Assembly (NCBI GenBank): GCA_905250025.1
Contig: CAJNOJ010000242.1
Span: 92,356-156,355, forward strand
Length of the DNA: 64,000 nucleotides
Reading direction: 5' to 3'
Source: Adineta ricciae
Lineage: Eukaryota; Rotifera; Eurotatoria; Adinetida; Adinetidae
Shown here: piece after piece, positions 1 through 64,000 of the stretch
Layout: every line of letters starts with the position of its first letter
Position numbering within the stretch: position 1 is the first letter of the stretch
Translations under genes and position numbers: made by a program
Notes under the pieces: generated by a model
What the model was told of the DNA's origin: nothing
The model's input: only the letters and a program-made list of their open reading frames with translations
The model's database searches: none

Positions 1-345
1 GAGCTGTACACGAATCAAATTATAACTAGATTTAGTTTCCATTGTCTTTGTTCATTTTCGGAGATATGACAAGTAAATGAATGTTCATCCATATTCGAAT
101 TCGAACCAGACATCTCACGTGCTTTCAAGATGAAGAAAGTCAACACTTAGTTTAATTAAATAAACGTACAGACTATAACAACATCATATTTTTACAGTTT
201 AATAGTTTTAAGGCAGAAAAAAAGATTGAAAGCTTTGTTTCTCCGCACAACTGAGCACTGTATTAATTGATTTATAATGAACCTTTTGTTAAACATACAC
301 ATGTGCTCTTTTGCACCTGCAAAGCGATAAAACTTTCACAAGGAT
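1..345. other. Intergenic, downstream of GPCR gene
   Basis: No open frame or RNA gene is visible. This is the 3' flank of the minus-strand GPCR gene. Confidence 0.5.
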
Positions 346-1375
346 CTACGCTGGGATCGAAGGCGGATTTGGCGCGATTCGATGCTGGCGCCATTGTTTG
401 GTAAATATTTGACAGATCACGTAAATGCATTGTCGACGGAAGCGCTCAGAAAAAAGCATGTAAATATAGAATGGTGACTAAAAATAAACGAGTTAGAAGA
501 AGTGGAAATAGTAAAGAAGGATGGCTTACAGCAAAATATGAATAGTAGAGACAAACAGTGATCGTGTAAGCCAGATCAATCTCTGACCGAAGAGTAACAT
601 CTTGAATATTTCCATAAATGATAATGAAGTAAATGACTAAGCTTGCTGGGACGGTTAGAAAAATATACGAGATTTGAACGAGAACTATTGTACTCAGTTG
701 TTTGTCAAGTTCGCGTCGAACTAATGGAACAGTTCGATAGCCTAATTGTCGAATATTTCGATAGGCAAGAATGCCAGCAGTGAAAGTAATTGTATAAGGA
801 ATTACATTTCCAAGAAGAAGATAGTTTCCGTATAAATTATAATGGTAAAACGTGTTACTTGTAATTGTACAAGTTGTTTTATTGGATAATGTTGACATTA
901 CTTCACCATAGTAAATTAAAGTAGGAATCTGTGCAATGATAGCTATAATGATGGTACTCAGGACAAGACACCGTGCTAATCGAAGATTTCTCCATCGTTG
1001 CCAAGGAATAAATGTACATGTTGCAAAATATTGGTCGATTGCTGCCAAACAAATACATCCAAACGAACTGAACGTTGTTACTTGTAGAAAGAATGTTCGA
1101 CATTTACAATAGATCAATGACGTGCGTGTGAAATCAATACTAAAACCACTGATGAAAATGCGTGTTAATAATCCTGTGAGTAGTTGACCAATATTTAAAA
1201 TCGACATGATGGTCAGATAAAATGCACACGAATTTTCACGAAATGTGCGAAGACTTAAAAAGACACTTGTGTTCAAAACACCGCCAATAACACCGAGTGT
1301 TAAGATAGGAATACCCATATAGATAAATACCTGCTGATTAGCAATAAGCAAAGACGAAACCGTTATTACTGACAT
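346..1375 (-). CDS. Rhodopsin-like 7TM G protein-coupled receptor, two exons
   Basis: The exons, read on the minus strand, are 1375..530 and 477..346, giving 325 residues. The open frame runs on into the 52-bp intron 478..529, which starts GTAAGC and ends TTTTTAG. Splicing it out at phase 0 gives a typical receptor end: the frame passes from YYSYFA into SPFYIYMLFSERFRRQ, where SPFYIY stands for the NPxxY motif and the helix-8 region follows. Helix 1 contains GGVLNTSVF, the DRY position reads DQY after helix 3, and extracellular cysteines are present. The protein is therefore a plasma-membrane receptor of unknown ligand. Bdelloids have many divergent receptors of this sort. The family is fairly sure; orthology cannot be assigned. 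Confidence 0.8.
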
Positions 1376-2075
1376 AACTGAGATGTATGTGTACTTTCTC
1401 GGTTGTTCTCAAAGAAAGAATATGTTGCTCTATCAGAAAAATTATTTCTAAGTTATGGTTTTACGGTCTTTGCATGTAGCTTTTGCTAGAATTGAATAGT
1501 TCCATTGTTCCAAAAGGCCTTCCTTTTATTACTGTTTCCGTCTAAAATAGATAAATAATACGACAGATGGATTCACTTTCTCATAAGTAATTAATGATAG
1601 TACATGTATATTATTAATAGACAAATGGATTCTATGAATGTATAATGTTTCTAAGAACATTTCAGAGAAATGCATGAATACCAGGTCTATAATGACTTCG
1701 GCTGAAGTTAGAAACCATATGTGAATACGAGATATCGAATTTCTATGAAAACTACGTTTTATCTCGCAAAAGATAGTCGGTGAGAATCGAATTAAAGTAC
1801 ATCGTCGAAAACTTCAAACTAAACTACATAAAAGAAATAAAATCAAATGATTGAATTGAGTCGTGTTTGTTCATACGGTGCCCAAGCATCTCTTCAAAAG
1901 CAGATCTTATTTTACACTCAATGTAAGATCGAATTGAGTTTTGACACAGAATACCTTAAACTAAAATTTTAGCTTTTCCCGCGAATATTTATCATTTTAC
2001 AACTTCGACCTATAGATCTCATCCCGTTAAGTGATACAAATTGCAGAAATATAAATAATCATTTCTAAAAAGATT
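1376..2075. other. Intergenic between tRNA-Leu and GPCR
   Basis: AT-rich sequence with no credible coding frame. It should contain the promoter and 5' UTR of the minus-strand GPCR gene. No polypyrimidine-AG acceptor is obvious just upstream of that ATG, unlike most genes in the window. Confidence 0.4.
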
Positions 2076-2158
2076 TGCCAGGGATGGGGATCGAACCCAT
2101 GCTCACTATTGTGAATTGGATCTTAAGTCCAACGCCTTAACCACTCGGCCACCCTGGC
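2076..2158 (-). tRNA. tRNA-Leu (anticodon TAA)
   Basis: On the minus strand the acceptor stem GCCAGGG pairs perfectly with CCCTGGC, followed by an A discriminator at 2076. The D arm contains GGCCGAGTGGTTAAGG, which also matches the A box. The anticodon stem TTGGA/TCCAA holds the loop CTTAAGA, so the anticodon is TAA and it reads Leu TTA codons. A class II variable arm (TCAC/GTGA) and a T arm ATGGG-TTCGATC-CCCAT (B box) complete the fold. There is no intron. A run of T follows the 3' end, as expected for Pol III termination. The whole cloverleaf is seen in sequence. Confidence 0.97.
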
Positions 2159-2351
2159 GCAAGCTAAAATCGCCTTCAATAATCTTTCAAATCACAGATG
2201 GAGAACCCATCTAGAATAGCGTATTCATTAGAATATTCTTTCCTTTTTATACATCATACATTTTTAAACACGGTCAAAAGTCACGCCACACTCTTTTGCA
2301 AACTAAAGATGTGTAATCAAGCGTTAATCCGAAAAATTGAATAAAAATCTG

Positions 2352-5111
2352 TTAAAAAGTAGTAGCGGTAAAATCAAGGTTTTTTTCATCGCCATTCTTG
2401 AAATGATTTGCAGCTTTTAAGTCGCCGTTCATTGGTACTTGGTACGGCAATTCTCTTTCAGTTTTATGATGATATTTTCGCATAATTGCTTGGTATATCG
2501 GTTTGAGGAGCAGTTTATATAATAAAAATACCAAACGAAAGATTTCCAAACAAACGATGGTGAACAATAAATTACGAAAGATAATTTCGGATTTACGAGC
2601 AATAGGTTGTTGAATATTCTTGACATAATAAGGCGTTTCGCTCACAGCTATACTCAATGTTGTTATTATCGATGATGACAGAACGTATTGTTTCGTTGTG
2701 GCAAATAAACTATTCGTGTCAACAGTAAACGTTGGAATATAAATACCACTATAATCAGATTCTTCTCCTTCCATTGGTCGGGTTTCATTGATAATCTTAG
2801 TGATTGCCAGAGCTACCGGTATATTACGTGATAACATATAGCCACTTTTGTAGAAAGGTTGATAAAATTGTAGTTGTCTTAATTCGTATTTTTCTTTCTT
2901 AACTCCATCACTAGACATACCAATACGTAATGCTCCGATCGTTTTTGTGTCTTCCAGAAAGACTTTAACAGCAATCTGTTGAGAGGACAATGGAATAGAT
3001 AATGTCAGCACAGAATCTGTATTGTTACAACTTGACCATCGAATCGTTGACCATGTCAATCCAACTTGTGCTTGAATTGATGCTGAATCACAGTTCACCA
3101 ACGTGTTGACGAAATCAATATTCAAAGTGAATATTTGCTCATTGAGTAAATCAAACATTTCTTGTTCAGCATGAGCGAGCGGAATAGCTAATGATTGTAC
3201 ATTTGTATCAAATTTGGCGTTTCTCATTGATTCATCACATGTAAAATAGGAATCGCCTGATTGTTCGATTGGATACTGTTTTAAATAACCGTTGCTGAAT
3301 GCATATGCAAAGCAAACTAAAACAAGGATGGAGAACGATACTAATCCGCCCACCCAAGATTTGCCATCACCAATTAAGTCTGTATGTTTGAATGCGTATG
3401 TCACAACATGTTGAACGTTTTTACTACGACGAGTTTTCACACAGAGTTTTAAGATTTCCATGATAATGATAATAACAATTACGACACACGCGACTACGAG
3501 TGCCCAAAACAAGGGTGACACGAGTAGACAATGACCAGAACCGATGCTAAATATACTGTGAATGATAATCTCGTCAAATATCGTACTTTCGGGTGATTGT
3601 GGATAAGGAACAACTTGATATACGGTTGATAATACTGATTTTGGTACATCAGCGACGGATCCGAGTGGACAGAAAGAATTAGCCGAACACGGCAAGCATT
3701 CGTTGCTGGCATTGCCAGGATTCTTCGTGCCCGTTGCACAAAGAACACAATCAAATACGCCACTCTTGTTTTTAAATGTACCAGCCATGCACGGTTTGGG
3801 AGTCGTGATGAATGGTGATAAACCGGTACGTACTACAGATGGATAGTATTGTGCTTGTGTAGGAGAAAAGATTATAACTTTGCCTTCGTCATTAAGTAAT
3901 GCTAATGAAGATGGCGATGAAACAACATTCAAGAAAACAGAACTAAAACTAGATGGTAATAACTGATGGCTATTTGGAAAAACAGATAATGGAACACTCT
4001 CAGAATTATATCCATTTGCATAAATATCAAATAGAAATATCTGAGATGTTGACCATACATAATCAAGACTATATACGTTTATCAGGACAGCAGCAATTCC
4101 ATCCTTCATCCATGCAATACTTTTACCATTTCCGATTGAACGACCATTGGTGTACCGACTGATAAAAGTTAACTGAATTGCATTCGTAAGATTTACAGCA
4201 AAATAAAATACACGATTGATAAACTGCATTCCAACTAAGACTTTTCCGTCCTCGTTAATACTTACGCTCATGTCATATTTAGCCGAGTAAACATCGGCAT
4301 CATCATAAGTTAACAAGTCTTGCCATGTTCCAATGCTTGCAACTGGCTTATACGAATCAACAGTATACGGATGATAGTATGCACCGGATGAATTGAATCG
4401 AAGAAGATATATCATTGGACTATATTTTGCTGTGGAATTTCCACGATTGAGAATAAATCCAGCGACAACACCGAAACTATCACTGAGGTCTACAGCATGA
4501 GGAATGAATGTACTATCTGGCCATGTTAAGTTTCCATCCCATATGTTTGTATTAATCGATGAAGATGCATTCGCTGTATCAAAGACAGCAACGTATTTGT
4601 TCGAGAATGCGAAAGCACGCGTACCTTGTGGATGAACACCGAGTGTCAAGTATTCCTGATGGTCGTGATTATTCAGATAGTAAAGTGAATAGGTAAAACT
4701 TGTATCACATATGGACGAAGTAAGATTTGATCTTTGTTGCAAGTTATTAAACGTTGCCATGCCGATAAACAGTCCGCTTTCATTTTTGATATGTTCACCG
4801 ATGAAAAAGAAATGAAGTTGAGATTCATTTTGTTTTTTACCGATAGCAGCGGTATAAATGAAAGTATCTGTCGAGTTTGGATACTGCAGAGTGCATTGCG
4901 AAGAAGTCAGAGTATGATTGTAGGGCGCAAATTGTATTGCAAATCGTGGTGGTTGATTGTTGTTTTGTGCAACGACAAGAAGATAATCATTCATCGCAAT
5001 CTTTGATCCATATGCATCGTAATCCGCTGTGTTTGGTGTGAAGAAAGACTGAAGAGATTTTATATGTACGAGAAGAATTGTAAGAAGAAAGTAACACGAA
5101 GGAAATATCAT
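2352..5111 (-). CDS. Large intronless secreted-domain/multi-pass membrane protein, function unknown
   Basis: A single 919-residue frame starts at a clear ATG. Residues 1-22 form a signal peptide. The ectodomain of about 430 residues has many NxS/T glycosylation sites and repeated strand-like patterns that could be a beta-propeller (inference). A cysteine-rich segment at about 440-495 resembles GCC2/GCC3 or TNFR-like modules (CMAGTF...CVLC...CLPC...FCPLG). Hydrophobic helices lie at about 528-556, 584-604 and 845-867, with a basic cytoplasmic tail. I believe similar proteins are abundant in bdelloids, but I cannot name a family with function. The lack of introns is notable, because most other genes here carry several. 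It could be a receptor or cell-surface adhesion protein. Confidence 0.75.
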   Translation of the reverse strand: MIFPSCYFLLTILLVHIKSLQSFFTPNTADYDAYGSKIAMNDYLLVVAQNNNQPPRFAIQFAPYNHTLTSSQCTLQYPNSTDTFIYTAAIGKKQNESQLHFFFIGEHIKNESGLFIGMATFNNLQQRSNLTSSICDTSFTYSLYYLNNHDHQEYLTLGVHPQGTRAFAFSNKYVAVFDTANASSSINTNIWDGNLTWPDSTFIPHAVDLSDSFGVVAGFILNRGNSTAKYSPMIYLLRFNSSGAYYHPYTVDSYKPVASIGTWQDLLTYDDADVYSAKYDMSVSINEDGKVLVGMQFINRVFYFAVNLTNAIQLTFISRYTNGRSIGNGKSIAWMKDGIAAVLINVYSLDYVWSTSQIFLFDIYANGYNSESVPLSVFPNSHQLLPSSFSSVFLNVVSSPSSLALLNDEGKVIIFSPTQAQYYPSVVRTGLSPFITTPKPCMAGTFKNKSGVFDCVLCATGTKNPGNASNECLPCSANSFCPLGSVADVPKSVLSTVYQVVPYPQSPESTIFDEIIIHSIFSIGSGHCLLVSPLFWALVVACVVIVIIIIMEILKLCVKTRRSKNVQHVVTYAFKHTDLIGDGKSWVGGLVSFSILVLVCFAYAFSNGYLKQYPIEQSGDSYFTCDESMRNAKFDTNVQSLAIPLAHAEQEMFDLLNEQIFTLNIDFVNTLVNCDSASIQAQVGLTWSTIRWSSCNNTDSVLTLSIPLSSQQIAVKVFLEDTKTIGALRIGMSSDGVKKEKYELRQLQFYQPFYKSGYMLSRNIPVALAITKIINETRPMEGEESDYSGIYIPTFTVDTNSLFATTKQYVLSSSIITTLSIAVSETPYYVKNIQQPIARKSEIIFRNLLFTIVCLEIFRLVFLLYKLLLKPIYQAIMRKYHHKTERELPYQVPMNGDLKAANHFKNGDEKNLDFTATTF

Positions 5112-8100
5112 GTCTCAAGTCGACTGATGCGAATAATGGTGTTTGTGAAGAATAACAAAACGCTGAAGTTGTTTACTGAGAAAGATTTTTTGGAATATCT
5201 AAAATAATAGCGAAAAAATTGAAAGAGCAACGTGAAGTGTGTGTTGTTTTATCCCAAACTATCGTTGTCGTTATTTTCATAACGTTTTGATGTTTTTTTT
5301 ATTACTTGGTGCAAATTTCAATTCAAAGATTAATCGTAGAAGTAACGATCTATTTTAGTTGAAAGATTGTGTAAGATTCGATTCCACTCCAAAAATGGAG
5401 CAGTAGGCGTCAATGTGCGTGTTACAAAATTATACTGGTGTTTTCCACTCTTTTGTGTGCAAATATTTGACTATAATAGAGTATTATTCCACCTGGAAAA
5501 CTCGAGTGGAGACATAAATCATTATTCTTAAATTTGGAAACCTAAAATAAAACCCCAATCCTATCAATTAAAGTATAATATGTGGCAAGTTAATGTAATC
5601 CCATATATTAACTTGTCTGCAAGCAGAAACAGAACATTTTTATATACTTTAGTGATTCGATAAGAGACAATAACCTGTATTGAAAGTATTCCAATCTATG
5701 AAAGTGACGTAAATCTACCTTCACTTTTCGTGTTTACTTACCACAATCAGAATCTGATGTCAGAGTGCTTGCAATTTAACCTGAGCTCTACAACATTGAG
5801 AAACCCATGGTATCGTGTACTGTTTGACCAAATTATAAATCACAAATACTTGAAATAAATGTGTCTTTACCAACCTACATAAATACTTTATAAAACAAAC
5901 ATGAATCAGTCGATGTCTCTATGTATACAAAGCACACCTCAACAAAAAATTCAAAAGCAAACTATTAACCGAAAAAACAACAGTGTGCGTCACACTGTTC
6001 TTGTTCACAAAAAAGAAATTTTAATGCGCTATGATGTGCGCAGTTATGTGGGAAAATAACCATCTTTTCTTTCAAAGCCCTTTATGCACATTTAATTTCT
6101 AGCTTTAGACGTTCAGATTACATACATGTTAGTCGCATTCCATATCGAAGGTTTCTCTGTTAATATACAGTGTAGAATTCAAAAACTTAGCACATAACTA
6201 CTGTAATACTTCTATGGAAGAAGGGCCAGAATTATCATTCTAAAAAATCAAGTAAGATGAATAATACCTTCGAATTTGGTCAAAATTTGTTCGATTTTCT
6301 TTCGTTGAAATTTCATCCCTTCAAAACTAGATCGAATGATCTGATTCAACAAAAGCCGAATATTTATACAAACGCAAAAGAAAACATCCAATGTCAGAGC
6401 TACAGAAGCATTTTAAATAACCATATATAATAAAGAATCTCTAAGAATATATTTTTCTTTTGAAGAAATCGGTACATAACCTTGTTGTTTCGGACGTAAA
6501 AAGCACTTTCGATTGTCATTGATCAAACAAAATTACTCATCTACTATCGAGTTGCTCATTATTCGATACTTAACGATCATGTTTTTCAAAAATCATGACG
6601 CACTTTGTTTGCATTTTTTGTTTCATTTCGTATCGATCTCGAGCACGAGCAGACCATACGATATTTTTCGACATATGTGCCTTAATCGTATTGACTATGC
6701 TGTTACATTTCAATTTCCTGATGGAAACGATTGAACAAAGTCAATCATTCGAGAAGACTGGAGTACGAACATATGTGACGAGAGAAAATCATTAACAAAA
6801 TGTTCTCAGCAATGCTTTTCTATTCCATCTACAGATTTGATATCATATGTAAAACAATGATGCCCAAATGGGAATACGGAAATATTTTTCTTTCGTATCA
6901 TTCGTATGGACAAACATTCTTGTCCTTTTCTTCTCAATGACGAAAAGCTTCATAATAAAGAAATGAAAGGTGTGTGATTCAATTAGAAATCGATTAACAG
7001 TATGTCTTATGTACACATCGAACTATAACGGCGGGAAAAATCAACAAGCACATGTACGTCAAATATAGACATTTGCTGTTTGTTTGACAACTGTTCGTTT
7101 TTTTCCTCCTTTGCATTCTTAATATCATCATCATCGCAGTGTGAATCCTCCGTATGGTGCTATCTTTCTGTCATTTCAAATGCATGTTCATATACGTATT
7201 CATTTCTTCTTCGTTTCTTATCTGTTTCACATGGATGTTGATTTGTTCTCGAGAGTTGAATGCAGGTGCACGACGCCATAGGCTATTTCTATGTTCAATA
7301 TTCTTATATAAACAAAGAGAGAAACTGGCAACACCTGATGAGAGAATACATGAGAATTCGTCTTCAGTGGAACATCAGATATCTGCGTCCGTCTTTTTCT
7401 TTCAGCAAGAGAGAAAAAAAACGAGAAATGTTCACAGCATTCCAATCAAAAATCAACCATTGGAGAAGTGGCAAAAGAGGAAAGAATAGAGAGAAAGAGA
7501 GAAAGAAAAAGAAGACAACAACAGACATAGAAGCTCTATGTTTACATATCTCTATTGCTTTCAGTACATAATATATCACTATCAAGCAACAATACCAACA
7601 ACGTAGTTCACTTGCAACATTTTCTAAACAATTAAGTAAGTACAGTCGCGTTTCCGTTTCTCGTGTCGAATTATTTACGTAATCTTGCTTGATAATTAAA
7701 AACGAAAGGCATGACGTGTCCAATTTTAATATTCCAGCTGTCGGATTCGCTCCAGACTGTAAAGCTGATCATCTTACATCTTTTCACGCGGTAGATGCCG
7801 ATAGACAAACATGTCATGCATACGTTAAAGCGTTTACAATTCTCATGTTCGCTTCTTTTTTTGCGTCAACAGCTGCCAGTAGAAAATAACATCAATTTGA
7901 TTTGATCATCGATCAACTTTTTTTCATTCACTCGTTTGCTTTCTTCTCTGTCTTCGTCAAAGTGGGAATACACGCACTCGTGCAACTTCTGTTCTAATTC
8001 TCCAAAGAGAACCAAATGGTCCCTTCGTAAAAATAAAAAACATATGTTCGATATTCTCTTCCCTCTCTATTTGCCGCTTTCACTAGGCTAATTTTTAACT

Positions 8101-9165
8101 TATGATTTGCCTTCTTTCTTTTCCCCCTGAAGTTCATCGGTAAACCAGATGTCTTTTTTTTTTGCTAAAACAAAATAATGAAGATTTTTTCGATGGCTAG
8201 TTTCTTCTTCGCCACACAAGTGAAGATATGATTGATGGAGTTGTCGATTTTGACCATTACAAAGCTGGCATCTCTAACCTTTTCTATCTATCCATTGTAT
8301 GTATGAATGTATGTATGCGGAGCAATCGTTGGTAGTAAAGTAAAGCAAATCGTTTTGTTTGATTGATACGTGTTAACCTTTTGTGCAGCTGCTACTATGC
8401 ATATGGATGCACGCGTAAGATAGACAACAGACCAGATACCTGTCCATTTTCCTTCTCTTTTTTTTTTCTTCTTTTCTTTTTCTTGTAACATCTGCATTAA
8501 TCGCATGTTTATTCATTAAGGATTTTGCAGCTGCATAGAAACAGATGACGCTGCGAAGAAGAGACGTCGACGAGGATGATGATGATGTTCAAAGAGACAG
8601 AGGCAGAGAGACGAAAGAGAGAGATGAAAATTGCATTTTGTCACATGGCGCGACTAATCCTTAAGCAAATACATGTGTATGTGAGTTGTCGTCGTCGCGT
8701 CAGAGAATTGAAATTGTATTGTTTGATGTGAAATGAATGAACATCGAGCGATTCGGCGCCGGTTGGATTACTTGAAAGAAAGATGATCTCTATCATATCC
8801 GACATTCTCACTGTTGCTTTTTTTGTCTATTAAGTATTTGACGTAAGACAAACGCAAACGTACATTAGAAATGGGTGTGGAAAGAGAGAGAGAAGGCAAG
8901 ATAGATACTGAGAAAAAGAAATAATAATGACAGATTAGATAGGGTAGTGTATATGTTTCTTCTCGTCTTTCTTCTTCGTCTTCATCAATACATGCATATG
9001 TAGACAGATAAATAGATAGACAGACAGACGTACGAGCTCTATTGAATGTTGTTGTAAGTTGAGTAGGATAGAAATTGATTGATAGTCATTAACTTCTTTT
9101 TCGATCTTGTAGTCTTGATTTCTATTGCTTAATTGTTGATTTTCTTTATTGTAGATTATTGGATC
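5112..9165. other. 4-kb gene-poor region upstream of the Id gene
   Basis: No conserved coding frame was recognised. Short overlapping frames at 7154-7571 are purine-rich low-complexity sequence. A 9-bp inverted repeat lies at 5586-5594/5607-5615. Four CAGCTG E-boxes lie between 7735 and 8533. A good 3' splice acceptor ends at 9154, just before the Id start, so a 5' UTR exon or spliced-leader addition is likely. This may be the regulatory region of a developmental gene. Confidence 0.4.
7735..8533. promoter_or_regulatory. Cluster of CAGCTG E-boxes upstream of Id gene
   Basis: CAGCTG hexamers lie at 7735-7740, 7870-7875, 8386-8391 and 8528-8533. At this base composition fewer than one is expected in 800 bp. 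CAGCTG is a classic bHLH dimer site, and the next gene encodes an inhibitor of bHLH factors, so feedback control is plausible. This is inference from motif matches only. Confidence 0.3.
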
Positions 9166-9540
9166 ATGACATCGACTAATGCTGAAGATAATTGTTATGA
9201 ATTAGGACAAGAGTTTCAAAAACTTGCGCGACTTGTTCCAACAATTCCGAAAGATGAATGTTTATCCGAACTTGAATTTCTCGAATTTGTCATTGCTTAC
9301 ATTCGACAATTGCAACAACTTCTTTCACACGATCAATGGAGCGAATGTTTGAATAAATTAGCGTCATCCATGAAAACATCCTTACTATCAACAACAACAA
9401 CATCATCATCATCACATACAACAAATCTTCTCAGTCAGTTCATACTTGATTCACCACGAACACAAACAAATGAGAATTCATCGACGATTCGTCGAAGTCC
9501 ATTGGCAACAATTAATCTAGACAATACTCGATTATCTTGA
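9166..9540 (+). CDS. Id: Id/extramacrochaetae-type HLH inhibitor
   Basis: The 124-residue protein starts at the ATG at 9166, after a splice acceptor ending at 9154; the open frame upstream of that is intronic. Residues about 15-55 form a helix-loop-helix: helix 1 ends in LARLVPTIPKDECLSE, followed by helix 2 LEFLEFVIAYIRQLQQLL. There is no basic DNA-binding stretch before helix 1, which is the hallmark of Id/Emc proteins. These heterodimerise with E proteins and block their DNA binding. The rest is a Ser/Thr-rich tail. An additional upstream coding exon cannot be excluded. Assignment to the Id class is good. Confidence 0.82.
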   Translation: MTSTNAEDNCYELGQEFQKLARLVPTIPKDECLSELEFLEFVIAYIRQLQQLLSHDQWSECLNKLASSMKTSLLSTTTTSSSSHTTNLLSQFILDSPRTQTNENSSTIRRSPLATINLDNTRLS

Positions 9541-10035
9541 GCAGTATATATATATACATATATCTCTACTAATATAAATACGTGTGCGTGTATCTGTCTG
9601 TCTATTTTGTTGTTCATCCATTCTTCTTATTCATCAGTTTGTCAACCTATCCTGTCTTAATTTCAACTAAAAAAAACAACAACAAAATGCTTTTTTTTAT
9701 TTATACTGATTAATTGATTATATTTGATCGCATCTTTTATGCAGAAAACTTTCGAATGGTAACGGTCTAGAAAAGATAGACGACACGTGTTGTACACAAC
9801 ACAAACAAACGACATTTTTATGAAATTTCAGCGATTTTGTTGCTTTGTGCACAAACTACAACTAAACGAAGAAAAGAGAAAGTTACTTTTTAAGATTTCT
9901 ACTGTTTTGTGTAAAGAGTGAGTAAAACAATATTTTATTATGGAAGAAAAGAAGCATTTTACGTGTAATGTTGGTATTCTCCAACTTCAGCGTTGTCAAT
10001 TCTGAGAAGTTATTTTTGAGTTTTAAGGTGAAGAA
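9541..10035. other. Intergenic between Id and PARP genes
   Basis: This is the 3' UTR of the Id gene followed by the PARP promoter. A short hairpin-like repeat (GTGTTGT-AC-ACAACAC) lies near 9788-9803. An AG after a T-rich tract ends at 10027, nine bases before the PARP ATG, and is a candidate trans-splice acceptor. Confidence 0.35.
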
Positions 10036-11798
10036 ATGGCTACTACAGCAATAGAAATGACAGTTCCCTGTGAATATTGTGACTCTCAGATTAGCCTTGA
10101 TAATTATATTGCACACACAGTAAGTCGGTCTTATCGAATTCACGTTTATCACGATTTGTATTCAATTGATTATAGAAAAAATGCTCGAGCAATGTAAAGA
10201 GTCATGATAGAAACACTCCAAAGTAATGCATCGATTGATAGAAACATATCGTTTAATTTCTCATGGTCGTTTAAGGCGTGCTGCCAATGAGAAGCCTGAC
10301 ACTAACGAAAGTTCATGCGGGTATTGTGACGCACACGTCGATGCTCGATATTTCGAAGAGCATACCGTATGTGTTTAGAGTGTATTGATTGCAAGGATGA
10401 GATTTTTCTTATGTTGCAGGAACAATGTGCTCTTCGTTATAAACAAGAAAGAGATGAAGTACAAAACTATGAAAGGTAATTAGAAATGAGTGAATTATAT
10501 TTCATGATTTTGCGATTTAGTGAAGAATCTATTATTATCCCTTGTGAATACTGTGAGGCTCCAGTTAAAGCGGAGAACTGGGAGTGGCATGTGGTAAGAC
10601 AGTTTGATTTTATCAAATTCTCTTCCAGTTTTCTTCTTTATAGGAAAAATGTGCGGAAGCCGAGAAAAGGCGGTTGGAAAAGATGTCTGAGTAAATTTTT
10701 GTCATAGCTTTTATTTATCTATTCACGATGTATATACAATAGGAAACTATCCTTGAAAGTGTCCAATGAACGTATTTCATGTAAATATTGTGGTCATCAT
10801 TATCGAGCGCAAATCTTCGAAGAACATCAGGTTTGATTCCATAGTAGGTAAAGTCGAGTTTTACAACTATTTTTGATTGTTTTTCAAAGAAAAAATGTCG
10901 ACGCGAGAAACTAGAAGCAGCGATTCTGAAGGTAAATCAGATTTTTTAAGTATTCAGTTGGTATTTGCGTTCGCCTTCTTCACAGAGACATGCAGAAGTT
11001 CAAATTATGGAAAATCTAGTCACTATACCAGAGCACTGGGATGAATCTTCAACACAAAACCTCACTCGATATGTATTAGATCCTGTGTCTGATGAGTATC
11101 AAGCTATAGCAACGAACTTTCACAAAACATTGCCGACGAGCAAAATCAATCAAATCGAACGTATCCAAAATCGACGTAAGTGTTTCTCTCTCACGCTTAC
11201 CAAAAGAAAATCTATTCTTTTCTAATAGGTTGGTTTCGTCAATACGAAGCTCATAAGGATCATTTTATTGAACGTTATGGTAAAAGTACGGAACAATGGC
11301 TATTTCACGGTAAGAGACATTACTCTTCGATATTCGCATAGTTTTTATACGTATCCTGATAGGATGCCGTCGATCGGAAGCTGCTGACGCTATTATCAAA
11401 GATTGCTTTAATCGTAGTCATGCTGTAAACTGTGGTATGTTTGTTCATTTATTTTGATAACTGAGAAAAAGAAAACAATCCTCGTATCTATTCAATCATA
11501 AAATATAGCTGCCGGTCAAGGCATTTATTTTGCTGTACAATCCTACACTAGTCATCGTTACACATCACCGGATGCAAATGGATTGAGATATATGTTTATG
11601 GGTGAGAATTTCGAGATAGGGCAGCTTTTTATAATTGGTTACTTCTTTTTAGCTCGCGTTCTAGTTGGCAAAACAACAGCCGGCAATCCTTCTACTCGAG
11701 TTTGTCCTCCAGGTTTCGATACAACAGGTGCACGTGGTGTATATGTAACATATCATGACGCTCAAGCATATGGACAATATTTGATAACTTATACATAA
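10036..11798 (+). CDS. PARP-family ADP-ribosyltransferase with four C2HC finger modules
   Basis: Exons: 10036-10119, 10176-10222, 10276-10366, 10420-10475, 10521-10593, 10644-10690, 10743-10830, 10890-10931, 10986-11175, 11229-11309, 11363-11434, 11509-11601, 11653-11798 (369 residues). The N-terminal half has four modules C-x2-C-x11-H-x3-C, at residues 12-31, 58-77, 101-120 and 146-165. In each, the only intron falls between the His and the last Cys. Residues about 180-369 are a PARP catalytic domain: the NAD-binding His is in WLFHGCR, the Tyr in GIYFAVQSYTS, followed by the donor-loop region and the end GQYLITYT. No Glu is evident at the polymerase position, so mono-ADP-ribosylation is the likely activity (inference). 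The domain most resembles the PARP7/10-15 group. The fingers may bind RNA, DNA or protein. Confidence 0.82.
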
Positions 11799-12421
11799 TC
11801 TGCGCGAATTGATCAATCGTCAGATTTCATTATGATCGGTGCTATTGACAAAAACGAGTTAATAAAATATAAGTGTTCCATCTAAATGCAATATTTCATA
11901 ATAGAAAAAAAACTAAAACACGACATCGACACGTCTATTTAGTTGAGTATGCTTTTGGCTATTCGATTATTTATATGCTAATATAATATAATTCCTTTCC
12001 TTCCGGTTACGGGCGCATATGTTCGTTCGCACGTGCACTCTTTGGTTTTTCTAACACAATGCATTTGTTCTTCTTGTCGGTAGATGTCAGTAAGAGTCAA
12101 CTGATAAAATCGACGTTCCATAAAAATAACATTCGAAAATGATTTTTGAACGTCGAAAAAAGTATTTTAATTAAGTTTTTCATTAAATAAACTTCGAAAT
12201 AAAAAATAAATAGAATATAATGCAATGACTTTCGTTGTAAACAATAAACAATAGCTGAACATTAGTCAATGTATTCTTTCCTATAGTAAAGGGAACATTT
12301 TCTAATTCTTTTCTTTTCTTTTTTTTCTTTTCTTCGGTTAACTGTCAAGATCGACAGTTAGTCCTTTGGGAAGATGATGACCTTGTAATATTTCTTCTCT
12401 AGATCACAATCTTTCTACAAT
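11799..12421. other. Intergenic between PARP and tetraspanin genes
   Basis: AATAAA at about 11871 is a candidate poly(A) signal for the PARP gene. A pyrimidine-rich acceptor ending at 12402 precedes the tetraspanin ATG by 19 bp. No other gene is seen. Confidence 0.4.
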
Positions 12422-13786
12422 ATGGTTGCTGCATATGGACAACGGCAACGAGTACGAAATTTGTTTATTTACTCGAACAAACAAGTTGTCAAATTGTTCT
12501 TGTTGTTTTTTTTTTACTAGCGTCAACTTCGTTTCCTCGTGGGTATCAATGGTTTTTTATTAGCATTAGCTATCTTTATTATTATATCGATGTCGATCTA
12601 TTGGGGTTTTTTCGAAGAATGGACTGTTTGGACAGATTATACAATGGCTTGGGTACGTATGAGTAGAAGATATGCTAAAATACAGTCAAGTAATCGTTTT
12701 TGTCTAGGTTGAATTCAATTTTTTTATTTATTATTGGGATCGATTAACAATCACTCGTACTTATCTTGCATTTATTTACATTTACGGCTTTGTTCTGCTG
12801 ACAAGTAAGAAATTTCGTAAGAAAAAAGAAATCATTCGCAATGAATGTTGTTTTTCTCAAGTTATTGGACTACAAATCCATGCGTTTCGCCGTCGGAATG
12901 CATTTTTAATGGAATACGTTCCATATTCAATGTTTGGTTTGGCTTTAATAACTATCATTGGTGGTTTATGTTGGTTTGCTGTAACAATGATAAACATGAA
13001 TGCCGGATTTCTGACAAAGGAAACATTTCTTTTGGAAAGACTTCGTTTTAAAGGCAATGCATTTAAAGAATTGAAATATCGAGAAGAATCTTTCCGCTTG
13101 GTTACGTCGGGTCTTGTACCACCACGTGTTTTTATTTTAACAGCTTTCGTTAACCAGTAAGACTAAGTATTACAATGAAATCATATTTTATTTCGAAATT
13201 TTTTTAGACGTCAACGAGATTTTCACTGTTGTGGTTGGAATTCATATTTAGATTATGCAGCTTCAAGAGCAACTGATTTGCCTGATACGTGTTGTCATAA
13301 GGTAACGGTTTATAGTCATAAAATGTCTTTAAAGACGTTGACTCTTTGCAGTACAAAATTGGTTTCGGTTGTGGAAAAAACATGTTAATCAATCCTAATC
13401 CAGATATCGTTAACACACGTGGCTGCGGTCCATTAATGATCTATTGGTACCGGCGAGGATTTTGGGAGAATATTTTCATGGGTTTATTTGGTATATTTAT
13501 CGGTGTGTATATATTATATGTATTTCAACAAAATCGCAACGAATTCATCAATTTACGTGACGAATGTGACGATCGGAAACGCATTTTGTATTCTCATTCC
13601 ATGGCTTCACTTCGTTCAATGAATAGTAATCCAATAAAGCAACAATTGAAATCAAGTTTACCACGTTATCCATACAATGGTATGCGTGGTTCACCTTCGT
13701 ATGGTGCCTCAACTGGCTACGATTCAGATAACAATAGCACAAGTGTTCTTTATCAACCACGTGCTGGATATAATCCAAAAATTTAA
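12422..13786 (+). CDS. Tetraspanin family membrane protein
   Basis: Exons: 12422-12451, 12521-12652, 12708-12804, 12862-13156, 13208-13301, 13352-13786 (360 residues). TM1 follows a short basic N terminus. TM2 (YLAFIYIYGFVLLTIIGLQI) is created by splicing the 57-bp intron 12805-12861. TM3 lies in LALITIIGGLCWFAVTMI. The large extracellular loop has the diagnostic CCG (FHCCGW, residues 192-194), then LPDTCC and a later GC. TM4 is IFMGLFGIFIGVYILYVF. A Ser/Tyr-rich cytoplasmic tail of about 90 residues ends the protein. Tetraspanins organise membrane microdomains. The large loop is long for the family, somewhat like peripherin/ROM1, but no ortholog is claimed. The next gene starts 151 bp downstream. 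Confidence 0.85.
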
Positions 13787-13937
13787 AAGCATACAATTTG
13801 TTTTGTTTTCATGCATCTGTAGATACATTTTACTGTAGTCAATTCCATGTTTACTGTCAGATATTTACCTCATAATAATCAACATTCCATTTATTCGTAT
13901 TGAATTTCTTTGTTTTGGTTTTTGATTTGTAGATGAA

Positions 13938-15830
13938 ATGTTAACTCAACATGAATATGATAATGTATCATCTCAAAAAAGTTGTTACAGTAGCGACACA
14001 AATGCAACCGTGTCTGTTGTACAAAGATATTTAACGACGACAACAACAACAACAAATGTCATTCCATCGACACCAGCACGTCCACCGAATATCAAAGTTC
14101 AACAATGTACCAAAGAATTTCTCGGGAAACATTTTCAAGATGTGAGACGAATCTTTGTTGTTCATTTCTTCATACTTTTTTCTCGTCCAAAATAGGCATA
14201 CCCTATGTTTAAAAATCCTCGTGGCCAATGTTTAATTATCAATGTATATAATATTAGTGGAGCTGTACGTCGTTGGTCGGATTTAGATGTGAAACTATTG
14301 AGTGATCTTTTTCGTCAGTTGTATTTCAATGTTATTGTCTATTCGGATTTTAATGGAGATGATCTAGGCGCGGAGGTAATGTAGATAAAAATTGCATTGA
14401 AGTTGATGACTGGTTCTTGGCGAATTGTAGAATTTCATGCGAATTCTCAAACAATTTTCTCAATCAAAAGAACATGCCAATGCTCAATGTTGTGTTATTT
14501 GTTTGATGAGTCACGGGGAAGAAGGTTCATTAAGTGTACAAGATGGGAAAAAGGTTAGTATTTTGTGCTTTGTTTTTTATACGGATGATCTCCCAAAGGC
14601 AATGCATTACTTTTTTTCTTGTAGATCTATCATGATCATGTTTTTGATCTATTCAGTAATGTTAATTGTCCTCATTTAGCTGGCAAACCCAAACTTTTCT
14701 TTATTCAATGTTGTCGAGACGGTAACTTAATCGCTTTCTTACTAACTTGAATAATTTGATTATCTTGTGTAGATCCCGGGGTTGGTCCAGTTGATGATGT
14801 TGGTTGTCATGTTCAAGTACCACCCAACACATCATTTGATGATTTAGTCTTCGATGACGATGACGAATGTGATAGTATGCAACGACATCATTTACCGACA
14901 ATGACTGATATGCTCATCGCATTTCCTTCTCAAAAAGGTAGTTCACACATTTCGTTCGAATGAAAACATTCATTGGAAAGTTCTCATAGGCTTTACGGCG
15001 TTTCGTAAGCCACATGTTGGAAGTTGGTATATGAATGCCCTTGTCGACGTCTTGGCACGACATGCGAAAGATACAGATCTATGTGCTATGTTAAATATGG
15101 TCAATGGTTGTGTATCACGTGAAGTGACGAACAAAGGAAAGAAGCAAACAGCTGAATATAAATCATCGTTTACAAAGAAAGCTTTCTACTTTTTTCCGGG
15201 TAAGTTTATCAATGTTCAACAGGATTTGTTTGAGAATATCTTTTGTTTCAGGTTTAATTGGAAATCCAATCGCACCTATTGATTATTGTAAGTGTAATCC
15301 AAGTTAAGAGAGCGATTATGTTGACCTAAGTTTGTTGTTTGTAGCAATTCATAGTCGAAATGATGTGAAACGAAATGAAAATGCAATGAATCAACTTGAT
15401 CATCAACGTGATAGTTCATCGTTTAATTATGAAATTATTAAAAGGTTTTTTATTGAAAATCTTCTTGATAAATGGAAGATTCTTGCACGAGAATTAGATG
15501 TAAATGAAAATGACATTGATTCGATTTCACGTGAAAATATTTCGCCGAAAGAAAAATTTTCACACGTAAGTTTGAATCTCCGATTGTATTAATCTCGTTC
15601 AATCTTTACCTATTCGATAGATTTTGGATATTATTGCAAATAATCGTGAGAATAACTTCAGTCAAATACTCTCTGATATGTTTAAAAGTCTCAAACAATG
15701 TCGACGAATGTCCCATTATTGTAAATTCTTCCGTTCGCTTCGTGTTTTATCATGATTGAACTTTGTTGTTTTATTCCTTTCAGATCAACTTCGAGAAATA
15801 CTCGCACCATTTTATCCTGATTTACAATAA
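13938..15830 (+). CDS. Caspase with C-terminal death-like domain
   Basis: Exons: 13938-14141, 14196-14375, 14431-14553, 14625-14721, 14773-14937, 14990-15199, 15252-15287, 15345-15565, 15621-15720, 15784-15830 (460 residues). The caspase fold is clear: [15 protein letters not shown], then the catalytic His156 in LMSHGEEG and Cys199 in FIQCCRDDPG. An acidic Asp-rich linker follows, suitable for self-cleavage. The small subunit contains [15 protein letters not shown] and ends KKAFYFFPG. The active-site pentapeptide is QCCRD, not the usual QACxG. Residues about 366-450 ([14 protein letters not shown]...DIDSI) look like a death domain placed after the protease, whereas animal initiator caspases carry such domains at the N terminus. 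The N-terminal 55 residues are Thr-rich and show no CARD or DED. The role is a Cys protease in cell death or signalling; the adaptor is unknown. Confidence 0.88.
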
Positions 15831-16184
15831 GTGTATTCATCCGTCCATAATGCGTGTTTTCTTTCTTGTTTTAGTATTTTATTGTTCATTTGTACATGAA
15901 TGTGAATGTATATGTGTGTTTTTCTAAATCATTTCTTTTCTTCTTCTCTTTCTATTGTCGTCTAATTATATAACTTTTGTGTGCTCGAGATAGTTCATAA
16001 AACACGGAAGGAAAGAAAAAGAGAGAGAGAACAAAAAAACTGACGCGTTCAATAAATCATATTTCCTCGCGCTCGCTCATCGCCGAATGGAATGAGAAGG
16101 CTTGTATACACAATAGATCGACTCTTCTTTTGTCATTATAGATTCATTCCTTCTTTTTTCAAATTCGGAAAAAAACAAGAAATC
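15831..16184. other. Intergenic between caspase and CRNKL1 genes
   Basis: The caspase 3' UTR has AATAAA at 16051-16056. An acceptor-like TCATTATAG ends at 16141, 44 bp before the next ATG. A short (GA) run lies at about 16020. Confidence 0.4.
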
Positions 16185-18901
16185 ATGGAAGACGAACGGC
16201 CGGCAAAAGGACCGAAAATTGTACAGGTATGGAATACGACTTGTCGTTTAACTGAGCATTATGTTCAATGTTTGTTTAGGTCAAAAACAAAATGCCTGCA
16301 CCGTGAGTTAAAGAAGACTTTAGCTTAGTTATGATCGTTGATTTTGCGTTTTTTCGACCGTAGAATTCAAATAACAGCTGAACAATTGCTACGTGAAGCC
16401 AAAGAAAAACAATTGGAATATGTTGCTCCACCACCGATACAAAAGATCAGCGATCCAGAAGAATTAGCAGAGTATCGAATGAAAAAACGCAAAGAATTCG
16501 AAGATGCCATACGAAAAAATCGACAGAAAATGGTCAACTGGGTTAAATATGCTCACTGGGAAGAATCGCAACAAGAACTTCAACGTAAGATTCATGCTTT
16601 TTACACCAACTATCGATTGCATCTTTATTTTTCCAGGTGCACGCAGTATTTGGGAACGTGCGTTGGATGTCGATTACCGTAACATCGCTCTTTGGCTCAA
16701 ATATGCTGAAATGGAAATGCGTAAGTATCGATCACAAATTTCCTCACTTTTCGAACTCGCGCAAATCTGTTCAGGTTATAAACAAATCAATCATGCTCGA
16801 AATATTTGGGATCGTGCCATTGCAATCTTGCCACGAGCCAATCAACTATGGTACAAATATGCTTACATGGAAGAAATGCTTTCGAACATCGCCGGTTGTC
16901 GACAAATTTTCGAACGATGGATGGAATGGCAACCGGATGAACAAGCATGGAATACGTATATCAAATTCGAATTACGATACAATGAATTAGAACGTGCGCG
17001 AATGATCTATGAACGTTTTGTCGTCACGCATCCGGAACCGAAAAACTGGATACGGTATGCGAAATTCGAAGAACAGAATAGCTATATCAAATCAGCTCGA
17101 CGTATTTACGAGCGTGCTATTGAGTTTTTTGGTGAAGAACATTTAAACGAACGATTGCTGTTAGATTTCGCTAAATTCGAAGAACATCAAAAAGAACATG
17201 AACGTTGTCGGATGATATACAAATATGCTTTGGAACATTTGCCTAAAAGTTCATGTGAAGACATTTTTAAAGCATATACAATTCATGAGAAGAAATATGG
17301 CGATCGAACGGGCATCGAAGATGTTATTACAAGCAAGAGAAAATTTCGATATGAAGAGGTAAAAACGCGAAATTTCTCTGTATGAGTTTCATAACTGTTT
17401 GTTCCAGGAATTGAAAGAAAATCCACTGGATTACGATACGTGGTTTGATTATCTACGTCTGTTGGAAACTGAAGGAGACTTTCCAGTCATTCGAGAAGCA
17501 TACGAAAAAGCAATTGCCCAAATACCGCCCATTCAAGTATGTCATGAAAATCAGTAAATAGAAATGTACACTTTTGTTTGATTCATTAGGAAAAACGTTA
17601 TTGGCGTCGTTACGTTTATTTATGGATTAATTATGCACTGTTCGAAGAACTCGAAGCTGAAGATGCGGAACGCACACGCGAAGTTTATAAAGCCTGTTTA
17701 AATTTGATTCCACACAAGAAATTCACATTTGGTAAAATTTGGTTGTACTATGCTCAATTTGAAGTTCGTCAGAAAGAATTAGCATCTGTTCGAAAGATTC
17801 TTGTAAGTAGTTTTGCAAGCTATTCTTTTATGTGTCAATATATTCTTTCGATAGGGTACTGCTATTGGCATGTGTCCGAAAGATAAACTGTTCCGTGGTT
17901 ATATCGATTTGGAAATTCAATTGAGAGAGTTCGACAATTGCCGAAGATTGTATGAGAAATTTCTCGAATTTGGCCCGGATAATTGTACAACATGGATAAA
18001 GGTAAAGCACGGAGCTTCTTTTGTGAAATATGTAAATATCGTTGGATTTTTTGTTTGTCAATAGTTCGCTGAGTTAGAAAGTATTCTCGGTGATATTGAT
18101 CGTGCACGTTCGATTTATGAACTTGCTATCGAACAACCAAGACTTGACATGCCAGAATTATTATGGAAGGCATTCATTGATTTCGAAATTGAGCAACAAG
18201 AATATGATCGAGCAAGACGATTGTACAGTAAATTGTTGAAGAAGACTCAACATGTTAAAGTAAGATAGACCGTGAATTTTCATTTGGATTTTATTTTGAA
18301 TGAATAAAAAAGGTTTGGCTGAGTATGACACAGTTCGAAGCGTCAATTGACGAATCCGATTCAATCGATCGCGCACGTGATGTTTTCGAACAAGCGTACA
18401 AAACTCTTCGAACAGCCAGTGATAAAGAAGAACGTCTGATGCTCGTGGAACAATGGCTTAATTTTGAGGTGAAAAATAGTAATCTATTGAGAATGAAATT
18501 TCATTTGTATTCTTTACAGAGAGAAAAGGGTACCAAGGAAAGTGCTGCTCGTGTCGAGAAATTGTTTCCAACTCGCCGAAAACAACGACGAAAGATTCTC
18601 AGCGAAGATGGAGTAAGTCTGCTCAATATTGTCAGGTACAGATGTCTCACGCAGTATTCTAATTTAGATTCCTACAGATCAATGGGAAGAATTTACACAA
18701 TTGGTCTTTCCTGACGATGAAGCTGTTCAACCTCATAAGAAATTGTTGGACATGGCTAAACGATGGAAAAAAGGACACGATGATACTACCACAACAACAG
18801 AAGCGTCGGCATCAGCACCAGAGCCAGCAACTGAGAAAGAAGATAGTATTCCATTACCAGAAGCACATGTTGATGATGAAGAGATGAATGATGAATCTTA
18901 A
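16185..18901 (+). CDS. CRNKL1: Crooked neck/Clf1 pre-mRNA splicing factor (HAT repeats)
   Basis: Exons: 16185-16226, 16280-16302, 16364-16584, 16637-16720, 16775-17358, 17408-17536, 17590-17802, 17855-18001, 18065-18259, 18313-18468, 18520-18612, 18668-18901 (706 residues, close to yeast Clf1 at about 687). The N terminus contains [19 protein letters not shown], typical of Crooked neck. It is followed by some fifteen half-a-TPR repeats with W...Y.KFE and A R.IYERA patterns through residue about 620. It is a scaffold of the Prp19/NineTeen complex needed for spliceosome activation in the nucleus. The tail is acidic and Thr/Ala-rich. The frame is intact across all junctions. UNC80 starts 139 bp downstream. 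Confidence 0.97.
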
Positions 18902-19040
18902 ATTGTTTTCTTTTGTCTTCTTGTGATTGTCATTGAAAGATTTTCACTCTATTTTTCTTTATCATTGTGGATGAAAGAAGCCCTGTGACAACAAACAAAT
19001 TTCTTACTCTGTTGTAGATTTATTTTCTTGATAAACAACA

Positions 19041-22000
19041 ATGCCGAAACAACGTACACAGACGACAACATTAAATTCATCCACCGTTAATCCAACAGGT
19101 CGTCATCGTGATACATTATCGAAAGCAAATGCAGCAGCCGAGAATGAAGACGTCATTCCCATTCCGATACAGATTTTTCTGTGGCGGCAGAGCAAGTTCG
19201 TAGATAACGAATAAAAGACGTTCTTTCTCTACTGTTCACTTTTAGTCCATTCATTAAACAAAAATTCGGGAATCTCACGGATGCTTCGGCCATTGTAAGT
19301 TTCTTAGCCAGATTAGTTCTTGTTGAATGTAAATCATTTGGATTATCCTTTCTAGAGTTTTGATCGTGTTCTCGTTCAAAACATTCTACATGGTCTATCA
19401 CCTAGTCTCAGTGATGCCATTGCCAGTATTCCACGATGGTTGCTAATCAAAGTGGTTAGTTGATTTTGCTTTCGATTACAAAAATGACAATCAAACAAAC
19501 AAAATACATATTTCTTTTCTTTTCTTAGGCATTTCCGCATGTCATGCACGCATGTTCGGCAGCTATCGAACATAATCTCCATTCGATTCAACAGCAACCA
19601 CCAGTCTCTGGTACTCATCCATCCTTATTAGTGTCATCATCTTTATCTCTTTCGCCTTCGGCCTCGTCCCAACTTCAAGTTCCTGCTAGTCATCAATTAC
19701 CTGCAAGTACTCCTACTTTACCTATACCTCCTGGTACGGCACCATCAGCCGGTCTTGCTGGTGAACAACATCCAGGAGTTGTTCGTCTCTCATCAGCAAC
19801 ACATAGCATGGGCAGCTATTCGTCGTTAGCAAACAAATTAACTGCATCGGAAATTCGCCTTTTCCATACATTGCATTATTTGATATTAGATGCATCTAGT
19901 CAAAATACGAATACATCTAATCCGAATGATCAATTGTTACCATTGAATACAATACAATTATTCATATATTTGTTTATTCCATATATTCACACGTATTTAC
20001 AGAGTAATGAAAAAGAATTCCTGAATAATCCGGATCTTAGCCAGGGCATGCGACATATTTGGCAACCTTTGCTTGAATATCGTCAACCGCATATTCGCAT
20101 GTTTAATGCATTTGTAAAACCAATTATTCCAGCATATGCATCGCCCAATGAAAATGGTGATTATCTTTCGACGGTACACGATCTTCAACAGCAACAACAG
20201 CAACAGCAACAGCAATTACCACATCAACAACAGCAAACATTCTACATTAATAATAATAAACGCAATCGATTATCAGTATTGGTGGAATCACCAACGCCGG
20301 TTCCAACAACAACACGTGCAATTCTCGAAGAAGTTGAAGAAGATCAACAATCGCAAGGCTCACCACAACCACCGGCAATCGCCCACTCACTCAGTCAACA
20401 TGATTATCCAGCACAGTTACCAAGATCAGTTTCCGAAAAACAACCACTATCTGACCTAACAAATCAACCCTCAATAATGGCACCGATTGTTAGTAGCGAA
20501 GGAAGTAGTACCAGTTTGTTTCAGCCAACAACAGTAAAAAGAGAACATAAATCCACTTCGTCCGTTCTGGCCGATTCCGATACAACAACAAATAATTCAA
20601 TGACCGATCTCAGTGCATACGGAACATCAAGTGCAGCAAAGCCACGGGCACCACTAGTGCATATGAGTTCAATCTGCTCAATTTCGGATTCAAGTCGTTT
20701 GACAACGTCACCACAAAGTCCAGGTAAAATTTCAAACGTTATGATTGTTCTACTACATGGCTCTTTTCCCTAATTTCTAGTCGATAAATTCAATGCACTA
20801 CCCGGTGCTCCCGGTTCGTCGTCATCTTCGGCATCGACTCCATCTGTTCTTCTACCATTACATTGTTCACAATGTCAACAGCCAGTCTTCGCTCCTCACC
20901 ATCCACCTGGTATTCCATATATTTGCTCAAGTTGTACAGCTATGAAGACAGGATCTATATCAAAAACATCTCTTCCAGCATCTGATCTTCCATTGATTTC
21001 GTTAAGATCGCCTCTAACGCAAAGAGAATCGATACCTACATCACGACGTCATAGTTCCATCATGGGCAAAGTTCGTACAACACAACGGTCATCAGAATTG
21101 CTTCTACTTGCTACGTACTTCGATATTGGAATCTTACGAACACTATTTAGTCCATCGTGGTTAACAGATGGATATCTATGGTGTTTAGAATATCTACATA
21201 AACGTATCATTGATATATCTGATGAAATACTCTCCGATGCTTTAATGAATGGAACATTACCAATCAATATTCTTCGATTTAAAAGTCTTTCTATTCCTCA
21301 ATTAAATCTCGGTACCGAACAAGACTATCAAGAATATCTAAAAAATATTTATTTTAACGAACAAGTCACCAACGATATTATTGAACAACAGTGTATGATG
21401 GCTGGCACAGGCGACATGTCGGCAACGACGTCCGTTCGACAACCAGCAAATTTATTAAATGTACCATTTAAATATTTTGCTGGTAAAAGTCCATACACAG
21501 GAAAACATAGTCAAAAATATGATAATTTTTACAAGAAAATCAGGTAAGATGACGATGAACTTTGATTATTTATTTCTCTAAATTCACATTTTTATTCAAT
21601 TATAACCTGTAAAGAGAAAAGCAATTGTTGGCTAAAGGGTAATTTTGATATTTGAATAGAACACACGCACACAAAGTGATTCTCATTGTTTTGCAAGAAC
21701 GTTACTAAAGGATTGCAAATCTATGAGAAAAACCGTATAACCCTTTTTTTTCGTTTTGACACGTTCTGAGCACCCGAGTTGATCTCTGTTTTTCTCAAAT
21801 GTTCTTTTTCATTTAGTAAAATCCGTTATATCGATGAAGAGGGTATCGAACATCTGGATTTGGCTACCAGTGATCGTCGTGATCACCCGATAACATCATC
21901 AAAAAGTAGTCGACTTCTTCTTGCCGATCCAGCATTATTACTACTTAAAACTACAACAATCGCTGCATCGGACCGGTCTCAAGTCGCTTCGGCAGCGAAC

Positions 22001-25000
22001 ACCGCAGCCGCCGTTGCTGCCGGTGGAACAACTGCGCGACAATCTGTCGATAGTATTTTAAATGCCGCCAATGTTACTACACCTAAAGTGACAACAACAA
22101 CCCCAGTAACTAATTTGAATACGATGAAAACATACAGTGTGAGCGACTCGGAAATTAATTACAAGTTCCTTGAAGAAATCGAAGAAGCACAAGGTTCAAG
22201 TGCGTACATTAACCGAAGTGGTACTATTAATTTCGGTGTCGTTCTTGCTGGTATTCATGCGGTTATATGCAAAGAACATCATTTGAAAGTTTGTGAATTA
22301 GTTATGAATATTCTCGATGTTTTATTGGGTTTGGCCGTTATATCATCATCAGAAGATGATGCTCATAAAAAACAATTATTAACTGTTGGAAATAGTGGAA
22401 CTAGTACAGGCGATGAACAAGTTGAAGAGTGGCTGAAACAAATCGATGCGAAAGAAGAAGAAAAATTTCAACTAGCTGTTGACATTACACTGAGGTATGA
22501 AAAAAGATAGAGAGAGAGAAACGCAGATAACCATATTGTTTTGTTATTCTATAGAATCATCAAGCGACTGGGATGTCCGAATTGTCAACCACGTGGTCGC
22601 AGTTTTACTGCTGATCAATTACGTGGTAAAGTTCGATTATCATTGAACAAACTTCGTTTACTGAATCAACAACGATTCGAAAAGTATATAAAGACAAAGC
22701 AGTTCGATTGAGCAAAACTGATTTTCTGTTTTCAATAGATATTTTCTTAATCTGACGCTAAATGGCGATCTCGTTCACATTCTTGACATATTTCATGCAT
22801 TGTGTGGTTACTGTTCCGAATCAAGTATTGGTCTCGCTCATTATTCGCCTTATAGTAAAAAGAGATTCTTTGAAGATGATATTTCGAAGAATTTATTCTT
22901 GATTCTTTAGTTCCAACAAAATCTGATGGCAATTCCCGACAAACTTATTCGAATAATTTCGGAAACACACATTTGGGTGTTGGACCGAAAGGAATCGATG
23001 GATTTATTCTAAATATTATATTCAAACCATTCGTTACACGTCTGATTATGATGAAAGAATATCTGATGAGTTCAGAAAACGTGGCTCTATATGGCGAATG
23101 TCGAGCATTTCTCACATGCATCAAAGAAAATCACGGTGGAATATTTCGTTTGGTTGTTTTTTCATCATTGCTTGATCCTGAGAAGAAACTGAAAACATTA
23201 CAGCAGCAGCAACAAGAAGGAATGGCCAAAGTAAAAAGCAAAGGACCGCACACTTTTACACGTCAAGATGCCACACACAGTAGTGGAAAAGGAGTAATTT
23301 GATTTGAACAGGATTATTCGACGTTGTTTTCTCGTTGATTCTATTAGGCTTCTCTAAAGCGTGATCTTTCTGACGATACTGATTTTGAACGACAAGGTAG
23401 TACTGGACAACAATTGCAAACAATCGGAATAGAAGAAACATCTATACCAAATATTGCATCATCATCATTTAGTATTAAATTAAAAAGTAACGTCGAAAAT
23501 AATCATTGAAAAATGTTATACTTATTTCTTTGTTTGTAAAGGCGCTCGTGCACGAGCTGGATCAATACTGGGTGGTGGTGATGATCATAGTCTGTACACA
23601 CATCAAGAAGAAAGTTTATATGTCGATTTAACACTTGTTCGTTTGGGTCTATTGCGATTGAATTTCATGATGGAATCGTGTCCACCTGGCTCATTACCTG
23701 ATCCACAATTTTTAAACAGCATTTTGCTTCTTGTTCGTATCCACTTACTTTCTTTTTCCATTATAAAAAATCAAATCCTTCTCTATAGGATTCGCCTGTT
23801 ATATCGAAAGCTGCATATCTTGTTGAATGTGCACATTTCGTTCGTCGATGCTCCCTAGGACAATGGCCTGAATGGATGCGTATCAATATGACAACATTTC
23901 GCCCACATGAATCATACGCTGCTCGAGCAACAGGAAATATGAATGCACGATTAACCAAACTATATCAAGCTGCGGCCGCACGAATGTTCTATATTTGGGG
24001 TGAAGTAAGTGATTGCGAATATTCTTTTAGAACTAAATTTCATAAATAACACGTTAATTCTAATAAAAGGCTCTTTCATCACAACTTGAAAATATATTAG
24101 ACAATGAACAACAACAAATAGCAGCAGATAATGCGAACGAAACAGGAGGAGGAACAGGAGGAGCTACCTTTTGGAATAGTGATGAATCATACGAAGATTA
24201 TTATAACGAAGGTAGACACGCATGAGATTCACTGTTGTATGTCGTCAGCTTTATGTCTCTATACATATGTATATGTGTGTGTATGTGTGCAACTATACAT
24301 TCTATATATTCATGTTTGAATACAACTTCTTGGTAAAATGCAAAGGAATTCATTATGATTTGTTTAATTTTAGCGATTGTTAATCGTTCAGGTCATGATT
24401 GCCCATATTCATTACGTGTTATTGCTTGTTTACTCCTCTATGAAATTACTTCATTTCTACGTGAAACATATGAAACCTTGCCAAAGCTTTCGTCGATGCC
24501 GTCTGGAAGCGGAAATCATCGTCAACAACAGCAACAACAGCGTACTAATAATCAACAACCGACTAGTGCCCCACCGACACTTGTAGAAACTTCGTCAACG
24601 TTGACGGATAAACGATCAAGTGATCGAATACGCATGGGAAGTGTTGTCTCTCAAACTTCGAATCGAAGTTCTGCATCGATCTCGAGTGATCATCCTGGAC
24701 GTAAGAATATCTTTTCCTCTACTAGCAAGTTCTTTTATTTATCATTGTCGATTAGTGTCACCACAAGCTTCATCAGCGACGATTCCACCTGTTATGAGTA
24801 CAATTCCAGCCACAGTCATTAATATGAATCCAACGCTCACAAATGAACGACATATTAGTTTTGCTGTAAATAAAGAGAATGATTCGAATGAAAGTAATCA
24901 TACAGCAATACTCATGACTGATGAGGATGGCGTCGTCGTTGTTGATGGAAATTCCTCATCGGGAAATGCGGAGCGAAGAAGTAAGATATCTCACAATGCA

Positions 25001-28000
25001 AGATTAGTTGTTAATTGTTTGTATTTTAGCGTCTGTTGCTACACACAAACCAGGAAGTGTCAGTGGTAGTAGTGGAAAATCTAAACTTATTCGACGAAGT
25101 AGTGTCAAATTAAGAAAACCATCTTTACGAATGAAAGAGTCAGGAAAACGTAAGTACACATTTCAGTTACTTTTATAAAGCTAATCTTTTTCCTCTCTCA
25201 GATACTCGTCGTTCATCCTATCGAACGCGTCGTCGTAGTCATGCATCGAATATTTCATCAGAAACCGATGGTCATCAGAGCAATATTGGTAGTTCCGCCA
25301 TGGAACCACCTGACGAATACACCAATAGTAATGACGAAGATTTCGATCAGGGAAATTTTGATGATAATATGAATACTCGGCCATTTCCATGGACGAAAGT
25401 TGTCATACGTATATTGAATAATGTTAATTTAACATGCGATCATCAAATCAAATGTCTATCGAATTGTTACGATAAACAAACAACGAGTTGTAAAAATCTA
25501 ATCCAAGCATTACTGAATATGTATCGTTTATCATCATCGAATTTAACAAATGTTGGCTCGTCATTTTCACGTTCTTCGTCATCAACGCATCGCTCAACAT
25601 CACATTTAAAACGTAATGATACAACATCGAGTAAAACTGCACATGATCTGAAAAAACGTCGGGTAAATTAACTAAGAAATTCTTTCGTATACAACCAAAT
25701 ATGGAAATGAAATTTTCTTCGTAGCTTTCAACCTGCTTGTTCAGTGATGGTACTGGTCAAAATGTCGACAATGTTGCTAAAACCACTAATACAACGAAAC
25801 CACCTGATGTACCAGCATATGGAATGGTTTTTGAGACAGCTGATCCGCATCTCGACAAACAAATAAATACACATTTTACTACAGTAGCTACCTACCTTGA
25901 AAAACAAGTTCGATTAACATTTAGAAGTCCAAATCATGAAATCGATGGAATATGTTTCTTTAGGTTGGAACGTTAACACAAGTGCCACTGATGATTCTTT
26001 GCAAATCATCTGTTTTATTAGACGATGAACATTATTCACAGATACTTAATCTATCCTGGGAGCTTCTACTAGATCGAAATGAAGAATTAGCTGCTTGTGC
26101 AGGTATAAGATTAAATAGAGAAGTTTGATTTCGATCAAAAACCGGTTTCTTTCTAATTTTTAGCAACAATTGTTATTTTAACGGCTGCTCGAGCAGGCCA
26201 ATTAGTCGACGCATTATTTCACAGTGAAATGGAAAATTCATCAGCATTAATACGTTATAATGCAATTCTGAAATTTCAAACACTATGGCGATTTCGTTAT
26301 CAATTCTGGATACGATTAGAAGAAGGCGCACATTCAATGATGAAAGTAAAGCATCACTGAGTCAAACGAATTTCTAAAGAAATTTATCGCTATACTTCAG
26401 ATTCTTCCACCAAGCATTGAATTTGTTCTACCATCACCTGCCCTCGGTGTTGCAAACCTTCAAACGGTTGATCCACCATGGATGCCGCACGCTAAAACAC
26501 TCGTTCAACAAGTCGCTCTAAATCAAGAAGAAGTGGTATGTATTCTATGAGCGAAAACTGCTTTTGTACACAACAACTATGTTTGACATTATAGCGAGCG
26601 GTAGTAACAGCAAGTAAAACACGTAAGAAGCATCAACAAGAATTAATTCATTCAGCATTGATGGCCGAAGAAACAAGTAAACGAGTGGCAAGAGAAAATT
26701 TTGCGATGGCTACCGTACCAATGTTACAATCGGCATCGTTTGAACCGCTGTTACATCAAACAAGAGAGGAAGAAGAAGAAGGTGAAAGAAACATAGATGT
26801 TGTGTTTGATGTTCATAAAAGAGATTTGTTTTGTAGGACATACAGATGATGATCGATTTGTGGAAACTAGCGTACAAATACGACAAGCACAAGGAACGTT
26901 TCCTTCGGCATTTGGCGCAGCTGTTTATTTACTTGTGGAAATGTTAGAGGATGAGGAAACGTTGGATAACGGTGCAACAGGTTTGTCTTTCTTAATCGAA
27001 ACGTTTATAATCGACTTGTAATTTGTTTTCTAGTGGCTGAATCAGCTCGCAAAGCCTTATGGACATGCTTAGTCGACGAACCCACCTTATTAATCCGTTT
27101 CTTTTTCGAAAAACTTTCCAATAAAGAACGTCGAGTATGTCTTTCCTCGTCTTTCATAGCGAATCTCCAGTCTAATTTCTTGTTCAGATCAAATCTTTTC
27201 AAAGTCTTCGCCGTCTTATGATTTGTCTAACCGATATTCCACCTCAATTTGCTCATGCTGTATTCAATTACGTTCTCGGTTTACTCATGAGCATGGTGCG
27301 ATCACCATTGGATGGCTCTCAAGATCTGATTATTGCTGGTCTGACATTATTATGGCAAATCATTCCGTATTTACACGGTCTAGTCTTAAAAGATTTGAAA
27401 CAAATTCTACGTAAAGAACAAGCAGAAATGATGATACTAATCACGGGTAGTATTCCTTCGACGAAAAAAGTGATTATCCATGGACCTGATCTCTCGCAAA
27501 TTCCAACACAAGCAATTATTCAAGAAGATACACAATTTAGTAATGTTCTCCAAGAGGCCTTAGATTTTTTTGGTATACCTGAACAAAAACGTGATCGGTA
27601 CTATTTAATTGATGTGAAAACTCAACAAATTCATATACCAGACACTTACGTACGTGATTTCTATTTCTTCCGTCGAAACATTTATCCCCAACTATCATTA
27701 ATACATATGGATGCTAAACAATCTCAGCGACAATTAGAACATATGTCAATCTATTTGAAAACAACTGAACTATCTAAAGTATTATTCGCTCGTTATTTAT
27801 TAGAGAATACTCCTTATAATCAAATACATAATTGTGTTACATTTTTCCATGATGAATTAATCAAAAGTCCATCATTTCCTCGAAAACCTTTGGAATCGGA
27901 TTACAATCTCTATACGAGAATATCAGACAAAGAACTATTCAATTTAGATATGTTACATAAATACAATTGGTGAGTGAGAATTCGAAAACGACCAATTTAA

Positions 28001-31000
28001 ATTACATTTGTCTTTTAGGATAAAATTAATTTCATGTTTGTTTTTCAACATGGATGGTAAAACAACGACCACGTGGGACATCACTCTGTTTCTGAATGTG
28101 ATTAATGGTGCATTTATTCTACATTGTGAAGACTTTGCCATGTTACGTTTTTGTTTGGCAATTTACATTAGTACAGCTAAACATTTTCGACATATCTTTG
28201 CTACGAACGGGTAAATCGAAAAGTTCTCGTTCCGTTCATCATCTCTTTTCCTTTGTTTCTTTAGTTATCTATTGATAATGCCAACATTTCTTCGCGTTTA
28301 TTCAAATATTCAATCGAATCCGATGTTGAAAAAGGCTATCGAATACTGTTGTCGACAGTTCTTTATCTTACATCGCATTCCATTTATCTTACAAATGTTG
28401 GGTAGTATTTCACAATTATTAGATTTCGATGAACAAGCTGATGTGACTGATACTAACAAAATCCAACCAGTCAGTTTGTTTCGATTATTGGTTGCTTTGG
28501 AGCAAACAAGTGTAGATGCCATGAGAGATGACTATTCAATCTTAGAGTTAGTTAAAGATGATCCAATATCAAGTAAAACATCGGCGACAGCGACAGCAAC
28601 GACGCCATCGTCAAATATGACGGTAGTGGCTGCACTTGGCCAAGGAAGTATGATCGCGCCAGCTACAATTAAAACATTAGACTTTTGTTATGCTGACGAT
28701 GATACTGTTTTCACAGTTTTGAATTGTATCGATGTCTGTATTACTGTTGGTAAGTTGAAAAGATGTCAAATGTATTTTTCTCAGCGATTATTTGTAGTTG
28801 CTTATGCGCCGGATTCGATTCGTTCGTTACAAATGCTGGGAATCATCGATTTACTCTTACCAAAATATTTAGAATACTTGAAAGATCGTACAAATAAAAA
28901 CGACATGCAAAAACAAGGCCGAGAAGAAATGAAAACCATTGAAAAGTTATCCATTGCAATCAAAACAATGATTGGAGCATCAGAATCTTTAACACGAACA
29001 TTTGTTGGGCCCAAACTCGAGACATTAACTGGAGCAAGTTACAAGCATTCACGTGGTTCAAACCGTTCACCATCCATTGTTCCCGACGAGGATTCCATGA
29101 GGTAATTAATGTTCACATCAGTATTAATCATCGAATCTGTTTTCTCCTAGTCGTTTTATTGATGATCGAACTAAAACCAAAGTTCAAGACGGCGACGAAC
29201 ACAAACAAGCGTCGGAATTTCGTTGGCCACGCGATACACTTCTTTCTGTTATATCAACTTTTGTTCATTTTTCTACTCAACGCTTGAAAGAATTAATCAA
29301 ATCAATTAATGATCCAACATTACGTTTACCTGAACTACTTGACGCGAAATCTCACACACGTCTTGCTGATATCGCGCACGCTCTATTGAAATTAGGTGGT
29401 TATGATCCTATAACAATGTCGTGTCGTGGCATTCAAAATTACTTTCAAAAATTATTACCCTGCACAAATTGGTCGCACGAACAATTACGACCAGCATTGA
29501 ATCTTTTGTTGAGAAGAATTGATCGAATGTTTTCAAAAATATGTAAAAAACCATCGACAAAAGTAAACGAGCTGCTAACTCATATCATGTTATGCTCTTT
29601 AACCATGAAATTCATTTTAGCGTTGTTTTGATTGGGAAGCAACTGCAGGAATTTTGAATGGAATTTATTTGACGATTGATCGTCATCCATACATTGCTTA
29701 TTTTCCGAATCTTAAAGTAAAGCTGAGCTGAGTTACTGTTGATGAATACCTTTCTCTCCAATTTTAGGCTCTAGTGTCAGGATGTATTGCGCTCGTATTG
29801 AACGAAAATGTTTCTGAATCAAGTCATAGCGTACCACGTCTAGATACACCAGCTTTTCCAAAGGAATTCTCTCGAGCTGTTATTAAACTTGTCGGAAGAT
29901 ATCTATTAGCTATTCGGGTAAGACAAAGATGATCACAAGTTACGAGTCAATTTTACTTTTTCTTTGTATAGAATCAACCGAATCTCGAGGCACTGACAGG
30001 AAATAGTTGGTCATTTCCAAATATGCCTTCGGCAATCAATCACCTTCTGCATTTTCTATTACCACTAATGTTCTGGGCCGGCAGTGGACGAAAAGATGCA
30101 CCGAAAATTCATTCGATTGATATTTCATATATCATAACAATACTTATCAATTCTTTGAAACCACCATCAAAACTTGCAGCTGCGATGGGCGCGCCCGGTG
30201 GTCCCGGAAGCGGTGCACCAGGACAGATTAGTGGTGGACCTGGAGCTGGCGGTGGCAAACAACACTTGACAATTGGTGAAGCCATTCTACAAAACAGCAG
30301 TTTTACACATAAATCTATGAGACAACTAAAAGATCTTTTACAAACAGCATCTTTATTAGGTAAACTTTTCATCTCGAAAAATTGAGTTATTTACCAGAAA
30401 AGAAAAACTAATTGATATCCATTCATGTTTATAGGCTTGAAAGTTTTAATCATTGGATTCAGTAAACAGCTGAAACGCGAATGGCAACGCATTGCTCAGT
30501 CGATTAAACTGATGTGCAACAAACAGTCGAACGTTTCACCCATACTTCTCTCATTTATTGACTTTATCATCACATATAAAACTCCAATATTTGTCATTCT
30601 TCGACCATTTCTTTCTCATTATGTAAGACGACCAGACAATGTTCCTTTCTTTTTCTCAACTTACTCTTTTTACCTTCAGATGCATTCAGTTACATCCGAC
30701 AACGAACGCGATTATGAAATGATAACGAATATTCAACAAAAACTGATTTTCGATAAGATTCCTTTGTCAAAGTCAACAGGTGAAATTCTCCATAGTTTAA
30801 TGCAAGAATTAAATCAATTAAAAGCAGAATTAACCGGTAAGATTTCATTTCGATTCGAAAAGCAAACGAACAAACAAACAACGTATCAATCATATAAACA
30901 CATACTGTATACTATTCTCTAGCTACAACCATGTCGTTTGCACGAGAAATGAGTCGTCCATGTTCAGGAGCTGGGAAAAAGAGAATACTTTTATCGAGAA

Positions 31001-32642
31001 CACATCGACGAAAAAAGCGTGATGATATGCCTCTCGTTCGTCTATCATCATTCGGTTTGTTTCTTCTTTGCACGGAGTTTCGATTTGAATACTACTGAGC
31101 ATGCTTAGAACTTCTTCGCATGATACATCCTCGTTCGAAACCAATTCTCACTATTTTCACGTATTTAGACGAATCGAAAGCATTATTTCCGTATGAAACA
31201 CGTGCGCCTGGTACTGAAAAAGTTCGATTCGATACAGAAGCGCTCGAACAAATGAAGGATCGAGATGGTACCACGGGAGTTTCTGGTGCGACGAGTGACG
31301 GACGATCAGCCGGTAGTCGAACAACAAACGCATACCGTGTGCGACGACAACAATCAAGTGACAGTAGTTTAAATACATCACCACGCAAGAAAACAGAAAA
31401 AATTCGCGTTAAAGAAGCATTGGATATTCTTGACACGTATCGTGCTCGGTATCGAATTCGTTCAGGAGGTAAAGAATAGAAACTTTACTCGATTTGTTTT
31501 AATTATTCATCATCTATCATAATTATTAGCTGAAATATCCGATATTCCAATTAAATGGACGAGAGATTTAACATTACAACGGCCCTCAACAATAGATGAC
31601 TTGGCAACTCCTACTTTAACAGGTAAATCTAATCTTATTTCTTCTCGATACTTGTTTACCGACTCTTTCTATTAGATGCACCACGTAGCCAACTGTCTGG
31701 CGCTCTACCTCGTTCGATTACTAGCATTGGTGATCGAACAGCTCAACATTACAATTCCCCAGGCGATCCAGATGACGATGATGATGATGATCAATCAACA
31801 ACAAACAGAGATTCAGGATCGAAATTGCGTACATTCAGCGGCTGGAAACGAGGTGCAACACATTTAGATAAATCTCGATTAACCAAGGGTTTGATGCGAG
31901 CATCTGTAAGCTATTCTTCTCTCTCTTACAATGATTATTATTATTTTTCTCAACTAGGCACAGAACGAATCAGCAATGACATATGACGCAACCAAAGAGA
32001 TGAATGACATATTTCGATCAAACAGGTAAACTCACTTCCCCAGATTTTGTTCTATAAAACTTATTTATTTTAAACATATCGCTTTGATTAATTTGTCTTT
32101 CTTTTTTCTTTACAATTCCAGTTGAATAAGACAGAGAGATCGAGAGTAGGTCGATCTTATGCATTTTATTTTGGTTTTTGTCTCCTATTTTATTCAATTT
32201 TTTTTCTCATGATACTCAGCATCTTCTTTCTTTGCCATTCTTCCCTAATCGCATGGAGAATGAACTATTTCCATATACCCGCTTTGCATGAACAATCTAG
32301 AGCATCTTTTTTTTATACAAGGGAATGAACTAGTGATTTGATTCAGTCTGTTCTTTTGTCTTTGGTTCGCGAAAAACTAATCTTTGTTTTGCTATATTTA
32401 GTTCACGCGATGAACAAGCATCAGATTTTTTTGATATACGTTCTTCCAATGATCAAACTGTACTTGCTTCCTTTTTAAACCCATCAACAACAACAACACT
32501 TCAACAAGTCCCTGCAACTTCCTCGGCTATTCCTATGACAACAATTCTTCCAACAAAAGCAGAGCCACGTACAGATATCTGGATATCACGTTCACCTAAT
32601 ACGCCACCTGTAACTGAAGCCGACTATGAATCTCAAGTTTGA
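19041..32642 (+). CDS. UNC80: UNC80, NALCN sodium-leak channel complex subunit (40 exons)
   Basis: The 3578-residue frame closes exactly over 40 exons: 19041-19195, 19246-19294, 19356-19454, 19529-20723, 20781-21543, 21817-22494, 22555-22683, 22739-22854, 22911-23293, 23348-23486, 23542-23732, 23789-24004, 24070-24211, 24374-24700, 24756-24980, 25030-25149, 25202-25662, 25725-25907, 25964-26102, 26164-26345, 26401-26535, 26595-26781, 26837-26980, 27034-27134, 27188-27969, 28019-28210, 28265-28749, 28798-29101, 29151-29562, 29621-29716, 29768-29917, 29972-30359, 30435-30622, 30680-30836, 30923-31054, 31109-31468, 31530-31622, 31676-31905, 31958-32025, 32402-32642. Signature segments are FLWRQ..PFIKQKFG, VLVQNILHGLSPSLSDAI, WRFRYQFWIRLEEGA, VVAYAPDSIRSLQMLG and LLDAKSHTRLADIAHALLKL. 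UNC80 bridges UNC79 and NALCN, setting resting excitability. Bdelloid additions include a poly-Gln tract, Ser/Thr-rich spacers and a CxxC...CxxC pair encoded near 20862-20940. The protein ends ESQV, a possible PDZ ligand. Confidence 0.97.
20185..20237 (+). repeat. CAA/CAG repeat encoding poly-Gln inside UNC80
   Basis: The in-frame CAA/CAG mixture encodes about ten Gln, an LPH break, then four more Gln. It lies in the low-complexity insert of UNC80 exon 4. The mixed codons suggest relative stability. Confidence 0.9.
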
Positions 32643-33052
32643 GCTTGTTCTCAGGTCATCTCTCTCTCTCTCTTTCTCTTTCTTCTCAACATTGAAAACA
32701 AACATACAGTGTATTCTCTTACATAGATTGCTTTCTTTTTCTTTCCTTGTGGCTTTTCAATCTTCAAGTTCGAAAATTTCACTTATTACAAAATATTTTC
32801 CTCTCGCTTTTATTTCTCGATGTGTTTCTTTTCTTTTTCTATAATAAATAATCACTATATACATGTACAGGGTTCGAAAGAATATTATACAAGGGAGATG
32901 CGAGACAATCTCGAACAGAGGGTACAATGAATTTTATACCAAATGAAAGCTCACCAGAAATGGTATTTGATAGTGTCTTTTCTTATGGGAAAACTTAGAC
33001 ATTAAAATTTTAATCAACTTGAAACGAACAAAGCGGTTTTATGTTTTTGCTC

Positions 33053-33502
33053 CTAAAATACAGTTTTACAGTACTTGATTGATGCGTTTTGTGACATACG
33101 GCTAATTTTGCTGCAATAATTTTTAGCAGATGTAATAGTTGACACTCTCAGTGCAATAATCATTGTTTGATTTACAGTAGAATCGAACTTAAAAATCGAA
33201 TTCAACCATGCGACTCTTGTAGGTATGCGTATTTCGGAATAAAATATGTTCATTGATCCGCTTTGAAAAGTGCATATCAGTATAGTACGATGGCTCTCAA
33301 TCGCAAAACTTGTCGAAATTAAATAGAACGCCATGGAATTCAACATTAAAAGGTAATATAATGTGCCACCTACATAGCAACTGCGATCATTAATTTCTAT
33401 TGATGAAATCTTCTTTATGGCAAAACGAGTTATATTGTTCAAGAGTAGAAGCATGCATAAGAATCCGTAGTAGTGAACGATTTGCTTGCAAGGAAACGGC
33501 AT
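33053..33502 (-). pseudogene. Possible GPCR-like gene fragment
   Basis: The 149-residue frame starts with hydrophobic segments (YYGFLCMLLLLNNITRF; CYVGGTLYYLLMLNSMAFYL). These resemble helices 2-3 of divergent bdelloid receptors, including the conserved Cys before helix 3. The second half is not receptor-like, no splice sites extend it, and the flanks look duplicated. A remnant is the best guess; a chance frame is possible. Confidence 0.25.
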
Positions 33503-34663
33503 AGCAATTTACGGACGATATTTTGCATTCTCTTTCTTGTAGCTTTTCATTTTCGAAATTCAAACATTCGCTGTTTGACTTTCTCATTTCGCTAGACGAT
33601 CAAATAACAATACTTTCCTCCAGCTCTATCTCAGTATGTTTCTTTTCCTTTTCTCTAATCAACGATCACTCTCTCTATATGTATATGATGATTAATGTTG
33701 ATCAATTGAACTTTTGTACAATATAAATAGATCTCATTACTCTTCTTTGAAGCGAAGAAAACCTTATTCACAAGAGAATAATGTCAAAGAAAGGTTATAT
33801 GATTTCATTTTCATGCTAACAACAAATGAATGAACTTCATTGCATTCCTCCGATCTCGTAACATATAGTTTCATGATGTAATCATAACAAAGCGGGAGAA
33901 ATCTAAAGTATCGACGAGGAGAAATTCTTTGAACTATGTATACTTTGAGATTATTCTATTTCCGCTTCTTTTTTGACTATTAATACTATCTTTCATATAA
34001 TTTTCCCGAATTTGCATGGAATGTTATTCGAAGCTAATGAGAATTTCTCGAAGATGAAAACTTATTAGAAACATATGAGAGCGAAAGTTGCGGCAGTTAT
34101 ACTGTTACCATCCAATATTGATTTCATGTGATGGTGTTATCTAACTGATTGATAGATGAAGAGCTAGGATAAGTATCAACATACAGATTAGCGATGGATG
34201 TTTTTCATGCATCGATTCAAAGGTATACAAGAATGATATCATCAAGATTTGAGTTGTGAGTTTAGATTTAAAGACATCAATCTTTCAGATTAATTAAGGA
34301 ATTGAGCTGAACGAAAATGACTGAAACTTTTCAATCAAAACATGATGATTGTACTTGATGGTATTTTTCAATAATCAACAACACGTGCGCAAACATTGCT
34401 TGACATCGTTAATAATTCTTTCTGCATTTGATCTTCGCAAAGTATTCAATAGTGATCTTAAGATCAAAAGTAAACTAACAAAATTACGATGAAATAGTTA
34501 AGTTTAGAACAACACAACTAATCACATGTGCTCACAAAGTTCAGCTGAGATAATTTATGGATGAATACTTAATGCATTAGTCTGATTAATGGTGTGCACA
34601 ATTCAACATAAGAAACAGCTCCAACCGTGGATAGCCATCTGTTAATGCCACCGTGTGAGAATG

Positions 34664-34683
34664 ACGGTATATATATATACCGT
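34664..34683. repeat. 20-bp perfect palindrome
   Basis: ACGGTATATA followed by TATATACCGT is perfectly self-complementary. It lies upstream of the STEAP-like gene. It could be a TATA-containing promoter element or a cruciform; no function is shown. Confidence 0.6.
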
Positions 34684-34925
34684 ATTTACTAACCACTCTC
34701 ATTTCCGGTGCGTCCTTCTTTTGTCCGTTTGACCTCTTGAAAGCAAGAACGACATACAAAGACACACATCAGAAAAGAGAAAAAAGACACGTCGCCAGAG
34801 AGAGAATATTTGCTAAGCTTTTTTTGTATCGATCATTTGCTGCTGCTTCTCTTCTTCTTCTTTTTCTCATATATTATTTGTCCTTTTCTATTTGTCTAAC
34901 ATTATCAGAGAAGTAGAGTAAACGA

Positions 34926-36527
34926 ATGAATTCGTCGTCATACGATCCTCATACACCACCGGATATCACACACATGTCTGAAACCATATTAGATAGTGCT
35001 TCAAATCAAGCATTAGTCACAACAAACGATATTGATATACTCAATGATGTTTCGAATTTCTCTTCAGGTAAGGTTTTATTCAGAGTTAGTTTTCCTGAAT
35101 ATTAATATAATTGTAGAGCCAAATGAGAATATTCCATTTGAATCGTCTCCAACGGTTTCATCCAAAAAGCAGAAGTCATTACTTTCTGTTTATGATAATT
35201 CGAATGACGGTGAACAGCACAAGCAACAGCAACAGCAATTCACTGGTAATTTATTGCCAGTTGTTGGAATTCTTGGTCGTAATCATCGTTCTCAAGCATT
35301 TACTCGACGTCTTTTGCTCTCTGGTTTCCCTAAACCAGTTCTTTGTGATACTAATTCCAATACTAATGATTCAAATTACGTTTCATATCAAACATTCTAT
35401 GAGCGATGTCCAACGGTAGTCTTAATTACAGATAATCTACCGACTAATTTCGATTATATATTCAATCCAACAAAACCTCAATTGATTGTTGATACACGGG
35501 AAGTGATTTCCAATTATCGGCCTCATCAACCATCACAATATCTTATGCCTATTCCCGATGCTTATCGAGCATTTGGAAATATCTCGAACTGGGAAATTGA
35601 ATATGGTACCGAGCGTCTTCCTGTTGCAATCGAACAGTCATCACCGATCGAATTAGTACAATTTATATTGAAATTGAATTGTTTTTCTCGTGGAATATCT
35701 TTTATCGATCCGTTTTCTTACAATAACATACAAAGAAAATCATTTCGAAATTGTTTATTTCCATTAGTTACAACGATCATCATTTTCACATTAAGTTTTC
35801 TTTTCGCCATGATCGAATACAATCATCAAAGGAATTACTACCGAGAACAGTTTATCTATCGTTATGCAAGTTCAATAACAGCAACAACAAGTATAACATT
35901 ACTTTCAGTTCTATTTCTACTAAGTCCGATAGTCGAATCAATCAACTTGATCAATTCATTGATCTTGAAAAAACGTAAGATGACCTTGAAATTTGATTGA
36001 TATTCGAATTTGTTTATGTAGAAGATATTTTACCATCACGTTGGATGTTTCTTCATCGGTGGAACCAGTCCAAACGATATTTAGCCTGGTATTCCCTGGG
36101 ATTTGGCATTTTACACCTAATATTTCTATTTATCGCAAAGAATGATTTCAATCGCAAGATTTTCTTTTTCTTCCCTGTAATTTTCGGTCTATTTGCTCTC
36201 ATAGTTCTATGTATTTTATCATTTGTTTATTTTCCATGGATAAGTGAACGACTACAATGGCGTGAATATTACATTTTAACATCACATTTCGGTCCATTCT
36301 GTCTTGTAATTGCTTTTATACATGTTTACATCCAATGGAAATACGGATATGAATATTTACATCAACAAGACTTCTTCCGTTTGAGATTTATTTCAATGAT
36401 TTTACCTTTTTTCGTGTTGACACTACGATTTACTCTACATGGCATTATTCATCCTCTACTCAAATGGTTTCACAGTCGAGAAAGAAGGAACAAAGCAACC
36501 GCGACAGATACCTCGTTTTCACCATAA
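34926..36527 (+). CDS. STEAP-family transmembrane reductase with degenerate NADPH-binding motif
   Basis: Exons: 34926-35067, 35117-35974, 36022-36527 (501 residues). After a disordered, Gln-containing N terminus comes an FNO-like domain (about 90-245): VVGILGRNHRSQAFTRRLL, then VVLITDNL, LIVDTRE and AYRAFGNISNWEIEYG, which align with human STEAP2-4 segments. The usual GSGDFG loop reads GRNHRSQ, and the SRNP that contacts the NADPH phosphate reads DTNS. The six-helix ferric-reductase domain follows: RWNQSKRYLAWYSLGFGILHL and LQWREYYILTSHFGPF...FIHV keep the two haem-ligand His, one in each of ILH and FIH. STEAP proteins reduce Fe3+/Cu2+ using FAD and haem. With the NADPH motif lost it may act like STEAP1, relying on another electron donor (inference). 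Confidence 0.87.
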
Positions 36528-38161
36528 GCTATATTTTGTGTCTCTTTCTTAGTTTACATTTGTCTTTGTTTGTGTGTACGTGTGATATGTTGTAGAAATA
36601 ATTACTTAAAAGAAAATAGAAGAAGAACAAAAGATAATAGTTTCGGATGTATAATAGAACTTATCGACAGATGGCTAATCATCTATGGTAAGAGACAGAT
36701 GTTAGGTGTCAAGAAATGAAAGACAACATTCTCAATGACAAGACAAACTTATTGACGAGATGATGTCCTTAACGTCAAGAGACGATTATGATTTCTGTTT
36801 TATGCTGATTAGCAGAAATCAAACTCGATGTGGTTCTGTAGGATTTTGAACGAGCAACAAAGATTTTCATCAAACAATTGAAATACATCTTTTGAATTCT
36901 GATGACGAGTACAATGATATGATCATTATGAAGATAAGATTGGTCAAGAGGAAAAAGAAGCCACATAATAACAAAGAAAACAAAGATTCGATTTATTTAG
37001 CTGCAGCATAAACAAAAGACTTTCTGTATATTCATTTACTCAATTGACTAAATAAACAAATCGTGTCATTGAATCCTCGAAATCATTTGCAAAACACTCG
37101 ATCAAAATCAACCTTCAACCGTCAGAAGACAACTACAAATACAATGATATGTTTTCTCAAAGCGATTGATACTCAGAGTAGATTACAATAAGTGCAAAAT
37201 GTTTGTCTGAAACTTGCTGACAGATATTTTTATATTGTAGATTATCACGTTAATATTAAGAAAAAACCATAACGTATGCCATTCGGATACTTAATTTTGA
37301 GATTATGTTGATTGCTATATGTCAGTTGCGGACAGACTTCTTTTTTATCATATTCTTGTCTAAGGAAATATGAAGATCTTATTAATACACAGTTTTTGTC
37401 AGTTTCCAGATATTCATTGACAAATTATCTGTTAATAATTTGATCGACAGAATGATGGAAAATCGAATTTTCTTTTCTGTATACAATGAAAAAACGAAGA
37501 ATAGCTATTGGTTATGATTTCGACAGTTCCTATAGCGACTCTTTAATGTAAACGAATGACAAAATGCATAAGTGTGCTAGATTCACTTGATTGCCAACAT
37601 TGTATTTCTTTGTCGTTTTGTAAACGAGGAAAAAAAACGTCTCTAAGAATTTATTTTCTTAGATTTATTGAAGAAAATCTTGTTGGGACGTTTTACTTCT
37701 CGACGCGAAGATTTATTCATATTTCTAAGAATAGGATCGATATAAAGAAGAAAAAAGAAAATCGAGGGATAAGAGGATTCGTCGTTTGTTCGTTCATCAT
37801 CCATCTATCTTACCCTTTCTCCTTCTCATCGCATTCAACCAGTCATCTTTTATTCTTTTTGCTTTCGTTCGTAAACAGTTGACAAATAAAATTACACTAA
37901 AAGACTAATAGCGTGCATACACATATAGGATATATCTTTATGTATATATATATGTATACATATCGATGTATTTACCTCGTCGGACTAGAATAGTCGATTT
38001 CGAGTGTTCGTCCGTTATGATTTCTTTGTTATTTTCGACGCGTAGATATATTCACCACATACGAAACGATATTTACCATTGTCATCTCGATTTGCGTTTA
38101 CACTTTCGATTTTATCTGTAAACTTCTTTTTAGAACGACTATACGAAATCAACAGTTGATC
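36528..38161. other. Intergenic between STEAP-like and DDX6 copy 1
   Basis: No coding frame is supported. A TA-rich stretch lies at about 37930-37975. An acceptor (CTTCTTTTTAG) ends at 38133, 28 bp before the DDX6 ATG. Confidence 0.4.
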
Positions 38162-39689
38162 ATGACCAACAGTGACGAAATTACTGTAACAACAAAATCA
38201 ACAGCAATTATCAATACTAGTGCTGGATCAGCTCTTTCAAATACAAAGGCACTCCTCGATGATCCAAATTGGAAAGAAAAATTGAAATTACCACCCAAAG
38301 ATAGCCGACCAAAAACATCCGATGTTACCAACACCAAGGGACACAGTTTCGAAGATTATTGTCTTAAACGAGAATTGCTTATGGGTAAGCAAATGACCAA
38401 CGATCTGCTCTACAATTAATGCATATGCTTTGTTTTTGTCTAGGTATCTATGAAAAGGGCTGGGAAAAACCATCACCAGTTCAAGAACAATCGATTCCAA
38501 TTGCTTTGACCGGCCGCGATGTTCTCGCTCGAGCAAAAAATGGTACAGGTAAAACAGGCGCCTACACTATCCCAATTATTGAACGAATCGATCCAACTAA
38601 AAATGTCATTCAAGCAATTATCCTGGTTCCAACTCGAGAACTAGCCTTACAAACCAGTGCCATCTGCATGGAATTGTCTAAACACATTCAATTACGTGTG
38701 ATGGTCACCACAGGTGGTACATCATTACGTGAAGATATTACACGTTTACAAGAAGTTGTGCACATCATGATTGCCACACCTGGTCGCTTGTTAGATTTGG
38801 TGAACAAAAACTTAGCTAAAATCGATGCTTGCCGTGTGATTGTTTTGGATGAAGCTGATAAATTACTCTCACAAGATTACAATCATCTTTTGGATGAATT
38901 ATTGTATGCTATGCCAAACGATCGACAAGTCATGCTTTTCTCAGCGACATTCCCATTGACAGTCGATGATTTCATCAAGAAACATATGAAACAAGCCTAT
39001 GAAATTAACTTAATGGACGAATTAACGCTCAAAGGTATTACACAATACTATGCTTTCGTTCAAGAACGTCAAAAGATCCATTGTCTAAATACACTCTTTT
39101 CCAAAGTAACCTACTCGACGAAAAAAAACCGATCATTGATTGAACCCATTTTGTCTTCTGTTTAGTTACAAATTAACCAATCAATTATTTTCTGTAATTC
39201 AACACAACGTGTTGAACTTTTAGCCAAAAAAATAACTGAATTAGGTTACAATTGTTATTATATTCATTCAAAGATGCGACAAGAACATCGCAATCGTGTC
39301 TTTCACGATTTCCGTACTGGTCTTTGTCGTAATCTTGTTTGTTCAGATTTGTTTACCCGTGGTATTGACATTCAAGCTGTAAATGTTGTGATTAACTTCG
39401 ATTTTCCTCGTTTCAGTGAAACATATCTGTAAGACATGACGAATGTTTCGCTTTCATTTCAACACTCTATCATTTTAGTCATCGTATTGGTCGCTCGGGC
39501 CGTTTCGGTCACTTAGGTCTTGCCATCAGTTTAATTACACACGAAGATCGATTTGCTGTACACAAAATCGAACAAGAATTAGGTACAGAAATTCAACCAA
39601 TTCCTCGTCACATCGAAGAGGATTTGTATGTGGCTAAGACACCAGCTCTCGAACATACAATGGACGATCAACATCTTTCAGATAAATGA
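38162..39689 (+). CDS. DDX6: DDX6/Me31B/Dhh1 DEAD-box RNA helicase, copy 1
   Basis: Exons: 38162-38384, 38444-39105, 39166-39428, 39479-39689 (452 residues). All helicase motifs are present: Q motif [16 protein letters not shown], motif [31 protein letters not shown], the [14 protein letters not shown] region and [30 protein letters not shown] and [14 protein letters not shown] mark the DDX6 subfamily, which acts in mRNA decapping and translational repression in P-bodies. This copy is the more derived one: [20 protein letters not shown] and a divergent tail without the YVAEY motif. It lies in tandem with copy 2 and has identical intron positions. Confidence 0.96.
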
Positions 39690-40164
39690 ACAGTCAGATA
39701 TTTTTCTCTTCTCTGTGTGTGTGTATGTTTTACTAGTCAAACAAAAGCAAACCCATCAGATATGATTTCGACATAATTTTATCCTTCGTTTCTTTTTTTC
39801 CTCTTGCATATCATTGTGATTACAAACGTTTTTATTTTATTGTATTGTTCGATGATGGATTATAAAGAAAATAACAACAACGCTAAGACAAACCGTTTAG
39901 ATTCTCTAAATGTTTTTCTTCTTCTTCTTTCTTCTCTTTTTCTAAAAACACACTCAACAACATCGAATTATTTTATTCTTTAGATTGTTAAGAATACAAA
40001 AGAAATTCGAAATTTTTTTCTTCGATTGACATTCGATATTTATCTATCTATTTCAAACTTATCGCATTTGTTTTTCATTGGCTATATTGAGAAAATCATA
40101 TTCGTTTGGAATTGTACATATATTCCGTTTTTTGAATTCTTCTCCATTCTCCTTCACTTCAACG
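39690..40164. other. Spacer between tandem DDX6 copies
   Basis: It contains the 3' UTR of copy 1 and the 5' region of copy 2. TTTATTCTTTAG ending at 39983 is a possible acceptor. The open frame before 40165 lacks an ATG, so I did not extend copy 2 into it. Confidence 0.4.
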
Positions 40165-41760
40165 ATGCTTGGTGTCCCATCCGGAGGCAAAGCCTCATCT
40201 ACTCTGCCATTCTCTGCCAGCAATTTCCCCGGCAATCCATCAACGATGACCGATGGCAATGACAACAATAAAATGAATAATGGAAACGCATCAGCAATCA
40301 ACAAAGATGATCCCGATTGGAAGTCAAAATTGAACCTTCCAGAAGTAGATCGGCGAGCAAGAACATCCGATGTTACAAATACAAGTGGCCATGACTTTGA
40401 AGATTATTGTCTTAAACGAGAATTACTTATGGGTAAAACACATCGACACACAAATATCTTTAACTTTCTTTTCCTTGTAGGTATCTATGAGAAGGGCTGG
40501 GAAAAGCCCTCACCTATTCAAGAGCATTCAATTCCGATTGCTCTAACTGGTCGTGATGTTCTCGCTCGAGCAAAAAACGGTACAGGTAAAACAGGCGCCT
40601 ACACTATCCCAATTATTGAACGAATCGATCCAACTAAAAATGCCATTCAAGCAATTATCCTGGTTCCCACTCGAGAACTAGCCTTACAAACCAGTGCCAT
40701 CTGCATGGAATTGTCTAAACATATTCATCTTCGTGTGATGGTCACCACAGGTGGTACATCATTACGTGAAGATATTACACGTTTACAAGAAGTTGTGCAC
40801 ATCATGATTGCCACACCTGGTCGTTTATTAGATTTAGTTAAAAAAAACTTAGCAAAACTTGATTCATGTCGTGTGATTGTTTTGGACGAGGCTGATAAAT
40901 TACTCTCACAAGATTTTAATCATTTATTAGATGACGTTATTTTTTATTTACCTCAAGATCGGCAAATCATGTTATATTCTGCAACATTTCCATTGACAGT
41001 CGATGATTTCATTAAGAAACACATGAGAAATCCGTATGAAATCAATTTAATGGAAGAACTCACACTGAAAGGTATTACCCAATACTATGCATTTGTGCAA
41101 GAGCGTCAAAAGGTCCACTGTTTAAATACATTGTTTTCTAAAGTAACAAAGAGACTTTTACTTTGTGATATTTCGATAAGGTTCATCTTGAATTTAGTTA
41201 CAAATCAATCAATCAATTATTTTCTGTAATTCAACACAACGTGTTGAGCTTTTAGCAAAGAAAATCACTGATCTTGGGTATTCATGCTACTATATTCATT
41301 CGAAAATGCGTCAAGATCATCGCAATCGTGTCTTTCATGATTTCCGTACTGGTCTCTGTCGTAATCTTGTTTGTTCCGACTTATTCACCCGTGGCATTGA
41401 TATTCAAGCTGTAAATGTTGTGATTAATTTTGATTTTCCAAAATTAAGCGAAACCTATTTGTAAGTCTCGATGAATGGAAGTTCTTCTTAAAAACATCTC
41501 TGCTCATCTTTTTCTCCAATAGACATCGCATTGGTCGCTCAGGTCGCTTTGGTCATTATGGTATTGCAATAAGTCTTATAACTTATGAGGATCGCTTTTC
41601 ATTACATAAAATCGAACAAGAACTGGGTACTGAAATTCAGCCGATTCCGAAACAAATTGATCCATCACTTTATGTTGCTGAATATCAAATGGGTGGAGAC
41701 AATCCTGGTGATAAACAACAAGAGGGCCAAGCGAGTGCTTCTGCTCAGAAAAACTCATAA
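40165..41760 (+). CDS. DDX6: DDX6/Me31B/Dhh1 DEAD-box RNA helicase, copy 2
   Basis: Exons: 40165-40432, 40481-41142, 41198-41460, 41523-41760 (476 residues; human about 483). Motifs are as in copy 1, and this copy is closer to canonical DDX6: [59 protein letters not shown], and the tail [14 protein letters not shown]. An ATG at 40246 (MTDGNDNN) is an alternative start that would remove 27 residues. Exon 2 is 662 bp in both copies, and the segment 40555-40823 differs from copy 1 at only seven sites. Confidence 0.96.
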
Positions 41761-42893
41761 ATTATCAAAAAACAAAAAAAGACAAATAGAAATCACAACA
41801 AAGAACATAGTCGATGTTGTACAGTTTTTTTCTCTTCTAAATTTGTTTTGTTTTTCTTCTTTTCTTCTTCTTCTTCTTCTTCCGGTTCATAAATTGCATC
41901 TGCCATTACCAGCAAAATAAAACTCTCCTCTTTTTTCCTTCGCCCATTCAGTCTTCTTCTGATTTTTCCTCAACTTCAAATCTTTTATTTCGTCGTTCTG
42001 ATTTTTTTTTCTTCGTCTCTTCTCCGTTGTCTTGTTACTTGTTCTATCTGAACGTTGTTCTTTTTCGTACCAACTCATCTCACAGCTGTAATTCGACACT
42101 GGCGTAGATTTGTGAGATTATCACTGGTTCAAAACAATACTACTGTAATTGTTCTCTTTCATTTTCTTTTGTTCTCCTTTTCTCTTTTCCTTCATTTTCA
42201 TTATCAGCAGTACTTGTCATTGCGATCTCATTTCTCTTGCCGAACCCAAAACCACTTCTTCTTCTGTGTTCTAGTCGAACACATTCGGCAATTGTTTACT
42301 TTCTTTCGTGTTTTGTATTGTCCGCTCATGTAGTCTCTATTCGTATGTGTCAAGTCTTGTCTAGTTTCTTGTCTCATGTATGTTTTCTTCTCTGCACGCA
42401 AGTGAATATAAATATATATGTATGTGTGTGTGAGTGTGTGTGTGTAAATCTATCGGATGAGAGAAAAAACTCGGTTTTTTTGAATTCCCGTTGTTTCCGA
42501 TGAAACTGAAAAAAGAATTTGCTTTTTTTCGTCACTGCGTGCATATGTGTTTTAAAATTTGATTCCTTCTCAGACACGCACACATAGATATGTATCAGAT
42601 GTATTCTCTCTCTCTCTTTCTCTCGCTGTTTTTGATATTCGAATATGAATGTTTGTGAATCTTGTTTGGCTTTTTGATGTGCAAGTTGAGAGAAGAGTGT
42701 TTTACAGCCAAGTGAGAAAATGTGTTTTTTTTTTAAAACTTTGTATCAACACCATCAACAAAAAAAGCAAATTGAAACAAAACAAAATGAAACATCAATA
42801 AAAATATATGAACATCTACACTAAAAGATGATAACACCATGAATTTCTAGTCTTCCTTCATTTGATGATCGTTTATTCTTTACCTTTTAGAAC
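41761..42893. other. Intergenic between DDX6 copy 2 and MRG15
   Basis: Strongly pyrimidine-rich on the plus strand, with a CTT run at 41861-41882 and a CT run at about 42605-42622. AATAAA occurs at 42798-42803. A clean acceptor (TACCTTTTAG) ends at 42890, three bases before the MRG15 ATG. No gene is seen; long frames here are low-complexity. Confidence 0.45.
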
Positions 42894-44393
42894 ATGACGG
42901 CCAAACCATTGTTTACTATTAGTATGTTATTCAATAAGGAAAACGATTTCTATCGAAGATTCTTTTAGACGAACCGGTCTTTGCCTTGCACCAAGGAAAA
43001 ACATACAAGGCAAAAGTTAGTATGAATAAGAAAGTTAATCAAAGAATTTCCATTCATTTCCTTACAGATCCTCGAGTCTAAACTCGACGAAGAAATAAAC
43101 GAATGGCAATACTACATTCATTATGACGGTTGGAACAAAAAGTATCTACTTTTCTTCTAAATGTTCGTTTGAGAAATGCAAATTTATTGTTGACTAGATG
43201 GGACACCTGGGCGCAAGCAGATGTGTTGCAAAAACGAACGGAGAAGACTGAAGAATTGTTCAATAAAATGAACGTGGCAACGTAAGATAATGTTCAAGCG
43301 ATTTCTAATGTTTTTCTTTTGTAAATTTATTCAGGAAGAAAAGTGATTCACGTAAATCTAGTGGAAGTAAATCAAACAATAAGCGTTCGACGATCACTCA
43401 AAGTGATATCGCATCTCAAATGCAATTGAGCGCAGCTGATGACAGTCATGATTCGAATTCAACAAGTACAACATCAAGTAACTGCAATTGATATTTGAAT
43501 ATGATCGACGAGAATCTTTCGTTCGTTGTATAGAAGAAAATAATAAACGAGCAAGAAAACGACAACGTACCGATTCAATTGAAAAATTGAAAACCTTTGA
43601 AAATAAAGTTGTGATTGAAATTAAACTACCCGATGAAATTAAAAATTATCTTTCACATGATTGGAATTTGATCAATAATGAACATAAAGTAAAAAGAAGG
43701 ACGACACTTTCATCAGTTCAACATGATATATTCTTTCGATATTCTAGCTTTTGACAATTCCTTGTCAACCATCAGTCGAAGAGATTACAAATCTCTATCG
43801 ACAATCAAAAGCAAACAAACAAAAAGCAGCTGAAGCGTACGAGATCTTCTCGACAAATGAAAACAACCAACGAATGACTTCATTTTTTCATTTCAGTGAA
43901 CATACAATCCATTTCTCTGAAAGTATTATCACTTACTTTGATACAGCATTATCAACAATGTTATTATATGCAGTCGAGAGGCCTCAATACAAACAAGTAA
44001 ACGATATCTATGCTTAATCACTGAATCTAAACCGAGTTCTTCATTTTTAGTTACAAGAAAGTCATGGAATTGGTGACAAAGCACAACCATCGACAATATA
44101 TGGCATCATTCATCTTTTGCGTTTGATGAGTATGTGAATAAACTTGCAGTTGAGAATCGAAGAGAGATGAAAACTTTCCTGTAGGTCAATTAGGATCGAT
44201 CTTAGCATATTCGCCACTTGAACAAACCGAAGTCGATTTCTTACTTGGTCATATTGATGATTTTAATCGGTAAGATCTTTTTCAGAATGAATTTCTAAAA
44301 CGAAGATGTATTTGTAGGTTTCTGGAGAAAAACATTAAGAGTTGGACCAATGATGATGACTATCAAAGCAATTCAGTTAGTCAAACTGAATAA
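42894..44393 (+). CDS. MORF4L1: MRG15/MORF4L1-type chromodomain and MRG-domain protein
   Basis: Exons: 42894-42921, 42969-43015, 43068-43141, 43198-43281, 43335-43477, 43534-43688, 43748-43996, 44051-44129, 44185-44269, 44318-44393 (339 residues, near human MRG15). The N-terminal chromodomain (about 10-75) has YYIHYDGWNKKWDTWA with the aromatic residues that read methylated H3K36. A Ser/Lys-rich linker follows. The MRG domain (about 175-330) contains IEIKLPDEIKNYLSHDW, LLTIPCQPSVEEI, LLYAVERPQY and GIIHLLRLM. MRG15 works in NuA4/TIP60 acetyltransferase and Sin3 deacetylase complexes, and with PALB2 in repair. The acceptor three bases before the ATG implies a very short native 5' leader, or trans-splicing. 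Confidence 0.95.
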
Positions 44394-47063
44394 AATAAAT
44401 GACGTTAATGACTTGTAATCCGTTTTCTATTCGTTAACATTTGTGTCTCGTTTGTCTGCATATCGTGTACAGTTTTGTTGCTCCGATAAATCGGAAGAAG
44501 AAAAAGATTAGAGATGTATTTGGAGTGTGTATTTGTGAATGTGTCTATATCAATGTATGTGTGTGTATATGTACAAAAAAAAAAAGATTTGATTTGTGTA
44601 ATAGAACACAATATATCGCGTAGAAAATGCTGATTTTTATCTTGATTCAAAATAATTGACTATGAAACTATGTGGTCGATCACTTTGTTGCAGTATAATC
44701 AAAGAGAAACAGAGCTTAGCGAAGTTTCAATCGAATGTTGGTTTACTAGAGAAGACTTTCGATCAACAAACATGTGACTAAGATTGTATGATTTGCGGAA
44801 TGCCATTTTAATCGGAAAATTATAATGGCGAAAATCATTTCGTAAACATCAATTGTTCGTTGTAATAGTTGTTGACATTAGCGTGGATTTATAGCTATGA
44901 TAATTATGATCGTCGACGCCGAGTAAATATTCTGTATAGTAAGAATGGTCTTATAATCGTTTAACATCATGTCCTACACATATATGTCGCTCAGAGTGAC
45001 ATTCATATCGAGTTATAGTTGTAGTATAATTTGCATCGTATGGCGCCTATTCAAGTTTGATAGAGAATTAGTAAACAATAGATGGTAGAATTTCGAAGAC
45101 GAGCTGTCGGCTTTTATCATACGTGAACGCTACTCATCGATGTTATAAGCATTGACAAAATCGGTTTATCAGTCTTCAGCTATGGACAATCTACGCAACA
45201 GCTACAACGTCAGAATCAGTGCTGGTAATACAATCATTTTAATTGACTAACCAGAATGGAATATGTCAAAGGACCCATCTCGTCAATTTACTTTCCATTC
45301 GAGCATATCGCAGCTTCGGACTCGAGACGAAACGATAGCCAATTGAATTCTCTTATTAGCACATCCTTTTCCGTATATGAAACATTGGCAAATATCAGCT
45401 AGAATAAATAACAATGAAAATCTTCTTTGATTCGTACTTTACTTTATCATCCAACAAACATTCAACAGAGAGAGAATTCCGACGATTGCTGCGTCCATTC
45501 TTGAACTTATTAATAATACTATTGTCTATTGTTCGTAACGATGTGATGAAAAGCATGCATATAGATATTGCAGTCGTTTATTCATAAACTATGATAATTG
45601 CTGACAAAAACAGTCTATTGCTCTATCATTCAGCAAAAAACACTAATGAAGCGTTCACAAAAGAAATGAGTCCTCTCATTACGACATTTCATTGCATCTT
45701 AGTAGGAAAACGTCTTTTCGTAGAGAAATATTTGTTTATTTTCTTAGCGCATCTGCATGTCAGGCATATCAATGTTTTATTGATCCGACAAATCACAATG
45801 AATATGTAGTTGGGTACACAGCTTAAATCTGTATCACTAAATGTAAATGTACGTGCGTGTATGTGTGCACAAAAGATTTAAGTTGTATAATGAAACACAG
45901 TACATGACATAGGAATTGTTTTCTTCTCTGTTTCTGTTTCGTTCTTCTTCTTTTACTTGAACCAAGTTCAAATTGAGGTCATCAATGTAGTATACATGGA
46001 ACTTTCCCTGTTCCTTTTTTTTCTCTCGTTTTTTTTTTCTCCTTCGTTCGTTACGTTCATATTTCTATAATGGATGAACGAACAAAAAGAAAGAGGAAAA
46101 AAGGCGAGAAAGAGAAGAGACCTATGTAGACGCATTATTACTATTACTTTCGAGAAGAAAAATAGCTAAGTCTAATCGCTAGATAAAGTCTTGCTAGACT
46201 TATGCTCTATTTCTTCTGCTTCCTTCTTAGTTGTCAACAAGTCAGTTTCTTTTTTTCATTTTCTCGCGTACAAATCAATAGCGTCGACGAAGAAATCGAT
46301 GTAGCCAGAAGTGACATTATTCTCTCCTGTGCAAATATTGACTGACGTAAGTTTTGTCTGTTTACTGAACAATACAATAACAAGTCAGATGCATAGACCA
46401 AAATATCCAGCAGACTTGCTGCCTAAAGTGATCTATTATCTGATGATTGCTTGATTTGTTATTGCACTGACAATATATGCTCTGACTGACATGCACATTT
46501 ACTATTTAATTCCCTATGGTAATAAAACAGCAGAGACCTACTCTTTGTTTTGTTTTCTTAATCCTCTGCAATTGATATTATTCTTGTCAGTGAAGACATG
46601 CTTTCGTTATTTATCGAACCGAGCACAAACATTTGTTTTTGCTCGAATTGAAAAAAAAAAGACTCGGTAGTAAAATAGGTAAGACAATCGATAGACGAGC
46701 ACGTTATATAATGCAACTATTTTATTTCTGTTTTGCCATTTGTCGTTTTATATTGCTAGAAGTTAGAATTGAATGTCATTTGCATTTATCTTATAACTTT
46801 CTCGATACATCTATTCATATATAAACTTATCGAAAATAGCTATTCAGTCGGTCGTCTTAATGTGATATATATAAGATGATTGTAGTCGTCGATTCTATCA
46901 CCTCGTCGTCTATAACTATTTAAATTCTTTCTTCTTTTTGTTTTGCGTTCTTTTCTCGCTTCATTTCTTGCCTGCCCTACTCTCAAAGAAAAATTTAAAA
47001 GTCACCCATTTTCACTCTTTATGATACTTTAGACGTTTGAATTTGCTTAAAACAGAAGAAAGA
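44394..47063. other. 2.7-kb intergenic region between MRG15 and LDLa/claudin-like gene
   Basis: No coding frame is supported. The segment at about 44425-44640 (MRG15 3' flank, TGTATGTGTGTG stretch) has a diverged match at about 45730-45920. The promoter of the next gene lies towards the right end, with an acceptor (ATACTTTAG) ending at 47032. Confidence 0.4.
45730..45920 (+). repeat. Diverged copy of MRG15 3'-flanking sequence
   Basis: Shared blocks with 44425-44640 occur in the same order: TCTGCAT, a GAT(A)CAAATC-like block, GTATGTGTG, AAAGATTT, and TAATAGAACACA versus TAATGAAACACA. It suggests an old local duplication. The match was judged by eye only. Confidence 0.35.
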
Positions 47064-48727
47064 ATGAATCATTGTGTTCGATTATTATTATTATTCACTC
47101 CATCGTTAGCTGCTCTCGGCTTACTTGGAATAGCATTCGCTACCAACTGGTGGACTATTGCATTAGAAAAAGTAAGCAATTCGCTTAGCTCACGATTGAC
47201 TTCTGCATGGTAAACATGTCTTCATCTTTCAGAATATTCCCAAAGATAGTTCGTTTAATTCTCCAAGTGACGACCGCACTCAATCGATCTTAATTCGTGT
47301 ACCCGTCTCACGTGGCCTATTTTCGGAGTGCAGTGCATATCGTAATGTCAAAGTGCTCGTTTCGGATACGTTTGACTTTCGTCCAAACTTCACTCTGATC
47401 GAAATTGACAAATTAGAACAAGAAAACTGCACAACTGAACAATTTCAATGTGTAACAGGCGTGGCTATCGCCCGTCCAGTAACACGCTGTATCGATAATC
47501 AACGTCGATGTAATCGTATCGTTGATTGCGAAGATAAAAGTGATGAAACCAATTGTTCTGGTACGAATGCTGTGCATGATCACGAATTCTTTCAATGTCC
47601 AACGGGTTATATGAAATGTCAAGATAAGAAATCGTGCTATCGACCTAATGAACAAACATGTGGTACGAGACATAATTGAATCAGAAGAATATTGAATGAT
47701 TTCTATGCACGAGTTTGCTTTTTCTAGATGGCGTTTCGAATTGTATTGATGATTCAGATGAAATGAATTGTAATGCAGAGAAATGTCAACAAAACAAACA
47801 TGTCTTCTGTCCTCGAGATGGTAAATGTGCCCGACGAGATAATTCGAAACGGTATAATTCAATAAGAATTCATTATTAATATTCAAATGTTTCCTATTTT
47901 CAAAGATGTGATGGTATTGTCGATTGTGCCGATCATTCAGACGAAGACAACTGTCAACGCTGTAATGGAGATCTATCGATTATTTCATGTGATTCAAAAT
48001 GTAAATTATACACCGCAAAATAGAATTTCCAGCTGATATGTTCTTTTTTGCAGGTTTTCGCAGTGACTATCGATGTGACGATATAGTTCATTGTTCAAAT
48101 TTTCAGGACGAACTTGGTTGTGATGATTATACAACAAGCACATCAGCACGACATAAGAAATTTTTGCACAGTGATCTATCGTGTATGGAACAACGTTTTA
48201 ACCCATTTCGTATACATCCACCAACTATTTCGAACGCATCATTAAAATCCTATTCGGAACCACAGCAACGCGTCGAATATTTAAATACAGTTTTCTATCT
48301 CCAATTAGTCGTTTTCTATGGTATCGTTGGCGGGTTGATCTTTCTTTTATTGGCAGTCGTATCATTATTCTTCTTTGGTTGTTGCCGCCGACATTGTATT
48401 GGTGTGCCGTTCTTCTTCTATGGCTTATGGATGTTTTTAGCATGGGTGTTGATCATGATTGGGTTGGGCACGTTTGCCGCCATGTGGTTTTGGCAAAAGC
48501 AAACTGTTTTAGATGCAGGAAAGAGTTTACCAAGCGAAATCATGATCCATGAAAGAAATCCGACCTTACGACATATCGAATTCTTCGGTTTAAGCTTTTG
48601 GTTAGCATGCGGCGCGGCACTGTCAACATTTATTGGATTGCTATTGTCATGTTGTGTTTGTTGTACACTTGGTTCATCACGTGCCGACGATAAAGAATAT
48701 GAAATCATGCATATGCATGCGTACTAA
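47064..48727 (+). CDS. Four-helix claudin/PMP22-like protein with LDL-receptor class A repeats
   Basis: Exons: 47064-47171, 47233-47662, 47728-47851, 47906-48000, 48054-48727 (476 residues). A first hydrophobic helix (about 6-30) ends in the ATNWWTI motif, like the W of claudin/PMP22 proteins. The first extracellular loop carries about four LDLa modules: CNRIVDCEDKSDETNC, CDGVSNCIDDSDEMNC, CDGIVDCADHSDEDNC, and a degenerate YRCDDIVHCSNFQDELGC. The first three keep the Ca-binding DxSDE signature. Three more helices follow at about 335-360, 366-398 and 428-457, with a short tail. The architecture suggests a junctional or lipoprotein-binding tetraspan protein. I recall LDLa-claudin proteins in other invertebrates but cannot name an ortholog. 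Confidence 0.85.
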
Positions 48728-49781
48728 GTAGACACAAATGAAATCTAGTTATTGATGTTGTTCTTTTATTTGTTATGTAGAATTTGTCATTGTCTATCGA
48801 AGCTCAATCTCACCGCGTTTCTCTTCTCTACTTCTTTTTTTTAAATTTCTAGTCAAATATGTTTGTGTATTGCTCTTTTATCCATTTAAAATCATTGTAT
48901 TCTATGTATAGGTATATTATTCCAACTTTATTAATGATTAGTGATCAGAAAAACAAAAGAATTTTTACTGTCTTATAACAAAGAAAAATATATAGATAAT
49001 AAAATTTGCTTCTTTAAAATAGAAAGAAAAACAAGTCTCCGTCTTTGAGCCCATGGGTAGATTCACCGAAAGTCAATGTCACCTCGTGCATTCTACGAGC
49101 ATAAATTACTCATTTTTTTCTCAAAGATAAAAAAGAAATCTTCCAAATGACTATTTCGGAATCTTTTATGCGATGAAATTTAACTACGTAAATCGCAGTC
49201 TATGGTTAGCAACGAAACGAATGACAATGAACGATCTAATTACTGTTTATGTTAATACATCTTTTTTTCCTTCGACTAATAAATATGAACAGAAGAATGT
49301 ATGAATGAATGTGTCTTTTTTTATTCTTCTTGCATTTTAATATTTATGACGAAATTTAAAGTAACGACGTAGAAACGAAGGGACGCTTGAGATAAGTGCA
49401 AGTAAAATATTCATCAAACAAAATGTTACCTAGAAATTAATTAAGGTAATAAGATGAGATTATTTTTAACCTGCCCATACGCTCTGTCACTTGATCAAAA
49501 CCAGAATCGTGGCTCAGCCACATTCAAAACTGGAGTAGAAGAACATTGAAAGAAAAGAATTTGATTTCATCGAAGTTTTGATGAAAAATAAATAAATGTA
49601 TTATAAGATAAATATATTCCGGATAGTTCATGTAAATTGTTTCTCTCGGAAACAGAAAACAAATCACAAAAATAAGAAAGTTTATACAAGAGAATTTCTT
49701 GTGCGATTCAATTTCAATGAAAGACACAAATGCCTGCATGAGAAGAATATTTCGTCTGTGCTGTATAAAGTTCGGTTTGTT
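48728..49781. other. Intergenic between convergent LDLa and NIM1 genes
   Basis: Two 3' UTRs meet here. AATAAA at 48998-49003 is a likely poly(A) signal for the plus-strand gene. No coding frame is supported. Confidence 0.45.
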
Positions 49782-52161
49782 TCATAGAATAGTACAGACT
49801 TTGGTCGACTGTTGTTGAGCATTGTTATTTGTTGGTCGATGTTGTTGTTGTTGTTGTGCTCGGTTTAGATTTCGTTTGGTTTTGGTTGTTGTTCCTCCAT
49901 AGGAAACACTGATTGGTTTACCAAATGAGCTTCTTCGTCCGCCACCGGGTTCTGCACTGACCGACATAGAACGACCCCATGATGCTGATAGATCTTCGTT
50001 GACTGTTTTATCATAGAAATCATCACGTTCGATTGGATTTGATTGTTTTTGCAAACGGTGGAGAATAATTCGATATGTGCCGTTAATACTATCACGGTTG
50101 GAAAGAAATTTATTATTGGAATTCTTAGTCGTTTTTTGTAACAGTTCGCTTGTTATACCTAAATCTTCTAATTTCGAATGAGCTTCATATTCAAATGAGG
50201 ATGTTTTAGGTAAATTATTCGTAGTACCGTTGGTAGTTTCAGTGTTAGTCAAATCTTTATTTACAGATGTCCAGTAGTTCGTTAGGTTCAATGGTAATGG
50301 TTCGAGTTCGTTCGGAAAATTTTGATTTGTAAGCCATGCACATGAGCGAATCTGTTCGATCGACCAGCGTTGAACAGCTTCAGGATGAAGAAGGCCGCCT
50401 ACATAGAACAAATCAAGAGAACATGTCAAATATGCACAGATGTTTTTCATGTTAGTCTAATTCTTTGTTGATTAAAAGTTTTTCTAGGCAACAATAAAAG
50501 AATCGAGGTTAGATCTTTTCCTATCTTGGTTAATTATTTTTAGTAACAATTACAGAATCAGTCTCATTCGTTATGACAAGACTATGGTTAGAATGTCATA
50601 TCTATGTTTTATATACCTGTTTAAGAGCATTCTTTTAACTATAATATGAACACAAGCTAACATTTCGATGAAATCCATCTCAGACAGGAAAAGCTTTCTT
50701 TTATGTGAATTTAATACTTCTCGAGACTATTCTCATTATAAGTAGGACTTGTTTTTTTCCTGATATACTTACGAATTAGTTGTTGACATTCATTTGACAC
50801 ATGTGCTGGAATGGAATAATGTCCATCAATAATCGATTTCTTCAATTTTCCCACATTTTCAGCTCGGAAAGGCATTAAACCGGTCACCATAAAATACAAG
50901 AGAATACCCATAGCCCAAAAATCAACATAAATTCCAATATAATTCTCGTCACGGAATAACTCCGGTGCAGCGTAAGGTGGACTACCACAAAATGTAGTCA
51001 ATGTCTGATTCTTTTCCGAATATGTACTAAAACCGAAATCACCTAATTTGATCAAGCGTTCTTTAGCAAAGAAGACATTTTCACTTTTGATATCACGATG
51101 AATAATACCTTTACTATGCTAAAATATTCAATCCCTGATCCTTTTCGTGATAATTCCAAAAGAAATGTTACCATATGATCAATAGCCGCTGTCAATTGAG
51201 CGAAAAGAGACTTTGCTTCATCTTCAGCGAATTTTCCTGCTTTTGATATTCGAGTATAGAGTTCACCACCAGGTGCATATTCAGTAACGATGTAAATCTC
51301 TGTCGGTGTTTCAATGACTTCATATAACCGGATTATATTTGGATGATGTAAACGTTCCATTGATGTTATTTCACGTAAGAGTAACCGTTGAGTGCGTTCA
51401 TCGAGTTTAGTTTTATCAAGAATTTTTATTGCAACTTTTTCTAGTAAACAAAAAAAGAACACGTCTTTTTTAAGGGCATATATCATAATGGATTTAAAGC
51501 TTGTCTATGTAACACCTTGATGAGAGTCATTCATAGAAATTATCCTTAATCAATTATGAGTAGATAAGCATTGGAACGAAGAATATCTCTTACTTGATGA
51601 ATAGACTGATTTACAAGAGTATCTACTTGTCTGATAGAGTCAACATCCTGCTTGTCAACACGAAGCTAACTGAATTGATAAGGTCAAAGTTTCTCTCTCT
51701 CTTTCGGCTAATGATCTAGACGTCAAGGAAAAGAAAAAAAAAGAAAGAAAATTACCTTTAGCAAGTAAATGTACACCTAGTTTAACACGAGAAAAATTTC
51801 CTAAACCAATATCACCACGAATACGATAAAATCCAATTCGTCGACCGGCCTTCTCCTCCGCTTTGAATCGCATATCATGTTGAGAATCGTAGAGAAGTTT
51901 TTCATACGCTGTCAAACGTTTCTTTTCGTCTTTGGCAAACGCAACTGTTACAGCTGCTGCTGATGGTACGCTGTTTGACGACGAGAATTCATCATTCATA
52001 ATTATATCATTTCGAGCAGCTCTATGACTTTGGACGGGAACAGACACTGAATTCACATGATGACGGGTTTGACTTAGTGATGTTCGTCGCGATGAATTAT
52101 TGGTTTCGGCAATTGAATTTGTTCTCGTAGGTGTACTAGCTCTATTCTCCGCTGTGTTCAT
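49782..52161 (-). CDS. NIM1K: NIM1-family serine/threonine kinase (AMPK-related)
   Basis: Minus-strand exons: 52161-51756, 51440-51172, 51118-50773, 50398-49782 (545 residues; human about 436). A Ser/Asn-rich N terminus is followed by RIGFYRIRGDIGLGNFSRVKLG, and EKVAIKILDKTKLD with the catalytic Lys. The catalytic loop is HRDIKSEN, then DFGFS and GSPPYAAPELFRDENYIGIY, nearly identical to vertebrate NIM1. The activation-loop Thr precedes FCGSPP, as in LKB1 targets. After the kinase come LEDLGIT and GTYRIILHRLQ, the conserved C-terminal region. The protein ends CTIL, a possible CAAX prenylation signal. An acceptor-like AG occurs at 52203-52202, just upstream of the ATG. Introns of 315 and 374 bp are unusually long for this window. 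Confidence 0.95.
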
Positions 52162-53638
52162 TTGTTAGAAAATGACTTTATAGGTTCGCGATAATTTACA
52201 TCTAAAAAAAGAGGAAAATAAACTAATAAATTTGTCACGACAAAATTATTAAACTGTTGACAGACATGATAAAAATAAGAGCAAGGAAACAGTAGAGAGA
52301 AAGAGAAAGAGACAAAAAACCTCAGTTTTCTAGCCAATGCATGCTGGTATTTCGAAGAAAATGTTAACAAATGAGTGTGCATTATCTAACATCTATCTGT
52401 TGTGGAAAAAGAAAAAAATTCTAGTCAAGAAAGTGAAGATAATAAGAAACTAATTTGATCTCAAATAAGAGCGATGAGAGATTTTCTCAAGCTGCCAATC
52501 TTCAGATAGCTGGACGAGGAAAAGAAAGCGTTAGTTCGAAGAAAGTAGAAGAGAACTTTAATGAAAAAAACATTGTGTGATTATACCAAAAGAGCTTTTC
52601 AAGCAGACATACTTCTTTCGTTCTCTCTTTTCAGATAATATCTTGTTTTGATCCTCTGGTTGAGACATCTGCTTCGCATTGAGAAAGCCAGATTAACAAT
52701 TCTTCATTCTTACAACTATTTCATAAAAACCCAACGAGGAGAACGAGAAGAAGAAGAAGAAGAACAAGGAGGAGGAAAAAAGGCCAACAGAGTACCTGAA
52801 GAGTAATAAAAAGAAAATAAAAACGTCAAGAAAGGAAGATTATTCGAGTTTTATTCATTCGATCAAACAGGTAATTGAAAATGTTTTGAAAAGAAAGCAC
52901 TATCGACAGAACAGACGAACAAATACTCTTAAACATGCTTGATTGAATATAATGATGTAAACATGTGTAGACATAGTAAGCGATATATATGTAGACGTAC
53001 GAGCACTTGAAAACGAGAAGCGCAAGTTAACAGACAACAGTCGTCGATTCCATTTTCATTCGAAGGCGAAGCACAAGGGAAAACGACCAATTCTGCTTTA
53101 TGTTTTCTCTTCTCGTGTTACGTGACTCAGTTTTTCTTCTTTGAGACGTATTTATAACAAACAACGTATTATGCTATCTATGCAGGCAAACTGCCATCCA
53201 CATTGACGAGGAAAAAGTAGCAGTCGAGGAAATTCCTCATACATTTTTCTCTTCCTCTTAAACGGCCCATGTCACCATAGGTGAAACCTTTCTTGACTAT
53301 TACTTAGCAACTTGATTTTCACCAAAGTGCATAGATGCGTTGACTTGCTCAATGCACTTTGTTGTTAATCGATATAAAATCTGTATAAATGAGAAATTTT
53401 AATTTTGGTTTTATGTAAAATTTGAAATGGCATAAAAAAGATTTTTTTCGAGAAATGTTGAATTGAGAGAATCAACTACGAATGATGAATCACGGAACGA
53501 TTGAATTATTGTTTATTATTTATTTTCTAGTTTCTATTCTGAATAAACACAGTTTTAGTTCTAGAGAATTTCATATTCGAGAGCTGAATTGGAAGAAAAA
53601 ATCAATTTCAATGTTTTTCTAGATCAGTATATTAAACA
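52162..53638. other. Divergent promoter region between NIM1 and RPL26
   Basis: This holds the upstream regions of both genes. A purine-rich stretch lies at about 52735-52790. A stem-loop lies at 53314-53370. An acceptor (GTTTTTCTAG) ends at 53622 before the RPL26 ATG. No coding frame is supported. Confidence 0.4.
53314..53370. ncRNA. Stem-loop, possible small RNA precursor
   Basis: Two 19-nt arms (53314-53332 and 53352-53370) pair at 16 of 19 positions, including ten consecutive pairs (CAAAGTGCAT/ATGCACTTTG), around a 19-nt loop. The size is like a short microRNA precursor. It could equally be a regulatory inverted repeat. No known small RNA is recognised. Confidence 0.2.
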
Positions 53639-54204
53639 ATGAAACGTAATCGATTTGTCTCATCATCACGACGAAAGGCCCGTAAACGTTACTTTACGGC
53701 TCCATCACACATTCGCCGTCGTTTCATGAGCGCACCACTAAATAAAGAATTACGTCGACGATACAATGTTCGTAGTTTACCAATTCGTAAAGATGATGAA
53801 GTGGCGGTACGTAATTCGAAAGACAAGCAAAAAATCTCTCGAAAACGTGCTCTTTTCTCGTTCAATTAGATTACACGTGGTCATTTCAAAGGTCAACCAT
53901 CAGGTAAAGTAACTCAAGTCTATCGTAAGAAATTCGTCGTTCACGTCGAACGAATTACACGTGAAAAAGCCAATGGTAATACTGTTCATATTGGTATTCA
54001 TCCATCAAAGGTAAAACATGACGGTTTTTCGTATGGTTTAAAATACGTGATTGACTTATTTAGGTTCAAATCACCAAATTGAAATTAGATCGTGATCGTA
54101 AACGCATTTTGGATCGCCGTTCGAAATCAAAATTGGCTGCCAAAGGCAAACATACCGAAGAAAGCATTCAACAAACATCCGCACCAATGGAAACATCATC
54201 TTAA
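53639..54204 (+). CDS. RPL26: 60S ribosomal protein L26 (uL24)
   Basis: Exons: 53639-53806, 53870-54010, 54064-54204 (149 residues; human 145). The N terminus contains [20 protein letters not shown] and [20 protein letters not shown]. The KOW segment [19 protein letters not shown] and HIGIHPSKV follow. All are hallmark L26 sequences. It is a component of the large cytosolic ribosomal subunit near the exit tunnel. AATAAA at 54338-54343 is the likely poly(A) signal. Confidence 0.98.
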
Positions 54205-54893
54205 ACAAAGGAAATTGATCGAATGCTATTCTAGTTGTTTGTTTTTTTTTCTTTTGTTTTGTGTTTGTATGTGCGAATTCAAACCAACGGGACAAATAGC
54301 ACAACAAAAAGAAAAAAAGAAGAAAAAGTTAATTATTAATAAAAACCATCAACAGAAATAAACGCACAACTTTCGTTTCCCTATTTTAATCATCTCCTGT
54401 GGGCTAAAGTACACTGATTTGATGCTTTTTGAGCTCCAACTTCGATCTCCGACGACATTAAATGATACAATCAGTTTCGTAAAAGTGAAAAGTCATTAAC
54501 GAGAAGGTGTTCGTACATCGAATTTCTTACAGGGATATTTAATTGAGAATGATATCATGAAGAAGGTGGTACAATATTTGATTCTATCTTTATTATTCTC
54601 TCTGGCCAAGTTTGTATCGATATGCATGAATAGATCAATAATATCTTGCAAAAAGTTCGATATTCAGTCGCTTCGTTTCATCTGAGGACTTCTTCCTATG
54701 ATTCTACTCGTGTCGCCCTCTATTGTTAGCTCATTTCTCTATTGGCTTTAAGTTCGAAAGATCTCGATAAACAAAAGAGAAGGAAAATAAGAAACAACAA
54801 ATGAATTCTTGTTCTTCTCACTTTCTATTCCTATACCTGACGTAGAAACATAACAAATCTCACTTTTAGTTTTTTTTTAATTCATAGATCATC
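54205..54893. other. Intergenic between RPL26 and ATP6AP1
   Basis: It contains the RPL26 3' UTR and the ATP6AP1 upstream sequence. An acceptor after a T tract ends at 54887, six bases before the ATG. No further feature is seen. Confidence 0.4.
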
Positions 54894-56517
54894 ATGATGT
54901 TCTTCTTATTCGTGATCATTCCTTCCCTCACACTGAATTCCGTACTCGCCTCTCCAGTTCTTCTTTGGAGTAATGCGTAAGTTGAGTTAATTAACTTTCT
55001 TCCAAATCAACTAATGACTTGTTGCCGATTAGAAATCTTCCTCAATCGTCTGTTTCTCTTTCGACTGTTCCTTCGATTGATATCATTTCCAACTATATTT
55101 GTCAACTTTCCAATGAACAAATTCAAGTTCGTTTATTTGCAGTTAATGATGTAAGTCAAACAAATAGATAAGAACGAAAAATATGATATGGCGTTTTTTT
55201 CTCTCTTCTAGTTAACTAATGAAGATATTCAACGGGGTTTACAAAGTCAACATTCAGTTTTAGTCAATGCTAGAGTAATACAAACTATGCCACCATTAAG
55301 TCTAAACTGATGTGTTTGTTGGTTTAGAAAGCATCAAATGGATATCGATATTTTCCAAACGTTGCCGATGATGCCTATAAAACCTTTTCATTACTTCCTC
55401 AATCGAACAATATGAAATGTGCGCACATTCATTTTCAACAAGTTCAATCGACAACCTACGGAACATTACACGATGGTTTGTTGAAATACTCAGTGAAGTT
55501 CTTATCACTATGTTGACTATTTTCAGCGTTGAATGCAATTCAAGCGTCGGTCGACACTGTTGGAGCAGATTCTAAAGAAACTGTAGTTTTGGCCTTGACT
55601 GGAACTCCAGTCGTCGCTCGTCAACGTTCGGTACGAAGCATTGAAGAGAAAAGCAACAAATTGTATACTTTCATTCAATAGGCTCGTTTACGTCGCGATA
55701 TCGCAGTTGATGAAGTAGATGTGCTTACCTCCGATGACGAAACTTGCATGTTTTATGCCAATAAATTATGCTGGGGAGATGCATATGCTTGTGATAATTC
55801 CGATGGAAATTTCACTCTCGATATAGACGCTAGTTCATGTACGAAGTCTGAAAACGGAACTTCAGCTGTGTAAGTCGATTTTTTTCTAGAAAGGATGACA
55901 TGTATTGGGTGGAAACTTTTCTACATTTAGTCTCGAACTACATTGGAATAACGGAACAAGTGATACAGTCGTAATGACGTGTGTATTCCGTTTTCGAGTC
56001 AGTTCAAAACAAATCTTGTCGTTCTATGTTCTAGTTTGATTGCCAATATTACCGGTCGATATTGGTATTTGGAAAAAGCAATTATCAACGATACTGAATA
56101 TCGTTATTTTGCCTACGGCATGCACAGTAAAATGGACACTCCGCCTGCATACTCCTATGTGTGTAAAACAGCTACTTTCATCAAATATGATCCAAATACG
56201 AAATATGGCACATACGATTTTACTGATAGATTCTATTTGGCGAACTTACAGGTAGATTAGAATCGAGTCAAAGTTTGCGTAATATGTTTTGCTTTTTCGA
56301 TTTAAAGTTTCAACCATTTCATGGCAATGGTACATTCTTTGGTCCGCCAAATTATTGTACTTCGTTCTTCACCAGCGGTATTTGGATGGGTATTACCTCC
56401 AGTTTACTGTGTTTAGGAATTCTTTTATTCGGTGTCTATCGCATGATGAGTATTAAATCGAACGATCAATTCGATGATCCAAAAGGCAAACCGTTAATAA
56501 TCAAAGCCCAAGAATAA
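54894..56517 (+). CDS. ATP6AP1: V-type H+-ATPase accessory subunit Ac45/S1
   Basis: Exons: 54894-54976, 55033-55150, 55212-55274, 55328-55475, 55527-55630, 55682-55869, 55931-55978, 56035-56251, 56308-56517 (392 residues; human 470). A signal peptide is followed by SPVLLWSNA, matching the mature N terminus of Ac45. The luminal part has several N-glycosylation sites and paired cysteines. ARLRRD at about residue 173 is a furin-type cleavage site, known for Ac45. The C-terminal part, YCTSFFTSGIWMGITSSLL...DQFDDPKGKPL, is the conserved single TM helix and cytosolic tail. It assists V-ATPase assembly and acidification of secretory vesicles and lysosomes. ATG 54894 is immediately followed by a second ATG at 54897. 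Confidence 0.95.
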
Positions 56518-56748
56518 ACCAGTTTTTCCCTTCCCTTTTCGTCTTTTATTTATTGTGCAATAGATATTAATTAAATCATTTATTTTTCATTGTTGTCTTG
56601 TGATGATTATTGTGTAACGAGAAGAACAATCGGTGTTTTTATTTTCTGTATTTTTGTTCCTTTGCAATACTCGACAAAATAAGAATATTTATCTGTTTGT
56701 GACAAATTCCTTTTAGATTGAAAGAGAGAGGGAGAGAGACAAAATCAA

Positions 56749-58250
56749 ATGCAGATTCGGCTGGTGATTGGGAATATTGATACGACGGATTCAATTGTCA
56801 TTGAAGACAAGTCATTCTCAGCATGGATTATTGATTATTATTTCACACAGATCGATTCGACAGAAAAGAATGTTATCGGATTTGATGACATGGTGGATAT
56901 TTCTGGAAAATTGGCGAAACCTTCGTATTCAATGGTGGAATTATGTCAGAAGAAACTGAAAAAAATTGAAAGCGATTGCGTATTAGAAGATTATCGAAAA
57001 TATTTGAATCATTGTGAATTAAATGATATTATTGATATTTTTCTTCAATGTCAATTCGAATCGGCGGAAAAAGCCATTCTTTTATCAATCGATAGTTTCC
57101 GAAATGAAATCGATCAATTACTATTCGAATATTTAGTAAAGAATTCGTCGGTAACATGTGATATCTATGATGAAAAAAGCAAGACATTTCTCAATGAAAC
57201 CAAAGAAAATCTAATCAAATTGATTAAGGAATCAAAAACTTTCCATCAACAAACGAATCCTCAAGTGAGTATTTTCTTCGGCAGTTTTTCTCGAAAAACA
57301 TGAGTGATTCGTTTTTGCAGAATGTGTTAAAACATACAATCTGTTCGTATTTATCATTGGCAATGAACACTCGCAATGAGCATGCACTCATTCATTGTCT
57401 TCGTGCATCTCCAAAAATTGGATTAGATCAAAGTATGATCAAGAAGTTGATAAATTTACCATGTTCTGAGCACGTTACACTGTACGAGTCTCTTCATGCA
57501 TTTCATTTGGAAAATTGTGATGCGTCAGCAGAACCAATTCGTCCACTGAAGGAATTTTTCGATTTAATTAAACAAGTGCACAATAAATGTGTGAACGCGG
57601 AAGCCGAGTAAGAGAATCCGCTCTATTTACCTAAATCAAACAAATATTCATGTGATTTTAGACGAACTTTAAGTCAAGTATTGAATTCGATTGGAAAATA
57701 CTTAGACGTACAAGATAATCGGCTCTTAACAGATATTTTTGAAGAATTCTCTCAATGCTTTCAAACAATGCTCTCGCTTGTAAAGTCACCATTATCATCA
57801 AGTCAGGTAAGTTCTCGATGATCATCGGAAGTCATTCTTATTTCTCTTCTCTTACAGTCTGCATCGTCAACCGCTCGTTGCTTCCGTCGATCTATCATTT
57901 ATCTTTGTGCGAAACAAGCACTTGTTCAAACGAAATCTACGATGAACGTTCCTGGAGAAATTTCATCCCCACGGCACATAGGAAAGCGCCTCATTCGAGA
58001 AAGTCGTGCTTTACCAACAATCTACGAAACAGACGAGAAAATAAATACCAAACGACAACCATTACAAATGCTCGATGTGAATTCATTCCCTCATACGGAT
58101 GAACGAGAACTTCCATGTGAAAATTCAATCGTATGGAAATTCGTCAGTGATGGTGATAAAGAAAACTTGCCAATGTTAACGCGAAAACGACGAATGAATT
58201 CCACGAAAGCGGAACAATCGAATAAAAAACAGAAGAAAATCGATATTTAA
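56749..58250 (+). CDS. PARPBP: PARI/PARPBP-like protein (PCNA-interacting partner family)
   Basis: Exons: 56749-57264, 57321-57607, 57662-57806, 57858-58250 (446 residues; human PARPBP about 579). Similarity is modest but in the right order: LEDYRKYLNHCELNDIIDIF, then KHTICSYLSLAMNTRNEHAL...GLDQSMIKKL and RPLKEFFDLIKQV all align with PARPBP segments recalled from memory. The Lys/Arg-rich tail (KRRMNSTKAEQSNKKQKK) looks like a nuclear localisation signal. I do not see a clear C-terminal PIP box (QxxLxxFF), which vertebrate PARI uses to bind PCNA. PARI restrains homologous recombination at forks. The gene begins 232 bp after ATP6AP1 with an acceptor ending at 56716. Confidence 0.6.
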
Positions 58251-60039
58251 TTCTTTCCAAAACAATGTGATTCCTAGTGTGTGAAGTTTTCCAATCAATG
58301 AGATTATTTATCGACATAGAATTCTTTCCTTTCGATGTTTTTCTAATTTTTTTTGTTACTGTTAGACATGATATATTTGAAAATGTCAGATATAGATTTA
58401 GATCAATGCGAAATGATGTATGTTCAATTGAATATGCTCGATGTTATTGTTGCATACTTAGGCAATTTATTCAATTCGAAATGTTTTTTCTTATGAGAAA
58501 AAGATAGAAGATTTTTTCCATTTGTCCTTTCATATGTACGTCGATGTTATTTTTTGACATGTTCTAAACAATAAAAATACTAGTGTTAGTCGGCTGCAAT
58601 TCATTTTCGGTCATGGTTTATATTCTAGTGGAATGTGTTTCGTGCTCACGAAATTTCTTCTGTTAACTTCGATCGAATCAATAACACACTTGCAATCTTT
58701 CCATGCTATGTTCATTTCACAAAGAAACATAACTCGTTATAGATAGAATCGGTTTTGATCCATTGTCGGATGAAGTTGGGCAACATGAACAAAGCGCAAA
58801 CATTAAACAAATAAACAACCATCTACCTGCTAAGTTTGTATTACCGAGATCTTTTGTTTTCTCTATATTTATTTTTTAATTGCACATATATGGCTAAGGA
58901 TTGATTTTTGTTGTAATGGTAGAGTTGCTACATTCGATAAGATTGAATGATGAATCACTCAACGCTATGAACGGCGTTGCTATTGAACTACTCAGAATAT
59001 TGCTACTATATAGATAAGATAAATAGCAAAGTGCAGCACAGAATGTAAAATCGAAAAAACATGTAACAGGACAATAAACCATTCATCACTGGATATATAG
59101 AAACAAAACTTTTGGTGGAAACACGGACTACTTGAATGCCTTGAGCGAGCACGCATCGGAAAACAAGTCGACTGATACAACCGAAACGGTTGGTGTCGAT
59201 TTTAATAACTGATAAATCATATTTACTATTAAGGAAGGAAATCAAATAATTTAGATTTTATACGAATAGTTTGGGTGATGTTAAACACCAGTATGTACTT
59301 TGCGTAGTGTATGAATTTATCTCCAGATAGAAAATATTAAACATAAAGTACTTACCCAAGAAATAAGGCGTTTGATGGAATTACTGCTAATGATTCCCGT
59401 GTTTGATTCTTTCAATTTTCTGGAATTTCGCAGCGCAGATGAACTATGTTTCTACATCGTTTACTTTTCCACAAAAATCTTCAGCGATCACGAGCGCCAA
59501 CTGCCGACATGAGTCTTTTCCTTTCTTCTCTTACATAGCCATTCACATACCCAATACACTAAAGTTTCACTTCACTTCACTACCTTAACTTAACTGTGTT
59601 TGTGACTAAGTGCAAGCACACCCTTTTCACTCAGATAACATATCATGCGCTCCCGTCTTCTAGCAGCCCACTCTCTTACATATCCATTTTTATACATGTA
59701 CTTATTCTGTGCCACATAATCTCTTCCTCTTCGTCCTCGATCACCACCGATCAAAATGGAAAAAAGAGGAGGGAAATCTTGTAAAAGCATTACAGAAAGT
59801 CGATTTTATGACGCAGATTTGATGATTATTCAAACAGACAACAACTTTGAAGTGATAAATGGTCGATAAGTAAGTGGTACATTTAATTCGCCATGAAGTT
59901 TCCTTCCAAACATTTGCACATGATTTGGTCATCAGCATTTAACAATGATTTTTCTCCACTGATCATGATCGCTGTACACTAGATCATAGTTCTAGATTTA
60001 CTCCTTGTTTACTCTAGCAAATCCAACACACTCAACATC
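58251..60039. other. Intergenic between PARPBP-like and PPR genes
   Basis: AATAAA at 58570-58575 fits the PARPBP-like gene. No coding frame is supported. An acceptor (TTTACTCTAG) ends at 60017, 22 bp before the PPR start. Confidence 0.4.
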
Positions 60040-63000
60040 ATGTCGAACAGACTCGTTTATGTTAATTTCAAGTTCAGAACTCTCTTCATTCTCAGACAAC
60101 AAATACCATGCATCTCATCCACATCACCCTTCTCCACTCATCCAAGAAACATCGATCCCGGTCAACAGATGAAGTTACTCAATGACAAAAAGCAGTTCAA
60201 ACAAACCATTGAGTTGTTCGAGAGAGAAACGAAGAAGAACAAGGAACAACTGTCCAGTTTCATCATCGATCAGGCGTTGAAAGCATGTGTACAAGTGCAT
60301 GACTTTCGACGTGGAAAAGATATTCATCAGTTGGTTCAACATCGATTATCAGCTGATTCTTCGTTAGTGAAATCTCTCATTCACTTCTACAGTATGTTCA
60401 TTGCGAATGAGATGACGTTATCTTCAATGGTGTTTCGTCGTAGTGCAATGTCATGATATGAACACAGCTGAATCTCTATTCCACATGTCGACAAACAAAA
60501 CGGTGTATATTTGTAGTGTGATGATGAAGGGTTCGAAGTTTTGATCGATGTTGTAGTGAAGGATCTGCGAGATGTGTTTTTATTGTGTTTAGGATACATT
60601 GAAAATGGGAAACCAGAGAAAGCGATTGAAGTTTTCAAAGGAATAGATAAACCTGATGCAGTTCTGATCACATTGTTGTTCAAAGCTTGTGCTCAAGTAC
60701 CATCAGAGGAATCGTTGAACTTCGTGAAAAACATCTGGAAGAAGTATCAAAACACATCTACTCTCAATTCATACGCTTTGACATCTTTAATCAATGCTTT
60801 AATGACACACAGAGATCTTAGCAGCGCAGAAAACATATTTAACGAACAATTAAACAAAGGACTGTCAATGTGTGGAGCAATGATGAAAGGTGTCTGTCTT
60901 TTCTCTTCGTTTTTCTGAATAGTTTTGTTGACAACTACTGCTGTTGTAGGATACATAGATAACGAGATGCCACAGAAAGCGATTAATCTTTTTCAACAGG
61001 TAGAAAATCCCAATGAAATTCTTATCGTACTTCTGTTCAATGCGTGTGCTCGACTACCCTCAAAACAATCGTTGAATTTAGTCAAGAATACCTGGGAACA
61101 GTCTCAAGTTAAATCTCTTCATAACGATAATGTATTAACTTCTGTGATCGATGCGTTGATGAAATGCGGAGATATCAAGAGTGCGGAAACTGCTTTTGAT
61201 ACATCATTAAACAAGTCGGTATATATGTATGGTGCAATGATGAAAGGTATGTTTTCCCATCAATCGCTTCACACGATTTTCCTAGATGCAATTGTGTTGG
61301 TAGGGTATATAAAAAATGAAATGCCAGAGAAAGCGATCGATCTTTTCAAACAAATCACACGTCTTGATGCAGTTCTCGTCACACTGTTGTTCAAGGCTTG
61401 TGCTCAAACACCATCAAAGGAATCGTTGAACTTCGTGAAAAACATCTGGAAGAAGTACCTAAACACGTCTCTTCTCAATCCCCATGCATTTAGCTCTCTA
61501 ATCAGTGCTTTAATGAAACATAGTGATGTGAAGAGTGCAGAAAATGTGTTTCACCAACGATCGAACAAAACCCTATCAATGTACGGTGCGATGATGAAAG
61601 GTATTCATTTCGTTCATTTCTCCGGATAATCTGTAAATATTACTATTCGTGTAGGATACATAGATAATGAGGTGCCACAGAAAGCGATTGATCTTTTCCG
61701 ACAGGTGGACAATCCTAATGAAATTCTCATTCTACTACTATTTAATGCATGTGCTCAACTAACCTCAGAACAATCGTTGAATTTAGTCAAGAACGTCTGG
61801 GAGCAATCTCAACGCAGATCTCTTCTTAGCGACAATTTATTAACTTCTGTAATCGATGCTCTCGTGAAATGCGGAGATGTTAGGAGTGCGGAAGTCGTTT
61901 TCGATGATTCACCAAACAAATCGATATCGATGTATGGAGCGATGATGAATGGTATGCTTCCCCATCAGTTTATCCGTATGATTTTTGAATGCTGTCGCCT
62001 CTGTAGGATACATCAAGAATGATATGTCGAAGAAAGCGATTGATCTTTTCCAACAAATCAAAGATCCGAATGAGGTTACCATAACACTTATGATTCAAGC
62101 TCTCATGAAATGCAATAATGTCAAAGACGCAGAAACATTTTTCCACAGATCAACAAACAAATTCGTGCGGATGTACGGAGCAATGATGCAGGGTATTATC
62201 TTCGATTAAATTCCTACATAGTGTCACTCGCTCATATTGTCGTTAAAGGGTACATAAACCATGAGATTCCAGAAAAAGCGGTTAATCTTTTCAACCAAGT
62301 TAACGAACCTGACGAGATTTTAGTCACACTCCTGTTCAAAGCTTGTGCTCAAATGCCATCAGAACAATCGTTGAACTTAGTCAAAAATGTCTGGGAACAA
62401 TATAGCACTAAACTTGTCCGTAGCGAAAATACACTAACTTCCCTAATCAATACTCTCATGAAATGTGGCGACGTCAACCATTCAGAAGCCGTTTTCACTG
62501 AATCACGGCACAAATCGATATCGATGTACGGAGCAATGATGACAGGTATGCTTTTCTTTTATTGTTTTCATATGAGTCTATCGAGTTCTGACGTCTTGCA
62601 GGTTACATTGGGAATGAAATGTCGGAAAAAGCGATTGATCTCTTTAAGCAAATCAATGATCCAAATGAGGTTATCGTCACACTACTCTTCAATGCTTGTG
62701 CTCAACTACCCTCACAACAATCGTTGGGCTTGCTCAAAACCGTGTGGAAGAAGTATCAAAACACGTCTCTTCTCGATGATCATGCGCTAACTGCTTTAAT
62801 CGATGCTTTCATGAGGTTTGGAGATGTTAATGGAGCAGAGACGATCTTCGACAAGTTACCACACAAAGTGTTACCTATGTATGGAGCTATGATGAAAGGT
62901 TGTTCATTGTTTTCATCGTGTTCAAGAAACTCATTCGAAACATTTCATTAGGATACCTTCTCAATAAAACACCAAACAAGACTCTTGATCTCTACCATCA

Positions 63001-64000
63001 AACCAAAAGTAAGCGTTTCATACAAAATATTTTCATTTTGTTCAGTTTCTTCATTCAGACATGAAGGAAACACAGTCAAATTTCGTCATTTATCTACTTG
63101 CGATCAATGCATCGGCACAGATTGCCATGGCATCCCAATGTCAGGCTATTGTGGATGACATTCCACTACAGATCATTTCTAATAGCAAAATATCTAACGC
63201 TCTCATAGATATGTGGGTAAGTGTTACACGGACAATGAAATATGAATAGTTAAACGTCTTTATTCATGAACCGTTCCTAGGGTAAAGCTGGTTGTGTGCA
63301 AAAAGCTGAAGAGGTTTTCGCCAATCTTTCATCGATTGATCAAGTCGGATATGCATCAATGAGTTAGATCTGCTATTGATTTCACCAGCATCACCCTCAC
63401 GTTCCTCTCGGTCTTTATTTCTTTATTTAGTTCATGTTTATGGCATCAATGGAATGGGTGTGAAAGCACTCCAACTTTTCCATCAGATTCCACGATCGTT
63501 GCTTGCCGATTACACTTATGTTTGTGTTCTCAATGCATGTTCGCATGCTGGACTCGTTGATCAAGCTCGCTCGATCTTCACCAGCATCGAATCGAAAACA
63601 GAAAAGCATTATGCCGCAACGGTAATTCTCAAATGACATATTCTGCTCAATCTGTCAAAGGTGACTCTGATGCTCGTTTTTCTTTTGAAGATGGATTGTC
63701 TAAGTCGAGGATCACTGTTCGATGAAGCACAACAGCTGATCAATCAATATGAACTGCATCATCCACCTTCACCTGTCATGTACAGTAAGTCAGTCGGTAG
63801 AAGAGAAATATCTATGAGACGGGTTGTGTTTGAGAATATGGAAACAGTTCTCTTCATGATCGAAATGAATGAGTGAATGAATTGATTTCGTTGTAGTGGC
63901 ATTACTATCAGCTGCAAGAAATCGAAGAAACAAACAGCTAGTCGAAAGCATTCACCAACGGATGAAGAAGCTCTTTCCTCGCTTACCCGATCTGATCACA
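60040..64000 (+). CDS. Plant-type (PLS-class) pentatricopeptide repeat protein, 3' end outside window
   Basis: Exons: 60040-60391, 60444-60530, 60593-60889, 60950-61246, 61304-61600, 61655-61951, 62007-62192, 62249-62545, 62602-62898, 62952-63008, 63059-63216, 63281-63362, 63431-63621, 63691-63784, 63897-64000+ (1031 codons so far, frame open at the edge). The Arg/Ser-rich N terminus without acidic residues looks like a mitochondrial presequence. Repeats follow plant PLS patterns: MYGAMMKGYI...KAIDLF, LLFNACAQ, and TSVIDALMKCGDVKSAE. Near the edge come NALIDMWGKAGCVQKAEEVF, VLNACSHAGLVDQARSIF, MDCLSRGSLFDEAQQLI and ALLSAARNRRNKQLVESI, matching the last repeats and E-domain start of plant RNA-editing factors. 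It probably binds organellar RNA; a C-terminal DYW deaminase is predicted but not seen. Confidence 0.92.
60593..62898 (+). repeat. Tandem array of duplicated PPR-triplet exons
   Basis: Six exons (60593, 60950, 61304, 61655, 62249 and 62602) are each exactly 297 bp, and a seventh (62007-62192) is 186 bp. All have phase-1 introns at both ends: exons open with GATACAT-like sequence and close with ATGATGAAAG. Each encodes 99 residues, one three-motif PPR unit. Proteins from exons at 60593 and 61304 resemble each other most (FVKNIWKKY), as do those at 60950 and 61655 (LVKN-WEQSQ). This suggests duplication of a two-exon block. Confidence 0.92.

Follow-up and report, generated by a model that had tools for sequence, protein, structure and literature searches.

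The window, the whole 64,000-nt stretch of DNA analysed here, carries at positions 60040-64000 of the forward strand a pentatricopeptide repeat (PPR) gene of the PLS type. Our splice model was made by hand and runs from the ATG at 60040 to the last base of the window, with 15 exons separated by 14 introns, all GT-AG. It comprises 1031 codons without a stop, and the protein matches the Pfam PPR model with an E-value of 2.8e-68. These features and the 99-residue triplets described below confirm an earlier note on this DNA, made from the letters alone, that had placed a PLS-class PPR gene in this interval.

Exon 1 (60040..60391) contains the start codon, a presequence-like N-terminus and the first repeats, and is followed by an 87-nt phase-1 exon (exon 2, 60444..60530) of a kind that recurs in many of the paralogue models. 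The stretch from 60593 to 62898 holds seven internal exons. Six of them (exon 3, 60593..60889; exon 4, 60950..61246; exon 5, 61304..61600; exon 6, 61655..61951; exon 8, 62249..62545; exon 9, 62602..62898) are exactly 297 nt long, start in phase 1 and encode 99 residues, or one P-L-S triplet, each; the seventh (exon 7, 62007..62192) is a shortened module of 186 nt. The spacing of the repeats in the protein is 99 residues in 6 of 7 intervals, the exception being the interval of exon 7, with 62 residues. Exon 10 (62952..63008) is a 57-nt exon common to the models on contigs C508, C322 (C322_73k) and C131.

The last exons were assigned by eye to the final P-L-S motifs and the start of the E domain, in agreement with what the earlier note had read there. 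Exon 11 (63059..63216, 158 nt) encodes an L motif and the start of the penultimate S motif, including its Asn at position 5; exon 12 (63281..63362, 82 nt) encodes the remainder of that S motif, including the Asp at its last position, and the start of P2. P2, L2 and the start of S2 follow in exon 13 (63431..63621, 191 nt), and the rest of S2 and the start of E in exon 14 (63691..63784, 94 nt). Exon 15 (63897..64000) is open and lies in the E domain. The contig ends at base 64000 and breaks off the gene inside this domain, so the gene's own C-terminus is unreadable. When the last 1.8 kb of the gene was searched as DNA, the window itself was the sole full-identity match. Two contig ends were considered as the missing part and not joined: the right end of C508, which, read in reverse, opens within the tail of a different family gene and has no tie to the window gene, and an end of C322 with a partial DYW match, which nothing links to it.

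Within this genome, the nearest copy lies on C508 and is 91% identical in DNA to the window gene over the last 1.8 kb. After its last S motif, this copy runs on through an E motif (28.8 bits; cut-off 27.3) and an E+ motif (Eplus, 30.7 bits; cut-off 24) into a complete DYW deaminase with HSE and CGDC motifs (1e-30, positions 1-93 of the 93-position model, above the Pfam cut-off), with an intron at the CxxC codons. It matches the synthetic PPR-DYW protein 9kfx with an E-value of 7.8e-50 and 7o4e (At3g63370) with 6.6e-33. A DYW domain lies downstream in all five of the closest copies (C508, three on C322, and C131), and an alignment of five rotifer rows with the synthetic PPR-DYW row shows no variation in the HSE and CxDCH columns. 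The E/DYW end that the earlier note expected just beyond the window is thus present in all five nearest copies, while the window gene itself is legible only to the start of E. Judged by these copies, it would also end in a DYW deaminase.

Repeating P-L-S triplets, the hallmark of the PLS class, are found in the six 99-residue triplet exons and in the terminal P-L-S. Among 26 solved-structure matches of the window protein, the best is 9kfx (E = 2.6e-46), followed by a designed PLS protein (E = 3.8e-20). Base-reading residues in P and S motifs are canonically N, T or S at position 5 and N or D at the last position. Most internal repeats depart from this pattern. Residues were counted with regular expressions on 26 gene models and the window protein, after models shorter than 250 residues and one duplicate had been excluded; the paralogues are not independent. 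Only 8 of 56 internal S motifs end in N or D, and at least one of those eight, on C9, is a false motif; in 48 of 56, the P motif that follows carries Gly at position 5. Base-specific reading by the internal repeats is therefore doubtful. For the penultimate S motif, 12 of 17 combine N or T with D or N. A prediction of targets from the PPR code was abandoned because most internal code positions are non-canonical. Canonical base-reading residues are typical of editing factors and do not define them; they bear on mechanism.

The window gene belongs to a large family. There are 81 DYW loci in this genome, 62 near-complete and 19 partial at the DYW model, a count that includes probable allelic copies, as C201 and C211 bear matching sets of three. 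The loci are scattered over 48 contigs, with clusters of up to six on C170 and five on C461. Neither this family nor the unusual base-reading residues of most internal repeats figured in the earlier note. The 297-nt phase-1 exon recurs in the paralogues as the modular unit of one PLS triplet, and array length differs between them. The paralogue models come from a home-made codon-usage splice finder, and small introns, in particular around CxxC, are wrong or missed in several. Many DYW matches contain stops if read without introns. Such apparent stops can fall within an intron located at CxxC: the DYW model is matched in two pieces at 44 of the 81 loci, and this is where the C508 copy is interrupted. 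The E2-DYW region of the family is under purifying selection, with dN/dS of 0.08-0.47, mostly 0.1-0.3, for pairs with unsaturated dS; values over PPR-containing stretches are 0.18-0.46, those of the repeat arrays being affected by register slips.

The first 38 residues of the window protein contain no Asp or Glu and five Lys/Arg, the first acidic residue being residue 39. By its composition, this N-terminus suits a mitochondrial presequence, in line with the import proposed earlier. No acidic residue precedes position 18-49 in the window gene and in eight of the nine paralogues listed; the model of the ninth has no start.

The host is an animal, as the earlier note had stated, and a bdelloid rotifer: the contig of the window also carries animal genes (UNC80 and a rhodopsin-type GPCR), and the order of the mitochondrial protein genes is that of Rotaria rotatoria for 12 of 12. 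The bdelloid spliced leader, for which the portion of PMC3795323 available gives the sequence in three of three rotifers, was tried as a marker and has no exact match; the mitochondrial gene order took its place. A DYW search of 14 control genomes gave no match, which says nothing about other animals since the eight named controls are all prokaryotes. The MORF/RIP partner family PF21864 had no matches in this genome and is likewise missing from all 14 controls, so its zero here is no proof of absence. An NCBIfam search gave no match, and a scan for viral donors found 24 stretches in viral contigs matching a pattern, none of which was confirmed as a relative.

The mitochondrial DNA of this animal is complete (13,583 bp) and C-poor. 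At the DNA level, it contains candidate edit sites at COX1 L384F and CYTB S273F and, weakly, at COX1 A387V (codons numbered along stop-to-stop reading frames). At COX1 codon 384, a change of CTT to TTT (Leu to Phe) would restore the Phe that all 80 alphaproteobacterial homologues have, as do the best 5 of 59 matched chains; CTT accounts for 14 of 539 Leu codons in the mitochondrial reading frames. At CYTB codon 273 (TCT to TTT, Ser to Phe), 29 bacterial homologues have Phe (20), Tyr (6) or Leu (3) and never Ser, and the best 5 of 52 matched chains have Phe. The candidate C of COX1 387 is immediately preceded by a G, which is disfavoured just upstream of the target in plant editing.

A general excess of C-to-T-restorable positions was considered as proof of editing and is absent from the five mitochondrial genes covered (COX1, CYTB, COX3, ND1 and ND5, of a set of 12 protein genes that also comprises ND2, ND3, ND4, ND4L, ND6, ATP6 and COX2). 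COX1 has 27 departures from sites conserved in bacteria and cow, only two of them C-to-T restorable, and CYTB has 29, none restorable at a strict threshold that leaves codon 273 out. For COX3, ND1 and ND5 the restorable departures number 0 of 138, 0 of 57 and 0 of 65, the references being one sequence for COX3 and two each for ND1 and ND5, whose agreement alone served as conservation filter. COX1 has also lost sites invariant in bacteria and cow through changes beyond the reach of editing (G94N and P96M are examples); L384 may therefore be plain divergence. In Acrasis, according to the part of PMC4202320 available, four of six strong DNA-level candidates were rejected by cDNA, making such prediction unreliable. 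The two or three candidates and the lack of a general excess in the five genes argue against a large editing load.

On balance, we consider it probable, by a modest measure, that the window gene encodes a mitochondrial C-to-U editing factor of the predicted PLS-E-DYW type, a member of an expanding modular family. The protein would be nuclear-encoded and imported into mitochondria, where its PPR repeats would bind a particular RNA and the C-terminal DYW zinc deaminase would convert a specific cytidine to uridine, the best predicted edits being COX1 codon 384 and CYTB codon 273. The family may grow through tandem duplication of its genes and as 297-nt phase-1 exons are gained or lost; as each such exon is one PLS triplet, the binding array would change length with the frame intact. 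The 81 loci and the two or three sites are a poor match. A fuller account is tentative and, taken as a whole, rather doubtful: a bdelloid with plant-style DYW-dependent mitochondrial C-to-U editing at COX1 L384F and CYTB S273F at least, drawing on about 80 loci of interchangeable PLS-triplet exons, with internal repeats that would read RNA by an altered code (Gly at position 5 in P; Thr at position 5 with V, S or T in S) and with the choice of base made mainly in the last few motifs.

The excess of loci over sites would fit a family of mitochondrial RNA-processing factors that are not mainly editors, whose repeats stabilise or cleave RNA or aid translation and whose DYW domain is kept for another role. 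A similar excess is described in the available part of PMC4202320 for Naegleria, with 11 proteins for 2 sites, and for Acrasis, with 12 proteins for 2 confirmed sites; cleavage, splicing and activity in the cytoplasm are among the other roles that its authors propose. However, invariant HSE...CxDCH residues in the five rotifer rows and purifying selection on E2-DYW seem to exceed what binding alone would require, and we regard this explanation as unlikely. The copy number, the clusters, the variable array length and the C-poor mitochondrial DNA with its few candidates would also fit a family directed at nuclear or cytoplasmic RNAs, such as mobile-element transcripts, which it would edit or mutate, with an arms race behind the large, clustered copy number; the presequence-like, acid-free N-termini of the window gene and eight of nine listed paralogues speak against such targets, and we judge them improbable.

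The 19 partial loci and the stops in many DYW matches when introns are ignored could instead mark a relic or decaying acquired family without present function. Such decay is quite improbable, given the open 1031-codon frame, the dN/dS values in both regions and the intronic position that apparent stops can have at the CxxC codons. The classically plant domain type might suggest contaminating plant or protist DNA, but UNC80 and the GPCR on the same contig, the spread of the loci over 48 contigs and the bdelloid gene order of the assembly's mitochondrial DNA make contamination scarcely credible.

Organelle RNA editing in animals by the plant enzyme type has been an open question since rotifer DYW genes were reported. 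Many DYW loci, a complete mitochondrial DNA and two or three precisely predicted sites are now available for a single animal. Should the editing prove real, animals would be added to the organisms that edit with DYW proteins, and the modular exons would be a natural system in which to study how PPR arrays acquire new targets. Otherwise, the conservation of some 80 deaminase loci that have no obvious substrate would call for a different explanation.

The ordinary animal PPR proteins (LRPPRC, PTCD1-3, MRPS27 and PRORP) share the PPR fold and a mitochondrial role with the rotifer family. To our knowledge, they have no PLS triplets and no E/DYW region, and none turns up among the 26 solved structures that the window protein matches. 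The reports of bdelloid DYW-type PPR proteins that the earlier note mentioned are in print: those of Adineta ricciae and Philodina roseola, of the same animal group and domain type as the window gene, were published as a metazoan occurrence (Schallenberg-Rudinger et al. 2013, as cited in the available part of PMC4202320), and lineage-specific expansion is named there as a general trend. The horizontal transfer to which the earlier note attributed such genes is a putative origin for the rotifer family. In the literature searched, we found no earlier report of the scale (count), of the 297-nt exon per PLS triplet (gene structure) or of the mostly non-canonical base-reading residues; the portions available of PMC3482391 and PMC5982333 contain nothing on rotifer DYW proteins, and that of PMC7194472 nothing on rotifer editing. 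Naegleria and Acrasis are alike in that nuclear DYW genes outnumber the known mitochondrial edit sites (PMC4202320, in the part available), but have 11 and 12 proteins with confirmed editing, compared to 81 loci, some probably allelic, with editing predicted from DNA alone in the rotifer.

In architecture, the rotifer family resembles the PLS-class DYW-type editing factors of land plants (with solved structures 7o4e, At3g63370, and 7w86, DYW1; and the synthetic 9kfx), with which it shares P-L-S triplets, E and E+ motifs, a PG-box-like PGLSWTAVDGELYQF and a complete DYW deaminase (HSE, CGDC). Plant PLS genes are mostly intron-poor and use N or T at position 5 with D or N last. In contrast, the rotifer genes are intron-rich, with one triplet per 297-nt exon; their internal P motifs have Gly at position 5, their S motifs have Thr at position 5 but mostly not N or D last, and the copy on C508 ends in NDYF rather than GDYW.

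The PPR gene at 60040–64000 is a nuclear gene on the plus strand and takes up the window's final 4 kb. A hand-made splice model gives 15 exons with GT-AG introns and 1031 stop-free codons, running from an ATG at 60040 to the final base, and the protein matches the PPR repeats of Pfam (2.8e-68). Six of the seven internal exons at 60593–62898 are exactly 297 nt long, all in phase 1, and each encodes 99 residues that make up one P-L-S triplet; the remaining one is 186 nt. The final P-L-S motifs and the start of the E domain were assigned by eye to the last exons. The presence of a PLS-class PPR gene here, claimed in the earlier note, is borne out, and the identity of the gene is close to certain. 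Since contig C242 is 156,355 bases long and the window (C242:92356–156355) reaches its last base, the truncation of the gene is due to the assembly and not to a stop codon. Pfam matches were obtained for five of ten window ORFs scanned (N- and C-terminal parts of UNC80, a rhodopsin-type GPCR, crooked-neck-type HAT repeats and a DEAD helicase). One open frame of 920 codons (2352–5114, minus strand) is without a Pfam match.

When the gene's final 1.8 kb are compared with the rest of the same genome, contig C508 holds the closest DNA match (91%), followed by three copies on C322 (81–87%) and one on C131 (76%). A DYW domain lies downstream in all five. The hand-spliced C508 copy contains an E motif, an E+ motif and the entire DYW deaminase model, each exceeding the Pfam cut-off; it carries the PG-box-like PGLSWTAVDGELYQF, HSEKLAIA and NLRVCGDCH, and terminates in CSCNDYF. 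It matches a synthetic PPR-DYW protein (PDB 9kfx, 7.8e-50) and 7o4e (At3g63370, OTP86; 6.6e-33). The HSE, KNLR and CxDCH columns are invariant in an alignment of five rotifer rows with 9kfx. Because its nearest copies run on into E/DYW, the window gene very probably continues into an E/DYW region beyond the contig end.

A profile search found 127 DYW matches in the A. ricciae genome and none in 14 control genomes, which are prokaryotic where named and thus uninformative on other animals. Merging same-strand hits no more than 400 bases apart gives 81 loci over 48 contigs, 62 of them near-complete. The match is in two pieces at 44 of the 81 loci, with the break mostly near model position 58–60, consistent with an intron located at the CxxC codons. 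Contigs C201 and C211 hold matching three-locus sets (94% protein identity in the compared pair), which are probably homologous (allelic) copies, so that distinct DYW genes should number fewer than 81; arrays broken at contig ends bias the number in the opposite direction. Loci lie within ∼5 kb of the ends of C242, C508, C322, C13 and C237 and of the starts of C101, C371 and C461, a placement that could arise where tandem arrays interrupt the assembly or are located near chromosome ends; the copy count would then be a lower bound.

Exons predicted in 26 gene models include 22 of 297 nt, five of 300 nt and four of 288 nt, all in phase 1, and one further 288-nt exon in phase 0. Most models share a common order (87 nt, modules, 506 or 57+158, 82, 191, 94 and 245 nt), from which those on C9 and C45 and that of the second gene on C131 depart. 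These structurally different, divergent genes (C9:554000–559020, C45:186400–191500 and C131:196000–200260), of which the first reads PGLTWIEIDG, are possibly older family members. Paralogue arrays vary by whole modules, for example from one to three on C461. Paralogue comparisons give dN/dS of 0.18–0.46 for PPR-containing stretches and, for pairs with unsaturated dS, 0.08–0.47 (mostly 0.1–0.3) for E2-DYW. Nowhere in the assembly is there an exact match to the published spliced leader of rotifers, though the animal is a bdelloid; its spliced-leader genes may be unassembled or divergent.

The mitochondrial genome is complete at 13,583 bp, with ∼120 nt repeated at both ends. It is joined to nuclear scaffold C55 via a single N (C55:464484, position 2484 of the extracted stretch L046); the join is a scaffolding artefact, yet supplies the whole genome. 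The nuclear frame preceding it (L046 3–1448), with the motif HCHMEWH, resembles a multicopper oxidase. The 12 protein genes are, in order, ND2, COX1, ND6, ATP6, ND1, CYTB, ND4L, ND4, ND5, COX2, COX3 and ND3, and the gene-bearing strand contains 4.4–8.2% C in 1-kb windows. The order is the same in Rotaria rotatoria (PMC2784805), and PMC3426538 reports synteny, with the same 12 genes, among the bdelloid mtDNAs completed by 2012. This gene order identifies the animal as a bdelloid rotifer.

Two codons stand out as candidate edit sites. COX1 codon 384 (counted, as are all mitochondrial codons here, in stop-to-stop frames), within AHLHYALS, is CTT, a rare leucine codon in this mtDNA (14/539), which a single C-to-U change would convert to Phe, the residue in 80/80 alphaproteobacterial homologues and in the best 5 of 59 solved-structure chains. 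CYTB codon 273, within PEWYSL, is TCT and would likewise become Phe; 29 bacterial homologues have Phe (20), Tyr (6) or Leu (3) and never Ser, and the best 5 of 52 solved-structure chains have Phe. COX1 codon 387 (GCT, Ala; G at −1; Val in 73/80 and Thr in 7/80 homologues) is a weaker, third candidate.

These two or three sites are conspicuous because C-type departures are scarce, and were noticed after the fact. Among sites where ≥90% of bacteria and also cow share the residue, COX1 differs at 27/234, of which two are restorable by C-to-T, two purely by T-to-C and one more partly so; CYTB, whose codon 273 falls outside this threshold, departs at 29/113 (none C-to-T, three T-to-C). Under a stricter 95% rule with bacteria alone, one of 39 COX1 departures is C-to-T. 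The C-to-T counts are 0/138 in COX3, 0/57 in ND1 and 0/65 in ND5, against 16, 5 and 10 restorable by T-to-C. With so few C-to-T departures, a broad editing load is, by this sequence measure, absent in these five genes. COX1 codons 94–96 read NAM where GAP is expected before DMAFPR (G and P in 80/80 bacteria and in cow), a change that, as encoded, is beyond repair by C-to-U. We predict mitochondrial C-to-U editing as the best explanation, with confidence somewhat better than even; it is slightly lowered by Acrasis, where four of six comparable DNA-level candidates failed at cDNA (PMC4202320). The main rival is mitochondrial RNA processing other than editing.

How the repeats might read RNA was assessed at 73 S-to-P junctions found by pattern (56 internal and 17 penultimate S motifs). 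In internal S motifs, Thr 5 is mostly paired with a last Val (16), Ser (11) or Thr (7), and the last residue is Asn or Asp in 8/56; Gly occupies position 5 of the next P motif in 48/56. Penultimate S motifs combine Asn 5 with a last Asp in nine cases, Thr-Asp in two and Thr-Asn in one, and seem closer than the internal ones to the plant PPR code. Either the internal modules mainly add length and affinity and leave the choice to the region near the C terminus, or there has been a change of code.

In the literature surveyed, which did not extend to the primary paper of 2013 or a review from 2023 (either could contain such data), rotifer DYW genes are neither counted nor described in structure, and no editing is reported in rotifer mitochondria. 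Rotifer DYW proteins are already known as a kind, and the gene number and structure described here were not met in that survey. As the earlier note stated, DYW-type PPR proteins had been reported in bdelloids: PMC4202320 includes A. ricciae and Philodina roseola in its tree, and Rotifera are also mentioned in PMC5295000. In PMC4202320, the rotifer proteins group with Naegleria (0.93 posterior probability) and transfer from land plants is proposed, making a horizontal origin plausible; the same paper describes lineage-specific expansions and also more DYW proteins than edit sites.
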